Assembly: GCF_900105785.1 (NCBI RefSeq)
Contig: NZ_LT629799.1
Span: 620,001 to 684,000 of the forward strand
DNA length: 64,000 bases
Origin: Microlunatus sagamiharensis
GTDB lineage: Bacteria; Actinomycetota; Actinomycetes; Propionibacteriales; Propionibacteriaceae
Reading direction: 5' to 3'
Each line of letters starts with the position of its first letter. The stretch's first letter is position 1. Positions 1-64,000 of this stretch are shown here, piece by piece. The position numbers were made by a program, and so were the translations under genes. The notes beneath the pieces were generated by a model. That model did not search any database. It worked only from the letters and a program-made list of their open reading frames with translations, and was not told the origin of the DNA.

Positions 1-832
1 CCATGGTGGTGGTGAGGTAGGACAGCAGGTACACCTGCGTGAGGGACGAGAACAGCAGGTACGGGCCGAGGATCCCGTAGCCGAGGAGCACCTCGCGCCA
101 CTGCGTGCGGAGCGCCTCGACGAACGGGACGCGGACCACCTCACCGCGCGACCTGATCCTGGTGAACTCCTCGGTCTCCTCGATGCCGGAGCGGATCCAC
201 AGCGCGATGCCGACGGTGACGGCGCTGGCGAGGAAGGGCACCCGCCAGCCCCAGCTGAGCAGGTCGTCCTCCGGCAGCGTCGAGATGAGCGTGAAGACCG
301 CGGTGGCGATGACGATGCCGGCGAACACCCCCATGCCGGGCAGGGCGACCCGCAGGCCCGCGCGCCGCTGGTTGCCGCTCTCGGCCAGCATCACCAGCGA
401 CCCCACGTACTCCGCGCCGGCTCCCATCCCCTGCAGGACGCGGCACACCGCCAGCAGCACGGGTGCCCAGACGCCGATGGAGTCGTAGGTCGGCAGCAGC
501 CCGACGCCGACGGTCGCCACCCCCATCAGGAGCAGGGTCGTGATCAGCATGGGCTTGCGGCCGATCCGGTCGCCGAAGTGGCTGAAGAGCAGACCACCGA
601 CGGGGCGGCCGAAGTAGCCGATGGCGAAGGTGAGCAGCGAGCTGATGGTCGCTGCCGCCGGGTCCTGCTGGGGGAAGAAGAGCCGGCCGAACACGACCGC
701 CGCGGCCAGCCCGAAGAGGGTGAAGTCGTAGTACTCGACCACGCTGCCGATGACGGCGGCCCAGCCCGTCCGCCGGACGTTGGTGCGTCGGCTGAGCGGG
801 CTGGACTCGCTGCGCTGCGCTGGGTCAACCAT
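1..832 (-). CDS. MFS transporter, metabolite:H+ symporter (MHS) type, 3' end outside the window
   Basis: The open frame runs from an ATG at 832 off the left edge, leaving 277 codons. The N-terminus has the MHS-type segment SVVEYYDFTLFG at residues 30-41, followed by FGRLFFPQ. The MFS loop motif GDRIGRKP lies between the second and third membrane segments. Hydrophobic helices continue to the edge. Members of this subfamily (KgtP, ProP, ShiA and relatives) import small organic acids or osmolytes with protons; the substrate here cannot be read. The gene stands alone and is divergent from the DUF4261 gene. A palindromic operator-like site lies about 104 bp upstream, so it is probably repressor-controlled. 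Confidence 0.85.
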   Translation of the reverse strand, partial: MVDPAQRSESSPLSRRTNVRRTGWAAVIGSVVEYYDFTLFGLAAAVVFGRLFFPQQDPAAATISSLLTFAIGYFGRPVGGLLFSHFGDRIGRKPMLITTLLLMGVATVGVGLLPTYDSIGVWAPVLLAVCRVLQGMGAGAEYVGSLVMLAESGNQRRAGLRVALPGMGVFAGIVIATAVFTLISTLPEDDLLSWGWRVPFLASAVTVGIALWIRSGIEETEEFTRIRSRGEVVRVPFVEALRTQWREVLLGYGILGPYLLFSSLTQVYLLSYLTTTM

Positions 833-935
833 TCGCGGATCTCCCTCGGTCCTCGGTGTGGTGCCGGCCCTGCGACGACGGCGACGAGCGCGACGACTGC
901 GCTGCTGACGGATGTCGGGAACGGCGACAGCAGTG

Positions 936-953
936 TGATCAAACGTTTGCTCA
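936..953. promoter_or_regulatory. Operator-like palindrome upstream of the MFS gene
   Basis: TGATCAAACGTTTGCTCA is an 18-bp palindrome with one mismatched pair and a central CG, the layout of LacI-family operators. It lies 104 bp upstream of the MFS start. No regulator gene for it is in the window; it may lie beyond the left edge. Confidence 0.55.
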
Positions 954-1152
954 ATGTCTAGTGTCGGCGCCGAGACGTCCGATCGCGTCGGTAGGAGGGC
1001 GTGCAGCTGGCCGGCCGTCGGGCGGCTCCTCGGCGTGGCGCACCTGCTCGCGGTCCTTGCCGCTGTGCAGGCGCCGGACGGCCGCGCGGTCGTCGGGAAG
1101 GCGGAGCTGACCGGCTGCGTCTCGGGGCTCACCCGGTCGAGCAGGGGTCACC

Positions 1153-1158
1153 TAGGCT
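1153..1158 (+). promoter_or_regulatory. -10 box TAGGCT before the DUF4261 gene
   Basis: TAGGCT is followed after 7 nt by an ATG at 1166, the spacing of a leaderless transcript. That ATG is out of frame with the DUF4261 coding sequence, whose GTG at 1209 would then sit about 44 nt into the transcript behind a good Shine-Dalgarno. Confidence 0.45.
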
Positions 1159-1208
1159 CGCCACCATGCTGGGCCGCCGTCGGCAGCCCGCCGACGAGGG
1201 GGACCGCC

Positions 1209-2024
1209 GTGACCGAGCCCGAGGGCCTGATCGCCGAGCTCTGGTACGAGACCGCACCCGACCTGACGGACCCGATGCTCCTCGAGGGGCTGCGGGCCGT
1301 GTCGCCGGGCACGGAGGTGCAGGACGGCTCGCTGGTCGTGCCCTACGACGGCGGAGAGCTGGCGCCCCGACCGGCGGGCGACGCCGGCGAGCCGGCTCCG
1401 CGACGTCCGCTCGTGAGCCTGGTCCTGCCGGGGTCGTCCCTCGACGAGCCCGGCAAGTCCCTGCCTGATACCAGCCAGACCTGGGACTGGCCGGGCGCCG
1501 AGGAGGCCCTGGCGCCCGCCCGCGCGAGCGTGCTCGTCGTCGAGATGTACGGCGACGCGTACACCGCGCGCGACCGCGCTGCCGCGCTGGTCGGGGTGGT
1601 GCGCGCGCTCGCCGTGGCGACCCGTCCCGTCGCGCTGTCCTGGCCGACCAGCCAGCGGGTCAGCGACCCGGGCGAGCCCGCCGCCGACGGGCTCGGCGGC
1701 CTGCTGAACGTCCGCCTCTTCAGCGTCAGCGACGACGAGGACGAGCTCGTCATGGACACCCGGGGGCTCGCCCCCTTCGGGCTGCCCGACCTGCAGGTGC
1801 ACTTCCGCGACCTCGAGCCGGGACGGCTGGGGGCCCTGCTCTACGCGACCGCCGGCTACCTCCTCGAGGAGGGCGACGTCCTCGGCGAGGGCCACACGAT
1901 CTCGGGGATCGAGTCCGACGACCGCTGGACCTGCCACCACGAGGACTCGCTGATCGGCCCGTCGCGCCGCGTGGTCGACATCGACCCGGGCGACCCGTAC
2001 GCGGCCGGCAAGCGGGCCCGCTGA
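1209..2024 (+). CDS. DUF4261 domain-containing protein
   Basis: This encodes 271 aa from a GTG preceded six bases upstream by GAGGGGG. The sequence resembles DUF4261 proteins: a central block with PVALSWPTSQRV, the segment DLQVHFRDLEPGRLGALLY, and the C-terminal GHTISGIE near residue 230. There is no signal peptide or membrane segment, so it is probably cytosolic. The family has no established function. The frame is open upstream of 1209, so a longer product is possible. The promoter layout instead points to an out-of-frame ATG at 1166, which a one-base change in the G run at 1198-1202 would bring into frame. Confidence 0.7.
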   Translation: MTEPEGLIAELWYETAPDLTDPMLLEGLRAVSPGTEVQDGSLVVPYDGGELAPRPAGDAGEPAPRRPLVSLVLPGSSLDEPGKSLPDTSQTWDWPGAEEALAPARASVLVVEMYGDAYTARDRAAALVGVVRALAVATRPVALSWPTSQRVSDPGEPAADGLGGLLNVRLFSVSDDEDELVMDTRGLAPFGLPDLQVHFRDLEPGRLGALLYATAGYLLEEGDVLGEGHTISGIESDDRWTCHHEDSLIGPSRRVVDIDPGDPYAAGKRAR

Positions 2025-2052
2025 GCCCTCTCGGCCTGGCTCGGCAGGCGGG

Positions 2053-2358
2053 CTACTCGTCCTCGGTGCTGGTCAGCCGTCTCCGCACCGACAGCAGCTC
2101 GACCTCGGGGCGGTAGGCCGCCAGGCGCTCCGCGGCGTCCAGCACCTCGACGACGTGCGCGCGGTCGGCGGAGACGAGTGCGACCCCGACCGAGGTCCGG
2201 CGGTGGAGGTCGGTGTGGCCGACCTCGGCCGCGCTCACGTCGAAGCGGCGCCGCAGCTCGGCGACCAGGGGCCGCACCACCGAGCGCTTCTCCTTGAGCG
2301 AGTGCACGTCGCCCAGCAGCAGGTCCAGCTCCAGCGTCCCCGTCCACACGCGGCCCAT
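2053..2358 (-). CDS. YlxP-like DUF503 family protein
   Basis: A 101-aa protein from an ATG. It begins with a beta strand (GTLELDLLL) and carries the family motif HSLKEKRSVV near residue 20, then AAEVGHTDLHRRTSVGVALV. This is the compact fold of DUF503/YlxP proteins, which are often encoded near translation or ribosome-binding-factor genes in other bacteria. Here it stands alone, convergent with DUF4261 and divergent from the amidotransferase-like gene. Its molecular role is not established. Confidence 0.85.
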   Translation of the reverse strand: MGRVWTGTLELDLLLGDVHSLKEKRSVVRPLVAELRRRFDVSAAEVGHTDLHRRTSVGVALVSADRAHVVEVLDAAERLAAYRPEVELLSVRRRLTSTEDE

Positions 2359-2426
2359 TGTGGCCGCTCGCGCGACACGACCTGACCCGGAGATCCGGGC
2401 GGGCGCGGATCTGTGATCATGGGCGC

Positions 2427-3134
2427 GTGCTGCCCCGTCCCGTGATCGGCCTCAGCACCTACCGCGAGACCGCCCGCTGGGGCGTGTGGACCGAGGTGGC
2501 CGACCTGCTGCCTGCCACCTACGTCCGCTCGGTCGAGGCCGCCGGGGGCACCGTGGTGCTGCTGCCGCCGCAGGCCCAGGGGGCCGAGGCGCTGGTCGGC
2601 CGGATCGACGGGCTCGTGGTCACCGGCGGGGCGGACGTCGAGCCCTCCCGCTACGGCCAGGAGCGCGGCCCGCACACCTACACCCGGCCCGACCGCGACG
2701 CGTGGGAGCTCGCGCTCCTCGACGCGGCCGCCGAGCGCGGCGTGCCGACCCTCGGCATCTGCCGCGGGATGCAGCTGATGGCCGTGCACGGCGGCGGCCG
2801 TCTCGAGCAGCACCTGCCCGACGTCGTCGGCCACACCGAGCACGGGCCGGAGGGCGACGCGTACGGGTGGACGTCCGTGCGCACGGTCGGCGGCTCGATG
2901 GTGGCGACCATGGTCGGCGACGCGATGCAGGTCAGCTGCCACCACCACCAGGCCGTGGTGGCGCACCCCGGCTTCGCGGTCTCGGCCCGCGCCGCCGACG
3001 GCACGATCGAGGCGATCGAGGACGCCGAGCGCGGCTACTGGGTCGGCGTGCAGTGGCACCCGGAGAGCGGTGACGACCACGGGCTCTTCGCCGGGCTCGT
3101 CGGCGCGGCCTCGCGGGCCCTCGTCACCCGCTGA
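2427..3134 (+). CDS. Gamma-glutamyl-gamma-aminobutyrate hydrolase family protein (class I glutamine amidotransferase fold)
   Basis: This encodes 235 aa from GTG 2427, beginning VLPRPVIGLSTYRE. Family landmarks are VTGGADVEPSRYG near residue 68, the nucleophile elbow LGICRGMQLM with its Cys near residue 112, and the His/Glu pair in GVQWHPESGD near residue 211. Together these complete the Cys-His-Glu triad of peptidase C26. PuuD, the best-known member, hydrolyses gamma-glutamyl-GABA in putrescine breakdown. No other putrescine genes are nearby, so the substrate is uncertain. The frame extends upstream, but GTG 2427 fits the family N-terminus. Confidence 0.87.
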   Translation: MLPRPVIGLSTYRETARWGVWTEVADLLPATYVRSVEAAGGTVVLLPPQAQGAEALVGRIDGLVVTGGADVEPSRYGQERGPHTYTRPDRDAWELALLDAAAERGVPTLGICRGMQLMAVHGGGRLEQHLPDVVGHTEHGPEGDAYGWTSVRTVGGSMVATMVGDAMQVSCHHHQAVVAHPGFAVSARAADGTIEAIEDAERGYWVGVQWHPESGDDHGLFAGLVGAASRALVTR

Positions 3135-3161
3135 CCCGTCCGGCCCCTCCAGCGCGCCGGC

Positions 3162-4535
3162 TCAGGCGTCGCGCGTCGCGTCCCGGCGGCGCAGCGCCGG
3201 GTCGTCCTCGGCGAACGTCCGCACCGGGCCCGGCGCGGTGTCCCGGGTCTCGAAGCGGACGGTGACGCGCCCGACCCCCGCGCCCCAGACCCAGCCGGGC
3301 CCGTGCTCGTCGTGCTCCACGTCCAGGCCCGGCGCCCAGCCCGTCGCCGGCGGCCCGTACGCGTGGTCCTCGGTCGAGCCAGGGGGCTGCGCGGGCTCGA
3401 CCGCCGCGGGCGTCGCCTCCTCCGCGTCGTCGTCCGGCGCCTCTTCCGACCCGGTCTCCTCCTCGGCGAAGAGGTCGTCCTGCAGCAGGTCGGTCAGACC
3501 GGCGACACCCACGCCGAGCAGGCGCACCCCGCCGGTCACCTCGACCGCGTCGAGCAGCGACTGGGCGACGGCGGTGATGACCTCGGCCCGGTCGGTCGCG
3601 CCGCGCAGCGTGCGGGCGCGGGTGATCGTGGAGAAGTCGGGCCGGCGGACCTTGATCGTCACCGTCCGGGCGAAGAGCTGCGCAGCGACCAGCCGCGAGG
3701 CCACCTGCCGGGCGTCGCGGCGCAGGATCTCGGCCAGCTCGACCCGGTCCTTGACGTCGGTGGCGAAGGTGTCCTCGACCGAGATCGACTTCGCCTCCCG
3801 CTCGGCCTCGACCGGGCGGTCGTCGCGGGCCCAGGCCAGCTCGGCGAGGCTCTCGGCGTGCGCGCGCCCGACCACCTGGGCGAGCTCGGCCGGCTCGACC
3901 TGGCGCAGGTCCGCGACCGTGCGCACCCCGATGCGGTCCAGCCGCTCCCGCGTCACCGGACCCACCCCGAAGATCACCCCGACGCTCATCGGACCGATGC
4001 GCTCGACCTCCGTGCCGGGCTCCACGACGGTGAGCCCGTCGGGCTTCTCGAGCTCGCTCGCGATCTTGGCGAGGAACTTCGACGAAGCCGCGCCCACCGA
4101 CGCGGTGAGGCCGCTGGTCGCGGCGTGCACGTCGTCCTTGAGACGGGTGAGCAGCGTGCGCAGCCCGTCGGGGGAGAGGTCGAGCGGGGTCGGGGAGGCG
4201 CGCAGGTCGACGAACGCCTCGTCCAGCGACAGCGGCTCCACCAGCGGCGACAGCGCGCGCAGGAGGCCCATCACCTGGCCGCTCGCCACCTTGTAGACGT
4301 CGAAGCGCGGCACCAGGAACGCCGCGTTCGGGCAGCGGCGCCGGGCCTCGTGCGACGGCATCGCCGAGCGCACCCCGAAGACGCGAGCCTCGTACGACGC
4401 GGTCGCCACCACGCCCCGCTGGCCGACGCCGCCCACCACGACCGGCTTGCCCCGCAACGACGGCTTGTCACGCTGCTCGACGGAGGCGTAGAAGGCGTCG
4501 AGGTCCAGGTGGAGCACCGAGGCCTCGCGTCGCAC
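3162..4535 (-). CDS. dinB: DNA polymerase IV (Y family)
   Basis: A 457-aa error-prone translesion polymerase. The N-terminus has HLDLDAFYASVEQ with a metal-binding Asp at residue 11, SLDEAFVDL carries the other acidic catalytic residues, and a helix-hairpin-helix (VGPVTRERLDRIGVRTV) follows. The little-finger domain leads to QDDLF, which fits the QxxLF clamp-binding pattern. Beyond it lies an acidic tail of roughly 100 residues ending in an Arg-rich stretch, longer than the minimal family. GTG 4535 was chosen because the conserved sequence starts there and a weak -10 (CAGAAT on this strand) lies 6 nt upstream. The frame is open further upstream but that part is not conserved-looking. Confidence 0.92.
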   Translation of the reverse strand: MRREASVLHLDLDAFYASVEQRDKPSLRGKPVVVGGVGQRGVVATASYEARVFGVRSAMPSHEARRRCPNAAFLVPRFDVYKVASGQVMGLLRALSPLVEPLSLDEAFVDLRASPTPLDLSPDGLRTLLTRLKDDVHAATSGLTASVGAASSKFLAKIASELEKPDGLTVVEPGTEVERIGPMSVGVIFGVGPVTRERLDRIGVRTVADLRQVEPAELAQVVGRAHAESLAELAWARDDRPVEAEREAKSISVEDTFATDVKDRVELAEILRRDARQVASRLVAAQLFARTVTIKVRRPDFSTITRARTLRGATDRAEVITAVAQSLLDAVEVTGGVRLLGVGVAGLTDLLQDDLFAEEETGSEEAPDDDAEEATPAAVEPAQPPGSTEDHAYGPPATGWAPGLDVEHDEHGPGWVWGAGVGRVTVRFETRDTAPGPVRTFAEDDPALRRRDATRDA

Positions 4536-4906
4536 CCGTCCATTCTGCCGACGACGTGACGCGTGGCGCGGGTCACGCCCCACGGGGCCGCGACCGCTCG
4601 GATGAGCGAATCCTGAGGTGACGCTGCGTGAAGCGACATCGTTGTCTCGAGGTTGAGGCATCAACATGATGGACGTCGGGCCGATCGGCACGGTCCGACA
4701 CCTGCTCACGCGGCTGGTGGGGGCGATGTCCACGGGCGCTCCCACCAGCTCCTTGTCCAGGTGACCGGCCCGGGCCGCCCCTCGCGGCCCGCCGGTGCCG
4801 ACGGTGCCTGTGGCACCATTCGTCCGCAGTGCGCTGGGCCCCGACGAGGTGGGCCGGCCGAGGGGCGCGTCGACGCGACGCCCCATCGACTCGACCCGAA
4901 GGTGAC
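4536..4906. other. Divergent intergenic region, dinB-glgX
   Basis: This 371-bp region separates dinB (leftward) from glgX (rightward). The only marked element I see is a short inverted repeat GTTGA-4 nt-TCAAC around 4651-4664. No gene or convincing sigma-70 pair is apparent. Confidence 0.4.
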
Positions 4907-7105
4907 ATGGACAACATCTGGCCAGGCAGGCCCTACCCGCTGGGCGCGACGTTCGACGGCACCGGTGTGAACTTCGCCGTGTTCTCCGAGGTCGCCGAGC
5001 GCGTCGAGCTCTGCCTCCTCGACGACGACCTCGCGGAGACCCGCGTCGAGCTCATCGAGGTCGACGGCTCGGTCTGGCACGGCTACGTGCCCGGCCTGCA
5101 GCCCGGCCAGCGCTACGGCTTCCGGGTGCACGGCCCGTACGACCCGGCCCAGGGCCAGCGGTCCAACCCCGCCAAGCTGCTCCTCGACCCGTACGCCAAG
5201 GCGATCGAGGGCATGATCGACGGCGACCAGTCGCTGTTCAGCTACGACTTCGCCGACCACGCGGCCTTCAACGCCGACGACTCGCGCGAGCACACGATGC
5301 TCTCCGTCGTCATCAACCCGTTCTTCGACTGGGGCCACGACCGCCCGCCGGGCCACCAGTACCACGAGTCGGTCATCTACGAGATGCACGTCAAGGGCCT
5401 CACGATGACCCACCCGGACATCCCCGAGGACATCCGGGGGACGTACGCGGCCGTGGCGCACCCGGCGACGATCGAGCACCTCAAGCAGCTCGGCGTGACC
5501 GCGGTGGAGCTGCTGCCCGTGCACCAGTTCGTGCTCGACTCGCACCTGGTCGACCAGGGCCTCACGAACTACTGGGGCTACAACACGATCGGCTTCCTCG
5601 CCCCGCACAACGGCTACGCGAACTCCGGCCAGCGCGGCCAGCAGACGACCGAGTTCAAGGCGATGGTCAAGGCGCTGCACGAGGCGAACATCGAGGTCAT
5701 CCTCGACGTCGTCTACAACCACACCGCCGAGGGCAACGAGCTGGGCCCGACCATCGCGTTCCGCGGGCTCGACAACGCCTCGTACTACCGCCTCGTGGAC
5801 GGCGACCAGGCCCACTACTACGACACCACGGGCACCGGCAACAGCCTGCTGATGCGCAGCCCGCACGTGCTGCAGCTGATCATGGACTCGCTGCGCTACT
5901 GGGTGCTCGAGATGCACGTCGACGGCTTCCGCTTCGACCTCGCCGCGACGCTGGCCCGGCAGTTCCACGAGGTCGACAAGCTGAGCGCGTTCTTCGACAT
6001 CATCCAGCAGGACCCGGTGATCAGCCAGGTCAAGCTGATCGCGGAGCCGTGGGACCTCGGCGACGGCGGTTACCAGGTCGGCAACTTCCCGCCCCTGTGG
6101 ACGGAGTGGAACGGCCGCTACCGCGACACCGTGCGCGACTACTGGCGCGGCGAGCCGGCCGCGCTGGGGGAGTTCGCCTCCCGCATCACGGGCTCCAGCG
6201 ACCTCTACAACCACTCCGACCGGCGCCCCACGGCCTCGATCAACTTCGTCGTCGCCCACGACGGCTTCACGTTGCGCGACCTGGTGTCGTACAACGAGAA
6301 GCACAACGAGGCCAACGGCGAGGGCGGCAACGACGGCGAGAGCCACAACCGCTCCTGGAACTGCGGCGTCGAGGGCCCGACGGACGACATGGCGGTCAAG
6401 GGCCTGCGCCTGCAGCAGGTCCGCAACTTCATCACCACGATGATGGTCAGCCAGGGCGTGCCGATGCTGGCCCACGGCGACGAGCTGGGACGCACCCAGG
6501 GCGGCAACAACAACGTCTACGCCCAGGACAACGAGACCTCCTGGATCGACTGGGGCCTCGACGCCGACCAGCGCGGGCTGTTGGAGTTCACCTCCGGCGC
6601 CATCGCCCTGCGCAAGGCCCACCCGGTGCTGCGGCGACGCCGCTTCTTCGCCGGCGACGCGAGCCACGGCGGGCAGAGCGCGCTCGGCGACATCGTCTGG
6701 CTCAAGCCGGACGGCACCGAGATGAACGACGCGGACTGGCAGACCGGCTACTCGCAGTCGCTGATGGTCTTCCTGAACGGTGACGCGATCCCCGAGCCGG
6801 ACAACCTCGGGCGGCGGATCAGCGACGACCACTTCCTGCTGATGTTCAACGCCAGCGCCGACGAGATCGAGTTCACGACCCCGGCGGACGTGTACGGCGA
6901 CAGCTGGACCGTGCGGCTCGACACCGCGACCGGCGGCGTGGACCCCGGCGTCGAGCCGTGGACCTCGCGCACCCGGCACGCCGTCCCCGGGCACTCGATG
7001 GTCGTGCTCTCCACCGCGGCGGTGCCCGAGTCGGCGCGCCAGGAGGCCGAGCGGCGGGCCGACGAGGTGCGCCCGACGTTCGCGAAGGTGTCCGGCCAGG
7101 CCTGA
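4907..7105 (+). CDS. glgX: Glycogen debranching enzyme
   Basis: A 732-aa GH13 enzyme that hydrolyses alpha-1,6 branches in limit dextrins during glycogen breakdown. An N-terminal CBM48-like segment (NFAVFSEVAERVELCLLDD) is followed by the catalytic barrel. YWGYNTIGFLAPHNGYA lies near residue 225, DVVYNHTAEGNELGP near 267, DGFRFDLAA with the nucleophile Asp near 340, AEPWDLGDGGYQVG with the acid/base Glu near 380, and VAHDGFTLRDLVSYN with the third Asp near 450. The insert NGEGGNDGESHNRSWNCG is typical of GlgX. ATG 4907 follows GAAGGTG very closely. The gene is monocistronic and ends in a hairpin. Confidence 0.95.
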   Translation: MDNIWPGRPYPLGATFDGTGVNFAVFSEVAERVELCLLDDDLAETRVELIEVDGSVWHGYVPGLQPGQRYGFRVHGPYDPAQGQRSNPAKLLLDPYAKAIEGMIDGDQSLFSYDFADHAAFNADDSREHTMLSVVINPFFDWGHDRPPGHQYHESVIYEMHVKGLTMTHPDIPEDIRGTYAAVAHPATIEHLKQLGVTAVELLPVHQFVLDSHLVDQGLTNYWGYNTIGFLAPHNGYANSGQRGQQTTEFKAMVKALHEANIEVILDVVYNHTAEGNELGPTIAFRGLDNASYYRLVDGDQAHYYDTTGTGNSLLMRSPHVLQLIMDSLRYWVLEMHVDGFRFDLAATLARQFHEVDKLSAFFDIIQQDPVISQVKLIAEPWDLGDGGYQVGNFPPLWTEWNGRYRDTVRDYWRGEPAALGEFASRITGSSDLYNHSDRRPTASINFVVAHDGFTLRDLVSYNEKHNEANGEGGNDGESHNRSWNCGVEGPTDDMAVKGLRLQQVRNFITTMMVSQGVPMLAHGDELGRTQGGNNNVYAQDNETSWIDWGLDADQRGLLEFTSGAIALRKAHPVLRRRRFFAGDASHGGQSALGDIVWLKPDGTEMNDADWQTGYSQSLMVFLNGDAIPEPDNLGRRISDDHFLLMFNASADEIEFTTPADVYGDSWTVRLDTATGGVDPGVEPWTSRTRHAVPGHSMVVLSTAAVPESARQEAERRADEVRPTFAKVSGQA

Positions 7106-7125
7106 CCCGGTCGTCGCCGGGGCGA

Positions 7126-7153
7126 GTGCGCCCTCCCTTCGGGGAGGGTGCAC
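7126..7153 (+). terminator. Hairpin terminator after glgX
   Basis: A 12-bp stem (GTGCGCCCTCCC pairing with GGGAGGGTGCAC through one G-U pair) closes a TTCG loop 20 nt past the glgX stop. There is no U tract, as is usual in GC-rich actinobacteria. Confidence 0.7.
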
Positions 7154-7224
7154 CCGCCGACTACGTTGGGTTGCTGCTGCGCGCCGAGGACCGGCGCCGC
7201 GCTTCCCGACGCTAGGAGCCACGC

Positions 7225-8073
7225 ATGACCGACGTCCCCGACGTCTCCCTGAACGACGGCCGCACCATCCCGCAGCTCGGCTTCGGGGTGTTCCAGATCG
7301 ACCCGTCCGAGACCGCGCAGGCCGTGCGCACCGCGCTCGAGATCGGCTACCGCCACATCGACACCGCCGAGATGTACGGCAACGAGGCCGAGGTCGGCGA
7401 GGGCATCCGCACCTCCGGGCTCGACCGTGACGACGTCTTCGTCACCAGCAAGCTGAACAACGGCTTCCACGCGCCCGACGACGCCCGTCGCGCCTTCGAC
7501 GAGACCCTGTCCAAGCTGGGCACCGACCACGTCGACCTGTTCCTCATCCACTGGCCGCTGCCGACCCGCTACGACGGCGACTTCGTGTCCACGTGGAAGG
7601 TGCTCGAGGAGTTCTACCGCGACGGCCGCGCCCGCTCGATCGGCGTCTCCAACTTCACCCCGCACCACCTGCGCCGCCTGGCCCGCGAGACCGACGTCGT
7701 CCCGGCGGTCAACCAGGTCGAGGTGCACCCGTTCTTCACCAACGACGAGGTGCGCGCGTACGGCGCCGAGCACGGCATCGCCACCGAGGCCTGGTCGCCG
7801 ATCGCCCAGGGCGGGGTGCTCAAGGACCCGACCATCTCCACCATCGCCGAGCGCGTCGGCAAGAGCACGGCCCAGGTCACGCTGCGCTGGCACGTCCAGC
7901 TCGGCCACGTCGTCTTCCCCAAGTCGGTGACGCCGGAGCGGATCCAGGCCAACTACGACATCTTCGACTTCGAGCTCACCGACGAGGACCTCGCGCTGAT
8001 CAGCGCCCTCGACCAGGGCGAGAAGGGGCGTACGGGCCCGAACCCGGACGTCTTCGACTACATCCCGGACTGA
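7225..8073 (+). CDS. Aldo/keto reductase, 2,5-diketo-gluconate reductase-like
   Basis: A 282-aa NADPH-dependent reductase of the AKR superfamily. The tetrad is visible: Asp in GYRHIDTAEMYGNE and Tyr in the same segment (near residues 46-51), Lys in VTSKLNN near 75, and His in LFLIHWPLP near 108. SIGVSNFTPHHL and the cofactor-binding FPKSVTPERI complete the fold. Length is normal for the family. ATG 7225 is preceded by AGGAG. It is a single-gene unit between glgX and an NCS1 permease. The physiological substrate cannot be deduced. Confidence 0.9.
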   Translation: MTDVPDVSLNDGRTIPQLGFGVFQIDPSETAQAVRTALEIGYRHIDTAEMYGNEAEVGEGIRTSGLDRDDVFVTSKLNNGFHAPDDARRAFDETLSKLGTDHVDLFLIHWPLPTRYDGDFVSTWKVLEEFYRDGRARSIGVSNFTPHHLRRLARETDVVPAVNQVEVHPFFTNDEVRAYGAEHGIATEAWSPIAQGGVLKDPTISTIAERVGKSTAQVTLRWHVQLGHVVFPKSVTPERIQANYDIFDFELTDEDLALISALDQGEKGRTGPNPDVFDYIPD

Positions 8074-8120
8074 CGCGGCGACCGCGGGAGCACCGCGGCG
8101 CGTCCACGAGGCGTACCCAC

Positions 8121-8158
8121 CTCCGTCGCGCGCACCCTGCAGGGTGCGCGTCGCGGAG
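8121..8158. terminator. Long palindromic hairpin after the aldo/keto reductase
   Basis: The core at 8129-8150 is a perfect 22-bp palindrome (CGCGCACCCTGCAGGGTGCG plus CG). Outer arms CTCCG/CGGAG extend it to 19 potential pairs with a 3-nt internal mismatch. It probably terminates the reductase transcript. The right half (GCAGGGTGCGC) recurs once more just downstream at 8159-8169. Confidence 0.55.
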
Positions 8159-8305
8159 CAGGGTGCGCCTCGTGCCGTCTAGCGGTGCCCCCTGTGAGAC
8201 CCGGCTGCTCGTGCGGAACCTGAAACAATCCTGAACACCGCTGGAACCTGCTCGGAACAGCCCCTCGACAGGCTCGTGCGCGACCACCTCTAGTCAGGAG
8301 CGCGC

Positions 8306-9994
8306 ATGACCCAGGAGCTCACCCCCCGGCTGACCGAGACGCCGCCCGGCGAGACGGCGCACACGCCGGGCAGCGCCACCCGGGAAACGCTGGAGGACTA
8401 CACCCTCCGCTTCGCCCCGCGGCACTACCGCCGCTGGTCGACCGGCGTCGTCGCCGTCTCCGCGCTCGGCGGGATCGCGTACCTCGCCGACTTCGCCATC
8501 GGCGCGAACATCGGCATCTCGTACGGGACCACGAACGCGCTCTGGGGCATCGCCGTCTTCGCGGTGGTGATCTTCCTGACCGGGTTCCCCGTCGCGTACT
8601 ACGCGGCGCGCTACAACCTCGACCTCGACCTGATCACGCGGGGGAGCGGTTTCGGCTACTACGGCTCGGTGGTCAGCAACGTCATCTTCGCGACGTTCAC
8701 CTTCATCTTCTTCGCCCTCGAGGGCTCGATCATGGCCCAGGGCCTCGAGCTCGGGCTCGGGGTGCCTCTGTGGGCCGGCTACGCGGTCTCGACGTTGATC
8801 ATCTTCCCGCTCGTCGTCTACGGGATGAAGGTGCTCTCCAAGCTGCAGCTGTGGACGACGCCGCTCTGGCTCGTGCTCATGGTGCTGCCGTTCGCGTACC
8901 TGCTGATCAGCCACCCGGAGTCGGTCGGCTCGTTCTTCGCCTACCAGGGCGAGGACGGTGCGGGGACGCCGAACATCGGTTCGGTGATGCTGGCCGCCGG
9001 CGTCTGCCTGTCGCTCATCGCGCAGATCGCCGAGCAGATCGACTACCTGCGGTTCATGCCGGCGCGCACGCCGGAGAACTCCGGCAGGTGGTGGCGCGCC
9101 ATGATCATCGCCGGTCCGGGCTGGGTCGTCTTCGGGGCGATCAAGCAGGTCATCGGTCTCTTCCTCGCCGTGTACATCATCGCGAACGTCGCCGACGGCG
9201 CGGCCGTGGCCAACCAGCCGGTGCACCAGTTCCTCGAGATCTACCGCGACATCATGCCGGCGCCGGTCGCCCTCGGCCTCGCGGTCGTCCTCGTCGTGAT
9301 CAGCCAGGTCAAGATCAACGTGACCAACGCGTACTCGGGCTCGCTCGCCTGGACGAACTCGTTCACCCGCGTCACCAAGCGCTACCCGGGCCGGCTCGTC
9401 TTCGTCGGCGTCAACCTGCTCGTCGCGCTCGTGCTGATGGAGGCGAACATGTTCGACTTCCTCAACACGATCCTCGGCTTCTACGCCAACTGCGGCATGG
9501 CCTGGATCGTGACCGTCGCCTCGGACATCACGTTCAACAAGTACCTGCTCAAGCTCTCGCCCAAGCAGCCGGAGTTCCGTCGCGGGATGCTGCACGCGGT
9601 CAACCCGGTCGGGTTCGGCTCGATGCTCGTTGCCGCCGGCGTCTCGATCGTCTGCTTCTTCGGCGGCCTCGGCGCCGGCCTGCAGCCGTTCTCGCCGCTC
9701 GTGGCGATCGCGCTCGCGCTCGTGCTCCCGCCGGTGCTCGCCCTCGCGACGAAGGGGCGGTGGTACCTGCGCCGCACCGACGACGGGGTCGCACTGCCGA
9801 TGCTCGACGACTTCGGCAACCCCTCGGACGTGATGCTCGACTGCCACGTCTGCGGCCAGGCGTACGAGCGCCCGGACATGTGCGCCTGCGAGGCGCACGA
9901 CGCCTTCGTCTGCTCGCTCTGCCTGAGCACCGACGCGCGGGCCGAGCACGTCCTGCCGGCGCAGACGGCGATGGAGGCGGCGCCAGGCCGATAG
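8306..9994 (+). CDS. NCS1-family purine/cytosine permease with a Cys-rich C-terminal tail
   Basis: A 562-aa membrane protein of the nucleobase:cation symporter-1 family, with about 12 hydrophobic segments between residues 45 and 480. Family landmarks include FAIGANIGISYGTTNA in the first helix region and DLITRGSGFGYYGS near residue 108. After the last helix, residues 510-545 form an unusual hydrophilic tail with CHVC, MCACE and CSLC, resembling a metal-binding knuckle. ATG 8306 follows CAGGAG with good spacing. The gene is monocistronic. The direct repeats GGAACCTG at 8215 and 8243 upstream might be regulator half-sites. The substrate is not determinable. Confidence 0.88.
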   Translation: MTQELTPRLTETPPGETAHTPGSATRETLEDYTLRFAPRHYRRWSTGVVAVSALGGIAYLADFAIGANIGISYGTTNALWGIAVFAVVIFLTGFPVAYYAARYNLDLDLITRGSGFGYYGSVVSNVIFATFTFIFFALEGSIMAQGLELGLGVPLWAGYAVSTLIIFPLVVYGMKVLSKLQLWTTPLWLVLMVLPFAYLLISHPESVGSFFAYQGEDGAGTPNIGSVMLAAGVCLSLIAQIAEQIDYLRFMPARTPENSGRWWRAMIIAGPGWVVFGAIKQVIGLFLAVYIIANVADGAAVANQPVHQFLEIYRDIMPAPVALGLAVVLVVISQVKINVTNAYSGSLAWTNSFTRVTKRYPGRLVFVGVNLLVALVLMEANMFDFLNTILGFYANCGMAWIVTVASDITFNKYLLKLSPKQPEFRRGMLHAVNPVGFGSMLVAAGVSIVCFFGGLGAGLQPFSPLVAIALALVLPPVLALATKGRWYLRRTDDGVALPMLDDFGNPSDVMLDCHVCGQAYERPDMCACEAHDAFVCSLCLSTDARAEHVLPAQTAMEAAPGR

Positions 9995-10042
9995 AGTGGG
10001 CCCTCGCCGGTCGACGACTCCTCGCGGGGTCGTCGGCTGTGC

Positions 10043-10115
10043 CGGGGCGTAGCGTAGTGGCTAGCGCGTCTGCTTTGGGAGCAGAAGATCGCAGGTTCGA
10101 GTCCTGTCGCCCCGA
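10043..10115 (+). tRNA. tRNA-Pro (TGG)
   Basis: The 73-nt cloverleaf starts CGGGGCG and pairs with CGCCCCG at 10108-10114; the discriminator is A. The anticodon stem TCTGC/GCAGA encloses the loop TTTGGGA, giving anticodon TGG (reads CCA). The T-arm GGTTCGAGTCC is canonical. CCA is not encoded. Confidence 0.96.
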
Positions 10116-10146
10116 CCGGTAGAGTTCCGGCTCGGCCACCGGTCGT

Positions 10147-10220
10147 GCGGATGTAGCTCAATGGTAGAGCCCCAGTCTTCCAAACTGGCTACGCGGGTTC
10201 GATTCCCGTCATCCGCTCCA
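10147..10220 (+). tRNA. tRNA-Gly (TCC)
   Basis: The acceptor GCGGATG pairs with CATCCGC at 10210-10216, followed by T and an encoded CCA. The anticodon arm CCAGT/ACTGG encloses CTTCCAA, giving anticodon TCC (reads GGA). It lies 31 nt after tRNA-Pro and is probably co-transcribed with it. Confidence 0.96.
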
Positions 10221-10242
10221 GGCCCCTCGTCATCGGGGCCTG
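10219..10242 (+). terminator. Hairpin terminator of the tRNA pair
   Basis: The 8-bp stem CAGGCCCC/GGGGCCTG with an 8-nt loop begins inside the encoded CCA of tRNA-Gly, so the mature 3' end and terminator share bases. Confidence 0.7.
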
Positions 10243-10248
10243 AGCCAC

Positions 10249-10791
10249 TCAGGCCAGCGCCCGCTCCAGGGCGGCGTACGTCTCCTCGACCGCTCCGGCG
10301 GTGCTGCGCAGGACGACGGCGCCGGGCCGGGCGGCGAGGACCTCGAGCAGCGCGTCGTACATCGCCCCGAGGAAGTCCGCCCCGCCGAGGGCGGCGACGA
10401 CCTCGCGGTTGTGGCGGTTCCAGGCCGAGTCGTCGGTGCGCGTCTCGAAGCGGGCGAGCGCGGCGTCGCGGTCGTCGAGGAGGACGACCTCCCGGAAGTC
10501 CGCACCCCGGGCGTGCGCGATCTCCTCGAACGCCTCGACCTCGCTCAGCCGGGTGATGTTCTGGGGCATGACGACGTCGTGCCCCGAGCCGAGGTGGCTG
10601 GCGGCGAGCGCCTTGCCCAGCGGCCGGGCCAGCGCGTGCGTGTCCTGCCCCGGGTCCCGCCACCCGCCGATCAGGGGGTGCAGCTGGTCGATGTCCAGGT
10701 CGAGCGTGCCCGGGTGCCGATCGGCCCAGAGGCTGGCGAGCGTCGACTTGCCGATGCCGGGCGGCCCGTTGAGGTGGAGGAGCGTCGCCAC
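10249..10791 (-). CDS. Small P-loop kinase-like ATPase
   Basis: A 180-aa protein beginning VATLLHLNGPPGIGKST, with a Walker A motif at residues 9-17. DLDIDQLHPLIGGW near residue 33 looks like the substrate/lid region of zeta-toxin or gluconate-kinase-type small kinases. Later segments (VVLLDDRDAALARFETRT) fit the same AAA_33-like fold. GTG 10791 is 6 nt downstream of TACGGT on this strand, suggesting a leaderless message. It is convergent with the tRNAs and divergent from nfeD. The substrate is unknown. Confidence 0.75.
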   Translation of the reverse strand: MATLLHLNGPPGIGKSTLASLWADRHPGTLDLDIDQLHPLIGGWRDPGQDTHALARPLGKALAASHLGSGHDVVMPQNITRLSEVEAFEEIAHARGADFREVVLLDDRDAALARFETRTDDSAWNRHNREVVAALGGADFLGAMYDALLEVLAARPGAVVLRSTAGAVEETYAALERALA

Positions 10792-10797
10792 CCGGCG

Positions 10798-10803
10798 ACC
10801 GTA
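10798..10803 (-). promoter_or_regulatory. -10 box for the P-loop kinase gene (leaderless)
   Basis: TACGGT on the minus strand ends 6 nt before the GTG start, the spacing expected when transcription starts at the initiation codon. Confidence 0.5.
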
Positions 10804-10902
10804 GCGGCAGGTTCGCGTACGCCGCCTGCGCGGACCCGTCCTGCCCCTACGATGCGCACTCGGGCGGATACGCCTGACGCGCGCACGAAGGAGGTGGCCG
10901 GC

Positions 10903-11406
10903 ATGACGCTCTTCCTCGTCCTGGGCGTGGTCGGCCTCGTCCTGCTCGGCGTCTCGCTCCTGCTCGGCGACCTGTTCGACGGGATCTTCGACGCCCTGCC
11001 CTCCGACGTCTTCTCCAGCGCCGTCATCGGCGGCTTCGTGTCGGCCTTCGGCTTCGGCGCGGCGCTGAGCGACGGCCTGGGCACCCCGACCTGGCTCGCC
11101 GTGGTCGTCGGCGGCCTCGTCGGGGTGGTCTTCGCCTGGTTCGCCGGCTGGCTCACACGCGTGGTGCGTGGCGGCGGCAGCGACGACACCGTGACCACCG
11201 AGGACACCGTCGGTCGCGACGCCAAGGTCGTGACGGGCATCCCCGAGGGCGGGTTCGGCGTCGTCCGCGTGCTCGTCGGGGGCCACTCCCTGCAGCTGAA
11301 CGCGCGCGCCGACGGTCCCGTCGAGCCGGGCACGGAGGTCTACGTCACCGCCGTGCTCTCGCCGACCGCGGTCGCGGTCGCCCCTGTCCACCGCGAGCTC
11401 GGATGA
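10903..11406 (+). CDS. NfeD-like membrane protein
   Basis: A 167-aa protein with an N-terminal membrane helix, two further hydrophobic segments around residues 40-90, and a C-terminal soluble OB-like domain (residues 100-165) ending in EPGTEVYVTAVLSPTAVAV. This is the short NfeD form, without the ClpP-like protease domain. NfeD proteins are encoded beside flotillin or stomatin genes and are thought to act with them in membrane microdomains; the next large gene is a flotillin. AAGGAGG lies 8 nt before ATG 10903, and TACGAT at 10848-10853 is a likely -10. Confidence 0.82.
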   Translation: MTLFLVLGVVGLVLLGVSLLLGDLFDGIFDALPSDVFSSAVIGGFVSAFGFGAALSDGLGTPTWLAVVVGGLVGVVFAWFAGWLTRVVRGGGSDDTVTTEDTVGRDAKVVTGIPEGGFGVVRVLVGGHSLQLNARADGPVEPGTEVYVTAVLSPTAVAVAPVHRELG

Positions 11407-11480
11407 GCGCCCCGACCGTCGTCGCGGTGACCCTCCCGCACGCGACCCTGGACCCCAGCACCGCCACCTCCGCCACCTGA
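11403..11480 (+). CDS. Possible 25-aa peptide between nfeD and the flotillin gene
   Basis: An ATG overlapping the nfeD stop as ATGA opens a 25-codon frame that fills most of the gap to the flotillin gene. Translational coupling is plausible from the overlap. There is no recognizable domain and no separate Shine-Dalgarno, so it may be chance. Confidence 0.25.
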   Translation: MSAPTVVAVTLPHATLDPSTATSAT

Positions 11481-11507
11481 GCGGACCCACCCCGAGAGGC
11501 CCCACCC

Positions 11508-13046
11508 GTGCCCGTGCCCGACCTGCTGCTCCCCATCGGCGGCCTCGTCGTCCTGGTGATCCTCCTCGTGCTGCTGGTCACCAGCCGCTACAAGGTCGCC
11601 GGGCCCAACCAGGCCTTCATCGTCACCGGACGCAAGGGCAAGGCGGTGCTCAACCCGGAGACGGGCCAGCTCACCACCGACCTGTCGGGGCAGAAGGTCG
11701 TGCTGGGCGGCGGCTCCTTTGTAGTCCCGTTCGTGCAGCGGCTGGCGACCATGGACCTGTCGAGCCGGCGGATCTCGGTGCAGATCCGCGGCGCCGTCTC
11801 GGGTCAGGGCATCAAGCTCAACGTCGAGGGCGTGGCCATCGTCAAGGTGGGCGGCAACGCCGACCAGATCCGCCTGGCGGCCCAGCGCTTCCTGTCCCAG
11901 CAGAACGAGATCGAGCCCTTCACCCAGGAGGTGCTCGCCGGTGCGCTGCGCTCAATCGTGGGCGGGCTGACCGTCGAGCAGATCATCCGCGACCGCGCGG
12001 CCTTCGCCCAGCGCGTGGCCGACGAGAGCGAGAACTCCCTCACCGGCCAGGGCCTGATCCTCGACACGTTCCAGATCCAGGACGTCACCGACGACGGCAG
12101 CTACCTCGCCGACCTCGGCCGGCCCGAGGCCGCGCGCATCGGCCAGACCGCTGCGATCGCCGAGGCGAACGCCCGCCAGGCCGCCGAGCAGGCGCGCATC
12201 AAGTCGGAGGAGGAGATCGCGGTGGCCCAGCGCCAGCTCGCGCTGCGGCAGGCCGAGATCAGGTCCGAGACCGACGCGGCGTCCGCCCGCGCCGCCTCGG
12301 CCGGTCCGCTCGCGCAGGCCGACCGGGACCAGGCGATCCTGCTTGAGCAGGAGAAGGTGGCCGTCCGCCAGGCCGCGCTCACCGAGCGCCAGCTGGAGAC
12401 GCAGGTCCGCAAGCCCGCCGACGCCAACCGCTACAAGGTGGAGCAGGAGGCCGCGGCCGCACGCAACGCGCAGATCGCCGCCGCCGAGGCGCGCAAGGCC
12501 TCGACCATCGCCGCCGCCCAGGCCAAGTCCGAGGAGGACCGCCTGACCGGTGAGGCCGAGCGGGCGCGGCGCTCCTCGCTCGCCGAGGCCGAGGCCATCG
12601 AGGGCGCCAAGCGCGGTGAGGCGGCCAAGGCCCGACGCGTCGCGGAGGCGGAGGCGACCCGGGCCGAGGGCGAGGCGAACGCCGCGGCCACGCTGGCCGT
12701 CGGCAACGCCGAGGCCGAGGCGATGAACAAGCGCGCGGAGGCCTTCGCGCAGTACAACGAGGCCGCCGTGCTGCAGATGCTCATCGAGGTCCTGCCACAG
12801 ATCGCGAAGGAGGTCGCCGCGCCGATCAGCGCCATCGACCAGCTGACCGTCATCTCCACCGACGGCGCCGGCGCCCTGCCCCGCCAGGTCACCGACAACG
12901 TGACCCAGACGCTGCAGATGCTCAAGTCGGCGACGGGCCTCGACCTCGAGACGCTGATCGAGCGCTCGGCCGGACGTGTGAGCCAGAGCCTGGCCGGCCC
13001 GGCGGGTCACGTCAGCGGCAACGGGACGGGCGGCTCGCAGGCCTGA
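11508..13046 (+). CDS. Flotillin family (SPFH/Band 7) protein
   Basis: A 512-aa protein with one N-terminal membrane helix (residues 5-25), then an SPFH domain (about 30-200; GPNQAFIVTGRKGKAVL, VEGVAIVKVGG). A long Ala/Glu/Arg-rich coiled coil follows (about 215-410) with repeated AEAE-type motifs, then a conserved C-terminal segment (AVLQMLIEVLPQIAKEVAAP). Flotillins oligomerize at the membrane and organize functional microdomains. It is co-directional with the NfeD-like gene 100 bp upstream, the usual partner pairing. A GTG or ATG further in is unlikely because the membrane anchor begins at the first codons. A strong hairpin follows the stop. Confidence 0.93.
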   Translation: MPVPDLLLPIGGLVVLVILLVLLVTSRYKVAGPNQAFIVTGRKGKAVLNPETGQLTTDLSGQKVVLGGGSFVVPFVQRLATMDLSSRRISVQIRGAVSGQGIKLNVEGVAIVKVGGNADQIRLAAQRFLSQQNEIEPFTQEVLAGALRSIVGGLTVEQIIRDRAAFAQRVADESENSLTGQGLILDTFQIQDVTDDGSYLADLGRPEAARIGQTAAIAEANARQAAEQARIKSEEEIAVAQRQLALRQAEIRSETDAASARAASAGPLAQADRDQAILLEQEKVAVRQAALTERQLETQVRKPADANRYKVEQEAAAARNAQIAAAEARKASTIAAAQAKSEEDRLTGEAERARRSSLAEAEAIEGAKRGEAAKARRVAEAEATRAEGEANAAATLAVGNAEAEAMNKRAEAFAQYNEAAVLQMLIEVLPQIAKEVAAPISAIDQLTVISTDGAGALPRQVTDNVTQTLQMLKSATGLDLETLIERSAGRVSQSLAGPAGHVSGNGTGGSQA

Positions 13047-13052
13047 CGGGGC

Positions 13053-13088
13053 GCCTGCCGCAGGCGGATTGGTGCGCCTGCGGCAGGC
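13053..13088 (+). terminator. Strong hairpin after the flotillin gene
   Basis: Perfect 14-bp arms (GCCTGCCGCAGGCG and its complement at 13075-13088) enclose an 8-nt loop, 7 nt after the stop. Each arm is itself nearly palindromic. A -10-like TACGCT at 13094-13099 follows, so the tig promoter probably sits directly behind it. Confidence 0.75.
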
Positions 13089-13192
13089 CCCCGTACGCTG
13101 GACCGTCGAGCCGGAGCGCGACGCGTACCGATCCGTCGGTCCGACGCGCCGTCCCGCCAGCCAGCCACAGACCTTCCAGGAGTCCCAGCACC

Positions 13193-14635
13193 GTGCCCAG
13201 CACCGTCGAGCAGCTCAGCCCCACGCGGGTCAAGATCACCGTCGAGATCCCCTTCAGGGACCTCAAGCCCAGCCTGGACAAGGCGTACGCCGACATCGCC
13301 CGCACGATCACCGTGCCCGGCTTCCGCAAGGGCAAGGTCCCCCCGATGGTCATCGACCAGCGCTTCGGGCGCGGAGTCGTCATCCAGGAGGCGTTCAACG
13401 ACTCCTGGTCGCGCTTCTACGGCGCGGCGGTCACCGAGAACTCCCTGACGCCGCTGGCCCAGCCCGACGTCGAGGTCACCAAGCTCGAGGACGGCGACCT
13501 CATCGAGTTCACCGCCGAGGTCGACGTCCGTCCCGAGTTCGAGGTGCCGGACACCTCGGCGATCTCGGTCCAGGTGGGCGCCCTCGAGGTGGCCGACGGC
13601 ATCGTCGACTCCCAGATCGACGTCCTGCGCAGCCGCTTCGGCAGCCGGACGACCGTCGAGCGCGGTGCCGCCGAGGGTGACCTCGTCACGCTGAGCCTCA
13701 CCGCCAGCAACGACGGCGAGGCCCTGCCCGACGCCACCGCCGAGGACCTCGAGTACACCGTCGGCTCCGGCCAGATGCTCGACGGCCTGGACGAGGCCAT
13801 CACCGGTCTGTCGGCGGGGGAGTCGGCGACGTTCCGCTCGACCCTGGTCGGCGGCCCGCTGAAGGACGAGGAGGCCGACATCGAGGTCACCGTCGCCAAG
13901 GTGCAGAGCCAGGAGCTCCCCGAGGCCGACGACGACTTCGCCCAGGAGGCGTCGGAGTTCGACACCATCGAGGAGCTGCGCGCCAGCATCGAGACGATGG
14001 CCACCAACGCGGCGCGGCTCGAGCAGGCCACGCAGGCCCGCGACGCCGTGCTCGAGGCGCTCGTCGACTCGATCGACGTCGCCGTGCCCGAGAACCTCCT
14101 CACCAACGAGCTCGAGGGTCGCCGCCAGCAGATCACCGGCCAGCTCGCGCAGGCCGGCCTCACCCTCGAGCAGTACCTCGCCGACAGCGAGGAGGACCAG
14201 ACCGAGGAGGAGTTCTGGGCCGACGTCGAGCGTCGGGCGAACCAGTCGCTCAAGGCCCAGATGGTCCTCGACAAGGTCGCGGAGACCTCCGAGATCGGCG
14301 TCGACCAGAACGACCTGACGCAGCACATCCTGCGTCGCGCGCAGGCCGAGGGCACCGCGCCGCAGCAGATCGCGGAGCACCTGCAGGAGCACCCGCACCA
14401 CATCGAGGAGTACATGGTCGAGATCCGGCGCGGCAAGGCGCTGGCGAGCATCGTCGAGGCCGCGACCGTGACCGACTCCAACGGCGGCACCGTCGACCTG
14501 AGCTCGATCCGTGAGGACGGCTCGCTCGGCTCGCCCGAGGACGACGCGCAGGACGAGGCCGCCGCGGCGGCCGTCCTCGCCGACGCCGAGTCCGCGCAGG
14601 ACGAGCAGCAGGACGAGGACGCGCAGCAGTCCTGA
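13193..14635 (+). CDS. tig: Trigger factor
   Basis: A 480-aa ribosome-associated chaperone and peptidyl-prolyl isomerase. The N-terminal ribosome-docking domain carries the signature VPGFRKGKVP near residue 42. The FKBP-type PPIase domain spans about 160-240 (ERGAAEGDLVTLSLTA, GSGQMLDGLDEAITGLSAGE), and the helical C-terminal domain follows. The last 40 residues are an acidic Asp/Glu/Gln-rich tail. GTG 13193 follows AGGAG. It heads the conserved tig-clpP1-clpP2-clpX cluster, with a 401-bp gap before clpP1 suggesting separate control. Confidence 0.97.
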   Translation: MPSTVEQLSPTRVKITVEIPFRDLKPSLDKAYADIARTITVPGFRKGKVPPMVIDQRFGRGVVIQEAFNDSWSRFYGAAVTENSLTPLAQPDVEVTKLEDGDLIEFTAEVDVRPEFEVPDTSAISVQVGALEVADGIVDSQIDVLRSRFGSRTTVERGAAEGDLVTLSLTASNDGEALPDATAEDLEYTVGSGQMLDGLDEAITGLSAGESATFRSTLVGGPLKDEEADIEVTVAKVQSQELPEADDDFAQEASEFDTIEELRASIETMATNAARLEQATQARDAVLEALVDSIDVAVPENLLTNELEGRRQQITGQLAQAGLTLEQYLADSEEDQTEEEFWADVERRANQSLKAQMVLDKVAETSEIGVDQNDLTQHILRRAQAEGTAPQQIAEHLQEHPHHIEEYMVEIRRGKALASIVEAATVTDSNGGTVDLSSIREDGSLGSPEDDAQDEAAAAAVLADAESAQDEQQDEDAQQS

Positions 14636-14971
14636 CCAGGACGCAGGGCGGTGCTCGCCGAGGCAGACTTGAGACAGTTCTGACGCCTCGTAGAGCCGAA
14701 GACGAGTTTCGCCCTGCACACTGGTGAGACCCAGGCACGACGGTCGGGGAGCGGCTCGGGGGAGCACCACCGTTCGTCGTCGCACGGGAGCGGAGGGCGG
14801 TTCCGGTCATCTGACCGGGCCGTCCTCCGGCCTTTCCGGGCCCTGCTGCCCGAGCACCCGGCGGTGGTCGACGGCTCATGAGGTCCGTCCCGGTCCTTGC
14901 AGGACCGTGCAGCCGTACGAGCGGTGCGGGTGGTGCGTGCACGACCGCTCAGGCGGTGCGTCCGGCCACTG

Positions 14972-14985
14972 CGCCGACAGCGAAC
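14972..14985. promoter_or_regulatory. ClgR-type operator upstream of clpP1
   Basis: CGCCGACAGCGAAC is, on the other strand, GTTCGC-N5-GCG, the binding motif described for the actinobacterial Clp regulator ClgR. It is centred about 58 bp upstream of the inferred clpP1 transcription start, a position suited to activation. No clgR gene is in the window. Confidence 0.65.
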
Positions 14986-15023
14986 AGCAGCGACGGCCCA
15001 CCCGAAACGTCGGTGGCGCCGGG

Positions 15024-15029
15024 TAGGTT
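15024..15029 (+). promoter_or_regulatory. -10 box of clpP1 (leaderless)
   Basis: TAGGTT ends 7 nt before the GTG at 15037 and no Shine-Dalgarno precedes that GTG, so transcription probably begins at or next to the start codon. Confidence 0.6.
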
Positions 15030-15036
15030 CGGCTCC

Positions 15037-15681
15037 GTGAACGCCTCCTTCAACTCACCCCTCGGCGCGGTCGAAGCCCCTCGCGCGGCGGCGCGTGGCG
15101 GGATCGGGCTGGACGACAACGTCTACCAGTCGCTCCTGGCCAACCGCATCATCTTCCTCGGCTCCGAGGTGCGCGACGAGAACGCGAACGCGATCTGCGC
15201 GCAGATGCTGCTGCTGAACGCCGAGGACCCGCACAAGGACATCTACCTCTACATCAACAGCCCCGGCGGTTCCGTCGACTCGGGCATGGCGATCTACGAC
15301 ACGATGAACTGGATCTCCAACGACGTCGCGACCGTGGCCATGGGCCTCGCGGCCTCGATGGGGCAGTTCCTGCTCTGCGCCGGCACCAAGGGCAAGCGCT
15401 ACGCCCTGCCGCACAGCCGGATCATGATGCACCAGCCCTCCGGCGGCCTCGGCGGCACGGCGAGCGACATCCGCATCCAGGCCGAGCAGTCGCTGCACAT
15501 CAAGAACGTCATGCAGAAGCTGATCGCCGAGCACACCGGTCAGACGCTCGAGCAGATCGAGTCGGACTCCGACCGCGACCGCTGGTTCACCGCCGACGAG
15601 GCCCTCAAGTACGGGCTGATCGACCGGGTCTACACCTCGGCCGCGCAGATCCCCGACGCCGCCGACGCGCCTAACTCCTGA
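15037..15681 (+). CDS. clpP1: ATP-dependent Clp protease proteolytic subunit, ClpP1
   Basis: A 214-aa serine peptidase. The catalytic triad is visible: Ser in GLAASMGQF, His in [10 protein letters not shown], and Asp in SDSDRDRWF. The fold motif [19 protein letters not shown] precedes it. GTG 15037 was chosen over an upstream in-frame ATG at 14878 because conserved sequence starts shortly after it and a -10 box lies 7 nt upstream. The upstream 53 codons overlap the ClgR-type box. Actinobacteria assemble ClpP1 and ClpP2 into one mixed tetradecamer; clpP2 follows after 28 nt, so the two are co-transcribed. Confidence 0.96.
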
Positions 15682-15709
15682 CCGCCCCGACACGTACGAA
15701 GGAACACCG

Positions 15710-16366
15710 ATGAGCAGCAAGTTCGGAGCGCCGTTCGCCGAGGGGCAGCCGTTCGCCCCCCAGATGGACTACTACATCCCGCAGTGGGAGGAGCGCACGT
15801 CCTACGGGATGCGGCGCATCGACCCCTACACCAAGCTGTTCGAGGACCGCATCATCTTCCTCGGCACCCCGATCAGCGACGAGATCGCCAACGCGGTCAT
15901 GGCCCAGCTCCTCTGCCTGCAGCAGATGGACGCCGACCGTGACATCGAGATCTACATCAACAGCCCCGGTGGCTCGTTCACCGCGCTGACGGCGATCTAC
16001 GACACGATGCGCTACATCAAGCCCGACGTGCGTACGGTCTGCCTCGGGCAGGCCGCGTCGGCCGCCGCGGTGATCCTCGCCGCCGGCACCAAGGGCAAGC
16101 GTCTCGCGCTGCCGAACAGCCGGATCCTGATCCACCAGCCGGCGACCGAGGGCGGTTACGGCCAGTCCTCCGACATCGAGATCCAGGCCCGCGAGATCCT
16201 CCGGATCCGATCCCTGATGGAGGACATGCTCTCCACGGACACGGGCAAGTCCACCGACGAGGTCAGCCGCGACATCGAGCGCGACAAGTACCTCACCGCC
16301 GAGCAGGCGCTCGAGTACGGGATCATCGACGAGATCCTGACCTCGCTCAAGGCCGTCCCGGCCTGA
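15710..16366 (+). CDS. clpP2: ATP-dependent Clp protease proteolytic subunit, ClpP2
   Basis: A 218-aa second ClpP. Ser in LGQAASAAAVIL, His in RILIHQPATEGG and Asp in SRDIERDKYL form the triad, and [17 protein letters not shown] is the oligomer-interface strand. It has a longer N-terminal segment than ClpP1 (QMDYYIPQWEERTSYGMR), as in other actinobacterial ClpP2 proteins. It pairs with ClpP1 in the mixed degradation chamber and takes substrate from ClpX, encoded next. A strong hairpin 11 nt after the stop separates it from clpX. Confidence 0.97.
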   Translation: MSSKFGAPFAEGQPFAPQMDYYIPQWEERTSYGMRRIDPYTKLFEDRIIFLGTPISDEIANAVMAQLLCLQQMDADRDIEIYINSPGGSFTALTAIYDTMRYIKPDVRTVCLGQAASAAAVILAAGTKGKRLALPNSRILIHQPATEGGYGQSSDIEIQAREILRIRSLMEDMLSTDTGKSTDEVSRDIERDKYLTAEQALEYGIIDEILTSLKAVPA

Positions 16367-16376
16367 CGACCGCTGG

Positions 16377-16406
16377 GTCCCGGCTGCGGTGCGCCGCAGC
16401 CGGGAC
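16377..16406 (+). terminator. Terminator between clpP2 and clpX
   Basis: A perfect 13-bp stem (GTCCCGGCTGCGG and its complement) closes a TGCG tetraloop, followed by an AT-containing stretch. It implies clpX has its own promoter; TAGGGT at 16443-16448 is a candidate -10. Confidence 0.8.
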
Positions 16407-16517
16407 TCGCGATTTATCCCCCCATCCTCGAGGCTCGGGGCTTAGGGTGTGGGGACCACGAAAGCCCCCGACCGGGCACGGACGTGCCGTGTGTGTGCAG
16501 CAATGTGAGGAGATGGC

Positions 16518-17807
<1,290 letters not shown>

Positions 17808-17858
17808 CCCTCCTTACGCCTCTCTGCGGGGAGGCCTGACGCTGCGGGTTCCGTGAGT

Positions 17859-17919
17859 GACCACTGGTCACTTGTGGTCGTTCTTGAGGCTCGCTAGCGA
17901 CCCCTAATGACCACTGGTC
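17859..17919 (+). repeat. 61-bp two-box element, copy A
   Basis: The structure is GACCACTGGTCA, 37 nt, then TGACCACTGGTC. The two quasi-palindromic boxes lie exactly 50 bp apart. Copy B at 18969-19029 matches it in inverted orientation, sharing the ends and about 24 of 37 internal bases, notably TGTGGTCG just inside the left box. It lies downstream of both clpX and the convergent DUF559-like gene. Confidence 0.75.
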
Positions 17920-17962
17920 TCCCGGACGACACGGGCAGATCGGCGTTGAGTACGGCTACACC

Positions 17963-18871
17963 TCAGGCCAGGCCCCAGCGTCGGAGGACTCGCTGTCGTC
18001 CGGCGGGTCTGAGCATCGAGGCGTTGAGCAGGCCCTCCCAGGCCTGCAGCCGGCAGACGTCCCAGGGCCGCCCGAGCAACTCGTCGCTCGCCCGGACGAT
18101 CGAGGCGCCCTCGTGGAGCAGGTGCCGCTTGGTGAAGCCGTGTCGCTCCCAACCCGCGAGGGCCATGGCACGGTCGCGGCTCAAGTCCGAGGCGTGAGTC
18201 AGCGGCTCGCGGTGGATGCCACCGTCGTACTCGTGGACGCGTCGCGTGCCGCAGATCCAGAGATCAGCGCGAGCCACGAAGCGTCCGTGCTTGTCCGTCA
18301 GCTCGTGCTGCGGCTCCACGGGGATGTCCGCAGCGTCGTGAAGCATGCGCATCACGGACTCCCAGGCCGACTCGCTCCGCGGGTCGATCAGCGGGATCAA
18401 CGCCCTCAGCGCAGGCGCACCGCGGCGGCGGGTGCCAGACGACACCTGGGCCAGTTCCTCGACGGTCACGTCGCCCTGGCGGACCGCTGAGTCCGCGAGC
18501 ACGATCACGTCCAGCGGCGTGAGGTCGCGAGCGAGGGCGAGCAGGGTCTCGGCCGGTGTGGTCAGACGTAGCCCGCGAAGGTCACGCATCTCCGGAGGGT
18601 GCGGATGGCGGTAGACGAGTGCTCCGGGCCGCCGCGGTCGGGGTTCCGAGGAGGGCATAGCCGCGAAGACCGGGTGCGGTGGCGCCTCCGGCAGCCACCA
18701 GCCGTACGCATTGGCGGCGGTCAGATGGGTGAAGCCCGCCGTCGCCGGCAGGACGAGCGTCCATGCACGAAGCAGGTCGTCGCCGGCGAGCGTCGTGCCG
18801 CGCGGAGTCCACAGCCCGCGCGCCACGCGGTCCCAGGTCCGCCGCGGAGCCTTGCCGAGTACGAGATCCAC
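17963..18871 (-). CDS. DUF559-like, AbiEi-type protein (putative endonuclease fold), start uncertain
   Basis: About 302 aa from GTG 18871, or 345 aa from GTG 19000. The N-terminal half (PRRTWDRVARGLWTPRG, FTHLTAANAYGWWLP) resembles the winged-helix and linker regions of AbiEi-type actinobacterial proteins. The C-terminal half (RADLWICGTRRVHEYDGG, then IHREPLTHASDLSRDRAM) resembles the DUF559/Vsr-like nuclease fold, with the acidic residues and the D..RD pattern. Such proteins are numerous in actinobacteria and their function is unproven. The later start is preferred because the upstream codons run through repeat copy B. Neither start has a Shine-Dalgarno. The gene is flanked by inverted 61-bp repeats. 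Confidence 0.7.
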   Translation of the reverse strand: MDLVLGKAPRRTWDRVARGLWTPRGTTLAGDDLLRAWTLVLPATAGFTHLTAANAYGWWLPEAPPHPVFAAMPSSEPRPRRPGALVYRHPHPPEMRDLRGLRLTTPAETLLALARDLTPLDVIVLADSAVRQGDVTVEELAQVSSGTRRRGAPALRALIPLIDPRSESAWESVMRMLHDAADIPVEPQHELTDKHGRFVARADLWICGTRRVHEYDGGIHREPLTHASDLSRDRAMALAGWERHGFTKRHLLHEGASIVRASDELLGRPWDVCRLQAWEGLLNASMLRPAGRQRVLRRWGLA

Positions 18872-18968
18872 ACCAAGGTCGTAAGGAGGACGCGCGGATC
18901 GTGCCGGTCCGACGGCGGACTGTGGACGAGGCCGCCGGCCGCCTGTGGAGAAGCCCCGCTCGTCGACC

Positions 18969-19029
18969 GACCACTGGTCAGTAGAGGGCGGTTTCGCCAC
19001 TCAGGAGCGACCACAGATGACCAGTGGTC
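18969..19029 (-). repeat. 61-bp two-box element, copy B (inverted relative to copy A)
   Basis: GACCACTGGTCA, 37 nt, TGACCAGTGGTC, with boxes again exactly 50 bp apart. Read on the minus strand it aligns with copy A at 17859-17919. It covers the upstream region of the DUF559-like gene and the alternative start at 19000. Confidence 0.75.
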
Positions 19030-19106
19030 GTTCCAGGGAGGCGAAGTGACGAGCGGGCAGGGCGCGGACGCGAGGTGGCGGGGGACCAGGGTCAGGGACC
19101 CAACGG

Positions 19107-19586
19107 TCAGGCGCGCAGGGCCTTCTCGACGTCGGGCTCGAGCTTGTCCGGGGTGGTGGTCGGGGCGAAGCGGTCGAGGACCTGGCCGTCGCGGCCGACG
19201 AGGAACTTGGTGAAGTTCCACTTGATGGCGCCGCCGAGCAGGCCGGAACGCTCGTCCTTGAGCCAGCGGAAGAGCGGGTGGGCGTCCTCGCCGTTGACGT
19301 CGACCTTGGCGAACATCGGAAAGCTGACGCCGTAGTTCATCGTGCAGAAGTCGGAGATCTCCTCCGCCGAGCCCGGCTCCTGGTGCGCGAACTGGTCGCA
19401 GGGGAAGCCGAGCACGACCAGGCCCTCGTCCTTGTGCTCTCGGTAGAGCTGCTCGAGGCCCTCGTACTGCGGCGTGAGCCCGCACTTGGAGGCGGTGTTG
19501 ACGACGAGCACGACCTGCCCGTCGTACGTGGAGAGCGGGGTCTCGACGCCGGTGAGCGAGGTGGCGGTGAAGTCGGAGAGGGGCAC
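19107..19586 (-). CDS. Glutathione peroxidase family thiol peroxidase
   Basis: A 159-aa protein with the family signature VNTASKCGLTPQY, whose Cys near residue 36 replaces selenocysteine. It also has LGFPCDQFAHQEPG with the second Cys/Gln and the Trp-Asn pair in KWNFTKFL near 135. Cys-type members usually reduce peroxides using thioredoxin rather than glutathione. GTG 19586 follows TACGAT by 6 nt on this strand, so it is probably leaderless. It is divergent from the oxidoreductase gene at 19639 with only 52 bp between starts. Confidence 0.93.
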   Translation of the reverse strand: MPLSDFTATSLTGVETPLSTYDGQVVLVVNTASKCGLTPQYEGLEQLYREHKDEGLVVLGFPCDQFAHQEPGSAEEISDFCTMNYGVSFPMFAKVDVNGEDAHPLFRWLKDERSGLLGGAIKWNFTKFLVGRDGQVLDRFAPTTTPDKLEPDVEKALRA

Positions 19587-19592
19587 GTACCG

Positions 19593-19598
19593 ATCGTA
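19593..19598 (-). promoter_or_regulatory. -10 box of the glutathione peroxidase gene (leaderless)
   Basis: TACGAT on the minus strand lies 6 nt before the GTG start. Confidence 0.5.
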
Positions 19599-19638
19599 GG
19601 TCGGGACTAACCAGCGCGGGCGACGCCTTGTCACCAGC

Positions 19639-20673
19639 ATGAAGAGCATCGTCTACCGCACCACCGGCGACCCGTCCGTCCTCGAGCTCGTCGAGCGTCC
19701 CGTGCCCGAGCCCGGTCCGGGCGAGGTCCGCGTGAACATCGCGGTCTCCGGGGTCAACCCGACCGACTGGAAGTCGCGCGTGGGCAGCAAGCCGGGCGAG
19801 GACCTGCCGTTCGCCGAAGTGACGCCCAACCAGGACGGCGCCGGCACCGTCGAGGCCATCAGCCCCGAGGCCGCCGAGCTCAACCCGCAGCTCGAGGTCG
19901 GCGACCGGGTCTGGATCTTCCTGGCCCAGCATCAGCGCCCGACGGGCACGGCGCAGGAGTACGTGACCGTCCCCGTCGAGCACGTCGTGCGTCTGCCCGA
20001 CGGCATCTCCTTCGACGTCGGCGCCTCGCTGGGCGTCCCGGCGATGACCGCCCACCGCGCGCTGACCGTCGCCGAGGGGGGCCCGACCCGCCTCCACCCG
20101 GGTGCGCTGGAGGGCCGTACGGTCCTCGTCGCCGGGGGAGCGGGCGCCGTCGGCCACGCTGCCATCCAGCTGGCCCGCTGGGCGGGCGCGACGGTGGTCA
20201 CCACCATCAGCAGCGACGAGAAGGCCGCGCTGGCCACGGCCGCCGGCGCGCACCACGTCGTGAACTACCGCACCTCCGACGCCGCCGCCGAGATCCAGCG
20301 CGTGGCGCCCGACGGCATCGACCTCGTCGCCGAGGTGGCGCCGGGCCCGAACGCCCAGCTCGACCTCGCGGTCCTGAACAACCACGGCACGATCGCGGTG
20401 TACGCGAACGACGGTGGCGAGAGCGTCACCTTCGACATCATCCCGTTCTTCGCGCGCAACCTGCGCTTCCAGGGCCTGCTGCTCTACACCGTCGGTGAGG
20501 ACGCGCTCCAGGTCGCCGCCGAGGACATCACGGCCGCGCTCGTCGACGGCGTGCTCGGCGTCGGCGAGGAGCACGGCCTGCCGCTGCTGCGCTTCCCGCT
20601 CGAGGAGACCGCCGCCGCGCACGAGGCGGTGCAGTCCGGGGCCGTCGGCAAGGTCCTCATCTACGTCGCCTGA
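19639..20673 (+). CDS. Zinc-independent medium-chain dehydrogenase, NADPH:quinone oxidoreductase-like
   Basis: A 344-aa MDR-superfamily protein. The N-terminal GroES-like domain carries SGVNPTDWKSRVG and NQDGAGTVEAI, and the Rossmann domain has VLVAGGAGAVGHAAIQLA near residue 172. The structural and catalytic zinc ligands of classical alcohol dehydrogenases are absent. It probably reduces quinones or reactive enones with NADPH, which would fit its divergent pairing with a peroxide-detoxifying enzyme. The substrate is not determined. Confidence 0.88.
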   Translation: MKSIVYRTTGDPSVLELVERPVPEPGPGEVRVNIAVSGVNPTDWKSRVGSKPGEDLPFAEVTPNQDGAGTVEAISPEAAELNPQLEVGDRVWIFLAQHQRPTGTAQEYVTVPVEHVVRLPDGISFDVGASLGVPAMTAHRALTVAEGGPTRLHPGALEGRTVLVAGGAGAVGHAAIQLARWAGATVVTTISSDEKAALATAAGAHHVVNYRTSDAAAEIQRVAPDGIDLVAEVAPGPNAQLDLAVLNNHGTIAVYANDGGESVTFDIIPFFARNLRFQGLLLYTVGEDALQVAAEDITAALVDGVLGVGEEHGLPLLRFPLEETAAAHEAVQSGAVGKVLIYVA

Positions 20674-20750
20674 GCCACTGACTGACCCGGTCGGCGGGCA
20701 ACCCGCCTGGCACGATGAAGGCCACGATCCGTACGACCCGAGGAGCAGCC

Positions 20751-20939
20751 GTGACGAACCCCGACCCCCGCGAGGGCCTCGACCATGATCACCCGGGCGG
20801 TCTGATCGAGGGCGGCCAGGCCGACGTCCCCGGCGTGCAGGACCGCGGGCCGGCCGACGCCGACGAGGAGGCCGAGACGGGCGCGCAGAGCACGACGGGC
20901 GGGACGGCCGAGGCCGCTCCGCCCGCCGACGAGGAGTAG
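20751..20939 (+). CDS. Small acidic hypothetical protein
   Basis: A 62-aa, strongly acidic, Gly/Ala/Asp/Glu-rich product from a GTG preceded by GAGGAG at a 6-nt spacing. Aromatic residues and hydrophobic blocks are absent, so it is probably disordered. I recognise no family. It lies between the quinone oxidoreductase-like gene and the convergent valS. The good ribosome-binding site is the main support. Confidence 0.55.
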   Translation: MTNPDPREGLDHDHPGGLIEGGQADVPGVQDRGPADADEEAETGAQSTTGGTAEAAPPADEE

Positions 20940-20969
20940 GGCCCCACGGGGCCGGGTGTCCGTGGAGGC

Positions 20970-23561
20970 TCAGCCCTCCGCGGGCACCAGCTCCACGTCC
21001 AGCACCAGCGGCGCCTCGCCGGCGGTCCAGACGACGTCGCCGGTGACCCGGCCGACGGCCCGGAGGTCGGCCTCGACGCCACGGAGCCGCTCCAGCGAAC
21101 CCTCCGGCCCGCGCAGCTCGACCCGGGCGACCTCGGTCTTCATCGAGACCTTGGCCGAGGACTTGGCCCCCCGCAGCCCGGCGAGCGCCGTCGCGACGTC
21201 GGCCATCAGCGCGGCGTCGCCCTCGACGGCGAGCTCGCCGGCGCTCGGCCAGGCCGCGTGGTGGATCGAACCGTCCTGCCACCACGACCACACCTCCTCG
21301 GTCGCGAAGGGCATGATCGGCGCGAGCAGCCGCAGCAGCGTGTGCAGCGCCAGCCCGAGGGCCGCACGGGCCGAGGCCGCGGGCTGCTCGCCCTGCGCCC
21401 CGTACGCGCGCTCCTTGACCACCTCGAGGAAGTCGTCGCAGAAGGCCCAGAAGAAGGTCTCGGTCACCTCGAGCGCACCGGTGTAGTCGTACGCCTCGAA
21501 GGCCGCGGTCGCCTGCTCCACCACCTGCGCCAGCCCGACGAGCAGCGCCCGGTCGACCGGCTCGGTGACCAGCGAGCGGTCCAGGGTCTCGGGGCCGACG
21601 CCGAAGCCGAGCACGAACTTGCTCGCGTTCAGCACCTTCAGCGCCAGCCGGCGCCCGACCTTCATCTCCCGCTCGTCGAAGGGGGAGTCCATGCCCGGCC
21701 GGGCCTTGGCCGCGCGCCAGCGGACCGCGTCCGAGCCGTAGCGGTCGAGGATCTCGGTCGGCACGACGACGTTGCCCTTGGACTTGCTCATCTTCTTGCG
21801 GTCGGGGTCCATGACGAACCCGCTGACCATCGAGCGCGCCCAGGGCAGCGAGTGGTTCTCGTAGTGCGCCCGCACGACCCGCGAGAACAGCCAGGTGCGG
21901 ATGATCTCGTGGGCGTGGGTGTTCAGGTCCATCGGGAAGGTCATCGCGAACAGCTCCGGGTCGCGCTCCCAGCCGCACACGATCTGCGGCGTGAGCGAGG
22001 AGACCGCCCAGGTGTCCATCACGTCGGGGTCGGCGACGAACCCGCCGGTCTGCCCGCGCTGGTCCTCGGTGTAGCCGTCGGGCACGTCGCTGCTGGGGTC
22101 GACCGGCAGACGGTCCTCGGCCGGCAGCAGGGGGTGCGCGTAGTCCGGCTCGCCGTCGGCGTCGACCGGGTACCAGACCGGGAACGGCACGCCGAAGAAG
22201 CGCTGGCGCGAGACGAGCCAGTCGCCGTTGAGCCCGTTGACCCAGTTGTCGTAGCGGTACTTCATGTGCTGCGGCACCCAGGCGAGCTCCTCGCCGCGGG
22301 CCACGAACGTCGCCTTGAGGTCGGCGTCGCGCCCGCCGTTGCGGATGTACCACTGCCGCGTCGAGACGATCTCGAGCGGCTTCTCGCCGCGCTCGTAGAA
22401 GTTCGCCTTGCGCTGCGTCGGGGTCGGCTCGCCGTCGAGGGCACCCGACTCGCGGAGGGCGGCGACCACGGCCTCGCGCGCCGAGAAGGTCGTCTTGCCC
22501 GCGATCGCCTCCCACGTGGCCGGGTCGGCGATCCACTCCGGCTGCTCGCGCAGGATCCGGCCGTCGCGACCGATGATCACGCGGGTGGGCAGCTGCAGCT
22601 CGCGCCACCAGGTGACGTCGGTCAGGTCGCCGAACGTGCAGCACATGACCAGGCCCGAGCCCTTGTCCGGCTCGGCCGCCTCGTGCGCGACCACCGGCAG
22701 CTCCACGCCGTAGAGCGGCGAGGTCACGGTCTGCCCGAACAGGTCGGCGTAGCGCTCGTCGTCGGGGTGGGCGATCAGGGCGACGCAGGCGGCGATCAGC
22801 TCGGGGCGCGTCGTCTCGATGTACGCCGGGTTGCCGTCGGCCTTGGTGAACGCGACCTTGTGGTACGCGCCGGGGTAGTCGCGGGCCTCCAGCTCGGCCT
22901 GCGCGACCGCGGTCTGGAAGGTCACGTCCCACAGCGTCGGCGCCTCCGACAGGTACGCCTCGCCGCGCTGCACGTTGCGCAGGAACGCCGTCTGCGCGAC
23001 GGCCTGGGAGTCGTCGGAGATGGTCGTGTAGAGGCTCGACCAGTCCACGCTCAGGCCCACGCGGCGCCACATGTCCTCGAAGACCTGCTCGTCGAGGTTC
23101 GTCAGCTCGTGGCACAGCGCGACGAAGTTGCGCCGGCTGATCGGCACCTGGTTCTTCGGGTCGGGCTTGGCCGGCGGGGTGAAGTCCGGGTCGTACGCGA
23201 CGCTCGGGTCGCAGCGCACGCCGTAGTAGTTCTGCACGCGGCGCTCGGTCGGAAGGCCGTTGTCGTCCCAGCCGATCGGGTAGAAGACGTGCTTGCCGGT
23301 CATCCGCTGGTAGCGGGCGACCAGGTCGGTGTGGGTGTAGGAGAAGACGTGGCCCACGTGGAGCGAGCCCGAGACCGTGGGCGGCGGGGTGTCGATGCTG
23401 TAGACCTGCGCGCGAGCCGCGGCCGGGTCGCCCTGCGGGCGGACGAAGGCGTACGTGCCGTCGGCGCGCCAGCGCTCGAGCCAGCGCCCCTCGAGGCCCT
23501 CCAGCGCCGGGCGGTCCGGGACCAACGAGATCGTGCGGGGGTCCGTGGCGGTGGTGGTCAC
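20970..23561 (-). CDS. valS: Valine--tRNA ligase
   Basis: An 863-aa class I aminoacyl-tRNA synthetase. The HIGH-type motif is [19 protein letters not shown] near residue 60 and the KMSKS loop is [15 protein letters not shown] near 590. The editing domain (about 200-370) includes [11 protein letters not shown]. The pattern [14 protein letters not shown] identifies valine specificity within the Ile/Leu/Val group. GTG 23561 lies 8 nt after TAAGAT on this strand. It is divergent from folC with 49 bp between starts. Confidence 0.96.
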
Positions 23562-23569
23562 GAGCGTCG

Positions 23570-23601
23570 ATCTTAGTGGTGGCGGTGGGCAGAACTAGAC
23601 T
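23570..23601. promoter_or_regulatory. Divergent valS/folC -10 boxes
   Basis: TAAGAT on the minus strand (23570-23575) precedes the valS GTG by 8 nt. TAGACT on the plus strand (23596-23601) precedes the folC ATG by 9 nt. Both messages would have almost no leader. Confidence 0.45.
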
Positions 23602-23610
23602 CGTGAGGCC

Positions 23611-25095
23611 ATGCCTGACACCGCCCTGACCGCGCCCGGAACCGACGAGACCCGCACCCACGCCGACGTCGTCCGCGACCTCACGAGCCGGTGGCCCGAG
23701 CACCGCGTCGCGCCGTCGCTGGGCCGCATCACCGCGCTGACCGAGCTGCTCGGCGACCCGCAGCGCGCGTACCCCGTGATCCACGTGACCGGCACCAACG
23801 GCAAGGGCAGCACGGCGGCGATGACCGAGTCGCTGCTGCGCGCCGCCGGCCTGCGCACCGGGCGCTTCACCAGCCCGCACCTGACCGCGCTCACCGAGCG
23901 GATCAGCATCGACGGCGAGCCGATCTCCGACGAGCGCTTCGACGAGGTCTGGGCCGAGCTCGAGCCGTACGTGGCGATCGTCGACGAGCAGCGTATCGAC
24001 GGCGTCGTGTGCACCTTCTTCGAGATCATGACGGCGATGGCCTTCGCGGCCTTCGCCGACGCCCCCGTCGACGTCGCCGTGATCGAGGTCGGGCTCGGCG
24101 GCACCTGGGACGCGACGAACGTCGCCGACGGCGGGGTCGCCGTGATCACCCCGATCGACCTCGACCACACCCACCTGCTCGGCTCGACGGTCGCCGAGAT
24201 CGCGCGCGAGAAGGCCGGGATCATCAAGCCCGGCGCGCACGCCATCCTGGCCGGCCAGCCCCTGGAGGCCGCGCAGGTGCTGCTCGAGCGCTGCGCCGAG
24301 GTCGGCGCGCTGCCGCAGCGGGAGGGCATCGACTTCGGCGTCCTCGGCCGCCAGCTCGCGGTCGACGGCCAGCTGGTCCGTCTCAACGGGGCTGAGGGCC
24401 CGGTCGAGGACGTGTTCGTGCCGCTCCACGGGGCGCACCAGGCGTCGAACGCCGGCCTCGCCCTCGCCGCGGTCGAGGCGTTCCTCGGCCTCAAGGCGCT
24501 CAACCCCGACGTCGCCCGCGAGGGCTTCGCGCAGGTCACCGTGCCCGGCCGGCTGGAGGTCGTCCGCCGCTCGCCGACCGTCCTGCTCGACGCGGCGCAC
24601 AACCCGCACGGCGCCGCCGCGGCCGTCGCCGCCCTGGACGAGGCCTTCGACCTCACCCCGCTCGTCGGCGTCCTCGGTGTGATGGCCGACAAGGACGTCC
24701 GCGGCCTGCTCGAGACGTTCGAGCCCGCGCTCACCCACGTGGTCGTCACCCAGGTCGCGTCCAGCGGCCGGGGGATGCCGGCCGAGGAGCTCGGCGAGCT
24801 CGCGGCCGAGGTCTTCGGCGCCGAGCGCGTCACCGTCGCCCCGCGCCTCGACGACGCGCTCGAGACGGCCGTCGGGCTCGCCGAGGGCGACGGCGCCGGT
24901 TCGTCGGGCGTGATCGTCAGCGGTTCCGTGGTGCTCGTGGGCGAGGCGAGGGGCCTCCTGGTCGGGAACGGCCAGGCCGGCGCCGGCTCGCCGAACCCGG
25001 GCGAGGAGGCCGACGGCGACGACGACTGGGACCCGCTCGAGGCCGACCTCGGCGGCGACGAGCCCACCGACGAGGAGCGGGAGAGCTGGACGTGA
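23611..25095 (+). CDS. folC: Bifunctional folylpolyglutamate synthase/dihydrofolate synthase
   Basis: A 494-aa Mur-ligase-fold enzyme that joins dihydropteroate to glutamate and then lengthens the polyglutamate tail. The P-loop is VTGTNGKGSTAAM near residue 61, followed by TSPHLTALTERISIDG. The catalytic region has EVGLGGTWDATNV near 159 and DHTHLLGSTVAEIAREKAGI near 185. The C-terminal domain begins at about 310 (LLDAAHNPHGAAAAVAAL). An acidic low-complexity tail of about 40 residues ends the protein. It overlaps the DUF4233 gene by 4 nt. Confidence 0.96.
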   Translation: MPDTALTAPGTDETRTHADVVRDLTSRWPEHRVAPSLGRITALTELLGDPQRAYPVIHVTGTNGKGSTAAMTESLLRAAGLRTGRFTSPHLTALTERISIDGEPISDERFDEVWAELEPYVAIVDEQRIDGVVCTFFEIMTAMAFAAFADAPVDVAVIEVGLGGTWDATNVADGGVAVITPIDLDHTHLLGSTVAEIAREKAGIIKPGAHAILAGQPLEAAQVLLERCAEVGALPQREGIDFGVLGRQLAVDGQLVRLNGAEGPVEDVFVPLHGAHQASNAGLALAAVEAFLGLKALNPDVAREGFAQVTVPGRLEVVRRSPTVLLDAAHNPHGAAAAVAALDEAFDLTPLVGVLGVMADKDVRGLLETFEPALTHVVVTQVASSGRGMPAEELGELAAEVFGAERVTVAPRLDDALETAVGLAEGDGAGSSGVIVSGSVVLVGEARGLLVGNGQAGAGSPNPGEEADGDDDWDPLEADLGGDEPTDEERESWT

Positions 25096-25484
25096 CGTCC
25101 TCCACCCCGGCCGTCCCGCCGAACGCGTCGCCGGTCACGCTGAGCCCCAAGAACCCGATGCGGGTCGTCCTGTTGTCGGTCCTGCTGTTCGAGGTCATCG
25201 TGTTCGCGCTCGCGATCCCGGTGATGATCCTCGTCTCCGACGTCGACCCCCTGCCCGCCGCGCTGCTCGGCAGCGGTTCGGCGGTGCTCGCGCTCGTGGC
25301 CGCGGGGCTGCTGCGCAAGCCGCTCGGCTACCCGATCGGCTGGCTCGCCCAGCTCGCCGGGCTGCTGCTCGGCCTGCTCACGCCCTCGATGTTCATCGTC
25401 GGCGGCATGTTCGCCGCGCTCTGGGTCGTCTCCTTCGTCCTCGGCAAGCGACTCGACGCACGTCAGGCGCCCGCGGCGTCCTGA
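25092..25484 (+). CDS. DUF4233 membrane protein
   Basis: A 130-aa protein with four hydrophobic segments between residues 22 and 118. Its GTG overlaps the folC stop as GTGA, so the two genes are translationally coupled. A DUF4233 gene immediately after folC is a conserved actinobacterial arrangement (also in mycobacteria). Its function is unknown; the linkage suggests a role connected with folate metabolism or simple co-expression. Confidence 0.88.
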   Translation: MTSSTPAVPPNASPVTLSPKNPMRVVLLSVLLFEVIVFALAIPVMILVSDVDPLPAALLGSGSAVLALVAAGLLRKPLGYPIGWLAQLAGLLLGLLTPSMFIVGGMFAALWVVSFVLGKRLDARQAPAAS

Positions 25485-25618
25485 GAGGCCGCTGAAGGAG
25501 GACGTAGCGGAGCCGTAACTCCGAGGTGCTCCCGTCGGCGGCGGACGAGCACTACGGTGCTGCCACCGGACCGCGGGCACAGGCCCGCGCAACGCTCCGG
25601 CGGGCGGGAGAGAGCCGG

Positions 25619-27436
25619 ATGATCGACTGGTCGACCGAGTGGTACCGCACGCTGCTCTGGCTCGCGGGCGCCTACCTCCTCTGCGCCATCGGGGCCTTCG
25701 TCCTCGGGGTCGTCCTCTGCCGCAGGACGCGCTTCGGACGGCAGTTCTGGCGGTTGGCCGGGCCCTACTTCACGCCCCGGCGAGGCGACCGCAGCAGCGT
25801 CAGGCCGCTGCTCACCGTCCTGCTGCTGCTGTTCTTCACGGTCTTCGGCGTGCGGCTCAGCGTGCTGGCCTCCAACAACGGCAACGCGCTCTACACGGCC
25901 CTGCAGGAGAAGGACCCGCCCACCTTCTGGAGGGCCATCGCCGCGTACGCGGTGCTCGCCCTCATCGCGGTGGCTCAGGCGGTCGTCGTCTACTACGTGA
26001 GCTACCTGCAGACGATCCGCTGGCGCCAGTGGACCAACCGCCAGGTCGTCACCGACTGGTTGAGCGGCACCGCGTACCACCGCGGGCGGTTCATCGCCGA
26101 GCCGGTCGACAACCCCGAGCAGCGCATCCAGGCCGACGTGTCGTCCTTCACCAGCGACACCCAGACCCTCGTGCTCGGTCTCATCGGCGCGATGCTGACG
26201 CTCGTCTCCTTCACCGCCATCCTGTGGCGCCTGTCGGGGCCGGTCGACGTCGGCGGGATCACCGTGCCGAAGGCGCTCGTGATCATCGCCTACGCCTTCA
26301 TCCTGGTCGCGACCTGGTTCGCCATCAGGATCGGCCGTCCGCTGATCAGGCTGAACTTCCTCGCCGAGCGGCTCAACGCCTCCTACCGCTACTCGCTGAC
26401 GCGGGTGCGCGACAACTCCGAGGCGATCGCGCTCTACGGCGGCGAGGGCGTCGAGGAGGGCGGGCTGCAGACGCGGTTCTCCGCCGTCATCGCCAACCAG
26501 TGGGCGCTGGTCTGGCGGAACCTCAAGTTCCAGGGCTACAACGTCCTCATCAGCCAGGTCGTCGGGATCATCGCCGTCCTGGTGCAGGCCCCGCGCTACT
26601 TCGCGGGCCAGATCACCTTCGGCGACCTCACCCAGTCCGACACCGCCTTCGGCAACGTCGCCGGCTCGCTCTCCTTCTTCCGCAACGCGTACGACGACTT
26701 CGCCTCCTACCGCGCCACGCTCGACCGCCTCACCGGGCTGCTGGACGCGAACGCCCAGGCGAGGGCCCTGCCGGTGCCGCTGCGCTCGGGACGCTCGAAC
26801 GGGCTGGAGGTCGAGGGCCTGGACGTCTTCCGCCCGGGCGGCGAGCCGCTGGTCAGCCGGCTCGACCTGAGCCTCGTACCGGGGGAGTGGCTGCTGGTGC
26901 GCGGCCGCTCGGGCAGCGGCAAGACGACGCTGCTGCGGGGCCTTGCCGGCCTGTGGCCCTACGTGCGTGGTGTCGTCTCCCGGCCCCAGGGCCAGGTCGT
27001 CTTCTGCGCGCAGCAGCCGTACCTGCCGCTGGGCACGCTGCGCTCGGCGATCACCTACCCGGCGCCGGAGGACGCCTTCCCCGACCACGCGGTGCGTCGC
27101 GTGCTGGCCGACGTCCAGCTCGGGCACCTCGCCGAGCACCTCGACGAGACGAAGGACTGGATGACCACGCTGTCGCCGGGCGAGCGTCAGCGGCTGGCGT
27201 TCGGGCGGGTGCTGCTCCTGCAGCCCGACCTCGTCTTCTTCGACGAGAGCACCTCGGCGCTCGACGAGGGCATGGAGCACGCGCTCTACGCCCTCGTCCG
27301 CGAACGGCTGCCGCGCACCTCGGTGGTTAGCGTGGGGCACCGCAGCAGCCTGGGCGCCTCGCACCGGCGCGAGCTGGTCCTGCTCGGGCAGGGCGCGTGG
27401 ACCAGCGGCTCGCTGGTTCGCGACAGCGCGTCCTGA
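25619..27436 (+). CDS. ABC half-transporter, SbmA/BacA/YddA type (permease-ATPase fusion)
   Basis: A 605-aa fusion. The N-terminal membrane domain (about 10-350) has six hydrophobic segments and the ABCD/SbmA-like block WRQWTNRQVVTDWLSGTAYH, followed by PEQRIQADV (the EAA-like loop of this group). The ATPase domain has Walker A GRSGSGKTT near residue 428, signature LSPGERQRLAFGR near 520, Walker B LVFFDESTSALD near 540 and H-loop GHRSS. Relatives include the mycobacterial B12/antimicrobial-peptide importer Rv1819c, so uptake of cobalamin or peptides is possible. ATG 25619 follows GGGAGAG. It inserts between DUF4233 and ndk. Confidence 0.88.
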   Translation: MIDWSTEWYRTLLWLAGAYLLCAIGAFVLGVVLCRRTRFGRQFWRLAGPYFTPRRGDRSSVRPLLTVLLLLFFTVFGVRLSVLASNNGNALYTALQEKDPPTFWRAIAAYAVLALIAVAQAVVVYYVSYLQTIRWRQWTNRQVVTDWLSGTAYHRGRFIAEPVDNPEQRIQADVSSFTSDTQTLVLGLIGAMLTLVSFTAILWRLSGPVDVGGITVPKALVIIAYAFILVATWFAIRIGRPLIRLNFLAERLNASYRYSLTRVRDNSEAIALYGGEGVEEGGLQTRFSAVIANQWALVWRNLKFQGYNVLISQVVGIIAVLVQAPRYFAGQITFGDLTQSDTAFGNVAGSLSFFRNAYDDFASYRATLDRLTGLLDANAQARALPVPLRSGRSNGLEVEGLDVFRPGGEPLVSRLDLSLVPGEWLLVRGRSGSGKTTLLRGLAGLWPYVRGVVSRPQGQVVFCAQQPYLPLGTLRSAITYPAPEDAFPDHAVRRVLADVQLGHLAEHLDETKDWMTTLSPGERQRLAFGRVLLLQPDLVFFDESTSALDEGMEHALYALVRERLPRTSVVSVGHRSSLGASHRRELVLLGQGAWTSGSLVRDSAS

Positions 27437-27472
27437 CCCTGGTTGGCGGCGGTGCCCCCGGCGTCCGGCCGA

Positions 27473-27478
27473 TAGGGT
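27473..27478 (+). promoter_or_regulatory. -10 box of ndk (leaderless)
   Basis: TAGGGT ends 7 nt before the ndk ATG, with no Shine-Dalgarno between. Confidence 0.55.
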
Positions 27479-27485
27479 TCCGGCC

Positions 27486-27920
27486 ATGACCACCACGCCG
27501 CCCGAGGCCCCGACGCAGCGCTCCTTCGTCCTCATCAAGCCCGACGCGGTGCGCCGCGGCCTCGTGGGTGCGGTGCTGGCGCGCTTCGAGGGCAAGGGCC
27601 TGCGGATCGTGACCATGGAGCTGCGCCAGGTGACCGGCGAGGAGTCCGACCAGCACTACGCCGAGCACGTCGACCGCCCGTTCTACCCGCCGCTGCGCGC
27701 GTTCATCACCTCCGGCCCGTCCGTCGCCCTGGTGCTCGAGGGCGACGAGGCGATCGAGGTCGTCCGCGCGCTGAACGGCGCCACCGACGGTCGCAAGGCC
27801 GCCCCGGGGACGATCCGCGGAGACTTCTCGCTGTCCAACCGCGAGAACCTCGTGCACGGCTCGGACTCGCCCGAGTCGGCCGCCCGGGAGATCGCGTTCT
27901 GGTTCCCCGGGCTGGGCTGA
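27486..27920 (+). CDS. ndk: Nucleoside diphosphate kinase
   Basis: A 144-aa enzyme that equilibrates nucleoside di- and triphosphates through a phosphohistidine. The active-site block NLVHGSDSPESA has the His near residue 121. The N-terminal FVLIKPDAVRRGLVG and the loop GATDGRKAAPGTIRGDF are canonical. Length is slightly above the usual 136-140 because of an N-terminal extension of about 9 residues. It is part of the conserved valS-folC-ndk-rne backbone and stands in its own transcription unit here. Confidence 0.97.
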   Translation: MTTTPPEAPTQRSFVLIKPDAVRRGLVGAVLARFEGKGLRIVTMELRQVTGEESDQHYAEHVDRPFYPPLRAFITSGPSVALVLEGDEAIEVVRALNGATDGRKAAPGTIRGDFSLSNRENLVHGSDSPESAAREIAFWFPGLG

Positions 27921-28008
27921 CCGTCCGGGGGTAGAGATCTCGCGGTCCGGAGGGGTCCCTCGGGCCGGATAGGGTCTAGTGTCCCGCCGCCCACCGACGA
28001 GGACCCCT

Positions 28009-31008
28009 GTGACCCTGCTGCTCGCCGTGCACCTCGGTGTCGCCCTCGTGGCGCCGTGGCTCCTGCGCGCCCTGCGGTGCCGGGCCTTCTACGTCCTCGC
28101 GCTGGTGCCGGCGGCGACCGCGGTGTGGACCGCGCTGCAGGGCCCGACGGTGCTCGCCGGGGGCGTCGTCAGCGAACGCTTCGCCTGGATCCCCGCCCTC
28201 GGGATCGACGTCAGCTTCCGGATGGGGCTGCTGCAGTGGGTCCTGACCCTCGTGGTCAGCGGCATCGGCGCCCTGGTGCTCTTCTACTGCCGCTTCTACT
28301 TCTCCCACGACGAGCCGCCGCTGCGCACCGGGGCCGTGCTCCTGGCCTTCGCCGGCGCGATGACCGGGCTCGTCACCTCCGACGACCTGATCGGGCTCTA
28401 CGTCTTCTGGGAGCTCACCACCGTCTTCAGCTACCTGCTGGTCGGCCACAACCCGCGGTTCGCGGCGAACCGCCGCGCCGCGCTCACCGCGCTGATCGTG
28501 ACCACCTTCGGTGGCCTGGCCATGCTGACCGGCATCGTCCTGCTCGGCGTCCGCTACGACACCTTCTCGCTGTCGGGCGTCCTCGACGCGGCCGCCGCGG
28601 GCGGGGTCGGTTCGGCGTACGTGGTGACCGCGGTGATGCTGCTGCTCGTCGGCGCCCTGACGAAGTCGGCCCTGGTGCCCTTCCACTTCTGGCTGCCCGG
28701 CGCGATGGCCGCGCCGACGCCGGTCAGCGCCTACCTGCACGCCGCGGCCATGGTCAAGGCGGGCGTCTACCTCGTCGCCGTCCTCGCCCCGGTCTTCGCG
28801 CAGACCCCCGGGTGGCGGCCGGTCCTGCTCACGCTCGGCGCGGCCACGATGATCCTCGGCGGCTGGCGCTCGCTGCGGCAGTACGACATCAAGGTCCTGC
28901 TCGCGTACGGCACGGTGAGCCAGCTGGGCTTCCTGATGGTGCTGTGCGGCATCGGCACCCGCTCGGCCGCCCTGGGTGGGCTGGCCCTGCTGGTCGCCCA
29001 CGCGCTGTTCAAGTCGACGCTCTTCCTCGTGGTGGGGATCGTCGACCACAGCACCGGCACCCGCGACCTGCGCCGCCTGAGCGGCGTCGGCCGGCGCATG
29101 CCAGTGGTGGCGGGAGCCGCGCTCCTGGCCGGGGCCTCGATGGCCGCGCTCCCGCCGACGCTGGGGTTCACGGCCAAGGAGGCCGGGTTCGAGAGCCTGA
29201 CCTACCTGGTCGGCGGGGACGGCACGGCCGTGGCCCCGCTGCCCGCCGCGCTGCTCGCGGCGACGCTCGTCGCCGGCTCGGCGCTGACGGTGGCCTACAC
29301 GCTGCGCTTCTGGTGGGGCGCCTTCGTGGGCAAGCGCGACGCCTACTTCCTCGACGCCAGCGGCCAGGACCGGCCCGTCACCGCCTGCCACCCGGTGCCG
29401 GCCGGGTTCGCGGCCGCCCCGGTGCTGCTGGGACTGCTCTGCCTGGCCGGCGGCTTCGTCGGCCGCCAGCTGACCGAGGGCTTCGCCGGCTACGTCGACG
29501 CCTTCGCCGTCGGCGAGGAGAGCCACGGGATCGCGCTGTGGCACGGCTTCAGCGTCCCGCTGCTGATGTCCGCGCTCGCCGTCGCCGGCGGCGTCGTGCT
29601 CTTCTGGCAGCGCGCGTTCATCGCCCGCGCCCAGTCGACCTTCCCGGCGCCGTACGAGGCCGAGACCGCCTACCAGCGCATCATGCGCGGCCTGGACCGG
29701 CTCTCGGTCGAGACCACGGCAGTGACCCAGCGCGGTTCGGTGCCGGTCTACCTCACCTCGATCCTCGCGGTGCTCGTCGTCTTCCCCGGCGGTGCGCTGC
29801 TCCTGGTGCGGGACTGGCCGACCGTCCGCCTCTTCGACAGCCCGGCCCAGCTGCTGGCCGGTGCGGTGATGGCCGTCGCGGCGATCACCGCCGCCACGTC
29901 CCGCGGGCGGCTGCGCGCGGTCATGCTCGCCGGTGTCACGGGCTACGGCGTCGCGGTGCTGTTCCTGCTGCACGGAGCCCCCGACCTGGCGCTGACCCAG
30001 GTCCTCGTCGAGACCGTCACCCTGGTGATCTTCTCGCTGGTGCTGCGCAAGCTGCCGAAGTACTTCACCACCCGCCCGCTCTCGTCGAGCCGCTGGTGGC
30101 GCCTGGTCGTCGCGCTGCTCGTCGGCGGTGTGGTGGTCGGCATCGCCCTCGTCGCGGCGGGCGCGCGGGTCGCGGTGCCGGTCTCGATCACCTACCCCGA
30201 GGTCGCCTACACCTTCGGCTACGGCAAGAACGTCGTGAACGTGACGCTGGTCGACATCCGCTCCTGGGACACCATGGGCGAGGTCGCGGTGCTCGTGGTC
30301 GCGGCGACCGGCGTGGCCAGCCTGATCTTCCTCCGCAGCCGCTACTCCGCGCGCCCCGTGCGCCCGGAGGCGCCGACCGGGGGCGGCGCGGTGGGCCGTA
30401 CGGTCTGGCTCCGCGGCGGGGAGACCCTGTCCCCGACGCGCCGCTCGATCGTCTTCGAGGTCGTGACCCGGGTGCTGTTCCCGGTGATGATCGTCGTCTC
30501 GGTCTACCTGCTCGTCGCGGGCCACAACGCACCCGGCGGCGGGTTCGCCGGCGGCCTGGTGGCCGGGATGGCGCTGATGGTCCGCTACCTCGCGGCCGGG
30601 AGCCGCGAGCTGGACGAGGCGGCGCCGGTGGACGCGGGCAAGGTGCTCGGCGGTGGGCTCGCCCTGGCTGCGCTGGGGTTGCTCGCGCCGGTGGTCATCG
30701 GCGGGCGCATCGGCCAGAGCTACGACATCTCCGTCGACTTCGGGGCGCTGGAGGCGGTCCGGACGCCGTTCGGCGAGCTGGCGGTCATGGGCTCCCCGCA
30801 CCTGGTGACCTCGGTCTTCTTCGATATCGGCATCTACCTCATCGTCAACGGCGTCATGCTCGACCTCGCGCGCAGCCTCGGCTCGGGCATCGACACCCAC
30901 GAGGCCGAGGACCGCGCGCCGGCCCCGCACCCCCACGAGACGACGGCCAGGCCGTCCCGGCGCGCGCCGATGCCGGAGCGCGGGTCGAGCCCGGTGGGTG
31001 CGCCGTGA
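28009..31008 (+). CDS. mrpA: Mrp Na+/H+ antiporter subunit A with fused subunit B domain
   Basis: A 999-aa polytopic protein. The N-terminal part (about 1-660) is a NuoL-like proton-channel subunit with FWELTTVFSYLLVG near residue 135 and PLPFHFWLPGAMAAPTPVSA-type sequence near 222-240 (read here as LVPFHFWLPGAMAAPTPVSA). Residues after about 700 match MbhD/MbhE-like segments. The last 160 residues are the MrpB domain (NAPGGGFAGGLVAGMALM). GTG 28009 has GAGGA 6 nt upstream; a second in-frame GTG at 27979 is possible. It heads a six-gene operon whose members all overlap by 4 nt. The complex exports Na+ in exchange for protons. Confidence 0.95.
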   Translation: MTLLLAVHLGVALVAPWLLRALRCRAFYVLALVPAATAVWTALQGPTVLAGGVVSERFAWIPALGIDVSFRMGLLQWVLTLVVSGIGALVLFYCRFYFSHDEPPLRTGAVLLAFAGAMTGLVTSDDLIGLYVFWELTTVFSYLLVGHNPRFAANRRAALTALIVTTFGGLAMLTGIVLLGVRYDTFSLSGVLDAAAAGGVGSAYVVTAVMLLLVGALTKSALVPFHFWLPGAMAAPTPVSAYLHAAAMVKAGVYLVAVLAPVFAQTPGWRPVLLTLGAATMILGGWRSLRQYDIKVLLAYGTVSQLGFLMVLCGIGTRSAALGGLALLVAHALFKSTLFLVVGIVDHSTGTRDLRRLSGVGRRMPVVAGAALLAGASMAALPPTLGFTAKEAGFESLTYLVGGDGTAVAPLPAALLAATLVAGSALTVAYTLRFWWGAFVGKRDAYFLDASGQDRPVTACHPVPAGFAAAPVLLGLLCLAGGFVGRQLTEGFAGYVDAFAVGEESHGIALWHGFSVPLLMSALAVAGGVVLFWQRAFIARAQSTFPAPYEAETAYQRIMRGLDRLSVETTAVTQRGSVPVYLTSILAVLVVFPGGALLLVRDWPTVRLFDSPAQLLAGAVMAVAAITAATSRGRLRAVMLAGVTGYGVAVLFLLHGAPDLALTQVLVETVTLVIFSLVLRKLPKYFTTRPLSSSRWWRLVVALLVGGVVVGIALVAAGARVAVPVSITYPEVAYTFGYGKNVVNVTLVDIRSWDTMGEVAVLVVAATGVASLIFLRSRYSARPVRPEAPTGGGAVGRTVWLRGGETLSPTRRSIVFEVVTRVLFPVMIVVSVYLLVAGHNAPGGGFAGGLVAGMALMVRYLAAGSRELDEAAPVDAGKVLGGGLALAALGLLAPVVIGGRIGQSYDISVDFGALEAVRTPFGELAVMGSPHLVTSVFFDIGIYLIVNGVMLDLARSLGSGIDTHEAEDRAPAPHPHETTARPSRRAPMPERGSSPVGAP

Positions 31009-31649
31009 GCCCGAACCTCACCCTCGCCCTCGTGGCCGGGGTCCTCGTCGCGGCCGGGGTCTACCTGGTGCTCGAGCGCTCGCTGACCCGCATCCTGGTC
31101 GGCGTCCTGCTCGCCTCGAACGGGGTCAACGTGCTCTTCCTCGTGGCCAGCGGAGCGGCCGGGGGCGCGCCGATCACCGGGGTCACCGAACCGCGGGACA
31201 TGAGCGACCCGCTGCCGCAGGCCTTCGTGCTCACCGCGATCGTCATCACCCTGGCCGTCACCGCCTTCCTGCTGACCCTGGCCTACCGGAGCTTCCAGAT
31301 CGCCGGCAACGACGAGGTCTCCGACGACGTCGAGGACTCCGCGATCCGGCGCCTGGCGCTCGACGACGAGACCTCCGGCAGCTACGAGCCCGACGACGAG
31401 GGCCACCCCGACGAGGAGGGCCAGGCCACCGGCGAGCAGGAGGGGGAGCGGGTCACCGCCGATCCGGAGTCCTCCGACGCAGACCCGGCCGGCTTCGAGA
31501 ACAGCACCGAGGGCGAGACCGACCAGGAGCCCGAGCCGGAGACGCCCGCCGAGACGCCCAAGGCGCCGGTCGCGGTCCGCGCCCCCGGCGAACCACCGCC
31601 CGGCTACCTGTCCGGCGCCCGACGCACCCCCGAGGAGGACGGCTCGTGA
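31005..31649 (+). CDS. mrpC: Mrp Na+/H+ antiporter subunit C with long acidic tail
   Basis: A 214-aa NuoK-like subunit. Three membrane helices occupy residues 3-100, with YLVLERSLTRILVGVLLASN near residue 22 and DPLPQAFVLTAIVITLAVTA near 68. Usual MrpC proteins end soon after the third helix. Here about 110 further residues form an acidic, Pro/Glu/Asp-rich, probably disordered cytoplasmic tail. Its GTG overlaps the mrpA stop (GTGA), and its own stop overlaps mrpD. Confidence 0.93.
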   Translation: MSPNLTLALVAGVLVAAGVYLVLERSLTRILVGVLLASNGVNVLFLVASGAAGGAPITGVTEPRDMSDPLPQAFVLTAIVITLAVTAFLLTLAYRSFQIAGNDEVSDDVEDSAIRRLALDDETSGSYEPDDEGHPDEEGQATGEQEGERVTADPESSDADPAGFENSTEGETDQEPEPETPAETPKAPVAVRAPGEPPPGYLSGARRTPEEDGS

Positions 31650-33304
31650 ACAACCTGCTCCCGCTGCCGGTCCTGCTGCCGCTGCTCGGCGCCGGGCTGG
31701 CGCTCGCCCTGAACCGCCGCCCCCGCGTTCAGCGCGTCGTCGCCGCGACGGCGCTGGCCAGCGTGACCACGGTCGCCGCCCTGCTCGTGTGGCTGACCGA
31801 CGCGCACGGCCCGATCGTGCTCTGGGTCGGCAACTGGCCGCAGCCGCTGGGCATCGCGCTCGTCGCCGACCGGCTGAGCGCTCTGATGCTGCTCGTGTCC
31901 TCGGTGGTCACGCTGTCGGTGCTGCTCTTCTCGATGGGTGCGCCCGAGGCGGAGCGCCGGCGCGAGACGCCGATCTCGATCTTCTACCCGACCTTCCTCG
32001 TGCTCTCCGCGGGCGTGTCCAACGCCTTCCTCGCCGGTGACCTGTTCAACCTCTTCGTCGGCTTCGAGATGCTGCTCTTCGCCTCGTACGTGCTGCTGAC
32101 GCTGGGCGGCACGGGGGAGCGGGTGCGCGCCGGCAGCACGTACGTGCTGGTCAGCCTGCTGTCCTCGACGCTGTTCCTGGTGGCGATCGCCGCCGTGTAC
32201 GCCGCGACGGGCACGGTGAACTTCGCCCAGCTCCAGGGCCGGCTCGCCGAGCTGCCGCCGGAGGTGTCGCTGGTGCTGCAGCTGCTGCTGCTCACCGTCT
32301 TCTCGATCAAGGCCGCGGTCTTCCCGATGTCGGCCTGGCTGCCGGACTCCTACCCGACCGCGCCCGCGCCGGTGACGGCGGTGTTCGCGGGCCTGCTGAC
32401 CAAGGTCGGCGTCTACGCGATCATCCGGACGCAGTCGGTGCTCTTCCCCGACAGCCCGCTCACCCGCCTGCTGATGTGGGCCGCGCTCATCACCATGGTC
32501 GTGGGCATCCTCGGCGCGATCGCCCAGACCGAGGTCAAGCGGATGCTGTCGTTCACCCTGGTCAGCCACATCGGTTACATGGTGTTCGGCGTCGCGCTGG
32601 CGACCACGGCGGGCTACGCCGGCGCGATCTTCTACACCGCGCACCACATCACCATCCAGACGACGCTGTTCCTCGTGCTCGGGCTGGTCGAGGTGCGCGC
32701 GGGCAGCACGTCGCTGACCAAGCTCGGCGGGCTCGCCGCGCTGTCGCCCGTGCTCGGCATCCTCTTCTTCGTCCCCGCCATGAACCTGGCCGGGATCCCG
32801 CCGTTCTCCGGCTTCATCGGCAAGGTCGGCCTGCTCGACGCGGGTGTGCAGCACGGTGGCTTCCTGGCCTACCTGCTCGTCGGCGGGGGCGTCGTGACCA
32901 GCCTGCTCACCCTCTACGCGATGGCCAAGGTCTGGAACCGCGCCTTCTGGCGCCCGCTGCAGACCGAGGCCGACGAGCTGGAGACGGTCGGGGTCGAGAC
33001 GGTGGAGCAGGTCGCCGAGCAGCCGGCGGGGACGGCCTCCGGGACGAGCGCGACCGAGGCCGCCTCGGGCGACCTCGAGGAGGAGCCCGGCACGACGATG
33101 CAGCAGGACGAGGGCGCCGAGGAGCTCTCCACCGGTCGGCGGATGCCGTGGCCGATGGTCGCGACGACCGTGGTGCTCGTGCTGGTCGGCGTCGGGATCA
33201 CCGTCGTCGCCGGCCCGCTCTACGGCTACTCCGAGCGCGCCGCCACCGACCTGCTCGGCGGCGCGGCGTACGTGCGCGCGGTCCTGCCCGAGGGCGTGCG
33301 ATGA
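31646..33304 (+). CDS. mrpD: Mrp Na+/H+ antiporter subunit D
   Basis: A 552-aa NuoN/M-like channel subunit. Landmarks are LFNLFVGFEMLLFASYVLL near residue 132, the helix with IKAAVFPMSAWLPDSYPTAP near 223 (a conserved Lys and proline kink), and EVKRMLSFTLVSHIGYM near 294. Between the last two helices, about residues 440-498, is an acidic low-complexity insert (Glu/Thr/Ala-rich), followed by a final helix. The GTG start overlaps the mrpC stop by 4 nt. Confidence 0.95.
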   Translation: MNNLLPLPVLLPLLGAGLALALNRRPRVQRVVAATALASVTTVAALLVWLTDAHGPIVLWVGNWPQPLGIALVADRLSALMLLVSSVVTLSVLLFSMGAPEAERRRETPISIFYPTFLVLSAGVSNAFLAGDLFNLFVGFEMLLFASYVLLTLGGTGERVRAGSTYVLVSLLSSTLFLVAIAAVYAATGTVNFAQLQGRLAELPPEVSLVLQLLLLTVFSIKAAVFPMSAWLPDSYPTAPAPVTAVFAGLLTKVGVYAIIRTQSVLFPDSPLTRLLMWAALITMVVGILGAIAQTEVKRMLSFTLVSHIGYMVFGVALATTAGYAGAIFYTAHHITIQTTLFLVLGLVEVRAGSTSLTKLGGLAALSPVLGILFFVPAMNLAGIPPFSGFIGKVGLLDAGVQHGGFLAYLLVGGGVVTSLLTLYAMAKVWNRAFWRPLQTEADELETVGVETVEQVAEQPAGTASGTSATEAASGDLEEEPGTTMQQDEGAEELSTGRRMPWPMVATTVVLVLVGVGITVVAGPLYGYSERAATDLLGGAAYVRAVLPEGVR

Positions 33305-33867
33305 GGGCGCGACGCCGGCCGAGCCTGGCGGCCGTCGTGGTCCTGACGGTGACCTGGGTGCTGCTGTGGGAGCGCATCTCGCTGTTCGTCGTGCTGACGG
33401 GCGTGCTGCTGGCGCTGCTGGTGTCCCTCGTCTTCCCGCTGCCGCGGATCGAGCGCGCCGGGCGGGTCCGCCCGGTCGCGCTGGCCCGGCTGGTCGGCCG
33501 GCTGGCGCAGGACCTCGTGGTGTCCAGCGTCCGGGTCGTCGCGCTGTCCTTCGCCCGCCGGACGCCGCGCAGCGCCATCATCCGGGTCCGGCTGCGCACC
33601 CGCTCCGACCTGATCCTGACCCTGACCACGGAGCTGGTGTCCCTGGTGCCCGGCAGCCTCGTGGTCGAGGTGCGGCGGGCCGAGAGCACCCTCTACATCC
33701 ACGCCCTCGACACCGTCGACCCCGACAAGCTGCGCCGGGCCGAGCAGGACGTGCTCGACTCCGAGGAGCGGGTGCTGCGCGCCTTCGGCAGCGACGAGGA
33801 GATCGCCGCGCTCGACGCCGAGGCCGCGCGCCCGACCGACCGGAGAGCGGGGGTGGGGCGCCGATGA
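33301..33867 (+). CDS. mrpE: Mrp Na+/H+ antiporter subunit E
   Basis: A 188-aa subunit with two membrane helices in the first 55 residues and the family cytoplasmic segment LVSLVPGSLVVEVRRAE near residue 112, followed by LYIHALD. Its ATG overlaps the mrpD stop (ATGA). An acidic/basic C-terminal tail of about 35 residues extends beyond the usual end. Confidence 0.93.
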   Translation: MRARRRPSLAAVVVLTVTWVLLWERISLFVVLTGVLLALLVSLVFPLPRIERAGRVRPVALARLVGRLAQDLVVSSVRVVALSFARRTPRSAIIRVRLRTRSDLILTLTTELVSLVPGSLVVEVRRAESTLYIHALDTVDPDKLRRAEQDVLDSEERVLRAFGSDEEIAALDAEAARPTDRRAGVGRR

Positions 33868-34193
33868 GCCCCGTGCAGGTGGCCGTGCTGGTGATGGTCG
33901 GGATCGGCGCCGTGCTGCTCGTCGCGGCCGCGTCGATGACCGTGGCCCGGATGGCGCGCGGGCCGAGCAGCCTCGACCGTGTCGTCGCGGCCGACGTGCT
34001 CGTCGCCGTCGTCATCGCGACCCTCGCCGCCGAGGCGATCGTGAACGACCACACGACGACCCTGCCGATCATGCTCGTGCTGTCGCTGCTGGGCTTCGCC
34101 GGCGCGGTCAGCATCGCGCGCTTCGTCGCCGAGCGGGACAAGGCGGTCCGCTGGGAGGACCCGGGCACCCGGCCGAAGGACGGTGCCCAGTGA
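33864..34193 (+). CDS. mrpF: Mrp Na+/H+ antiporter subunit F
   Basis: A 109-aa subunit with three membrane helices and the family segment RGPSSLDRVVAADVL near residue 33, then MLVLSLLGFAGAVSIARF. ATGA overlaps exist at both ends, with mrpE and mrpG. Confidence 0.94.
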   Translation: MSPVQVAVLVMVGIGAVLLVAAASMTVARMARGPSSLDRVVAADVLVAVVIATLAAEAIVNDHTTTLPIMLVLSLLGFAGAVSIARFVAERDKAVRWEDPGTRPKDGAQ

Positions 34194-34621
34194 CCGGGTC
34201 GTCCGTCGCCGACGTCCTGGACCTGCTGGGCGCGTTCCTCGTCCTGGTCGGCTGCTTCCTCTGCTTCGCCGCCGCGCTCGGCCTGCTGCGCTTCCCCGAC
34301 GTCGTCTCGCGCATGCACGCGGCGACCAAGCCGCAGACCCTCGGGCTGATCGTCCTGGCCGCGGGGGTCGAGGTGTCGCTGCGCAGCTGGGCGTCCTTCG
34401 GCACGCTCGTGCTGGTCGCCGCGTTCCAGCTGGCGACGGCGCCGGTCTCGGCCCACCTGGTGGGCCGCACGGTCTACCGGACCGACCAGGTCCGCCACGA
34501 GCTGCTGGTCCGCGACGACCTCGCCCGGGACCTGGAGGCGGCCGGCTTCCGCCTCGGGCCGGCGCCCGAGGACGAGCAGGACCCGGATGCCGCCGAGGGC
34601 GACGACCGCCGCCTCAGCTAG
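34190..34621 (+). CDS. mrpG: Mrp Na+/H+ antiporter subunit G
   Basis: A 143-aa subunit with three membrane helices. LGLLRFPDVVSRMHAATKPQ near residue 30 is the strong family signature. The C-terminal 40 residues are charged. It ends the operon. Its last 8 nt, including the stop, overlap the end of the convergent tetR gene, so the two transcripts read into each other. Confidence 0.94.
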   Translation: MTGSSVADVLDLLGAFLVLVGCFLCFAAALGLLRFPDVVSRMHAATKPQTLGLIVLAAGVEVSLRSWASFGTLVLVAAFQLATAPVSAHLVGRTVYRTDQVRHELLVRDDLARDLEAAGFRLGPAPEDEQDPDAAEGDDRRLS

Positions 34622-35207
34622 ACCCCTCTCGTCCGGCGGTCCCGCCCGAGGCCCGCAGCCCCTCGTCGAGGAGCCGGACGAGCCAGGCGAAGCTGGCGTC
34701 CACGTCCGTGGCGAAGCGGAACCCGCCCTCGGCCTCCAGCACCGCGAAGCCGTGCAGCGTGCTGCGTACGGTCCGCAGGGCGTGCGTCTCCTGCTCGCGC
34801 GGCAGCGCGTAGCCGCGCAGCACCGCCGAGAAGGAGCGGAGCACCCGGTCCACGGCGACGGTGAGGGGGTCCTCGGGCCCGGTCGGAGGGACCGCGTTGC
34901 CGGCGGCGTAGCGCCCGGGGTGCTGGGTCACGTACGCCCGCATCGCCTGCGCCGCCGCCTCGAGGGCGTCGGTCCCGGCCCGGCCCTGGGTCGCGTCGCG
35001 CAGGGCGTCGCCGAGCTCCACCGCCGCCAGCACGGCGACCCGGTGGAGGAGGTCGGCCTGGTTGGCGACGTGCTTGTAGAGCGACGGCGTCCGGACCCCC
35101 AGCCGCTCGGCCAGCAGCCCCATGCTCAGCCCGCCGAGCCCGACCTCGTCGGCCAGCGCCGCCGCCGCGGCGGTGACCGCGGCGGTGTCGAGCCCCGCCC
35201 TAGGCAC
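34614..35207 (-). CDS. TetR family transcriptional regulator
   Basis: A 197-aa repressor from GTG 35207. The helix-turn-helix is GLSMGLLAERLGVRTPSLYKHVANQADL (residues about 24-52), in TetR style with the YKH recognition helix. The C-terminal ligand domain (about 75-197; RSTLHGFAVLEAEGGF) resembles the WHG-type TetR_C group. Its start overlaps the stop of the upstream hydrolase gene by 8 nt, so the two form one operon. The palindrome at 36071-36087 is its probable operator, giving autoregulation. The frame extends upstream but those codons lie inside the hydrolase gene. Confidence 0.88.
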   Translation of the reverse strand: MPRAGLDTAAVTAAAAALADEVGLGGLSMGLLAERLGVRTPSLYKHVANQADLLHRVAVLAAVELGDALRDATQGRAGTDALEAAAQAMRAYVTQHPGRYAAGNAVPPTGPEDPLTVAVDRVLRSFSAVLRGYALPREQETHALRTVRSTLHGFAVLEAEGGFRFATDVDASFAWLVRLLDEGLRASGGTAGREGSS

Positions 35208-36033
35208 GCGGCAGCACGCGGTCGAGGAAGGGCAGGACGGCCTCGAGCAGCGCCTCGGGCGCCTGGGCGTGCGGGTAGTGGCCGACACCGGGCAGGACCA
35301 CGAGCTCGCCCAGACCGTCCGGCAGGTCCGCGAGGACCGCCCGGCCCTCGGCCCGCGGGTCGACGAAGTCGGGGTCGAGGTCGCCCTCGACGACCAGGAC
35401 GGGGCAGCGGACCTCGCCCAACCGCGCCGCGGCGTCCGACGGGTTGGCCCGGCACATCGCCTGCAGCACCTTCATCCGCGCGGGGTCGGTGAGCCTGGCA
35501 TCGATGCGGCCCAGCTCGGCGTCCCAGTCGGCCGGCTTGGTGGGGTAGGCGAGATCGAGGTAGCCCTCCCAGGCCGACCGGCTGCCGAGGAGCGTGCGGG
35601 CCAGCAGCACGAAGCCGCGGCGGTAGCGCGGGACCCGCAGCAGCCCGCCGAGGGAGTAGGAGACCTTGCGCGTGAAGGGAGCGAGCTCGACCGCACCGAC
35701 GACCAGCTCCGGCGCGCTCGCCGCGGCGATCGTCACCGCGCCGCCGCTGATCGACTGCCCGACCAGCACGGCCGGGCCGCCGAGGTGGCGGACCAGGACC
35801 ACCAGGTCGTCCGCGATGTCGGTGCGGCTGTAGCCGTCCCAGCCGGTGCTCGAGTCGCCGCACCCGCGGAGGTCGAGGTTCGCGACGCGGTAGCCCGCCT
35901 CGACGAGCGCCGGGACCACGAAGCGGTAGGAGTGCCGGCTGTCGCCGAGCCCGTGGGCGAGCACGACGAGGGGTCCCTCGCCGGCGACCTCGTAGGCGAG
36001 GGTCCGGGTGCCGATGGTCAGGGTGTCGTGCAC
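35200..36033 (-). CDS. Alpha/beta hydrolase
   Basis: A 277-aa hydrolase of the alpha/beta fold. The oxyanion region is VVLAHGLGDSRHSYRF near residue 23, the nucleophile elbow GQSISGG has Ser near 94, and the acid is in VVEGDLDPDF near 220. The catalytic His is in GVGHYPHAQAP near 252. It is the first gene of a two-gene operon with the TetR regulator, suggesting the enzyme's substrate or product is the inducer. The substrate is unknown. GTG 36033 gives a family-typical N-terminus. Confidence 0.9.
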   Translation of the reverse strand: MHDTLTIGTRTLAYEVAGEGPLVVLAHGLGDSRHSYRFVVPALVEAGYRVANLDLRGCGDSSTGWDGYSRTDIADDLVVLVRHLGGPAVLVGQSISGGAVTIAAASAPELVVGAVELAPFTRKVSYSLGGLLRVPRYRRGFVLLARTLLGSRSAWEGYLDLAYPTKPADWDAELGRIDARLTDPARMKVLQAMCRANPSDAAARLGEVRCPVLVVEGDLDPDFVDPRAEGRAVLADLPDGLGELVVLPGVGHYPHAQAPEALLEAVLPFLDRVLPRA

Positions 36034-36070
36034 GGTGCTCCGATCGTGTGGCTCACGTTGTTAGAGCAAG

Positions 36071-36099
36071 GGCTAATAGTATTAGCCAACCGAGGTCAA
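36071..36099 (-). promoter_or_regulatory. Promoter-operator of the hydrolase-tetR operon
   Basis: GGCTAAT-AGT-ATTAGCC (36071-36087) is a perfect 7-bp inverted repeat with a 3-nt centre. On the minus strand TTGACC (36094-36099) could be the -35 and TATTAG (36073-36078) the -10, with a 15-nt spacer, so the palindrome would cover the -10 and block polymerase. Confidence 0.65.
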
Positions 36100-36137
36100 G
36101 GCCCTCCCGGCCGAGCGCCGTTAGGCTGGGTCGCACC

Positions 36138-38135
36138 ATGACCGTCCTCGAGCACGCACCCAGCCCGGAATCGCTCTTCGAGCGCATCGAGCCCCTGCTC
36201 GCGCGCGTCAGCAAGCCCGTCCAGTACGTCGGCGGCGAGCTGAACAGCGTCGTCAAGGACTGGGGGTCGACCGACGTGCGCTGGTGCCTGTCCTACCCGG
36301 ACGCGTACGAGGTCGGCCTGCCCAACCAGGGCGTCGCGATCCTCTACGAGGTGCTCAACGAGCGCGACTGGATCCTGGCCGAGCGCACGTACGCGGTGTG
36401 GGGCGACATGGAGGCCCTGATGCGCGAGCGCGGCGTGCCGCAGTTCACCCTCGACGGGCACCGGCCCGTCGGTGCGTTCGACGTCTTCGGCCTGAGCTTC
36501 GCCACCGAGCTCGGCTACACGAACATGCTCACCGAGCTCGACCTGGCCGGCATCCCGCTGCACGCGGTCGACCGCCGCGAGCACGACCCGATCGTCCTGG
36601 CCGGCGGGCACGCGGCGTTCAACCCCGAGCCGATCGCCGACTTCGTCGACGCCGCGGTGCTGGGCGACGGGGAGGAGATCGCGCTCGCGATCTCGGAGGT
36701 CATCCGCGAGTGGAAGGCCGAGGGCCGTCCGGAGGGCCGCGACGGGCTGCTGATGCGGCTCGCGGCGAGCGGCGGCGTCTACGTCCCGAAGTTCTACGAC
36801 ACCGACTACCTGCCCGACGGCCGGATCCGGCGCATCGCGCCCAACCGCAGCGGCGTCCCGTACACGGTCCGCAAGCACACGCTCATGGACCTCGACGCGT
36901 GGCCCTACCCCAAGAAGCCGCTCGTGCCGATGGCCGAGACGGTGCACGAGCGCTACTCGGTGGAGATCTTCCGCGGGTGCACGCGCGGCTGCCGCTTCTG
37001 CCAGGCCGGGATGATCACCCGCCCGGTCCGCGAGCGCAGCATCGAGACGATCGGCTCCATGGTCGCCGCCGGGATCGAGGCGACCGGGCTGGAGGAGGTG
37101 GGCCTGCTCAGCCTCTCCAGCGCCGACCACTCCGAGATCGGCGAGGTCGCCCACCAGCTCGCCGACCGCTACGACGGCACCAACGTCTCGCTCTCGCTCC
37201 CGAGCACCCGGGTCGACGCCTTCAACATCGACCTGGCCAACGAGCTCTCACGCAACGGGCGGCGCTCCGGGCTGACCTTCGCGCCCGAGGGCGGTTCGCA
37301 GCGGCTGCGCCAGGTGATCAACAAGATGGTCACCGACGAGGACCTGATCCGCACCGTCTCCGCCGCGTACGCGAGCGGCTGGCGCCAGGTCAAGCTCTAC
37401 TTCATGTGCGGCCTCCCGACCGAGACCGACGAGGACGTGCTCGCCATCGGGGAGCTGGTGCGCCGGGTGATCGACACCGGCCGCAAGGTCAGCGGGCGGC
37501 GCGACATCCGCTGCACGGTGAGCATCGGCGGCTTCGTGCCCAAGCCGCACACCCCCTTCCAGTGGGCCGCGCAGTGCGACGCCGACGTGATCGACGACCG
37601 GCTGCGCCAGCTGCGGGCCTCGGTGCAGTCCGACCGCCAGTACGGCAAGGCGATCGGCTTCCGCTACCACGACGGCAAGCCCGGCGTGGTCGAGGGGCTG
37701 CTCAGCCGCGGCGACCGGCGGGTGGGCAGGATCATCGAGACGGTGTGGCGCGACGGCGGCCGCTTCGACGGCTGGAGCGAGCACTTCTCCTACGAGCGCT
37801 GGATGCGCTGCGCGGACGAGGCGCTGGCCGGCACCGGGGTCGACGTCGGCTGGTACACGACCCGCGAGCGCGACCACAACGAGGTCCTGCCCTGGGACCA
37901 CCTCGACTCCGGCCTCGACCGGGAGTGGCTGTGGGAGGACTGGCAGGACGCCCTCGACGAGCGCGAGGTCGAGGACTGCCGCTGGACGCCGTGCTTCGAC
38001 TGCGGGGTCTGCCCGCAGATGGACACCTCGATCCAGATCGGCCCGACGGGCCGCACGCTGCTGCCCATCGCCGGGGTGCGGCAGGGCGTGACGCTGGAGA
38101 CAACTCCCTCGGCCGCCGGGGCCTCCACGCCCTAG
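36138..38135 (+). CDS. TIGR03960 family B12-binding-type radical SAM protein
   Basis: A 665-aa protein with an N-terminal B12-binding-like region (DVRWCLSYPDAYEVGLPNQG near residue 49) and a radical SAM core. The [4Fe-4S] motif is CTRGCRFCQAG near residue 280. The C-terminal part has EVLPWDHLDSGLDREWLW and clustered Cys (CRWTPCFDCGVC) near residue 614. In many bacteria this gene directly precedes TIGR03936 and an RNase E/G gene, and a role in RNA or tRNA modification has been suggested without proof. Here its partner lies 2.2 kb downstream, split off by three other genes. ATG 36138 lies 10 nt after TAGGCT. Confidence 0.9.
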   Translation: MTVLEHAPSPESLFERIEPLLARVSKPVQYVGGELNSVVKDWGSTDVRWCLSYPDAYEVGLPNQGVAILYEVLNERDWILAERTYAVWGDMEALMRERGVPQFTLDGHRPVGAFDVFGLSFATELGYTNMLTELDLAGIPLHAVDRREHDPIVLAGGHAAFNPEPIADFVDAAVLGDGEEIALAISEVIREWKAEGRPEGRDGLLMRLAASGGVYVPKFYDTDYLPDGRIRRIAPNRSGVPYTVRKHTLMDLDAWPYPKKPLVPMAETVHERYSVEIFRGCTRGCRFCQAGMITRPVRERSIETIGSMVAAGIEATGLEEVGLLSLSSADHSEIGEVAHQLADRYDGTNVSLSLPSTRVDAFNIDLANELSRNGRRSGLTFAPEGGSQRLRQVINKMVTDEDLIRTVSAAYASGWRQVKLYFMCGLPTETDEDVLAIGELVRRVIDTGRKVSGRRDIRCTVSIGGFVPKPHTPFQWAAQCDADVIDDRLRQLRASVQSDRQYGKAIGFRYHDGKPGVVEGLLSRGDRRVGRIIETVWRDGGRFDGWSEHFSYERWMRCADEALAGTGVDVGWYTTRERDHNEVLPWDHLDSGLDREWLWEDWQDALDEREVEDCRWTPCFDCGVCPQMDTSIQIGPTGRTLLPIAGVRQGVTLETTPSAAGASTP

Positions 38136-38138
38136 GCT
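38133..38138 (+). promoter_or_regulatory. -10 box overlapping a stop codon (leaderless PPOX gene)
   Basis: TAGGCT begins with the TAG stop of the upstream radical SAM gene and ends 6 nt before the next ATG. Confidence 0.5.
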
Positions 38139-38144
38139 GCGGGC

Positions 38145-38792
38145 ATGGTCGCCGTCGCCCCGCCCGGTCCCGCCGCCGAGACCCCCGTCCGCACGCTCGA
38201 CGAGCTCGTCGCGGTGGTGGGGGAGCCCAACGAGGTCGCGGCGCACAAGGTCCAGGACCGGCTGCACGAGCTGCACCGCCAGTGGCTGGAGGCGTCGCCC
38301 TTCTGCGTGCTCGCGACCTCCGACGCCGACGGCAACCTGGACGCCTCGCCGAAGGGTGACCCGGCCGGACAGCTCGTGCACGTGATCGACGAGGTGACCA
38401 TCGCCATCGCCGAGCGGCCGGGCAACCGGCGCGTCGACGGCTACAGGAACGTCCTGTCCAACCCGCACGTCGGGCTGCTGTTCATGGTCCCCGGCCGCGA
38501 CGACACGCTCCGGGTCAACGGCCGCGCCCGGCTGGTGTCCGACGCCCCCTGGTTCGACGAGGTGGCCGTCAAGGGACGCCGTCCGATCCTCGGGCTCGTC
38601 GTCGACGTCGACGAGGTCTTCACGCACTGCTCCAAGGCGTTCCTGCGCTCCCGGCTGTGGCACCCCGAGACCTGGGAGCCCGACGCGGTCCCGAGCCGCG
38701 CGGTCTTCTCGCACACCTTCGAGCGCAAGGACCAGACCCTCGCCGAGGTCGAGGCCCACTACGGCCCCGCGTACGCCGAGCAGCTCTACTGA
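38145..38792 (+). CDS. PPOX-class flavoprotein, pyridoxamine 5'-phosphate oxidase family
   Basis: A 215-aa split-barrel flavoprotein. ASPFCVLATSDADGNLDASPKGDPAG (a long run near residues 50-75) is the FMN-binding core, followed by RRVDGYRNVLSNPHVGLLF and DTLRVNGRARLV. The pattern is that of the MSMEG_1061-type FMN or F420-dependent PPOX proteins rather than true PdxH. The C-terminal VDEVFTHCSKAFLRSRLW is also typical. The role is unknown. It sits between two partner genes (TIGR03960 and TIGR03936) that are usually adjacent. Confidence 0.85.
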   Translation: MVAVAPPGPAAETPVRTLDELVAVVGEPNEVAAHKVQDRLHELHRQWLEASPFCVLATSDADGNLDASPKGDPAGQLVHVIDEVTIAIAERPGNRRVDGYRNVLSNPHVGLLFMVPGRDDTLRVNGRARLVSDAPWFDEVAVKGRRPILGLVVDVDEVFTHCSKAFLRSRLWHPETWEPDAVPSRAVFSHTFERKDQTLAEVEAHYGPAYAEQLY

Positions 38793-38811
38793 GGAGCGTG
38801 CCCGTCCGGCG

Positions 38812-39252
38812 TCAGGACGTCCGCGCGTCGTAGGCGTCGCGGTTCGTCAGGACCTCGCCCATGTTCGCCTGGGCCCACACCCGCAACCCCTGGGCGACCT
38901 CACGCAGCGACAGGCCGAGGTCGGTCAACGCGTACGCCACGGTCACCGGCACGGTGGGGGTCACGTCGCGCGTGACGAGCCCGTCCCGCTCGAGCGAGCG
39001 CAGCGTCTGGGTGAGCATCTTCTGGCTGACCCCGGCCAGCCGACGGGCGAGCTCGGAGTAGCGCAGGGGCGCCGGCCCGGCCGCGGGGGTCCCCTCGGTC
39101 CTGCCGCCCTCGCCGCCGAGGGCGCAGAGGACCAGCACGACCCACTTGTCCGAGATCCGGTCGAGCAGGGCCCGGCTGGGGCACTGGGCCAGGAAGGCGT
39201 CGTACTCGACCTTCGCCTGTTCCCGGCGCTGGGCTGCCGTCTGCGTCACCAT
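38812..39252 (-). CDS. HxlR family transcriptional regulator
   Basis: A 146-aa winged-helix regulator. The family N-terminus CPSRALLDRISDKWVVLVLCAL has the conserved Cys near residue 24, and the recognition region is GVSQKMLTQTLRSLERDGLV near residue 80. HxlR proteins commonly sense electrophiles or quinones through that Cys. It is divergent from the aldo/keto reductase at 39380, with a palindromic site between. ATG 39252 is chosen as the start of conserved sequence; the frame is open upstream. Confidence 0.9.
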   Translation of the reverse strand: MVTQTAAQRREQAKVEYDAFLAQCPSRALLDRISDKWVVLVLCALGGEGGRTEGTPAAGPAPLRYSELARRLAGVSQKMLTQTLRSLERDGLVTRDVTPTVPVTVAYALTDLGLSLREVAQGLRVWAQANMGEVLTNRDAYDARTS

Positions 39253-39282
39253 CGCGTCCTCGCTCACCTCTGAGGGGTCTAC

Positions 39283-39296
39283 GCACTTCCAGGTGC
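39283..39296. promoter_or_regulatory. Operator-like repeat between hxlR-type gene and aldo/keto reductase
   Basis: GCACTTCCAGGTGC has 4-bp perfect outer arms (GCAC/GTGC) and partly symmetric interior. It lies in the 127-bp divergent gap and is a candidate site for the HxlR regulator. Confidence 0.4.
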
Positions 39297-39379
39297 CTGC
39301 TTCCCCGTGGAGAGCGCGTCGAGAACCATGGTGCACGAGCCGCCCGGCTCCGCGCAGCACCTCTCGGAAGGCCAGTCCC

Positions 39380-40246
39380 ATGAGCACCACCACGTCCACG
39401 CTCCCCGGCGGCACGACCTCGCTCGGCGACCTCACCGTCACCCGGTTCGGCTACGGGGCGATGCAGCTCGCCGGCCCGGGGGTGATGGGGCCGCCCGCCG
39501 ACCCGGCCGGGGCCGTGGCCGTCCTCCGCGCGGCCGTGGAGGCGGGGATCACGCACATCGACACGAGCGCGGCGTACGGGCCGCTGGTGACCAACGAGCT
39601 CATCAGGGAGGCGCTGCACCCCTACCCGGACCCGGTCCACGTCGTCACGAAGGTCGGCGCGCGCAGGGACGCGCAGGGCGGCTGGCCGACGGCCCGGACC
39701 CCCGAGGAGCTGCGCCGCCAGGTCCACGACAACCTCGACAGCCTCGGGCTCGACGTCCTCGACCTCGTCAACCTGCGGGTGGGTGACGCGCAAGGACCGC
39801 GTGACGGTTCGCTGGCCGCGGCGTTCGAGACGCTCGCGGAGCTCCAGCAGCAGGGGCTCGTCCGTCACCTCGGCGTGAGCAACGCGACCGGCGCCCAGGT
39901 GGCGGAGGCCCGCGTGATCGCCCCCGTCGTGTGCGTGCAGAACCTCTACAACCTCGCGCACCGCGAGGACGACGTCCTCGTCGACCACCTCGCGGCGGAG
40001 GGGATCGCGTACGTGCCGTTCTTCCCGCTCGGCGGCTTCAGCCCGCTGCAGTCGGCAACCCTCGCAGGGGTCGCCGCCCGGCTGGGTGCCACCCCGATGG
40101 CCGTCGCCCTCGCCTGGCTCCTGCAGCGCTCGCCCAACGTCCTGCTCATCCCCGGGACCTCGTCGGTCGAGCACCTGCACGCGAACATCGCCGGAGCCGG
40201 CCTGACGCTCTCCGCCTCTGACGTCGAGGAGCTCGACCACCTCTGA
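39380..40246 (+). CDS. Aldo/keto reductase, YdbC-like, lacking the usual catalytic His
   Basis: A 288-aa AKR-fold protein. GYGAMQLAGPGVMGPP near residue 24, HIDTSAAYGP with Asp and Tyr near 65-72, and VVTKVGARR with the Lys near 90 are recognisable. At the position of the catalytic His the sequence is DLVNLRVGD, with Asn-Leu-Arg, as in E. coli YdbC-type members. This subgroup may therefore work differently, for example on pyridoxal. It is regulated, by position, by the divergent HxlR protein. Confidence 0.85.
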   Translation: MSTTTSTLPGGTTSLGDLTVTRFGYGAMQLAGPGVMGPPADPAGAVAVLRAAVEAGITHIDTSAAYGPLVTNELIREALHPYPDPVHVVTKVGARRDAQGGWPTARTPEELRRQVHDNLDSLGLDVLDLVNLRVGDAQGPRDGSLAAAFETLAELQQQGLVRHLGVSNATGAQVAEARVIAPVVCVQNLYNLAHREDDVLVDHLAAEGIAYVPFFPLGGFSPLQSATLAGVAARLGATPMAVALAWLLQRSPNVLLIPGTSSVEHLHANIAGAGLTLSASDVEELDHL

Positions 40247-40284
40247 GCCGCGGTCTCGGGGTGCTGCCACCGGTCGGGCCCACG

Positions 40285-40290
40285 TAGGGT
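40285..40290 (+). promoter_or_regulatory. -10 box of the TIGR03936 gene (leaderless)
   Basis: TAGGGT ends exactly 7 nt before the ATG at 40298. No Shine-Dalgarno is present. Confidence 0.55.
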
Positions 40291-40297
40291 CGCGGCC

Positions 40298-41017
40298 ATG
40301 GCCCGACAGCAGCCGGAGCAGCAGGCGCCACCCGTGCAGCGGCTGCGCATCCGCTACGCCAAGCGCGGCCGTGCCCGCTTCACCAGCAGTCGGGACTTCA
40401 GCCGGGCCTTCGAGCGGGCGCTGCGCCGGGCGGAGGTCCCGATGGCCTACTCCTCCGGCTTCTCGCCGCACCCGCGGATCTCGTACGCCAACGCGGCCCC
40501 GACGGGCGCGGCGAGCGAGGCCGAGTACTGCGAGATCGGCCTGACCACGCCGTGCGACGCGGACCGGGTGCGCGACGCGCTGAACGCCGCACTGCCCTCC
40601 GGGCTCGACGTCGTCGAGGTCTGGGAGGCCCCGACGGGCGCGCTGGCCGACCGGCTCACCGGGTCGCACTGGTCCGTACGGCTGCCCGGCGCCGACCCCG
40701 ATGAGCTCGCCGCGGCCCTGGCCACCTTCCTCGGCCGCACCGAGGTCGAGGTGCAGCGGATGACCAAGAACGGGCTGCGGACGTTCGACGCCCGGGGCTG
40801 CGTGGTCTCGGCCACCGCCTCCGGCGACGGGCTGGACCTCGTCATGCACCACACGACACCGCTCGTGCGCCCCGACGACGTGCTCACCGCCCTGGTCGCG
40901 GTGCGCGAGAGCCTGGTGCTGCCGGACCCGCCGGTGCTCACGCGGCTGAGCCAGGGCGTCCTCGACCCGGGCTCCGGCGAGATCGCCGACCCGCGTCACC
41001 ACGCCGCGTCCGTCTGA
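40298..41017 (+). CDS. TIGR03936 family (DUF2344) radical SAM-associated protein
   Basis: A 239-aa protein with the family opening RLRIRYAKRGRARFTSSRDF near residue 15 and PMAYSSGFSPHPRISYANAA near residue 48. It has no Cys cluster of its own and is the usual companion of TIGR03960, sometimes fused to it. Its position just before the RNase E/G gene is conserved in actinobacteria, supporting a shared RNA-related role. Confidence 0.9.
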   Translation: MARQQPEQQAPPVQRLRIRYAKRGRARFTSSRDFSRAFERALRRAEVPMAYSSGFSPHPRISYANAAPTGAASEAEYCEIGLTTPCDADRVRDALNAALPSGLDVVEVWEAPTGALADRLTGSHWSVRLPGADPDELAAALATFLGRTEVEVQRMTKNGLRTFDARGCVVSATASGDGLDLVMHHTTPLVRPDDVLTALVAVRESLVLPDPPVLTRLSQGVLDPGSGEIADPRHHAASV

Positions 41018-41106
41018 GCGCCGTCCCCACGGCGCGCAGCCGAGCAGTCCGGGCCCTTGGGGCCCGTGTGGGATACTTGCCTCGACCGGGAGGCCTCAGC
41101 AGGCGC

Positions 41107-41298
41107 CCTGGTCGTGGCGACACCAGGTCGCGGGGTGACAGCCCGTGACCCCGCGAGACCACGGAGCTCCACCGCGACGGGCGGCCACACCGGCCCGGCC
41201 TGACCGCGGGTCCTTCGTGCGCGGCGCCGTCCCACGCAGGCTTCCGTCCCTCCCGGCTACGCCGGAGGGCGACCGACACCGACGCGCGCGAGCGCGTC
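41107..41298 (+). promoter_or_regulatory. Structured 5' leader of the RNase E/G gene
   Basis: Four strong hairpins precede the gene. CCTGGT/ACCAGG lies at 41107-41127 and TCGCGGGGT/ACCCCGCGA (9 bp, 11-nt loop) at 41128-41156. CCCTCCCGGC/GCCGGAGGG with one bulge lies at 41248-41269. GACGCGC/GCGCGTC, closing a GNRA-type GCGA loop, lies at 41281-41298, directly before the Shine-Dalgarno. E. coli rne is autoregulated through its leader; a similar feedback is an inference here. No Rfam family was recognised by eye. Confidence 0.55.
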
Positions 41299-41313
41299 GC
41301 GAATGGAGATCGA

Positions 41314-44300
41314 GTGCTCGACAACGAGCCCGACGCACAGCAGACCACCCCCACGGACGGGCAGCAGGCCTCGCCCGCGCCCCGCCGCCGTCGCGCCGCG
41401 AGCCGCCCCGCGGGCCCGCCGGCCGCGCCGGTCGCCGCCACCCCGGCCCCGGACGCCGAGCCGCCGGCCGGCGGCCTCGAGCCCGCCACCAGCACCAGCC
41501 CCGACCCCGTCTCGAACCCGGTCGCCGACCGCCTCGACGCCCTGCTCGACCAGGGTGCGGGCAGCGAGCGCGCGGCCGACGCGCCGGGCCCCGTCACGCC
41601 GGCCGAGCCCGTCGCGGAGACCGCACCGGAGCCCGAGGCGCGACCGGCTCGCCGCCGTACCCGCAAGGCCGCTCAGTCCCCGGTGGCCGAGGCTCCGGCC
41701 GAGGAGGCACCCGCCGCCGAGGCGCAGGCCGAGCCGCCGGCCCGCCCGGCCCGCCGTCGTGCGCGCAAGGCCGCCCCGGCTCCGGCCGCCGAGACCGACG
41801 CCGACGACCTCCTCGCCGAGGCCGTCCAGCCGACGGTGCCCGACGAGGCGCCGAGCGCGGCCGGCACCGCCGCGACCGAAGCCCCGAGCGCCCTCGAGGG
41901 CGACACCGCCACGGTCGTGACTGCGCCCGTGGACGAGGTCCCGGTCGTGACCGAGGGCGAGCAGGCCGAGGACGAGCAGGCCGAGGACGACGAGACCGCT
42001 GCCGCGCTCGACGCGGTGGGCGAGACCGACGACACCGACGAGCCCGGCGCCCAGCCCGACGGGGTCGAGCAGGCCGACGGGGCCGAGCAGCCCGACGAGG
42101 ACGAGGACGCCGCGGACGACACCGACGCCAGCAGCGAGGGCGACGACGGCAGCCGCCGTCGCCGGCGCCGCCGCGGTGGCCGGCGCCGCCGCCGTACGGG
42201 TGACTCCGACGGGCCGGACGGTGCCGAGGGCACGGACGGCTCCGACGAGGCCGACGATGACTCCGACGAGCCGGCGGCCGCGGCCACCGGTCCCGACGAC
42301 GCGGCGGGCGAGCAGTCCGACGCCGGGGACGACGACAACGGTGCGGACGAGTCCGGCGAGGAGGGCGACGGCACCCGTCGTCGCCGCCGCCGTCGTCGTC
42401 GCCGTGGCGAGGACACCGGCTCGGCGCCCGACGACCCCACCGAGGTGGTCGTCCGGGTGCGCGAGCCGCGCAAGTCGTCCCGCGCGGAGAAGTCGGCCGA
42501 GGACCAGGTCACCGGCATCTCCGGGTCGACCCGCATGGAGGCCAAGCGCCAGCGCCGCCGCGAGGGCCGCGAGGCCGGCCGGCGCCGCGCGCCGATCCTC
42601 AGCGAGGCCGAGTTCCTGGCCCGCCGCGAGGCCGTCACGCGTCGGATGATCATCCGCCAGCGTCAGGACTCGGCGGGTGACACGCTCACCCAGATCGCCG
42701 TGCTCGAGGACGACATCCTCGTGGAGCACTACGTCGACCGCGAGTCGGCCACGTCGCTGATCGGCAACGTCTACCTCGGCCGCGTGCAGAACGTCCTGCC
42801 GAGCATGGAGGCGGCGTTCGTCGACATCGGTCGCGGCCGCAACGCCGTGATCTACGCCGGCGAGGTCGACTGGGACTCCTTCGGCGCCCAGGGCCAGAAC
42901 CGCAAGGTCGAGAAGGTCCTCAAGTCGGGCCAGACCGTCCTCGTGCAGGTCACCAAGGACCCGGTCGGGGCCAAGGGCGCCCGCCTCACGAACCACGTCT
43001 CGATCCCGGGGCGCTACATCGTCTACGCCCCCGCCGGGCACCTGTCGGGCATCTCCCGCAAGCTGCCGGAGAACGAGCGCAAGCGCCTCAAGGACATCCT
43101 CTCGGGGCTCGTCGGCGAGGCCAGCGTCATCGTCCGCACGGCTGCCGAGGGCGCGAGCGAGGAGGAGCTGGTCCGCGACGTCAACCGGCTCAAGGCGCAG
43201 TGGTCCGACATCGAGGCCAAGGTCTCCAAGGGCCAGGCCCCGCAGCTGCTGTACGGCGAGCCGGACCTCACCCTGCGCATCGTCCGCGACCTCTTCACCG
43301 AGGACTTCTCCGAGCTGATCGTGTCGGGCAGCTCGGGTCCCGACGACGCGTACGAGGCGATCGACGCCTACGTCCAGCACGTCGCGCCGCACCTGGCCGA
43401 CCGGCTCCGGCGCTACGAGCCGGCCCACGAGGACGACGACGCCTTCGCGCGCTACCGGATCGACGAGCAGATCGCCAAGGCGCTCGAGCGCAAGGTCTTC
43501 CTGCCCTCGGGCGGCTCGCTGGTGATCGACCGCACCGAGGCCATGACGGTCGTCGACGTCAACACCGGCAAGTTCACCGGCAGCGGCGGCAACCTCGAGG
43601 CGACGGTCACGAGCAACAACCTCGAGGCGGCCGAGGAGATCGTGCGGCAGCTCCGGCTCCGTGACATCGGCGGCATCATCGTCATCGACTTCATCGACAT
43701 GGTGCTCCCGGCCAACCGCGAGCTCCTGCTGCGCCGCCTCGTCGAGTGCCTCGGCCGCGACCGCACACGGCACCAGGTGGCCGAGGTGACGAGCCTCGGG
43801 CTGGTGCAGATGACCCGCAAGAAGATCGGCACCGGGCTCCTCGAGGCGTTCGGCATGGAGTGCCCGCACTGCCACGGCCGCGGCTACGAGATCCACGACG
43901 AGCCGGTCGAGAGCCAGCGTCAGGCCGACGGAGGAGCCCGCGAGCAGCGCGGTTCGCGCCGCGGCGGCGGCAACGGCGGCAACGGGCACCACGACCACGG
44001 TTCCCACGACCACAGCTCCGACGACCGCAGCTCCGGCGCCGCGAACGGCTCGGGCAACGGCTCCGGCGGCAGCCGCTCCGGTGGCAACGGCTCGGGTGGC
44101 AACGGCTCCGGTGACAACGGCTCGGGCGGCAACGGCTCGGGTCGCTCCGGGCGTGGCCGTGGCCGCGGTCGGCGCGGGAACGACGAGCCGGTGGTCGAGG
44201 AGACCCCGTCGGGCGGCACCGACCCGGCCATCCGGGCCGCGGTCCAGCACGCCATCGCCGAGGTCGCCGCCGGCTCACGGGTGGTCGTCGACGACGCACC

Positions 44301-44631
44301 GGCCGTCGAGGCGGAGGTCCAGGAGGCGCTCGTGGTGACGGCCGAGACGGAGGCTCCGGCCGGCCCCGACGAGGAGCACGGCACGTCCGTGCCCGAGGAG
44401 GCGCCGACGACGCTCGACGAGCAGGCCGACGGGCAGGCCGACGTGCCGGCGGAGGAGCCGGTCGAGGAGCACGGCGAGGACGCCCAGACCGACGAGGCAC
44501 GACAGGTCGACGCGGGCGGCGAGCCCGTGCAGCCCGACGAGCCCGTCCCGGCCGACGAGCCCGTGCCGGCCGACGAGCCCGTGCCGGCCGACGAGGCGCA
44601 GCCGGCCCTGACCGGCGAGTCCGACCGCTGA
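41314..44631 (+). CDS. rne: Ribonuclease E/G
   Basis: An 1105-aa endoribonuclease central to mRNA decay and rRNA maturation. Residues 1-430 are disordered, acidic and Pro/Ala-rich with Arg clusters near 280-295 and 353-368 (RNA-binding). The S1 domain starts near 480 (GNVYLGRVQNVLPSMEAAF). The DNase I-like catalytic site has VVDVNTGKFTGSGGN near 746 and IIVIDFIDM near 790. The zinc link CPHCHGRGYE is near 849. The tail carries Asn-Gly-Ser repeats near 920-945 and three ADEPVP repeats near 1085. GTG 41314 follows GGAG; an ATG at 41303 is out of frame. Confidence 0.95.
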   Translation: MLDNEPDAQQTTPTDGQQASPAPRRRRAASRPAGPPAAPVAATPAPDAEPPAGGLEPATSTSPDPVSNPVADRLDALLDQGAGSERAADAPGPVTPAEPVAETAPEPEARPARRRTRKAAQSPVAEAPAEEAPAAEAQAEPPARPARRRARKAAPAPAAETDADDLLAEAVQPTVPDEAPSAAGTAATEAPSALEGDTATVVTAPVDEVPVVTEGEQAEDEQAEDDETAAALDAVGETDDTDEPGAQPDGVEQADGAEQPDEDEDAADDTDASSEGDDGSRRRRRRRGGRRRRRTGDSDGPDGAEGTDGSDEADDDSDEPAAAATGPDDAAGEQSDAGDDDNGADESGEEGDGTRRRRRRRRRRGEDTGSAPDDPTEVVVRVREPRKSSRAEKSAEDQVTGISGSTRMEAKRQRRREGREAGRRRAPILSEAEFLARREAVTRRMIIRQRQDSAGDTLTQIAVLEDDILVEHYVDRESATSLIGNVYLGRVQNVLPSMEAAFVDIGRGRNAVIYAGEVDWDSFGAQGQNRKVEKVLKSGQTVLVQVTKDPVGAKGARLTNHVSIPGRYIVYAPAGHLSGISRKLPENERKRLKDILSGLVGEASVIVRTAAEGASEEELVRDVNRLKAQWSDIEAKVSKGQAPQLLYGEPDLTLRIVRDLFTEDFSELIVSGSSGPDDAYEAIDAYVQHVAPHLADRLRRYEPAHEDDDAFARYRIDEQIAKALERKVFLPSGGSLVIDRTEAMTVVDVNTGKFTGSGGNLEATVTSNNLEAAEEIVRQLRLRDIGGIIVIDFIDMVLPANRELLLRRLVECLGRDRTRHQVAEVTSLGLVQMTRKKIGTGLLEAFGMECPHCHGRGYEIHDEPVESQRQADGGAREQRGSRRGGGNGGNGHHDHGSHDHSSDDRSSGAANGSGNGSGGSRSGGNGSGGNGSGDNGSGGNGSGRSGRGRGRGRRGNDEPVVEETPSGGTDPAIRAAVQHAIAEVAAGSRVVVDDAPAVEAEVQEALVVTAETEAPAGPDEEHGTSVPEEAPTTLDEQADGQADVPAEEPVEEHGEDAQTDEARQVDAGGEPVQPDEPVPADEPVPADEPVPADEAQPALTGESDR

Positions 44632-44648
44632 CCTGAGGCGGGTCGGAG

Positions 44649-46046
44649 GTGCACCTGGTCGTCGCGGTCGTGGGTGCCGGTCCGTCCGGCGTCTACGCCG
44701 CGGAGGCGCTGACCCGCCGGTCCCGGTCCGAGGACCTCGACGTGCGCGTCGCGGTCCTCGACCGGCTCCCGGTGCCCTTCGGCCTCGTGCGCTACGGCGT
44801 GGCGCCCGACCACCCCTCGATCCGCTCGATCCGCGGCACGCTCGAGCGCACCCTCGACGCGGCCGGCGTCACCTTCTACGGCGACGTCCAGGTCGGTCGT
44901 GACCTGAGCGTCGAGGAGCTCCGGGCGAGCGTGGACGCGGTCGTCTACGCGTACGGCGCCGGCAGCGACCGCCGCCTCGGCATCCCCGGGGAGGACCTGC
45001 CCGGCAGCGTCGCGGCACCCGAGCTGGTGACCTGGTACACCGGGCACCCCGACGTCCACCCCGACGACGGGAGCGCCGCAGCCGGGCACCCCTGGGTGCC
45101 GGGCCTGCTCTCCACGGCGCGCGAGGTCGTCGTCGTGGGCGCCGGCAACGTCGCGCTCGACGTCGTGCGGGTGCTCGTCCGCGGCGTCGACGAGCTGGCG
45201 GCCACCGACATGCCCGACGAGGTCCTCGCCGCGCTGGGCTCCCGCACCGTCACCGACGTGCACGTGCTCGCCCGGCGGGGGCCCGCGTACACGGCCTTCA
45301 CGACCAAGGAGCTGCGCGAGCTCGGGGAGCTCGACGACCTCGACGTCGTGCTCGACCCGGCCGACCTGGTCCTCGACGAGTCGAGCCGGCTCGTCGCCGA
45401 GACCGACCGGGTCGCCGCGCGCAACCTCGCCGTGATGGCCGAGTGGGCGCAGCGCCCGACCGGCGGGGCGCGGCACCGCGTGCACCTGCACTTCTGGACC
45501 AGCCCGCTCGGGGTGGCCGGGACCGACCGGGTCGAGGGCGTGCAGGTGACGCGCTCGGCGATCGACGCCGAGGGCCTCGTCCGCCCCGTCGGGGACGCCT
45601 GGACGATTCCGGCGCAGCTCGTGGTCCGCGCCGTCGGCTACCGCGGCCTGCGGCTCGCGGGCGTCCCGTACGACGAGCGGACCGGGCGGATCCCGCACTC
45701 CGAGGGCCGGGTGATCCGCGACGGCGCCTTCTCGACGGGGGAGTACGTGACGGGCTGGATCAAGCGCGGCCCGACCGGCGTGATCGGCACGAACCGCTCC
45801 GACGCGGTCGAGACCGTCGCGTCGCTGCTCGACGACGTGGAGGTGGGGACGCTGCAGCCGTCGGCGTCGCCGGAGGCGTTGTCGGGGCTGCTCGCCGGGC
45901 GCGGCCTGCACCCGCTCGGCATGCCCGAGTGGCACCGCATCGACGCGGCCGAGATCGCGCGCGGCCAGGAGCACGGTCGCCCGCGCACCACGCTCGCCCA
46001 CCGGGGAGAGCTGCTCGCCGCGGCCGACGAGCAGCCACCGGGCTGA
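44649..46046 (+). CDS. FprA-like ferredoxin/adrenodoxin-NADP reductase
   Basis: A 465-aa flavoenzyme. FAD-binding AVVGAGPSGVYAAEAL is near residue 6, then PVPFGLVRYGVAPDHP near 40, and the NADP-binding VVVVGAGNVALDVVRVL near 158. These mark the mycobacterial FprA/adrenodoxin reductase type, which passes electrons from NADPH to ferredoxins, for example for cytochrome P450s. The C-terminal GYVTGWIKRGPTGVIGTN-type block is present. GTG 44649 touches GGAG directly, so its ribosome-binding site is unusually close; it starts only 17 nt after rne and may be co-transcribed. Confidence 0.92.
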   Translation: MHLVVAVVGAGPSGVYAAEALTRRSRSEDLDVRVAVLDRLPVPFGLVRYGVAPDHPSIRSIRGTLERTLDAAGVTFYGDVQVGRDLSVEELRASVDAVVYAYGAGSDRRLGIPGEDLPGSVAAPELVTWYTGHPDVHPDDGSAAAGHPWVPGLLSTAREVVVVGAGNVALDVVRVLVRGVDELAATDMPDEVLAALGSRTVTDVHVLARRGPAYTAFTTKELRELGELDDLDVVLDPADLVLDESSRLVAETDRVAARNLAVMAEWAQRPTGGARHRVHLHFWTSPLGVAGTDRVEGVQVTRSAIDAEGLVRPVGDAWTIPAQLVVRAVGYRGLRLAGVPYDERTGRIPHSEGRVIRDGAFSTGEYVTGWIKRGPTGVIGTNRSDAVETVASLLDDVEVGTLQPSASPEALSGLLAGRGLHPLGMPEWHRIDAAEIARGQEHGRPRTTLAHRGELLAAADEQPPG

Positions 46047-46058
46047 CGCGGCGGCGCC

Positions 46059-47080
46059 TCAGCGGGAGGCCGGGGCCGTCGAGGCGCGGACGACCAGGCT
46101 CGACGCGAGCCGTGAGTCGGGGGCGACCTCGCGGTCCTCGAGCAGGGCGAGCACGGTCGTGAGCGCCTCGGTGCCGAGCCGGTGGAAGTCCTGCCGCACC
46201 GTGGTCAGCGGCGGGGCGAAGTGGGCGGCCTCGGGATGTCGTCGAAGCCGACCACGCTGACGTCGTCCGGGACGCGGATCCCCAGCTCGGAGAGCGCGTG
46301 GACGCACCCGAGCGCCATCTGGTCGTTCGCGACGAACAGCGCGGTGAGCGTCGGGCGCTGGCGCGCCAGCACCTGACCGATGCGGTAGCCGGACCCCGGC
46401 GTCCAGTCGCCCTCGAGGGGAGGTCGCGCGACGAGCCCGTGCTCGGCCATGGCGTCGCGCCAGCCGCGGGTGCGCTCGGTCGCGTCCATCGCGTCGACCG
46501 GTCCGGCCACGTGGGCGATCTCGCGGTGGCCGAGACCGATCAGGTGCTCCGTCGCGGTCCGTGCGCCCGCGTGCTGGTCGATCGAGAGGGAGGGGTGCGT
46601 CGTGCGTCCGCCGGACTCGACGACGACCACGGGGACCCGGAGGTTGAGCGCGGCGACGGCGTCGAGGGTGCGCACGCGCGAGGCGACCACCACGAGCGCC
46701 TCCACGTGCTGGGCCAGCACGAGGTCCACCGCCGCGCGGATCGACTCGGGCTCGGTGTCGGCGGCCGTCGCGAGGGGGGTGGAGTAGTCGGCGGCCCGGG
46801 CGGCGGAGAGCAGCCCGAGGACGGTGCTCGTGGGCCCGTAGTCGGACGAACCGGTCGTGATCAGCCCGATGCTGCGCGACCGTCCGCCGACCATCGCCCG
46901 TGCGGCCGCGTTGGGCCGGTAGCCGAGCTGGTCGACCGCGAGCCGAACGCGTTCGCGGGTGCTGGCCCGGACGCTGACGTGGTTGTTGATCACGCGCGAG
47001 ACGGTCTGGTGGGAGACGCCGGCGAGCCGGGCGACGTCGAAGATCGTCGGGGACGACACCCGGGCGTCGGTGCGCGCCAT
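46059..47080 (-). pseudogene. LacI family regulator of the arabinose locus, frameshifted
   Basis: The first frame (47080 to about 46232) has the LacI helix-turn-helix IFDVARLAGVSHQTVSRVIN and most of the sugar-binding domain, through VSVVGFDDIP. It then shifts to nonsense and stops at 46205. The minus-strand frame one step over continues the protein exactly where expected: EAAHFAPPLTTVRQDFHRLG through to a stop at 46059. One missing base near 46232-46234, in a GGG run, explains it. The intact product would be about 340 aa. It may be a true mutation or an assembly error. The paired operators and divergent araD show its target. Confidence 0.85.
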
Positions 47081-47119
47081 GCTGCCCCCTCCCGACGACC
47101 GCCCTGGTCGATGCGCCTG

Positions 47120-47137
47120 GATGTTATCGCAAACATC
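47120..47137. promoter_or_regulatory. LacI-type operator O1, arabinose locus
   Basis: GATGTTATCGCAAACATC is an 18-bp imperfect palindrome, 40 bp upstream of the regulator gene. It shares ATGTTATCGC with operator O2, whose centre lies 89 bp away, which would allow repression by looping. Confidence 0.75.
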
Positions 47138-47185
47138 CGGTGTACCCTCGTCCGGCGCCGGGCAGGAGCGGTCGGGCCAGCCGAC

Positions 47186-47214
47186 TTGACACCGTTCCCG
47201 CGCGGTGTCATGTT
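47186..47214 (+). promoter_or_regulatory. Promoter of the arabinose operon
   Basis: TTGACA (47186-47191), a 17-nt spacer and CATGTT (47209-47214) form a sigma-70-type promoter. The spacer lies within a 7-bp inverted repeat GACACCG/CGGTGTC (47188-47209). The -10 overlaps operator O2. Confidence 0.65.
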
Positions 47215-47225
47215 ATCGCTCACAT
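47210..47225. promoter_or_regulatory. LacI-type operator O2, arabinose locus
   Basis: ATGTTATCGCTCACAT is a 16-bp palindrome with central mismatches, matching the general LacI/GalR operator pattern. It overlaps the -10 box of the araD promoter, so bound repressor would block transcription. Confidence 0.78.
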
Positions 47226-47298
47226 CGACGTCGATGCCGAGGGTGACGACGGTCGAGCGGGCCCACGGCAAGCAGGACGAGCAGCAGGAGACGTCGAG

Positions 47299-48018
47299 AT
47301 GGTGCAGGTGCAGAGCAGCGCGCCGACCGCAGGTGGAGCGTCGGGCGTCGGACCCGAGGCCCGTGCGGCGGTCGACGCCGCCCGTGCCGAGGTCGCGGCG
47401 CTGCACGCCGAGCTGCCGCGCAACGAGCTGGTCGTGTGGACCGCGGGCAACGTGTCCGCGCGCGTCCCCGGCCACGACCTGCTGGTGATCAAGCCGTCCG
47501 GCGTCGGCTACGACGACCTCACCCCCGAGAACATGGTCGTCTGCGACCTCGAGGGCCGCCTCGTCGAGGGGGAGCGCTCCCCGTCCTCCGACACCGCCGC
47601 CCACGCCTACGTCTACGCGCACATGCCCGAGGTCCACGGCGTCGTGCACACCCACTCGACCTACGCGACGGCGTGGGCCGCGCGCGGCGAGGCCATCCCC
47701 TGCGTGCTGACGATGATGGCCGACGAGTTCGGCGGCGAGGTGCCGATCGGGCCATTCGCGATCATCGGCGACGACTCCATCGGGCGGGGGATCGTGGACA
47801 CCCTCCGCGGGCACCGCTCCAAGGCCGTGCTCATGCAGAACCACGGGCCCTTCACGATCGGCGCGTCGGCGAAGGCGGCGGTCAAGGCCGCCGTGCTGGT
47901 CGAGGAGGTCGCCCGCACGGTGCACGTGTCGCGCCAGCTCGGCGACCCGCTGCCCATCGAGCAGTCCAAGATCGACGCCCTCTACGACCGCTACCAGAAC
48001 GTCTACGGCCAGCGCTGA
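47299..48018 (+). CDS. araD: L-ribulose-5-phosphate 4-epimerase
   Basis: A 239-aa class II aldolase-fold enzyme that converts L-ribulose 5-phosphate to D-xylulose 5-phosphate, the last step of arabinose entry into the pentose phosphate pathway. Phosphate binding is GNVSAR near residue 50 and [10 protein letters not shown] near 65. Zinc ligands are His in [14 protein letters not shown] near 116 and in [10 protein letters not shown] near 180. The N-terminus has about 20 extra Ala/Gly-rich residues. ATG 47299 follows AGGAG; it is the first gene of the arabinose operon. Confidence 0.93.
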
Positions 48019-48082
48019 GCCTCGGCCCGCCGACAGCCCGACCCGGTCCCCACCACCGCACGAACCCCTCCAAGGAGCACCG

Positions 48083-49606
48083 TTGCCCGCCCCCTCGTCC
48101 ACGTCCGCCCCCGTCGTCTGGTTCCTCACCGGCAGCCAGGGCCTCTACGGCCCCGAGATCGTCGCGCAGGTCGAGCAGCAGTCGCAGGAGGTCGTGCGCC
48201 AGCTGAACGAGTCGGGCGCGCTCCCGGTCCGGGTCGAGTGGAAGCCGGTGCTCACCGACTCGGGCTCGATCCACCGCACCGTCCTCGCCGCCAACGCCGA
48301 CCCCGACTGCGTCGGGCTCGTGGCGTGGATGCACACCTTCTCCCCGGCGAAGATGTGGATCACCGGCCTCGACGCCCTGCAGACCCCGTTGCTGCACCTG
48401 CACACGCAGGCCAACGAGTCGCTGCCGTGGTCCGAGATCGACATGGACTTCATGAACCTCAACCAGGCCGCCCACGGCGACCGGGAGTTCGGCTACGTCC
48501 AGACCCGCCTCGGCGTGCGCCGCAAGACCGTCGTCGGCCACGTGCGCAACCCCGACGTGCAGCGCAAGGTCGCCGACTGGCAGCGCGCCGCCCTCGGCGT
48601 CGCCGCCGTGCGCTCGCTCAAGCTGGCCCGCTTCGGCGACAACATGCGCGACGTCGCCGTCACCGAGGGCGACAAGGTCGAGGCCGAGCGCGTCTTCGGG
48701 GTCTCGGTCAACGCGTACGGGGTGAACGCCCTGGTCGCGGCGGTCGACGAGGCCAGCGACGCCGAGGTCGACCAGCTCGTGCAGGCGTACGGCGACGAGT
48801 ACGAGATCGCCCCCGAGCTGCTCCCGGGCGGGGACCGCCACGAGTCGCTGCGCTACGGCGCGCGCATCGAGGCCGGCATGCGCAACTTCCTCACCGCCGG
48901 CGGCTTCGGCGCCTTCGTGACCAACTTCGAGGACCTCGGCGGGCTGCGCCAGCTCCCCGGCCTCGCCGTGCAGCGGCTGATGGCCGAGGGCTACGGCTTC
49001 GGCGGCGAGGGCGACTGGAAGACCTCGGTCATGCTGCACACGATGAAGGCCATGGCCGGCGGCGCGGTGCCCGCGACCGGGGGCACGTCCTTCATGGAGG
49101 ACTACACCTACCACCTGGCCCCGGGGACGCAGAAGATCCTCGGCTCGCACATGCTCGAGGTCTGCCCGAGCATCGCGGCGGCCAAGCCGCGCGTGGAGAT
49201 CCACCCGCTGGGCATCGGCGACCGCGAGGACCCGGTCCGCCTGGTCTTCGACGCCGCGGCCGGCCCGGCCGTGGTGGTCGGCATCTGCGACCTCGGAGAC
49301 CGTTTCCGCCTCGTGCTCAACGAGATCGACGTGACGGCTCCCGACGAGCCGCTGCCGAAGCTGCCCGTCGCCCGCGCGGTCTGGGAGCCCAAGCCCGACC
49401 TGCCGACCTCGGCCGAGTGCTGGATCATGGCCGGCGGCCCGCACCACAGCGTGCTGTCCCTCGCCGTCGGCACCGCGGTGATGGACGACTTCGCCGAGGC
49501 CCTCGGCGTCGAGCTCGTCGTCATCGACGGCGAGACCAGCCCCCGCCGGTTCCGCGACGAGCTGCGCTGGAACAACGCCTACCACCGCCTCGCGGCGGGC
49601 TTCTGA
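48083..49606 (+). CDS. araA: L-arabinose isomerase
   Basis: A 507-aa enzyme that converts L-arabinose to L-ribulose. Recognisable blocks are [17 protein letters not shown] near residue 11, [17 protein letters not shown] near 76, and [12 protein letters not shown] near 112. The metal and catalytic region [18 protein letters not shown] near 310 and [11 protein letters not shown] near 337 follow. The start is TTG 48083, 5 nt after AAGGAG; the in-frame upstream region offers nothing better. It lies 64 bp after araD in the same operon. Confidence 0.97.
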
Positions 49607-49612
49607 GCACGA

Positions 49613-49634
49613 CGGCGCCGCACCAGCGGCGCCG
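49613..49634 (+). other. Hairpin between araA and the binding-protein gene
   Basis: CGGCGCCGC-ACCA-GCGGCGCCG is a 9-bp perfect stem with a 4-nt loop, 6 nt after the araA stop. It may terminate part of the transcript or protect the downstream message. Confidence 0.55.
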
Positions 49635-49673
49635 CCGGCACCACCCAGGGAAAACACGGAAGGAACCTCAGAG

Positions 49674-50807
49674 ATGAGTGCACGCAAGTTCATGGCGATC
49701 GCGGCCGCCACGGCCGCCTTCGCGCTGACCGCCGCCGGGTGCGGCGGCGGCCGCGCCGGCGTCGAGGGCGCGGGCGACACCCCGGCCGCCGGCTCCAACA
49801 AGGGCGCCCTCATCGGCGTCGCGATGCCGACGAAGACCTCCGAGCGCTGGATCGACGACGGCGACAACGTCAAGGCCAAGCTCGAGTCCCTCGGCTACAA
49901 GGTCGACCTGCAGTACGCCAACGACTCCGTCCCGCAGCAGCAGCAGCAGATCGAGTCGATGCTGAACAACGGCGCCAAGGCCCTCATCGTGGCCTCGATC
50001 GACGGCACCGCGCTGACCCAGCAGCTGGCCGACGCCAGCGGCGACAACGTCAAGGTCATCGCCTACGACCGCCTGATCAACGGTTCGCCGAACGTCGACT
50101 ACTACGTCACCTTCGACAACGAGAAGGTCGGCGTCCAGCAGGGCACCTCGCTCCTCACCGGTCTCGGCATCCTCGGCGCCGACGGCAAGGAGACCGGCGA
50201 GAAGGGCCCGTTCAACATCGAGCTCTTCGCCGGCAGCCCGGACGACAACAACGCGCAGTTCTTCTTCAAGGGTGCGATGAGCGTCGTCCAGCCCTACATC
50301 GACAACGGCACCCTGAAGGTCGTCTCGGGCCAGACCGACTTCAGCCAGGTCGCCATCCAGCAGTGGAAGCTCGAGACCGCGCAGGCCCGCATGGAGAACC
50401 TGCTCAACAAGTCGTACGCCTCCGGCACCAAGCTCGACGGCGTCCTCTCGCCGTACGACGGCCTCTCGCGCGGCATCCTGAACGCGACCAAGGCCGCGGG
50501 CATCCCCAACCCGGTGGTGACCGGCCAGGACGCCGAGAAGCCCTCGGACAAGCTGATCCTCGACGGCGTGCAGTACTCGACGATCTTCAAGGACACCCGC
50601 AAGCTCGGTGACACCGCCGCCTCGATGGTCGACGACGTGCTGAACGGTCGTACGCCGGAGACCAACGACACGACGACCTACGACAACAAGGTCAAGGTCG
50701 TCCCGGCCTACCTGCACCAGCCGGTCGTGGTGACCAAGGACAACCTCATGAAGGAGGTCGTCGATACCGGCTACTACACCAAGGACGAGGTCGAGAAGGG
50801 CGAGTAG
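49674..50807 (+). CDS. ChvE-type multiple-monosaccharide ABC transporter, substrate-binding lipoprotein
   Basis: A 377-aa exported lipoprotein. A basic N-terminus and hydrophobic helix end in the lipobox LTAAGC, with the lipidated Cys at residue 23. The two-lobed sugar-binding fold follows: IGVAMPTKTSERWIDDG near 47, VIAYDRLINGSPNVDYYVTF near 125, and GSPDDNNAQFFFKGAM near 186. It most resembles ChvE, which binds arabinose, xylose or galactose. The ATPase and permease genes follow, and the enzymes before it make L-arabinose the likely ligand. Confidence 0.93.
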   Translation: MSARKFMAIAAATAAFALTAAGCGGGRAGVEGAGDTPAAGSNKGALIGVAMPTKTSERWIDDGDNVKAKLESLGYKVDLQYANDSVPQQQQQIESMLNNGAKALIVASIDGTALTQQLADASGDNVKVIAYDRLINGSPNVDYYVTFDNEKVGVQQGTSLLTGLGILGADGKETGEKGPFNIELFAGSPDDNNAQFFFKGAMSVVQPYIDNGTLKVVSGQTDFSQVAIQQWKLETAQARMENLLNKSYASGTKLDGVLSPYDGLSRGILNATKAAGIPNPVVTGQDAEKPSDKLILDGVQYSTIFKDTRKLGDTAASMVDDVLNGRTPETNDTTTYDNKVKVVPAYLHQPVVVTKDNLMKEVVDTGYYTKDEVEKGE

Positions 50808-50898
50808 TCCTCCTTCCCGGGGGCTCGGGGGTCGTCCCCCGCACGATGTGAAGAGCCCTCTCGCCTGACTCGACACCCGCCCTCGGACGGGTGACGTG

Positions 50899-50938
50899 AC
50901 CGGCGTCCGGGGTCCGTCCGGGGACCCCGGACGCCGGT
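50899..50938 (+). other. 17-bp intercistronic hairpin
   Basis: Perfect 17-bp arms (ACCGGCGTCCGGGGTCC, 50899-50915, and its complement at 50922-50938) close a 6-nt loop. It lies in the 209-bp gap between the binding-protein and ATPase genes. Such structures can leave a stable binding-protein mRNA and reduce read-through, giving excess binding protein over transporter. That role is inferred. Confidence 0.7.
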
Positions 50939-51016
50939 CCACCCCCAGCAGCACGCACCACCCGCCGCGGAGCACCAGCGCGGCAGCACCGAAGCAGCAC
51001 CGAGGAGTCGAGCGAC

Positions 51017-52561
<1,545 letters not shown>

Positions 52562-52565
52562 CGGC

Positions 52566-53813
52566 ATGTCCGCGTCCACCGAGACCCTCACGACCGACCC
52601 GCCGCCGATCGTCCCGCCCAACCCCGAGCCCCAGGGCGCGGGCCTCGGGGCGCTGCTCAGCGGCCGGCTCCGCCAGGTCGGCATCTTCCTGGCCCTGATC
52701 GCCATCGTGATCCTGTTCCAGGTCCTCACCGGCGGCACCCTGCTCACGCCGCGCAACGTCAGCAGCATCGTCGGGCAGAACGCCTACGTCCTGATCCTCG
52801 CCATCGGCATGGTGATGATCATCATCGCCGGGCACATCGACCTGTCGGTCGGCTCGGTCGTCGCCTTCGTCGGCGCGATCAGCGGCATCTTCATCGTCAA
52901 CTGGGGCTGGCCCTGGTGGATCGGCGTGATCGCGGCCGTCCTGGTCGGCGGCCTGATCGGCGCGTGGCAGGGCTTCTGGATCGCCTACGTCGGCATCCCG
53001 GCCTTCATCGTCACCCTCGCCGGCATGCTGACATTCCGCGGGCTGACGCAGATGGTGCTGCAGAACGTCCCGATCACGCCGTTCCCGGACTCCTACGTCG
53101 CCATCGGTTCGGGCTACCTGCCCGACCTCGGCGGCGGCACCTCGGCCTTCGAGCCGCTGACCCTGGTGCTCGGCATCCTGGCCACGATCGGTCTCGTCGG
53201 CACGCAGGTCCGTGAGCGGGCCAAGCGGGTCAAGCTCGGCCTGGAGGACGAGCCCCGCTCGTGGTTCCTCGCCCAGGCGATCTTCACCGCCGTCTTCATC
53301 CTGGCGATCACCTTCACCCTCGCCAGCTACCGCGGCACCCCGATCGTGCTGGTCATCCTCGCCGCGCTGATCCTGATCTACACCGCCGTGATGAACCAGT
53401 TCGTCTTCGGGCGCCACATCTACGCCCGGGGCGGCAACCTGCACGCCGCGCAGCTCTCCGGCGTCGACACCAAGAAGGTCGACTTCGCGCTGTTCGTGAA
53501 CATGGGCCTGCTGGCGGGCATCGCCGGCATCGCCTTCACCGCGCGCAGCAACTCGGCGCTGCCCGGCGCCGGCACCGGCTTCGAGCTCGACGCCATCGCG
53601 GCCGCCTTCATCGGTGGTGCGGCGGTGACCGGCGGCATCGGCACGGTGACGGGGGCCATCATCGGCGGTCTGATCATGGGCGTGCTCAACAACGGCATGT
53701 CCCTGCTCGGCCTCGGCACCGAGGTGCAGTCCTTCATCAAGGGCTTCGTCCTGCTGCTCGCCGTGGCCTTCGACATTTTCAACAAGCGCCGCGCGGCGAA
53801 CGCGTCCAAGTAG
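52566..53813 (+). CDS. mmsB: Multiple-monosaccharide ABC transporter, permease (MmsB/GguB type)
   Basis: A 415-aa membrane protein with about ten hydrophobic helices. Conserved blocks are VMIIIAGHIDLSVGSVVAF near residue 80, YVGIPAFIVTLAGMLTFRGL near 140, and GAAVTGGIGTVTGAIIGGLI near 353. It starts 4 nt after the ATPase gene, so the two are translationally linked, and forms the channel of the sugar importer. Confidence 0.95.
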   Translation: MSASTETLTTDPPPIVPPNPEPQGAGLGALLSGRLRQVGIFLALIAIVILFQVLTGGTLLTPRNVSSIVGQNAYVLILAIGMVMIIIAGHIDLSVGSVVAFVGAISGIFIVNWGWPWWIGVIAAVLVGGLIGAWQGFWIAYVGIPAFIVTLAGMLTFRGLTQMVLQNVPITPFPDSYVAIGSGYLPDLGGGTSAFEPLTLVLGILATIGLVGTQVRERAKRVKLGLEDEPRSWFLAQAIFTAVFILAITFTLASYRGTPIVLVILAALILIYTAVMNQFVFGRHIYARGGNLHAAQLSGVDTKKVDFALFVNMGLLAGIAGIAFTARSNSALPGAGTGFELDAIAAAFIGGAAVTGGIGTVTGAIIGGLIMGVLNNGMSLLGLGTEVQSFIKGFVLLLAVAFDIFNKRRAANASK

Positions 53814-53847
53814 AGATCGTCCACCGAGGAACTAGGGGGAGCAGCTC

Positions 53848-55428
53848 GTGACCATCGACCTGGACCGGTGCGCGCTCGGCGTCGAGCTCGGCTCGACGAG
53901 GATCAAGGCGGTCCTCGTCGACGGCGAGAACGCGCCGGTCGCGGTCGGTGGGCACGACTGGGAGAACTCCTTCACCGACCGCCTGTGGACCTACCCGCTC
54001 GGGTCGGCGTGGGAGGGTCTGCAGGCGGCGGTGGGCGAGCTGGCCGCCGACCTCCGCGACCGCCACGACGTGGCGCTCGACCGGATCGGGGCGCTCGGCG
54101 TCTCGGCGATGATGCACGGCTACCTGGCCTTCGACGCCGACGGCGAGCTGCTCGTGCCGTTCCGCACCTGGCGCAACACCAACACCGGTCGTGCGTCGGA
54201 GGAGCTCAGCACGCTCTTCGGGCAGAACGTCCCGCACCGCTGGAGCGTCGCGCACCTCTACCAGGCGCTGCTCGACCACGAGGAGCACGTCGGGCGGGTC
54301 GCGTACGTGACGACCCTCGCCGGCTACGTGCACTGGCGGCTGACCGGCGAGAAGGTCATCGGGGTCGGCGACGCCAGCGGGATGTTCCCGATCGACCCGG
54401 CCACGCACGGCTACGACGAGCGGATGCTGGCGCAGTTCGACGAGCTCGCCGGCCCGCTCGGGCTCGGGGCACCGCTGGTCGAGCTGCTGCCGCGGGTGCT
54501 GAGCGCCGGTGACCACGCCGGTTCGCTGACGTCGGACGGGGCGGCGCTGCTCGACCCCAGCGGCGCGCTGGGCGCGGGCGTCCCGCTCTGCCCGCCCGAG
54601 GGCGACGCCGGCACCGGCATGGTCGCCACCAACTCGGTGGCCGCGCGCACGGGCAACGTCAGCGCCGGCACCAGCATCTTCGCGATGGTCGTGCTCGACC
54701 GCGGCCTCAGCCGCCCGCACCGCGAGCTCGACCTCGTCACCACCCCCGCCGGCGACCCGGTGGCGATGGTCCACTGCAACAACGGCGCCAGCGAGCTCGC
54801 GGCCTGGGTGTCGCTGTTCCGGGAGTTCGCCGGGGCCGCCGGCAGCCCGGTGCCGAGCGCGACCGCGTACGAGGCCCTGTTCGGGGCGGCGCTGGAGGGC
54901 GAGGCCGACGGCGGGGGACTGGTCGCCTACAACTACCTCGCCGGTGAGCCGATCACCGAGACCGAGGAGGGCCGCCCGCTGTTCGTGCGGACGCCGGGCA
55001 GCAGCCTGCGCCTCGGCACCTTCATGCGCACCCAGCTCTACAGCGCCTTCGCGACGCTGCGGGTCGGCATGGACGTGCTGCAGCACGACGAGGACGTGGC
55101 GATCGACGCCATGTTCGCCCACGGCGGCGTCTTCAAGACCGCCGGCGTCGCGCAGCGCTTCCTGGCCGCGGCCGTCCGCGTCCCCGTCGCCGTGGGCGAC
55201 GTGGCGGGCGAGGGCGGGGCCTGGGGGATCGCGGTGCTGGCCGCCTACCTGCGCGACAAGCAGGACGGCCAGAGCCTGGCCGCCTACCTCGACGATGTGG
55301 TCTTCGCCGACGCCTCGCTGAGCACGGTCGAGCCCGACCCGGGCGACGTCGCCGGCTTCGACGCCTTCATGGAGCGCTGGACCGGCGCACTCGACGTGCA
55401 GCGCGCCGCGGTCGAGCACCTGCGCTGA
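53848..55428 (+). CDS. FGGY-family carbohydrate kinase, probable L-ribulokinase of non-AraB type
   Basis: A 526-aa sugar kinase of the FGGY fold. LGVELGSTRIKAVLVDGE near residue 9 binds phosphate, GVSAMMHGYLAF near 88 and WRNTNTGRASEEL near 108 bind sugar, and GNVSAGTSIFAMV near 270 and FAHGGVFKTAGVAQRFL near 422 complete the ATP site. It is closer in style to xylulokinase-like proteins than to classical AraB. The operon otherwise lacks the kinase between AraA and AraD, so ribulokinase activity is the simplest inference. GTG 53848 has AGGGGGAG upstream. Confidence 0.88.
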   Translation: MTIDLDRCALGVELGSTRIKAVLVDGENAPVAVGGHDWENSFTDRLWTYPLGSAWEGLQAAVGELAADLRDRHDVALDRIGALGVSAMMHGYLAFDADGELLVPFRTWRNTNTGRASEELSTLFGQNVPHRWSVAHLYQALLDHEEHVGRVAYVTTLAGYVHWRLTGEKVIGVGDASGMFPIDPATHGYDERMLAQFDELAGPLGLGAPLVELLPRVLSAGDHAGSLTSDGAALLDPSGALGAGVPLCPPEGDAGTGMVATNSVAARTGNVSAGTSIFAMVVLDRGLSRPHRELDLVTTPAGDPVAMVHCNNGASELAAWVSLFREFAGAAGSPVPSATAYEALFGAALEGEADGGGLVAYNYLAGEPITETEEGRPLFVRTPGSSLRLGTFMRTQLYSAFATLRVGMDVLQHDEDVAIDAMFAHGGVFKTAGVAQRFLAAAVRVPVAVGDVAGEGGAWGIAVLAAYLRDKQDGQSLAAYLDDVVFADASLSTVEPDPGDVAGFDAFMERWTGALDVQRAAVEHLR

Positions 55429-55443
55429 GCGCGTCCACGCATC

Positions 55444-55466
55444 CGCCAGCCCCGCGCGGGCTGGTG
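55444..55466 (+). terminator. Terminator of the arabinose operon
   Basis: CCAGCCC-CGCGC-GGGCTGG with two further flanking pairs forms a 9-bp stem 16 nt after the kinase stop. The BLUF promoter begins directly behind it. Confidence 0.65.
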
Positions 55467-55474
55467 GTGGCTCG

Positions 55475-55480
55475 TAGGAT
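55475..55480 (+). promoter_or_regulatory. -10 box of the BLUF gene (leaderless)
   Basis: TAGGAT ends 6 nt before the GTG at 55487, and no Shine-Dalgarno separates them. Confidence 0.55.
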
Positions 55481-55486
55481 CTGGCG

Positions 55487-55900
55487 GTGATCTACTCGCT
55501 GGCCTACGAGAGCCAGGCCTCGGTCCCCTTCACCGAGCCCGACCTGCTGGACCTGCTCGACCAGAGCCGGACGAATAACGCCGGGCGCGGCGTCACCGGG
55601 ATCCTGCTGTACCGCCAGGGGACCTTCCTGCAGGTCCTCGAGGGCCCGCGGGAGAAGGTCGAGGAGCTCTACGCCACGATCTCCGCCGACACCCGGCACC
55701 ACGCGGTCGACACGGTTCTCGTCGAGGACCGGCAGGAGCGCCGCTTCCCGGACTGGACGATGGGCTTCGCCGACGTCGACGGCCACCTCGGCGACGTCGA
55801 CGGCTTCAACGACGTGCTGAGCTCGGTGCAGGGTCCCGACGGCGAGGACAGCCCGCAGTTCCGCCAGCTCCTCGCCCTCTTCGGCAACGAGGACGACTGA
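55487..55900 (+). CDS. BLUF-domain blue-light photoreceptor
   Basis: A 137-aa single-domain protein. It carries all key flavin-site residues of BLUF domains: Tyr7 (LAYES), Asn31 (SRTNNAG), Gln49 (TFLQVLEG), Trp90 and Met92 (DWTMGF). ITGILLYRQG and the RHH segment near residue 70 also match. BLUF domains bind FAD and shift the Tyr-Gln hydrogen-bond network on blue-light absorption. No output domain is fused, so it must act through a partner, which is not evident nearby. The last 40 residues are probably the capping helices. Confidence 0.92.
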   Translation: MIYSLAYESQASVPFTEPDLLDLLDQSRTNNAGRGVTGILLYRQGTFLQVLEGPREKVEELYATISADTRHHAVDTVLVEDRQERRFPDWTMGFADVDGHLGDVDGFNDVLSSVQGPDGEDSPQFRQLLALFGNEDD

Positions 55901-55922
55901 CCCCGACGCGCGGCAACGCCTC

Positions 55923-56149
55923 CTGAGCTTGTCGAAGGGCCACGAGGCGACGCTCCCTGAGCTTGTCGAAGGGCCACGAGGCGACGCTCCCTGAGCTTGT
56001 CGAAGGGCCACGAGGCGACGCTCCCTGAGCTTGTCGAAGGGCCACGAGGCGACGCTCCCTGAGCTTGTCGAAGGGCCACGAGGCGACGCTCCCTGAGCTT
56101 GTCGAAGGGCCACGAGGCGACGCTCCCTGAGCTTGTCGAAGGGCCACGA
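55923..56149 (+). repeat. Tandem array of a 34-bp repeat (seven copies, last partial)
   Basis: The unit starts CTGAGCTTGTCGAAGGGCC and runs 34 bp. Copies begin at 55923, 55957, 55991, 56025, 56059, 56093 and 56127; the last stops after 23 bp. The copies are essentially identical and contiguous, with no spacers, so this is not CRISPR. The unit resembles the palindromic GAGCTTGTCGAAGGG element scattered between genes in many actinobacteria. 34 is not a multiple of three and no gene reads through it. Confidence 0.9.
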
Positions 56150-56152
56150 AGT

Positions 56153-56180
56153 GGTTGGCGTCGATGCGCTCACGCCAACC
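56153..56180. terminator. Hairpin between the repeat array and inverted copies
   Basis: GGTTGGCGT/ACGCCAACC is a perfect 9-bp stem with a 10-nt loop. It lies in the convergent gap between the BLUF gene and the aldose epimerase gene and could terminate either. Confidence 0.5.
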
Positions 56181-56188
56181 TCTGACGA

Positions 56189-56242
56189 GGCCCGTCGAGG
56201 CTCAGGGAGCGTAGTCGGGCCCTTCGACAGGCTCAGGGAGCG
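56189..56242 (-). repeat. Two inverted copies of the 34-bp repeat core
   Basis: GGCCCTTCGACAGGCTCAGG and four or five further bases (56218-56242) are the reverse complement of the array core with one substitution. A more degenerate copy lies at 56189-56211. Together with the array they can form a large hairpin. They end 3 bp before the stop of the aldose epimerase gene. Confidence 0.75.
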
Positions 56243-56245
56243 TGA

Positions 56246-57160
56246 TCAGCCGCGGGCGATCGTCCAGGAGGCCGAGTGCTCCTGTCCGGGCTCCAGGACG
56301 ACCAGGTCCTCCCCGGTGCTGAACGCGTCCGGCGGGCAGGTCATCGGCTCCACCGCGAGGCCCGCGCGGTCCAGCTCGGGCTCCGGCCGGTCGGCCGTGT
56401 GCACCTGCACCCAGCCGAGCCCGGCGCCCCAGGTCATCTCGACCGCGAAGCCGTCCGGCGCCTCGAGGCGTACGCGCGCGGTGCCGTCAGCCTCGCGCCG
56501 CAGCCCGGTGAAGGCGTGGTCGACCTGCGCCTCGCCGATGAGCGTCGGCTCCCGGAAGTCGGGCCAGGGCGCCGCGGTGACGTCCTGCTCGCCCGCCGGC
56601 AGCAGCCGCTCGCCCTCGGTCTCGACGTAGCGGTCGGCGGGCAGCGTCAGCGTGCAGGTGTCGAGGCGCGCGCCGCCGGCGGTCAGGTAGGGGTGGGCCG
56701 ACGTGCCGTACGGGGCGCGGTCGAAGAGGGTGCGCGCCGTCACCGTCTGGGTGAGGCCGGCGTCGGAGAGCGCGTAGGTGCAGCTCAGCGCCAGGCGGTG
56801 CGGGTAGCCGGCGGCCGGGGCGAGCTCGGCGGTGAGCACGACGCTCGAGCCGGTGGTCTCGCCCACCTGCCAGTCGGTCCAGACCAGCAGCCCGTGCAGC
56901 GCGTGGCCGCGGTCCGGCTCGGTGAGCGCGAGCTGCTGCTCGGCCCCGTCGAAGGTGTAGCGGCCGTCGACGACGCGGTTGGGCCACGGCGCGAGCGTCG
57001 CGCCCCGGAAGGCCGGCCGGAGCCGGTCGGCGTGGAAGGGCACGACGAGGGGCCGGCCCTCGTGCTCGAGCGAGCGCAGGCTGGCGCCGACGGAGACGAC
57101 GGAGGCGGTGTAGGAGCCGTGCGAGAGCTGGACCTCGTGGCCCGTCAGGGGGTGCGACAC
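56246..57160 (-). CDS. Aldose 1-epimerase family protein
   Basis: A 304-aa galactose-mutarotase-fold protein. GATLAPWPNRVVDGRYTFDG near residue 53 and GHALHGLLVWTDW near 87 carry an active-site Arg and His. GTSAHPYLTAGG near 150 has the second His, and AVEPMTCPPDAFSTGEDL near 275 carries the C-terminal Glu and substrate loop. It interconverts anomers of aldoses and may serve the arabinose pathway 1 kb away, although it is on the opposite strand. GTG 57160 is preferred; GAGGCT lies 7 nt upstream on this strand. Confidence 0.9.
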   Translation of the reverse strand: MSHPLTGHEVQLSHGSYTASVVSVGASLRSLEHEGRPLVVPFHADRLRPAFRGATLAPWPNRVVDGRYTFDGAEQQLALTEPDRGHALHGLLVWTDWQVGETTGSSVVLTAELAPAAGYPHRLALSCTYALSDAGLTQTVTARTLFDRAPYGTSAHPYLTAGGARLDTCTLTLPADRYVETEGERLLPAGEQDVTAAPWPDFREPTLIGEAQVDHAFTGLRREADGTARVRLEAPDGFAVEMTWGAGLGWVQVHTADRPEPELDRAGLAVEPMTCPPDAFSTGEDLVVLEPGQEHSASWTIARG

Positions 57161-57203
57161 GCGGGCAAGCCTCCCATCCGCCCCGCCCACCCCACGGCCA
57201 GGT

Positions 57204-57614
57204 CTAGACCGGTGGGGCGACGAGCCGGGTGAGCAGCTGCGTCATCGTCTGCCCAGGATCGGTGGTGAGCCCGGCGTGCACGGGTGACGGCTGGACGACG
57301 GTGCTCTTGGGCGCGGTGAGCATCCCGAACCGCACGGCCAGGCCCTCGTTCTCGCGCGCCGAACCCACCGGCGTCCGGGAGGCCAGCACGACCGCCTCCG
57401 CCGCGGTGCGGACCGCGTCGAGGTCGACGTCGGGGGCGATGGCCCGCAGGCGCACCGGGTCGACGGCGACCGCTGCGGCGAGGTGGTCGAGCGCCTGGCA
57501 GTAGAGGACGACGCCGACGTTGACGAACTCGCCCCGGTCGACGCGCGGGACCGCCCGCAGCACCGCGTACACGAAGGGGTGCCGCGTCACGGTGCGCGCG
57601 TCCGGCCCGCTCAC
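57204..57614 (-). CDS. DUF3037 domain-containing protein
   Basis: A 136-aa protein with the family opening FVYAVLRAVPRVDRGEFVNV near residue 14 and the C-terminal FGMLTAPKSTVVQPSPVHAG near residue 98. GTG 57614 overlaps the stop of the HipA-type kinase gene (GTGA). DUF3037 genes repeatedly occur beside HipA_2-type genes in bacteria, so the two products probably act together. The function is unknown. Confidence 0.85.
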   Translation of the reverse strand: MSGPDARTVTRHPFVYAVLRAVPRVDRGEFVNVGVVLYCQALDHLAAAVAVDPVRLRAIAPDVDLDAVRTAAEAVVLASRTPVGSARENEGLAVRFGMLTAPKSTVVQPSPVHAGLTTDPGQTMTQLLTRLVAPPV

Positions 57615-58402
57615 GGCAGCCACCGGTCGGCCTCGGCCAGGCGCAGCAGCAGCTGGTCCACGTACGCCGTCCGCGCGGCCGCCGCGTCCGGCGGGGCCTG
57701 CGGGTCGGGCCGGCGCGGGTCGGGCAGCAGCCAGGCGTCGGGCACGAGGTCGAGCACGTCGGACAGCAGCGCGCGGTCGACCTGGGCGGACAGCTCGGCG
57801 TGGACCGAGCGCGGGTCGCCGCGCTCGGCCAGGACGTGGTCGTCGTAGCGGTAGGCCGAGCGCGCGAACGCCTCGGGCCGGCCCCACGCGTGGTGGAAGC
57901 GCAGGCACGCGCCGTGGTCGATGGCCCACAGGGTCTTGTGCCAGACCAGCAGGTTGGTGTTCCGGGCGCTGCGGTCGACGTTGGCGACGAAGGCGTCGAG
58001 CCAGACGATCCGCGCGGCCTGGTCGGGGTCCACCTCGAAGCTCGGGTCGTAGCCGACCGAGCCGGGCAGGAAGTCGACGGCGAGGTTGAGCCCGGCGCTC
58101 GCGGTGACGAGCTCCTGCACCTCCTCGTCGGGCTCGCGGCGCCCCAGCTCGGCGTCGACCTCGATGAGGGCGAGGTCGGGGATGTCGACCCCGAGGGCCC
58201 GACCCAGCTCGCCGACGACGATCTCGGCGACCAGCGCCTTGGGCCCCTGGCCGGCCGCCGTGAACTTCACGACGTAGGTCCCCAGGTCGTCGGCCTCGAC
58301 CAGCCCCGGCAGCGAACCGCCCTCGCGCAGCGCGGTCAGGTACGCGGTCGCGGTGACGTGCGGCAGGCCGACCACGCCGCCCAGGTCCTCCGGCGCGCTC
58401 AC
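57611..58402 (-). CDS. HipA-type (HipA_2) kinase-fold protein
   Basis: A 263-aa protein. TYVVKFTAAGQGPKALVAE near residue 42 supplies the ATP-binding Lys, DAFVANVDRSARNTNLL near 138 gives the catalytic D-x5-N-like loop, and WAIDHGACLRFHH near 164 the metal-binding Asp. These match the kinase core of HipA toxins in the smaller HipA_2 form. No HipB-like antitoxin gene is adjacent; instead a DUF3037 gene is coupled downstream and a sugar-epimerase-like gene upstream. Toxin activity should not be assumed. Confidence 0.85.
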   Translation of the reverse strand: MSAPEDLGGVVGLPHVTATAYLTALREGGSLPGLVEADDLGTYVVKFTAAGQGPKALVAEIVVGELGRALGVDIPDLALIEVDAELGRREPDEEVQELVTASAGLNLAVDFLPGSVGYDPSFEVDPDQAARIVWLDAFVANVDRSARNTNLLVWHKTLWAIDHGACLRFHHAWGRPEAFARSAYRYDDHVLAERGDPRSVHAELSAQVDRALLSDVLDLVPDAWLLPDPRRPDPQAPPDAAAARTAYVDQLLLRLAEADRWLP

Positions 58403-59157
58403 TCGTCAGCCTCTGCCTCGGTGGCCCACGCGTCGTCCACGGGCATGTAGCCGATCGCGCGCCGGGTCTCCTCGAGCTCGGCGACCCGGTGCCGGTTGGC
58501 CGAGGTGCCGTTGGCGACCACGAAGCCCTCCACGCCGGTCGGCAGGTCGGCCTCGACCGCGGCGCGGACCAGCTCGGCGGCGTCGCGGCCGCTGAGCCAG
58601 GCCGAACGCTCCATCAGGTCACCGCCGGCGGCGGGACGGTCGACGTGGAAGTAGCCGATCCGGAGGGCCACGACGCTCGTGGCGGTGGTCGCCGCAATCA
58701 TCGCCCCGACGGCCTCGCTCCACGCCTTGCTCGCGCCGTAGAGGTTCGCCGGGCGCGGGGCGTTGGAGGGCCGCCGCTGCAGGGTCATGGGCAGGCCGGA
58801 CACCGCGTGCAGGCTGCTGGCCAGCACCAGACGGCGTACGCCGACCTCCGCGGCGGCCCGCGCGACCGCGTACGGGCCGACGAGGTTGGGGGAGAGCAGG
58901 TCGTCGAAGGTCGCGTCGGGCGAGGGGTCGGCGGCCAGGTGCACGACGGCGTCCGCGCCGGCGAAGGCGGTCCGGCACGCGTCGAGGTCGCTCACGTCGA
59001 GCACTGCGAGCCCCTCGACGCCCTCGACGGTGCGGGTGTCGGTGAGCCGCAGGTCCCAGCGGCCCTCCAGCTCCCGGGCCACGGTCCGGCCGATGCGCCC
59101 CGCGGCCCCGGTCAGCACGACCGTGCGGAGGCCGGCGGGCGACGTCTGGTCTGGCAT
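58399..59157 (-). CDS. NAD-dependent epimerase/dehydratase (extended SDR)
   Basis: A 252-aa Rossmann enzyme. VVLTGAAGRIGRTVARELEG near residue 13 is the GxxGxxG site, DAVVHLAADPSPDATF near 68 follows, and the active site has Ser in VLASSLHAVSG near 108 and the YxxxK motif in LYGASKAWSE near 135. It resembles uronate dehydrogenase-like SDRs. ATG 59157 lies 7 nt after TACGGT on this strand. It overlaps the HipA-type gene by 4 nt and heads that three-gene operon. Confidence 0.88.
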   Translation of the reverse strand: MPDQTSPAGLRTVVLTGAAGRIGRTVARELEGRWDLRLTDTRTVEGVEGLAVLDVSDLDACRTAFAGADAVVHLAADPSPDATFDDLLSPNLVGPYAVARAAAEVGVRRLVLASSLHAVSGLPMTLQRRPSNAPRPANLYGASKAWSEAVGAMIAATTATSVVALRIGYFHVDRPAAGGDLMERSAWLSGRDAAELVRAAVEADLPTGVEGFVVANGTSANRHRVAELEETRRAIGYMPVDDAWATEAEADE

Positions 59158-59164
59158 GCTCGAC

Positions 59165-59170
59165 ACCGTA
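59165..59170 (-). promoter_or_regulatory. -10 box of the epimerase-HipA-DUF3037 operon (leaderless)
   Basis: TACGGT on the minus strand ends 7 nt before the ATG at 59157. Confidence 0.5.
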
Positions 59171-59224
59171 GCGGGGCGACGACGAGCCGATCGGTCACGC
59201 GTACGTCCGCACGGGTGTCGCGGT

Positions 59225-59253
59225 TTGACCGCCCTTGGAGGCGCACGTAACCT
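59225..59253 (+). promoter_or_regulatory. Promoter of rplU-rpmA
   Basis: TTGACC (59225-59230), a 17-nt spacer and TAACCT (59248-59253) form a good sigma-70-type promoter. It leaves a leader of about 117 nt that contains complementary segments, GGTGCGC near 59262 and GCGCACC near 59327, so a ribosomal-protein leader structure is possible. Confidence 0.65.
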
Positions 59254-59377
59254 TGACCCTCGGTGCGCGCACGAGAGCGCGTGCACCCGGCACGTGCCCT
59301 CTCAGCTCGATGAGCTCGACGGGGCCGTGCGCACCACCAAGACATGAAGTCAGCAACACCAAGAGAGTGGGTCAGGC

Positions 59378-59686
59378 GTGTACGCGATCGTGCGTAGTGG
59401 CGGCCGCCAGCACAAGGTCGCCGTCGGCGACGTCCTCGAGATCGACCGCGTGCACAGCGCGGCCGGTGCCTCGGTGGCGTTGACGCCGCTCCTGCTGGTC
59501 GACGGCAGCTCGGTGACCTCGGACGCCTCGGCGCTCGCCAACGCCTCGGTCACCGCCGAGGTCGTGGCCGAGACCAAGGGTCCGAAGATCCGGATCATGA
59601 AGTTCAAGAACAAGACCGGCTACCGCAAGCGCCAGGGGCACCGTCAGAAGTACACCCAGGTCCGCGTCACCGGCATCGAGAGCTGA
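59378..59686 (+). CDS. rplU: 50S ribosomal protein L21
   Basis: A 102-aa ribosomal protein. [20 protein letters not shown] opens it and the C-terminal signature [19 protein letters not shown] lies near residue 77. The GTG start is weakly preceded by GTCAGG. It forms the standard pair with rpmA nine bases later. In most actinobacteria it follows rne almost directly; here 14.7 kb of other genes intervenes. Confidence 0.97.
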
Positions 59687-59695
59687 GGCAGGCAG

Positions 59696-59983
59696 ATGGC
59701 ACACAAGAAGGGCGCGAGTTCGACCCGCAACGGTCGTGACTCCAACTCCCAGCGGCTCGGCGTCAAGCGCTTCGGCGGCCAGCTAGTCAACGCCGGCGAG
59801 ATCATCATCCGCCAGCGCGGCACGCACTTCCACCCCGGCGAGGGCGTCGGCCGCGGAGGGGACGACACCCTGTTCGCGCTGGTCCCGGGCCACGTGGAGT
59901 TCGGCACCCGTCGTGGGCGTCGCGTGATCAACATCGCGCCCGTCCAGGTCGAGGCCGCCACCCCCGAGGTCGCGGCGGTCTGA
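59696..59983 (+). CDS. rpmA: 50S ribosomal protein L27
   Basis: A 95-aa ribosomal protein whose N-terminus [20 protein letters not shown] reaches the peptidyl-transferase centre. [19 protein letters not shown] near residue 34 is the family signature. The extra C-terminal acidic residues are usual in actinobacteria. A large hairpin lies between it and obgE. Confidence 0.97.
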
Positions 59984-60021
59984 CGCCGTCGGTCCTCGGA
60001 CCGGCACCAAGAACGGCTCGT

Positions 60022-60053
60022 CGAGAGGGTGGCCCGTCCGGGCCACCCTCTCG
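60022..60053 (+). terminator. Terminator or attenuator between rpmA and obgE
   Basis: A perfect 14-bp stem (CGAGAGGGTGGCCC and its complement) with a GTCC loop is followed by TCGTCTCTCC. It probably reduces read-through so that ribosomal proteins are made in excess over ObgE. Confidence 0.75.
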
Positions 60054-60126
60054 TCGTCTCTCCACCCCTGCACCGGGCCACCGGCGCCAGGAGCCCCACC
60101 CGTCCTCCTGAGAGGAGGCGCCCATC

Positions 60127-61608
60127 ATGGCCATCCCCAGCTTCGTCGACCAGGTCACGCTGCACACCTTCGGCGGCAACGGAGGCCACGGCTGCGCCTC
60201 CGTGCACCGTGAGAAGTTCAAGCCGCTCGGCGGCCCCGACGGCGGCAACGGTGGACGTGGCGGTTCGGTGATCCTCCGGGTCGACCCGGACGTCACCACC
60301 CTCGTCGACTACCACCGGCAGTCCTACCGCCGTGCCACCAGCGGCGAGCCCGGCCGCGGCGACCACCAGAACGGGTCGAACGGCGAGGACATCGTCCTGC
60401 CCGTACCCGACGGCACGGTCGTCACCGACGCCGACACCGGTGAGCGCCTCGCCGACCTGACCGGCCCCGACGCCGAGCTCGTCGTCGCGCAGGGCGGTCG
60501 GGGCGGCCTCGGCAACGCCGCGCTCGCGTCCTCCAGCCGCAAGGCCCCCGGCTTCGCCCTCCTCGGCGAGGAGGGGCTGGAGCGCACCGTCCTGCTCGAG
60601 CTCAAGGTCGTCGCCGACGTCGGCCTGGTCGGCTACCCGAGCGCCGGCAAGTCCTCGCTGATCGCCGCGATCTCCGCGGCGCGGCCCAAGATCGCCGACT
60701 ACCCGTTCACCACCCTCGTGCCCAACCTCGGCGTCGTCGTCGGCGGGGACGTGACCTTCACCGTCGCCGACGTCCCCGGCCTGATCGAGGGCGCCAGCGA
60801 GGGCCGCGGGCTCGGCTTCGACTTCCTGCGCCACGTCGAGCGCTGCGCGGCGCTCGTCCACGTCGTCGACTGCGCGACCTTCGAGCCGGGCCGCGACCCC
60901 GTCACCGACCTGGCCGTGATCGAGTCCGAGCTCACCGCCCACGGCGGCCTCGAGGACCGGCCCCGCCTCGTCGCCCTCAACAAGGTCGACGTCCCCGACG
61001 CCTCCGACCTGGCCGAGATCGCCCGCGCCGACATCGAGGCCCAGGGCTACCGCGTCTTCGGCGTCTCCACCAAGACCGGCGAGGGCCTGCGCGCCCTGAC
61101 GTACGCGATGGCCGACCTGGTCGCCCAGCGGCGCGCCGCGCAGCCCGCCCCCGAGCCGCGGGTCGTGCTCCGGCCCGAGCCCGTGCGACGCGGCCGCAGC
61201 GACGCCGAGTTCACGATCGCCCGGCAGGGCGACCTGTGGCGCGTCCGCGGCGACAAGCCCGAGCGCTGGGTCCGGCAGACCGACTTCGGCAACCCGGAGG
61301 CCGTCGGCTACCTCGCCGACCGGCTCAACCGCATCGGCGTCGAGACCAAGCTGCTGGACCTCGGTGCCCGCGCCGGCGACGGGGTGGCCATCGGGGGAGC
61401 GCCGGACGGCACCGGCGCGGTCGTGTTCGACTTCGCCCCGCAGGTCGACGTGGGCGCGGAGATCCTCAGCCGCCGCGGGGAGGACGTGCGGCTCGAGGAG
61501 CCGCAGCGTCCGGCCGTCGCCCGGCGCCGCGAGCTCGACCGGGAGTACCACGAGGCCCGCGAGGGCGAGGAGCAGGACGGCGGCTACCACGGTGTCCGCC
61601 GCCGCTGA
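60127..61608 (+). CDS. obgE: GTPase ObgE/CgtA
   Basis: A 493-aa ribosome-assembly and stress GTPase. The glycine-rich Obg domain (1-158) includes [20 protein letters not shown]. The G domain has G1 GYPSAGKSS near 168, switch [18 protein letters not shown] near 216, and NKVD near 288. An OCT-type C-terminal domain spans about 350-430, then a charged tail. GAGAGGAGG precedes ATG 60127. Its end overlaps proB by 17 nt. Confidence 0.97.
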
Positions 61609-62749
61609 CGGCGCACCGCCGGGCGACGGGACCGACGACCGCTCGGCGGTCGCCACCGCCCACCGGGTCGTGGTCAAGGTCGGCTCGTCGTCGCTGACCA
61701 CCCCGACCGGCGGCATCGACCCGGAGCGCATCGGCGCCCTGGTCGACGCGCTCGTCGCCGTACGCCTGTCTGGCCGTGAGGTCGTGCTCGTCTCCTCGGG
61801 CGCGATCGCGGCGGGGCTCGCGCCGCTCGGCATGAAGACCCGCCCCCGCGACCTGGCCAACCAGCAGGCCGCGGCCTCGGTCGGGCAGAGCCTGCTGATG
61901 GAGCACTACGGCCGGCTCTTCGCCCGGGCCGGGCTCGGCGTCGGGCAGGTCCTGCTGACCGTCGACGACGTGACGCGGCGCGGCAACTACCGCAACGCGT
62001 TCCGCACGTTCGGCCGGCTGCTCGAGCTGGGCGTCGTGCCCGTCGTCAACGAGAACGACACCGTCGCGACGCAGGAGATCCGCTTCGGCGACAACGACCG
62101 GCTCGCGGCCCTCGTCGCCCACCTGGTCCACGCCGACGCGCTGGTCCTGCTCAGCGACGTCGACGCCCTGTGGACCGCGCACCCCGCCACCCCGGGCGCC
62201 GAGCGGATCAGCCGGGTGGCCTCGGCGGCCGAGCTCGCCGACGTCGACGTGACCCGGCGCGGTTCGGCGGTCGGCACCGGCGGCATGCAGACCAAGATCG
62301 AGGCCGCCGGCATCGCCACGTCCGCCGGCATCCCGGTCGTCCTGACGTCCGCCCCGCACGCCGGCGAGGCACTGGCCGGCGCGGAGGTCGGCACCCTGTT
62401 CGCGCCCACGGGCAAGCGCCGCCCGACCCGCCTGCTCTGGTTGCGCCACGCCAGCGAGACCAAGGGCCGCCTCGTCCTCGACGCCGGCGCGGTGCGCGCG
62501 GTCGTGCAGCGCAAGGCCTCCCTCCTGCCCGCCGGCGTCACCGGGGTCGAGGGCACCTTCACCGCCGGCGAGCCCGTCGACCTCGTCGGCCCCGACGACG
62601 TCGTCGTCGCCCGCGGCCTCGTCGCGTACGACTCCGAGGAGCTCCCGGCCCTCCTCGGCCGCACGACCCAGGACCTCACGGCGGAGCTGGGCAGCGGTTA
62701 CGAGCGCACCGTCGTGCACCGCGACGCCCTGGTCGTCCTCTCCGACTAG
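61592..62749 (+). CDS. proB: Glutamate 5-kinase
   Basis: A 385-aa enzyme making gamma-glutamyl phosphate, the first step of proline synthesis. The amino-acid kinase domain has [16 protein letters not shown] near residue 25, [16 protein letters not shown] near 65, and [19 protein letters not shown] near 150. [16 protein letters not shown] near 230 and a C-terminal PUA domain (about 295-385) follow. GTG 61592 lies inside the end of obgE; starts further in would remove only Ala/Gly-rich sequence. obgE-proB is a conserved actinobacterial pair. Confidence 0.96.
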
Positions 62750-62802
62750 GCCACTGTCCCGGTCGTGGCGCCGCCGGTCCCTGCTGCGCTCCTCCTGACG
62801 TG

Positions 62803-62857
62803 AAGTGGTCCGTGCAGAGCCCGACGGGGCCCTCCGGCGGCCGCTTTCGGACCACTT
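62803..62857. repeat. Inverted repeat downstream of proB
   Basis: AAGTGGTCCG (62803-62812) and its exact complement (62848-62857) are 10-bp arms around a 35-nt GC-rich spacer. The arms contain GTGGTC/GACCAC, as do the boxes of the 61-bp element 68 bp further on. It may terminate proB or be related to that element. Confidence 0.5.
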
Positions 62858-62924
62858 ACCGCCGAGCCGGTGCCTCTGCTTCGCTGCTGCTCGTCCTTCT
62901 CGTCCGCTGCGGTCCGCCCGCATC

Positions 62925-62985
62925 GACCACTGGTCACTCCTCGTCGGCGGTACGCCGCGTACGCGACCACTGGTGACCAGTGGTC
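62925..62985 (-). repeat. 61-bp two-box element, copy C (solo)
   Basis: GACCACTGGTCA, exactly 37 nt, TGACCAGTGGTC, with the boxes 50 bp apart as in copies A and B. On the minus strand GTGGTCG follows the first box as in those copies; the rest of the interior is diverged. A third box-like GACCACTGGT at 62965 makes a 23-bp palindrome with the right box (62964-62986). It lies upstream of the DUF1905 gene, 31 bp before its start. Confidence 0.7.
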
Positions 62986-63016
62986 GTGACCACGGTCGGC
63001 TTGGGAGGATGAGCCC

Positions 63017-63481
63017 GTGAGCGAGGCGATCAGGTTCTCCGCGACGGTGGAGCTGCACGGCAAGAGCGCGACCGGGATCGAGGTGCCGGCCGAGGTCGTC
63101 GAACGGCTCGGTGCGGGCAGGCGGCCCGTCGTGCGCACCACCCTGAACCAGCACACGTACGCGACCACGCTCGGCGTGATGGGCGGGCGGACGCTGCTGC
63201 CGGTCAGCGCCGAGCAGCGGACGGCGGCCGGGATCGCCGCCGGTGACGAGGTCGAGGTCGCGCTCGTCGCCGACGACGCACCGCGGACGGTCGAGGTGCC
63301 CGACGACCTCGCGGCGGCGGTCGCGGCGGAGCCGGCGGCGCAGGCGACGTTCGACGGGTCCACGCCGAGCCAGCGCAAGGAGTGGGTCCGCTGGGTCACC
63401 GAGGCCAAGCGGGACCAGACGCGGACCGACCGGCTCGCCAGGACCGTCGAGGCGCTCGTGGCGGGACGGCGTACGCGATGA
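63017..63481 (+). CDS. DUF1905/YdeI (OmdA-like) family protein
   Basis: A 154-aa protein. The N-terminal part (RFSATVELHGKSATGIEVPA) is DUF1905-like, a small barrel. The C-terminal part (SQRKEWVRWVTEAKRDQTRT near residue 118) is the YdeI/OmdA helical motif. The combination is widespread in actinobacteria and of unknown function. GTG 63017 follows GGGAGG. It overlaps the ogt-like gene by 4 nt, hinting at a shared role in DNA or stress protection. Confidence 0.85.
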   Translation: MSEAIRFSATVELHGKSATGIEVPAEVVERLGAGRRPVVRTTLNQHTYATTLGVMGGRTLLPVSAEQRTAAGIAAGDEVEVALVADDAPRTVEVPDDLAAAVAAEPAAQATFDGSTPSQRKEWVRWVTEAKRDQTRTDRLARTVEALVAGRRTR

Positions 63482-63972
63482 GCGGGCTGTTCTTCGACCA
63501 GTACGACACCCAGGTCGGGGTCGTCGGGCTCCTGGCCGGACCGGCCGGTCTGCGACGGCTGGGCTGGGGCCTCGAGACGGGAGACGCCTCCCTCGAGCCG
63601 GACGAGACCGTGCAGCTCGTGCTCGGCCAGCTGCGGGAGTACTTCGCCGGCCAGCGGCTCGACTTCGACCTGCCGCTCGACCTGGCGCCGCTGGAGCCGA
63701 CGACGCTCGCCGTCCTCACCGCGCTGCAGGGCGTGCACGCGGGGGAGACCGTCACCTACGCCGAGCTGGCCCGGCGCAGCGGCACGGGCGTGCCGGCGCG
63801 GGCCGTCGGGTCAATCATGGCCGCGAACCCGGTGCCCCTCGTGATCCCGTGCCACCGGGTCGTCGCCGCGGACGGGCTCGGCGGCTACTCGGGCGGCGAG
63901 CCGGGCCACGAGCTGGAGACGAAGCGGTGGCTCCTGGAGCACGAGGGGGCGCTGCCACCCGCGCTCCTCTGA
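63478..63972 (+). CDS. ogt: Methylated-DNA--protein-cysteine methyltransferase
   Basis: A 164-aa suicidal repair protein that takes the methyl group from O6-methylguanine. The acceptor site PLVIPCHRVVAADGLGGYSG has its Cys near residue 126. The recognition helix is ARAVGSIMAANPVPL near 108, preceded by ETVTYAELARRSG near 90. Length fits the Ogt-type single-domain form. ATG 63478 overlaps the DUF1905 stop as ATGA, so the pair is one operon. Confidence 0.95.
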   Translation: MSGLFFDQYDTQVGVVGLLAGPAGLRRLGWGLETGDASLEPDETVQLVLGQLREYFAGQRLDFDLPLDLAPLEPTTLAVLTALQGVHAGETVTYAELARRSGTGVPARAVGSIMAANPVPLVIPCHRVVAADGLGGYSGGEPGHELETKRWLLEHEGALPPALL

Positions 63973-64000
63973 GGACGCCTGGCAGTCTGAGCCCGTGGAC

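Follow-up and report, generated by a model that had tools for sequence, protein, structure and literature searches.

The two-box elements of the window

The stretch of DNA analysed here, referred to as the window, comprises 64,000 nucleotides of the 4.4-Mb genome of the soil bacterium Microlunatus sagamiharensis (G000; NCBI RefSeq assembly GCF_900105785.1, contig NZ_LT629799.1, positions 620,001 to 684,000 of the forward strand). It harbours three copies of a 61-bp element, two of which flank a single gene, whereas the third lies between proB and the DUF1905 gene together with a related element. The features are as follows.

17859-17919, no strand assigned: 61-bp element downstream of the nuclease-type gene, between it and the clpX stop
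17963-19000, minus strand: gene for a 345-aa protein (longest ORF) with a predicted AbiEi-type N-terminal region (model residues 28-206) and a predicted Vsr/I-Bth0305I-type nuclease domain (about 208-312; conserved E210, E214, D246, E257)
18969-19029, no strand assigned: 61-bp element at the 5' end of the nuclease-type gene, overlapping the first codons of the longest ORF, so that the true start is probably further in
62804-62856, no strand assigned: element with a 53-bp core, AGTGGTC...GACCACT, without the GACC/GGTC ends
62925-62985, no strand assigned: 61-bp two-box element between proB and the DUF1905 gene, with its 53-bp core at 62929-62981
62925-62935, no strand assigned: left box, GACCACTGGTC
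62964-62986, no strand assigned: perfect palindrome with 11-bp arms, made of the conserved inner half-site CGACCAC and the right box
62975-62985, no strand assigned: right box, GACCAGTGGTC

The boxes of the element between proB and the DUF1905 gene are 50 bp apart from start to start, and a repeat search grouped this copy with 17859-17919 and 18969-19029, where the same spacing is present. The palindrome reads CGACCACTGGT-G-ACCAGTGGTCG and is centred on G62975. By chance, 0.07 boxes and 0.01 two-box cores are expected in a shuffled window, against 6 boxes and 4 cores seen. An earlier note had described the proB copy as a solo third copy with a mostly diverged interior, and these observations are confirmed with two corrections. 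Firstly, a second element (AGTGGTCC...GGACCACT, 53 nt), with AGTGGTC boxes like those of the M. flavus (G005) elements, lies only 68 bp upstream in the same intergenic region, and "solo" is thus right for identical boxes but not for the element class. Secondly, the interior is not wholly diverged, since CGACCAC just inside the right box is shared by most copies (1.0-1.7 bits at most of these positions), so the palindrome extends an old inner half-site rather than being new. The window also contains seven copies of a 34-bp tandem repeat at 55875-56183, the central ones being 96% identical, and a search against Rfam identified only two tRNAs in the window and no match at the elements.

Genome-wide occurrence and fixed spacing

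In the whole genome the box GACCASTGGTC occurs 41 times, against 12 hits for the control pattern, and 36 of the 41 form 18 pairs at exactly 50 bp. A search allowing three mismatches in the 20 fixed positions found these 18 pairs with none, two more at three mismatches and 3 control hits, while a search at two mismatches again gave 18. A looser core search gave 19 intact cores, the extra one being 62804-62856, and about one plausible decayed copy at 475855. The sharp genome-wide peak at 50 bp, which the earlier note had named as the test of its proposal that both boxes are recognised together, is thus absolute in this genome, and that proposal is supported.

All copies share a 53-bp core, ASTGGTC-N39-GACCAST, which is here extended by GACC and GGTC. 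About 11 bp inward of each box lies a second conserved block (TGGTCG on the left and CGACCA on the right in G000), so that each arm is a bipartite site of about 22 bp, while the middle carries little information. Notably, the motif CGACACGCCG or its complement recurs in the variable middle of elements from different box families and genomes (G000, G001, G002, G005 and locus L138), for which no explanation was found. A different inverted repeat, CGAGCGGTAGGTTGC...GCAACCTACCGCTCG, is located beside one of the elements (locus L040, upstream of 1976; G000:C1 near 248700) and may represent another repeat family.

Other genomes have the same plan with other letters, including AGTGGTCAGCTG, GAGTGCTGA, GAGTGGCGC and GGTGGCGGC, and searches that allowed ranges of 17 to 21 lengths returned almost only one length. 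The GAGTGCTGA family had 14 copies in G002 and 6 in G007, all 55 nt with 21 lengths allowed, and none in 18 other genomes of the genus. The AGTGGKC family was mostly 53 nt, with a few at 52, 54 or 55, in G001, G005, a Cellulomonas (G022) and a Nocardioidaceae genome (G023). The GAGTGGCGC family had 36 copies in five genomes including Aeromicrobium camelliae, 30 of them at 55 nt, and none in two control genomes. The GGTGGCGGC family reached up to 48 copies in genomes of the Nocardioides group; the listed copies were all 53 nt except one of 54, often in arrays with a period of 73-75 bp, and none were found in G000, G010 or G172. In G002 (G002:C1:67132-67570; locus L101 1501-1940), GAGTGCTGA-type elements alternate with GCAACTGCGG-type elements in a mosaic cluster, and both families flank genes of the same protein family in that genome. 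Such tandem and mosaic arrays are reminiscent of BIME/REP clusters, although sequence, geometry and associated protein are unrelated.

The flanked gene and its predicted protein

The gene flanked by the other two window copies, which the earlier note had missed, has clpX and a glutathione-peroxidase-like gene as neighbours. Pfam and NCBIfam gave no match for its protein, a PDB sequence search gave nothing, and two of nine family members touched DUF559 weakly, while PADLOC gave AbiEi with an E-value of 1.5e-7. The AlphaFold model (mean pLDDT 76.7) matched AbiEi over residues 28-206 (6y8q, Z 8.8 over 160 residues, but rmsd 6.7) and, over residues 211-310, the catalytic domain of the homing endonuclease I-Bth0305I (3r3p, Z 8.8 at 2.4 A over 92 residues), with Vsr (1cw0) at Z 7.2. 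Foldseek gave no match with E below 0.001, and the fold assignment therefore rests on VIA-align Z near 9 and on conserved residues, E210, E214, D246 and E257 being invariant in nine relatives. No intron or intein context was seen, and the association with dispersed short repeats instead of a single homing site differs from that of the EDxHD homing endonucleases.

AbiEi of S. agalactiae binds two 23-bp inverted repeats 3 bp apart, and the promoter of M. tuberculosis Rv2827c has pairs of 23-bp repeats 13 bp apart that Rv2827c binds (PMC7319586); the arms and spacing found here fit that pattern. In contrast to these antitoxins, no toxin gene partner was seen next to the gene, neither in the window nor at the same locus in G001, a nuclease domain is predicted to follow, and the sites are dispersed in dozens rather than confined to one promoter. 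Since AbiEi belongs to an anti-phage toxin-antitoxin family and the nuclease part resembles a homing endonuclease domain, the elements could alternatively act as target, decoy or protection sites of a defence or selfish-gene enzyme. This appears a remote possibility, as no partner toxin or methylase gene is next to the gene in the window, although none was looked for systematically, and as the 3' placement and the tandem arrays are not explained by it.

Association of gene and elements across genomes

The same locus beside clpX in G001 has the ortholog (71% identical) with elements on both sides, and other relatives of the gene, including a second copy in M. sagamiharensis, carry elements with their own box letters. 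A first scan with one protein found nothing, but an alignment scan worked. A flank test with 2 mismatches was too noisy, with 34 of 96 controls positive, and was replaced by a scored test in which 11 of 12 subfamily genes in the genus, 19 of 38 named relatives and 4 of 16 distant AbiEi-like genes exceeded the 99th percentile of 205 control intervals. As unrelated loci share boxes, crossing left and right flanks of different loci did not give a valid control, and reversed flanks were used for a further sample of 48 genes from an order-wide search. Of these, 25 passed a threshold passed by 0 of 96 controls, and in 24 of the 25 the left and right elements have the same length. About half of the sampled genes did not pass this test, and both the named-locus and order-wide samples are phylogenetically clustered. 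The genes with flanking elements include relatives in Microlunatus, Nocardioides, Cellulomonas, Aeromicrobium and others; box letters differ by lineage, but core length stays near 53 bp.

Among 294 genomes of the order, 10 had at least three AGTGGKC-type cores and 9 of these carried the gene, which was found in 59 of the 294 (Fisher p = 2.6e-6, a value made too small by shared ancestry). The exception, G220, has 4 cores without a gene hit at E <= 1e-30. Box similarity follows protein similarity (Mantel r = 0.27, p = 0.0012), as expected from coevolution or from common descent of the locus alone. It is also noteworthy that the M. flavus ortholog (locus L073, G005:C15:371991-372914) has an in-frame TAG and EYN instead of EYD, although its flanking elements are intact and G005 holds 22 elements with AGTGGTC boxes.

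These distributions bear on the possibility that the boxes are terminal inverted repeats of a classical insertion sequence and that the gene is a passenger caught between two copies. Short dispersed elements with inverted ends, and a gene between two copies, do resemble a composite transposon. However, the same protein family lies between matching elements in many genera with different box letters, and a passenger would not track its carrier like that. The ends are also perfect while the middles diverge, which is the reverse of decaying copies, and this explanation is considered very unlikely.

Duplex recognition or hairpin

The earlier note left open whether the two boxes are recognised by one protein complex or as RNA or DNA structure, and the evidence leans to a protein on duplex DNA. 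Elements could be selected as hairpins, such as transcript terminators or mRNA stabilisers, like many REP sequences, with the spacing reflecting stem-loop geometry. In agreement with this, every copy folded has a strong predicted stem (z -3.7 to -5.2 in six copies), sites are biased to gene 3' ends, and in G023 the variable sixth box position matches in both boxes of all 12 copies. However, inner arms within a copy do not pair significantly better than arms swapped between copies in any of six genomes, and in G000 and G022 they pair worse. In G000, 7 of 18 copies have C-C or G-G at the centre of the would-be outer stem, the centre bases being complementary in 11 of 18 copies against 9.7 expected; the outer boxes are otherwise invariant and carry no information either way. 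Nor does an RNA hairpin need a loop of one exact length. These results favour two independent recognition sites at a set distance on duplex DNA, and the hairpin explanation is weakened to an improbable one but not excluded.

Placement and dispersal

By simple and admittedly crude gene calling, the sites in G000, G001 and G005 were 12 convergent, 12 co-directional and 2 divergent. Between G000 and G001 only the two gene-flanking elements share positions among the 61-bp copies, while the element between proB and the DUF1905 gene is shared with G005, whose copy has the same boxes and a different middle. At three other sites neither G001 nor G005 has the element; three of four checked sites lack it in relatives.

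The AbiEi-type protein might instead be a repressor or chromosome-organising protein binding two-box sites near many genes, its own included, in which case the elements would be regulatory sites kept by selection that do not move by its nuclease activity. AbiEi and Rv2827c repress through paired inverted repeats of similar size, the boxes are perfect in all 18 copies while the middles vary, and one element sits at the gene's own 5' end. Operators should, on the other hand, favour upstream and divergent regions, elements also sit downstream of the gene, few positions are shared between sister species, tandem near-identical copies occur, and a conserved nuclease site would be unexplained. Such dispersed operators are therefore thought unlikely, though they remain the foremost alternative.

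No clean empty site or insertion boundary was found, relatives being only about 83-88% identical near most sites and the intergenic regions differing more widely than by one element. No general target duplication was seen in 90 flank pairs. Apparent target duplications in the Nocardioides-group genomes G256 and G172 were mostly another long repeat, GTTGGTCGAGCAGCG..., and elements in these genomes (loci L179-L185 and L188-L190) are embedded in a long interspersed repeat, GTTGGTCGAGCAGCGAGGGCCGAAGGCTCGAGCG.... One element of G172 (G172:C1:3879434; locus L191 about 790-930, copy at 835) lies between two near-identical 37-bp copies of a gene's 3' end, including the stop codon, which is a possible insertion footprint.

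A possible gene-plus-repeat system

We consider it more likely than not that the element is a bipartite recognition site of the protein encoded by the gene that two of its copies flank, and that gene and elements form one system that works like REPIN/RAYT (REP doublets with REP-associated tyrosine transposases). The association and the geometry are documented here: inverted arms of about 22 bp held at one fixed spacing, dozens of dispersed copies with invariant boxes and free middles, and a gene of one protein family flanked on both sides by elements with matching boxes across several genera. By inference, two protein molecules would bind the two arms together through the AbiEi-type region, as AbiEi and Rv2827c bind paired 23-bp inverted repeats (PMC7319586), and the nuclease part would nick or cut DNA at the element. 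Repair or copying would then spread the element to other intergenic sites, while copies whose boxes decay would no longer be maintained, and the copy between proB and the DUF1905 gene would be one dispersed non-autonomous copy. All controls are computational, binding, cutting and movement have not been shown, and the absence of decayed copies also fits ordinary selection on binding sites.

As in REPIN/RAYT systems, short inverted-repeat doublets are dispersed between genes with a bias to gene 3' ends, are tied to a low-copy gene that is itself flanked by matching elements, have lineage-specific repeat letters and form tandem clusters. However, the protein has no detected Y1/HUH transposase domain and instead resembles AbiEi plus a Vsr-type nuclease, the elements have one fixed core length near 53 bp, and no test here showed hairpin pairing to be conserved. 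In the open-access literature, no paper was found that joins DUF559 with palindromic repeats in actinobacteria. Tentatively, and with somewhat less than even likelihood, these observations could represent a previously undescribed class of gene-plus-repeat system in Actinomycetota, in which an AbiEi-type DNA-binding region fused to a homing-endonuclease-like Vsr-type nuclease maintains and spreads populations of two-box elements with a fixed 53-bp core, as an independent counterpart of REPIN/RAYT.

REPIN/RAYT is the main known case of a bacterial gene that keeps a population of tiny repeats inside a genome for long periods. A second, unrelated enzyme family doing the same would separate what is general about such populations from what is special to one transposase. 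It would also suggest a function for a large set of uncharacterised AbiEi/DUF559-like genes in Actinomycetota and explain interspersed palindromes in Nocardioides, Microlunatus and relatives.
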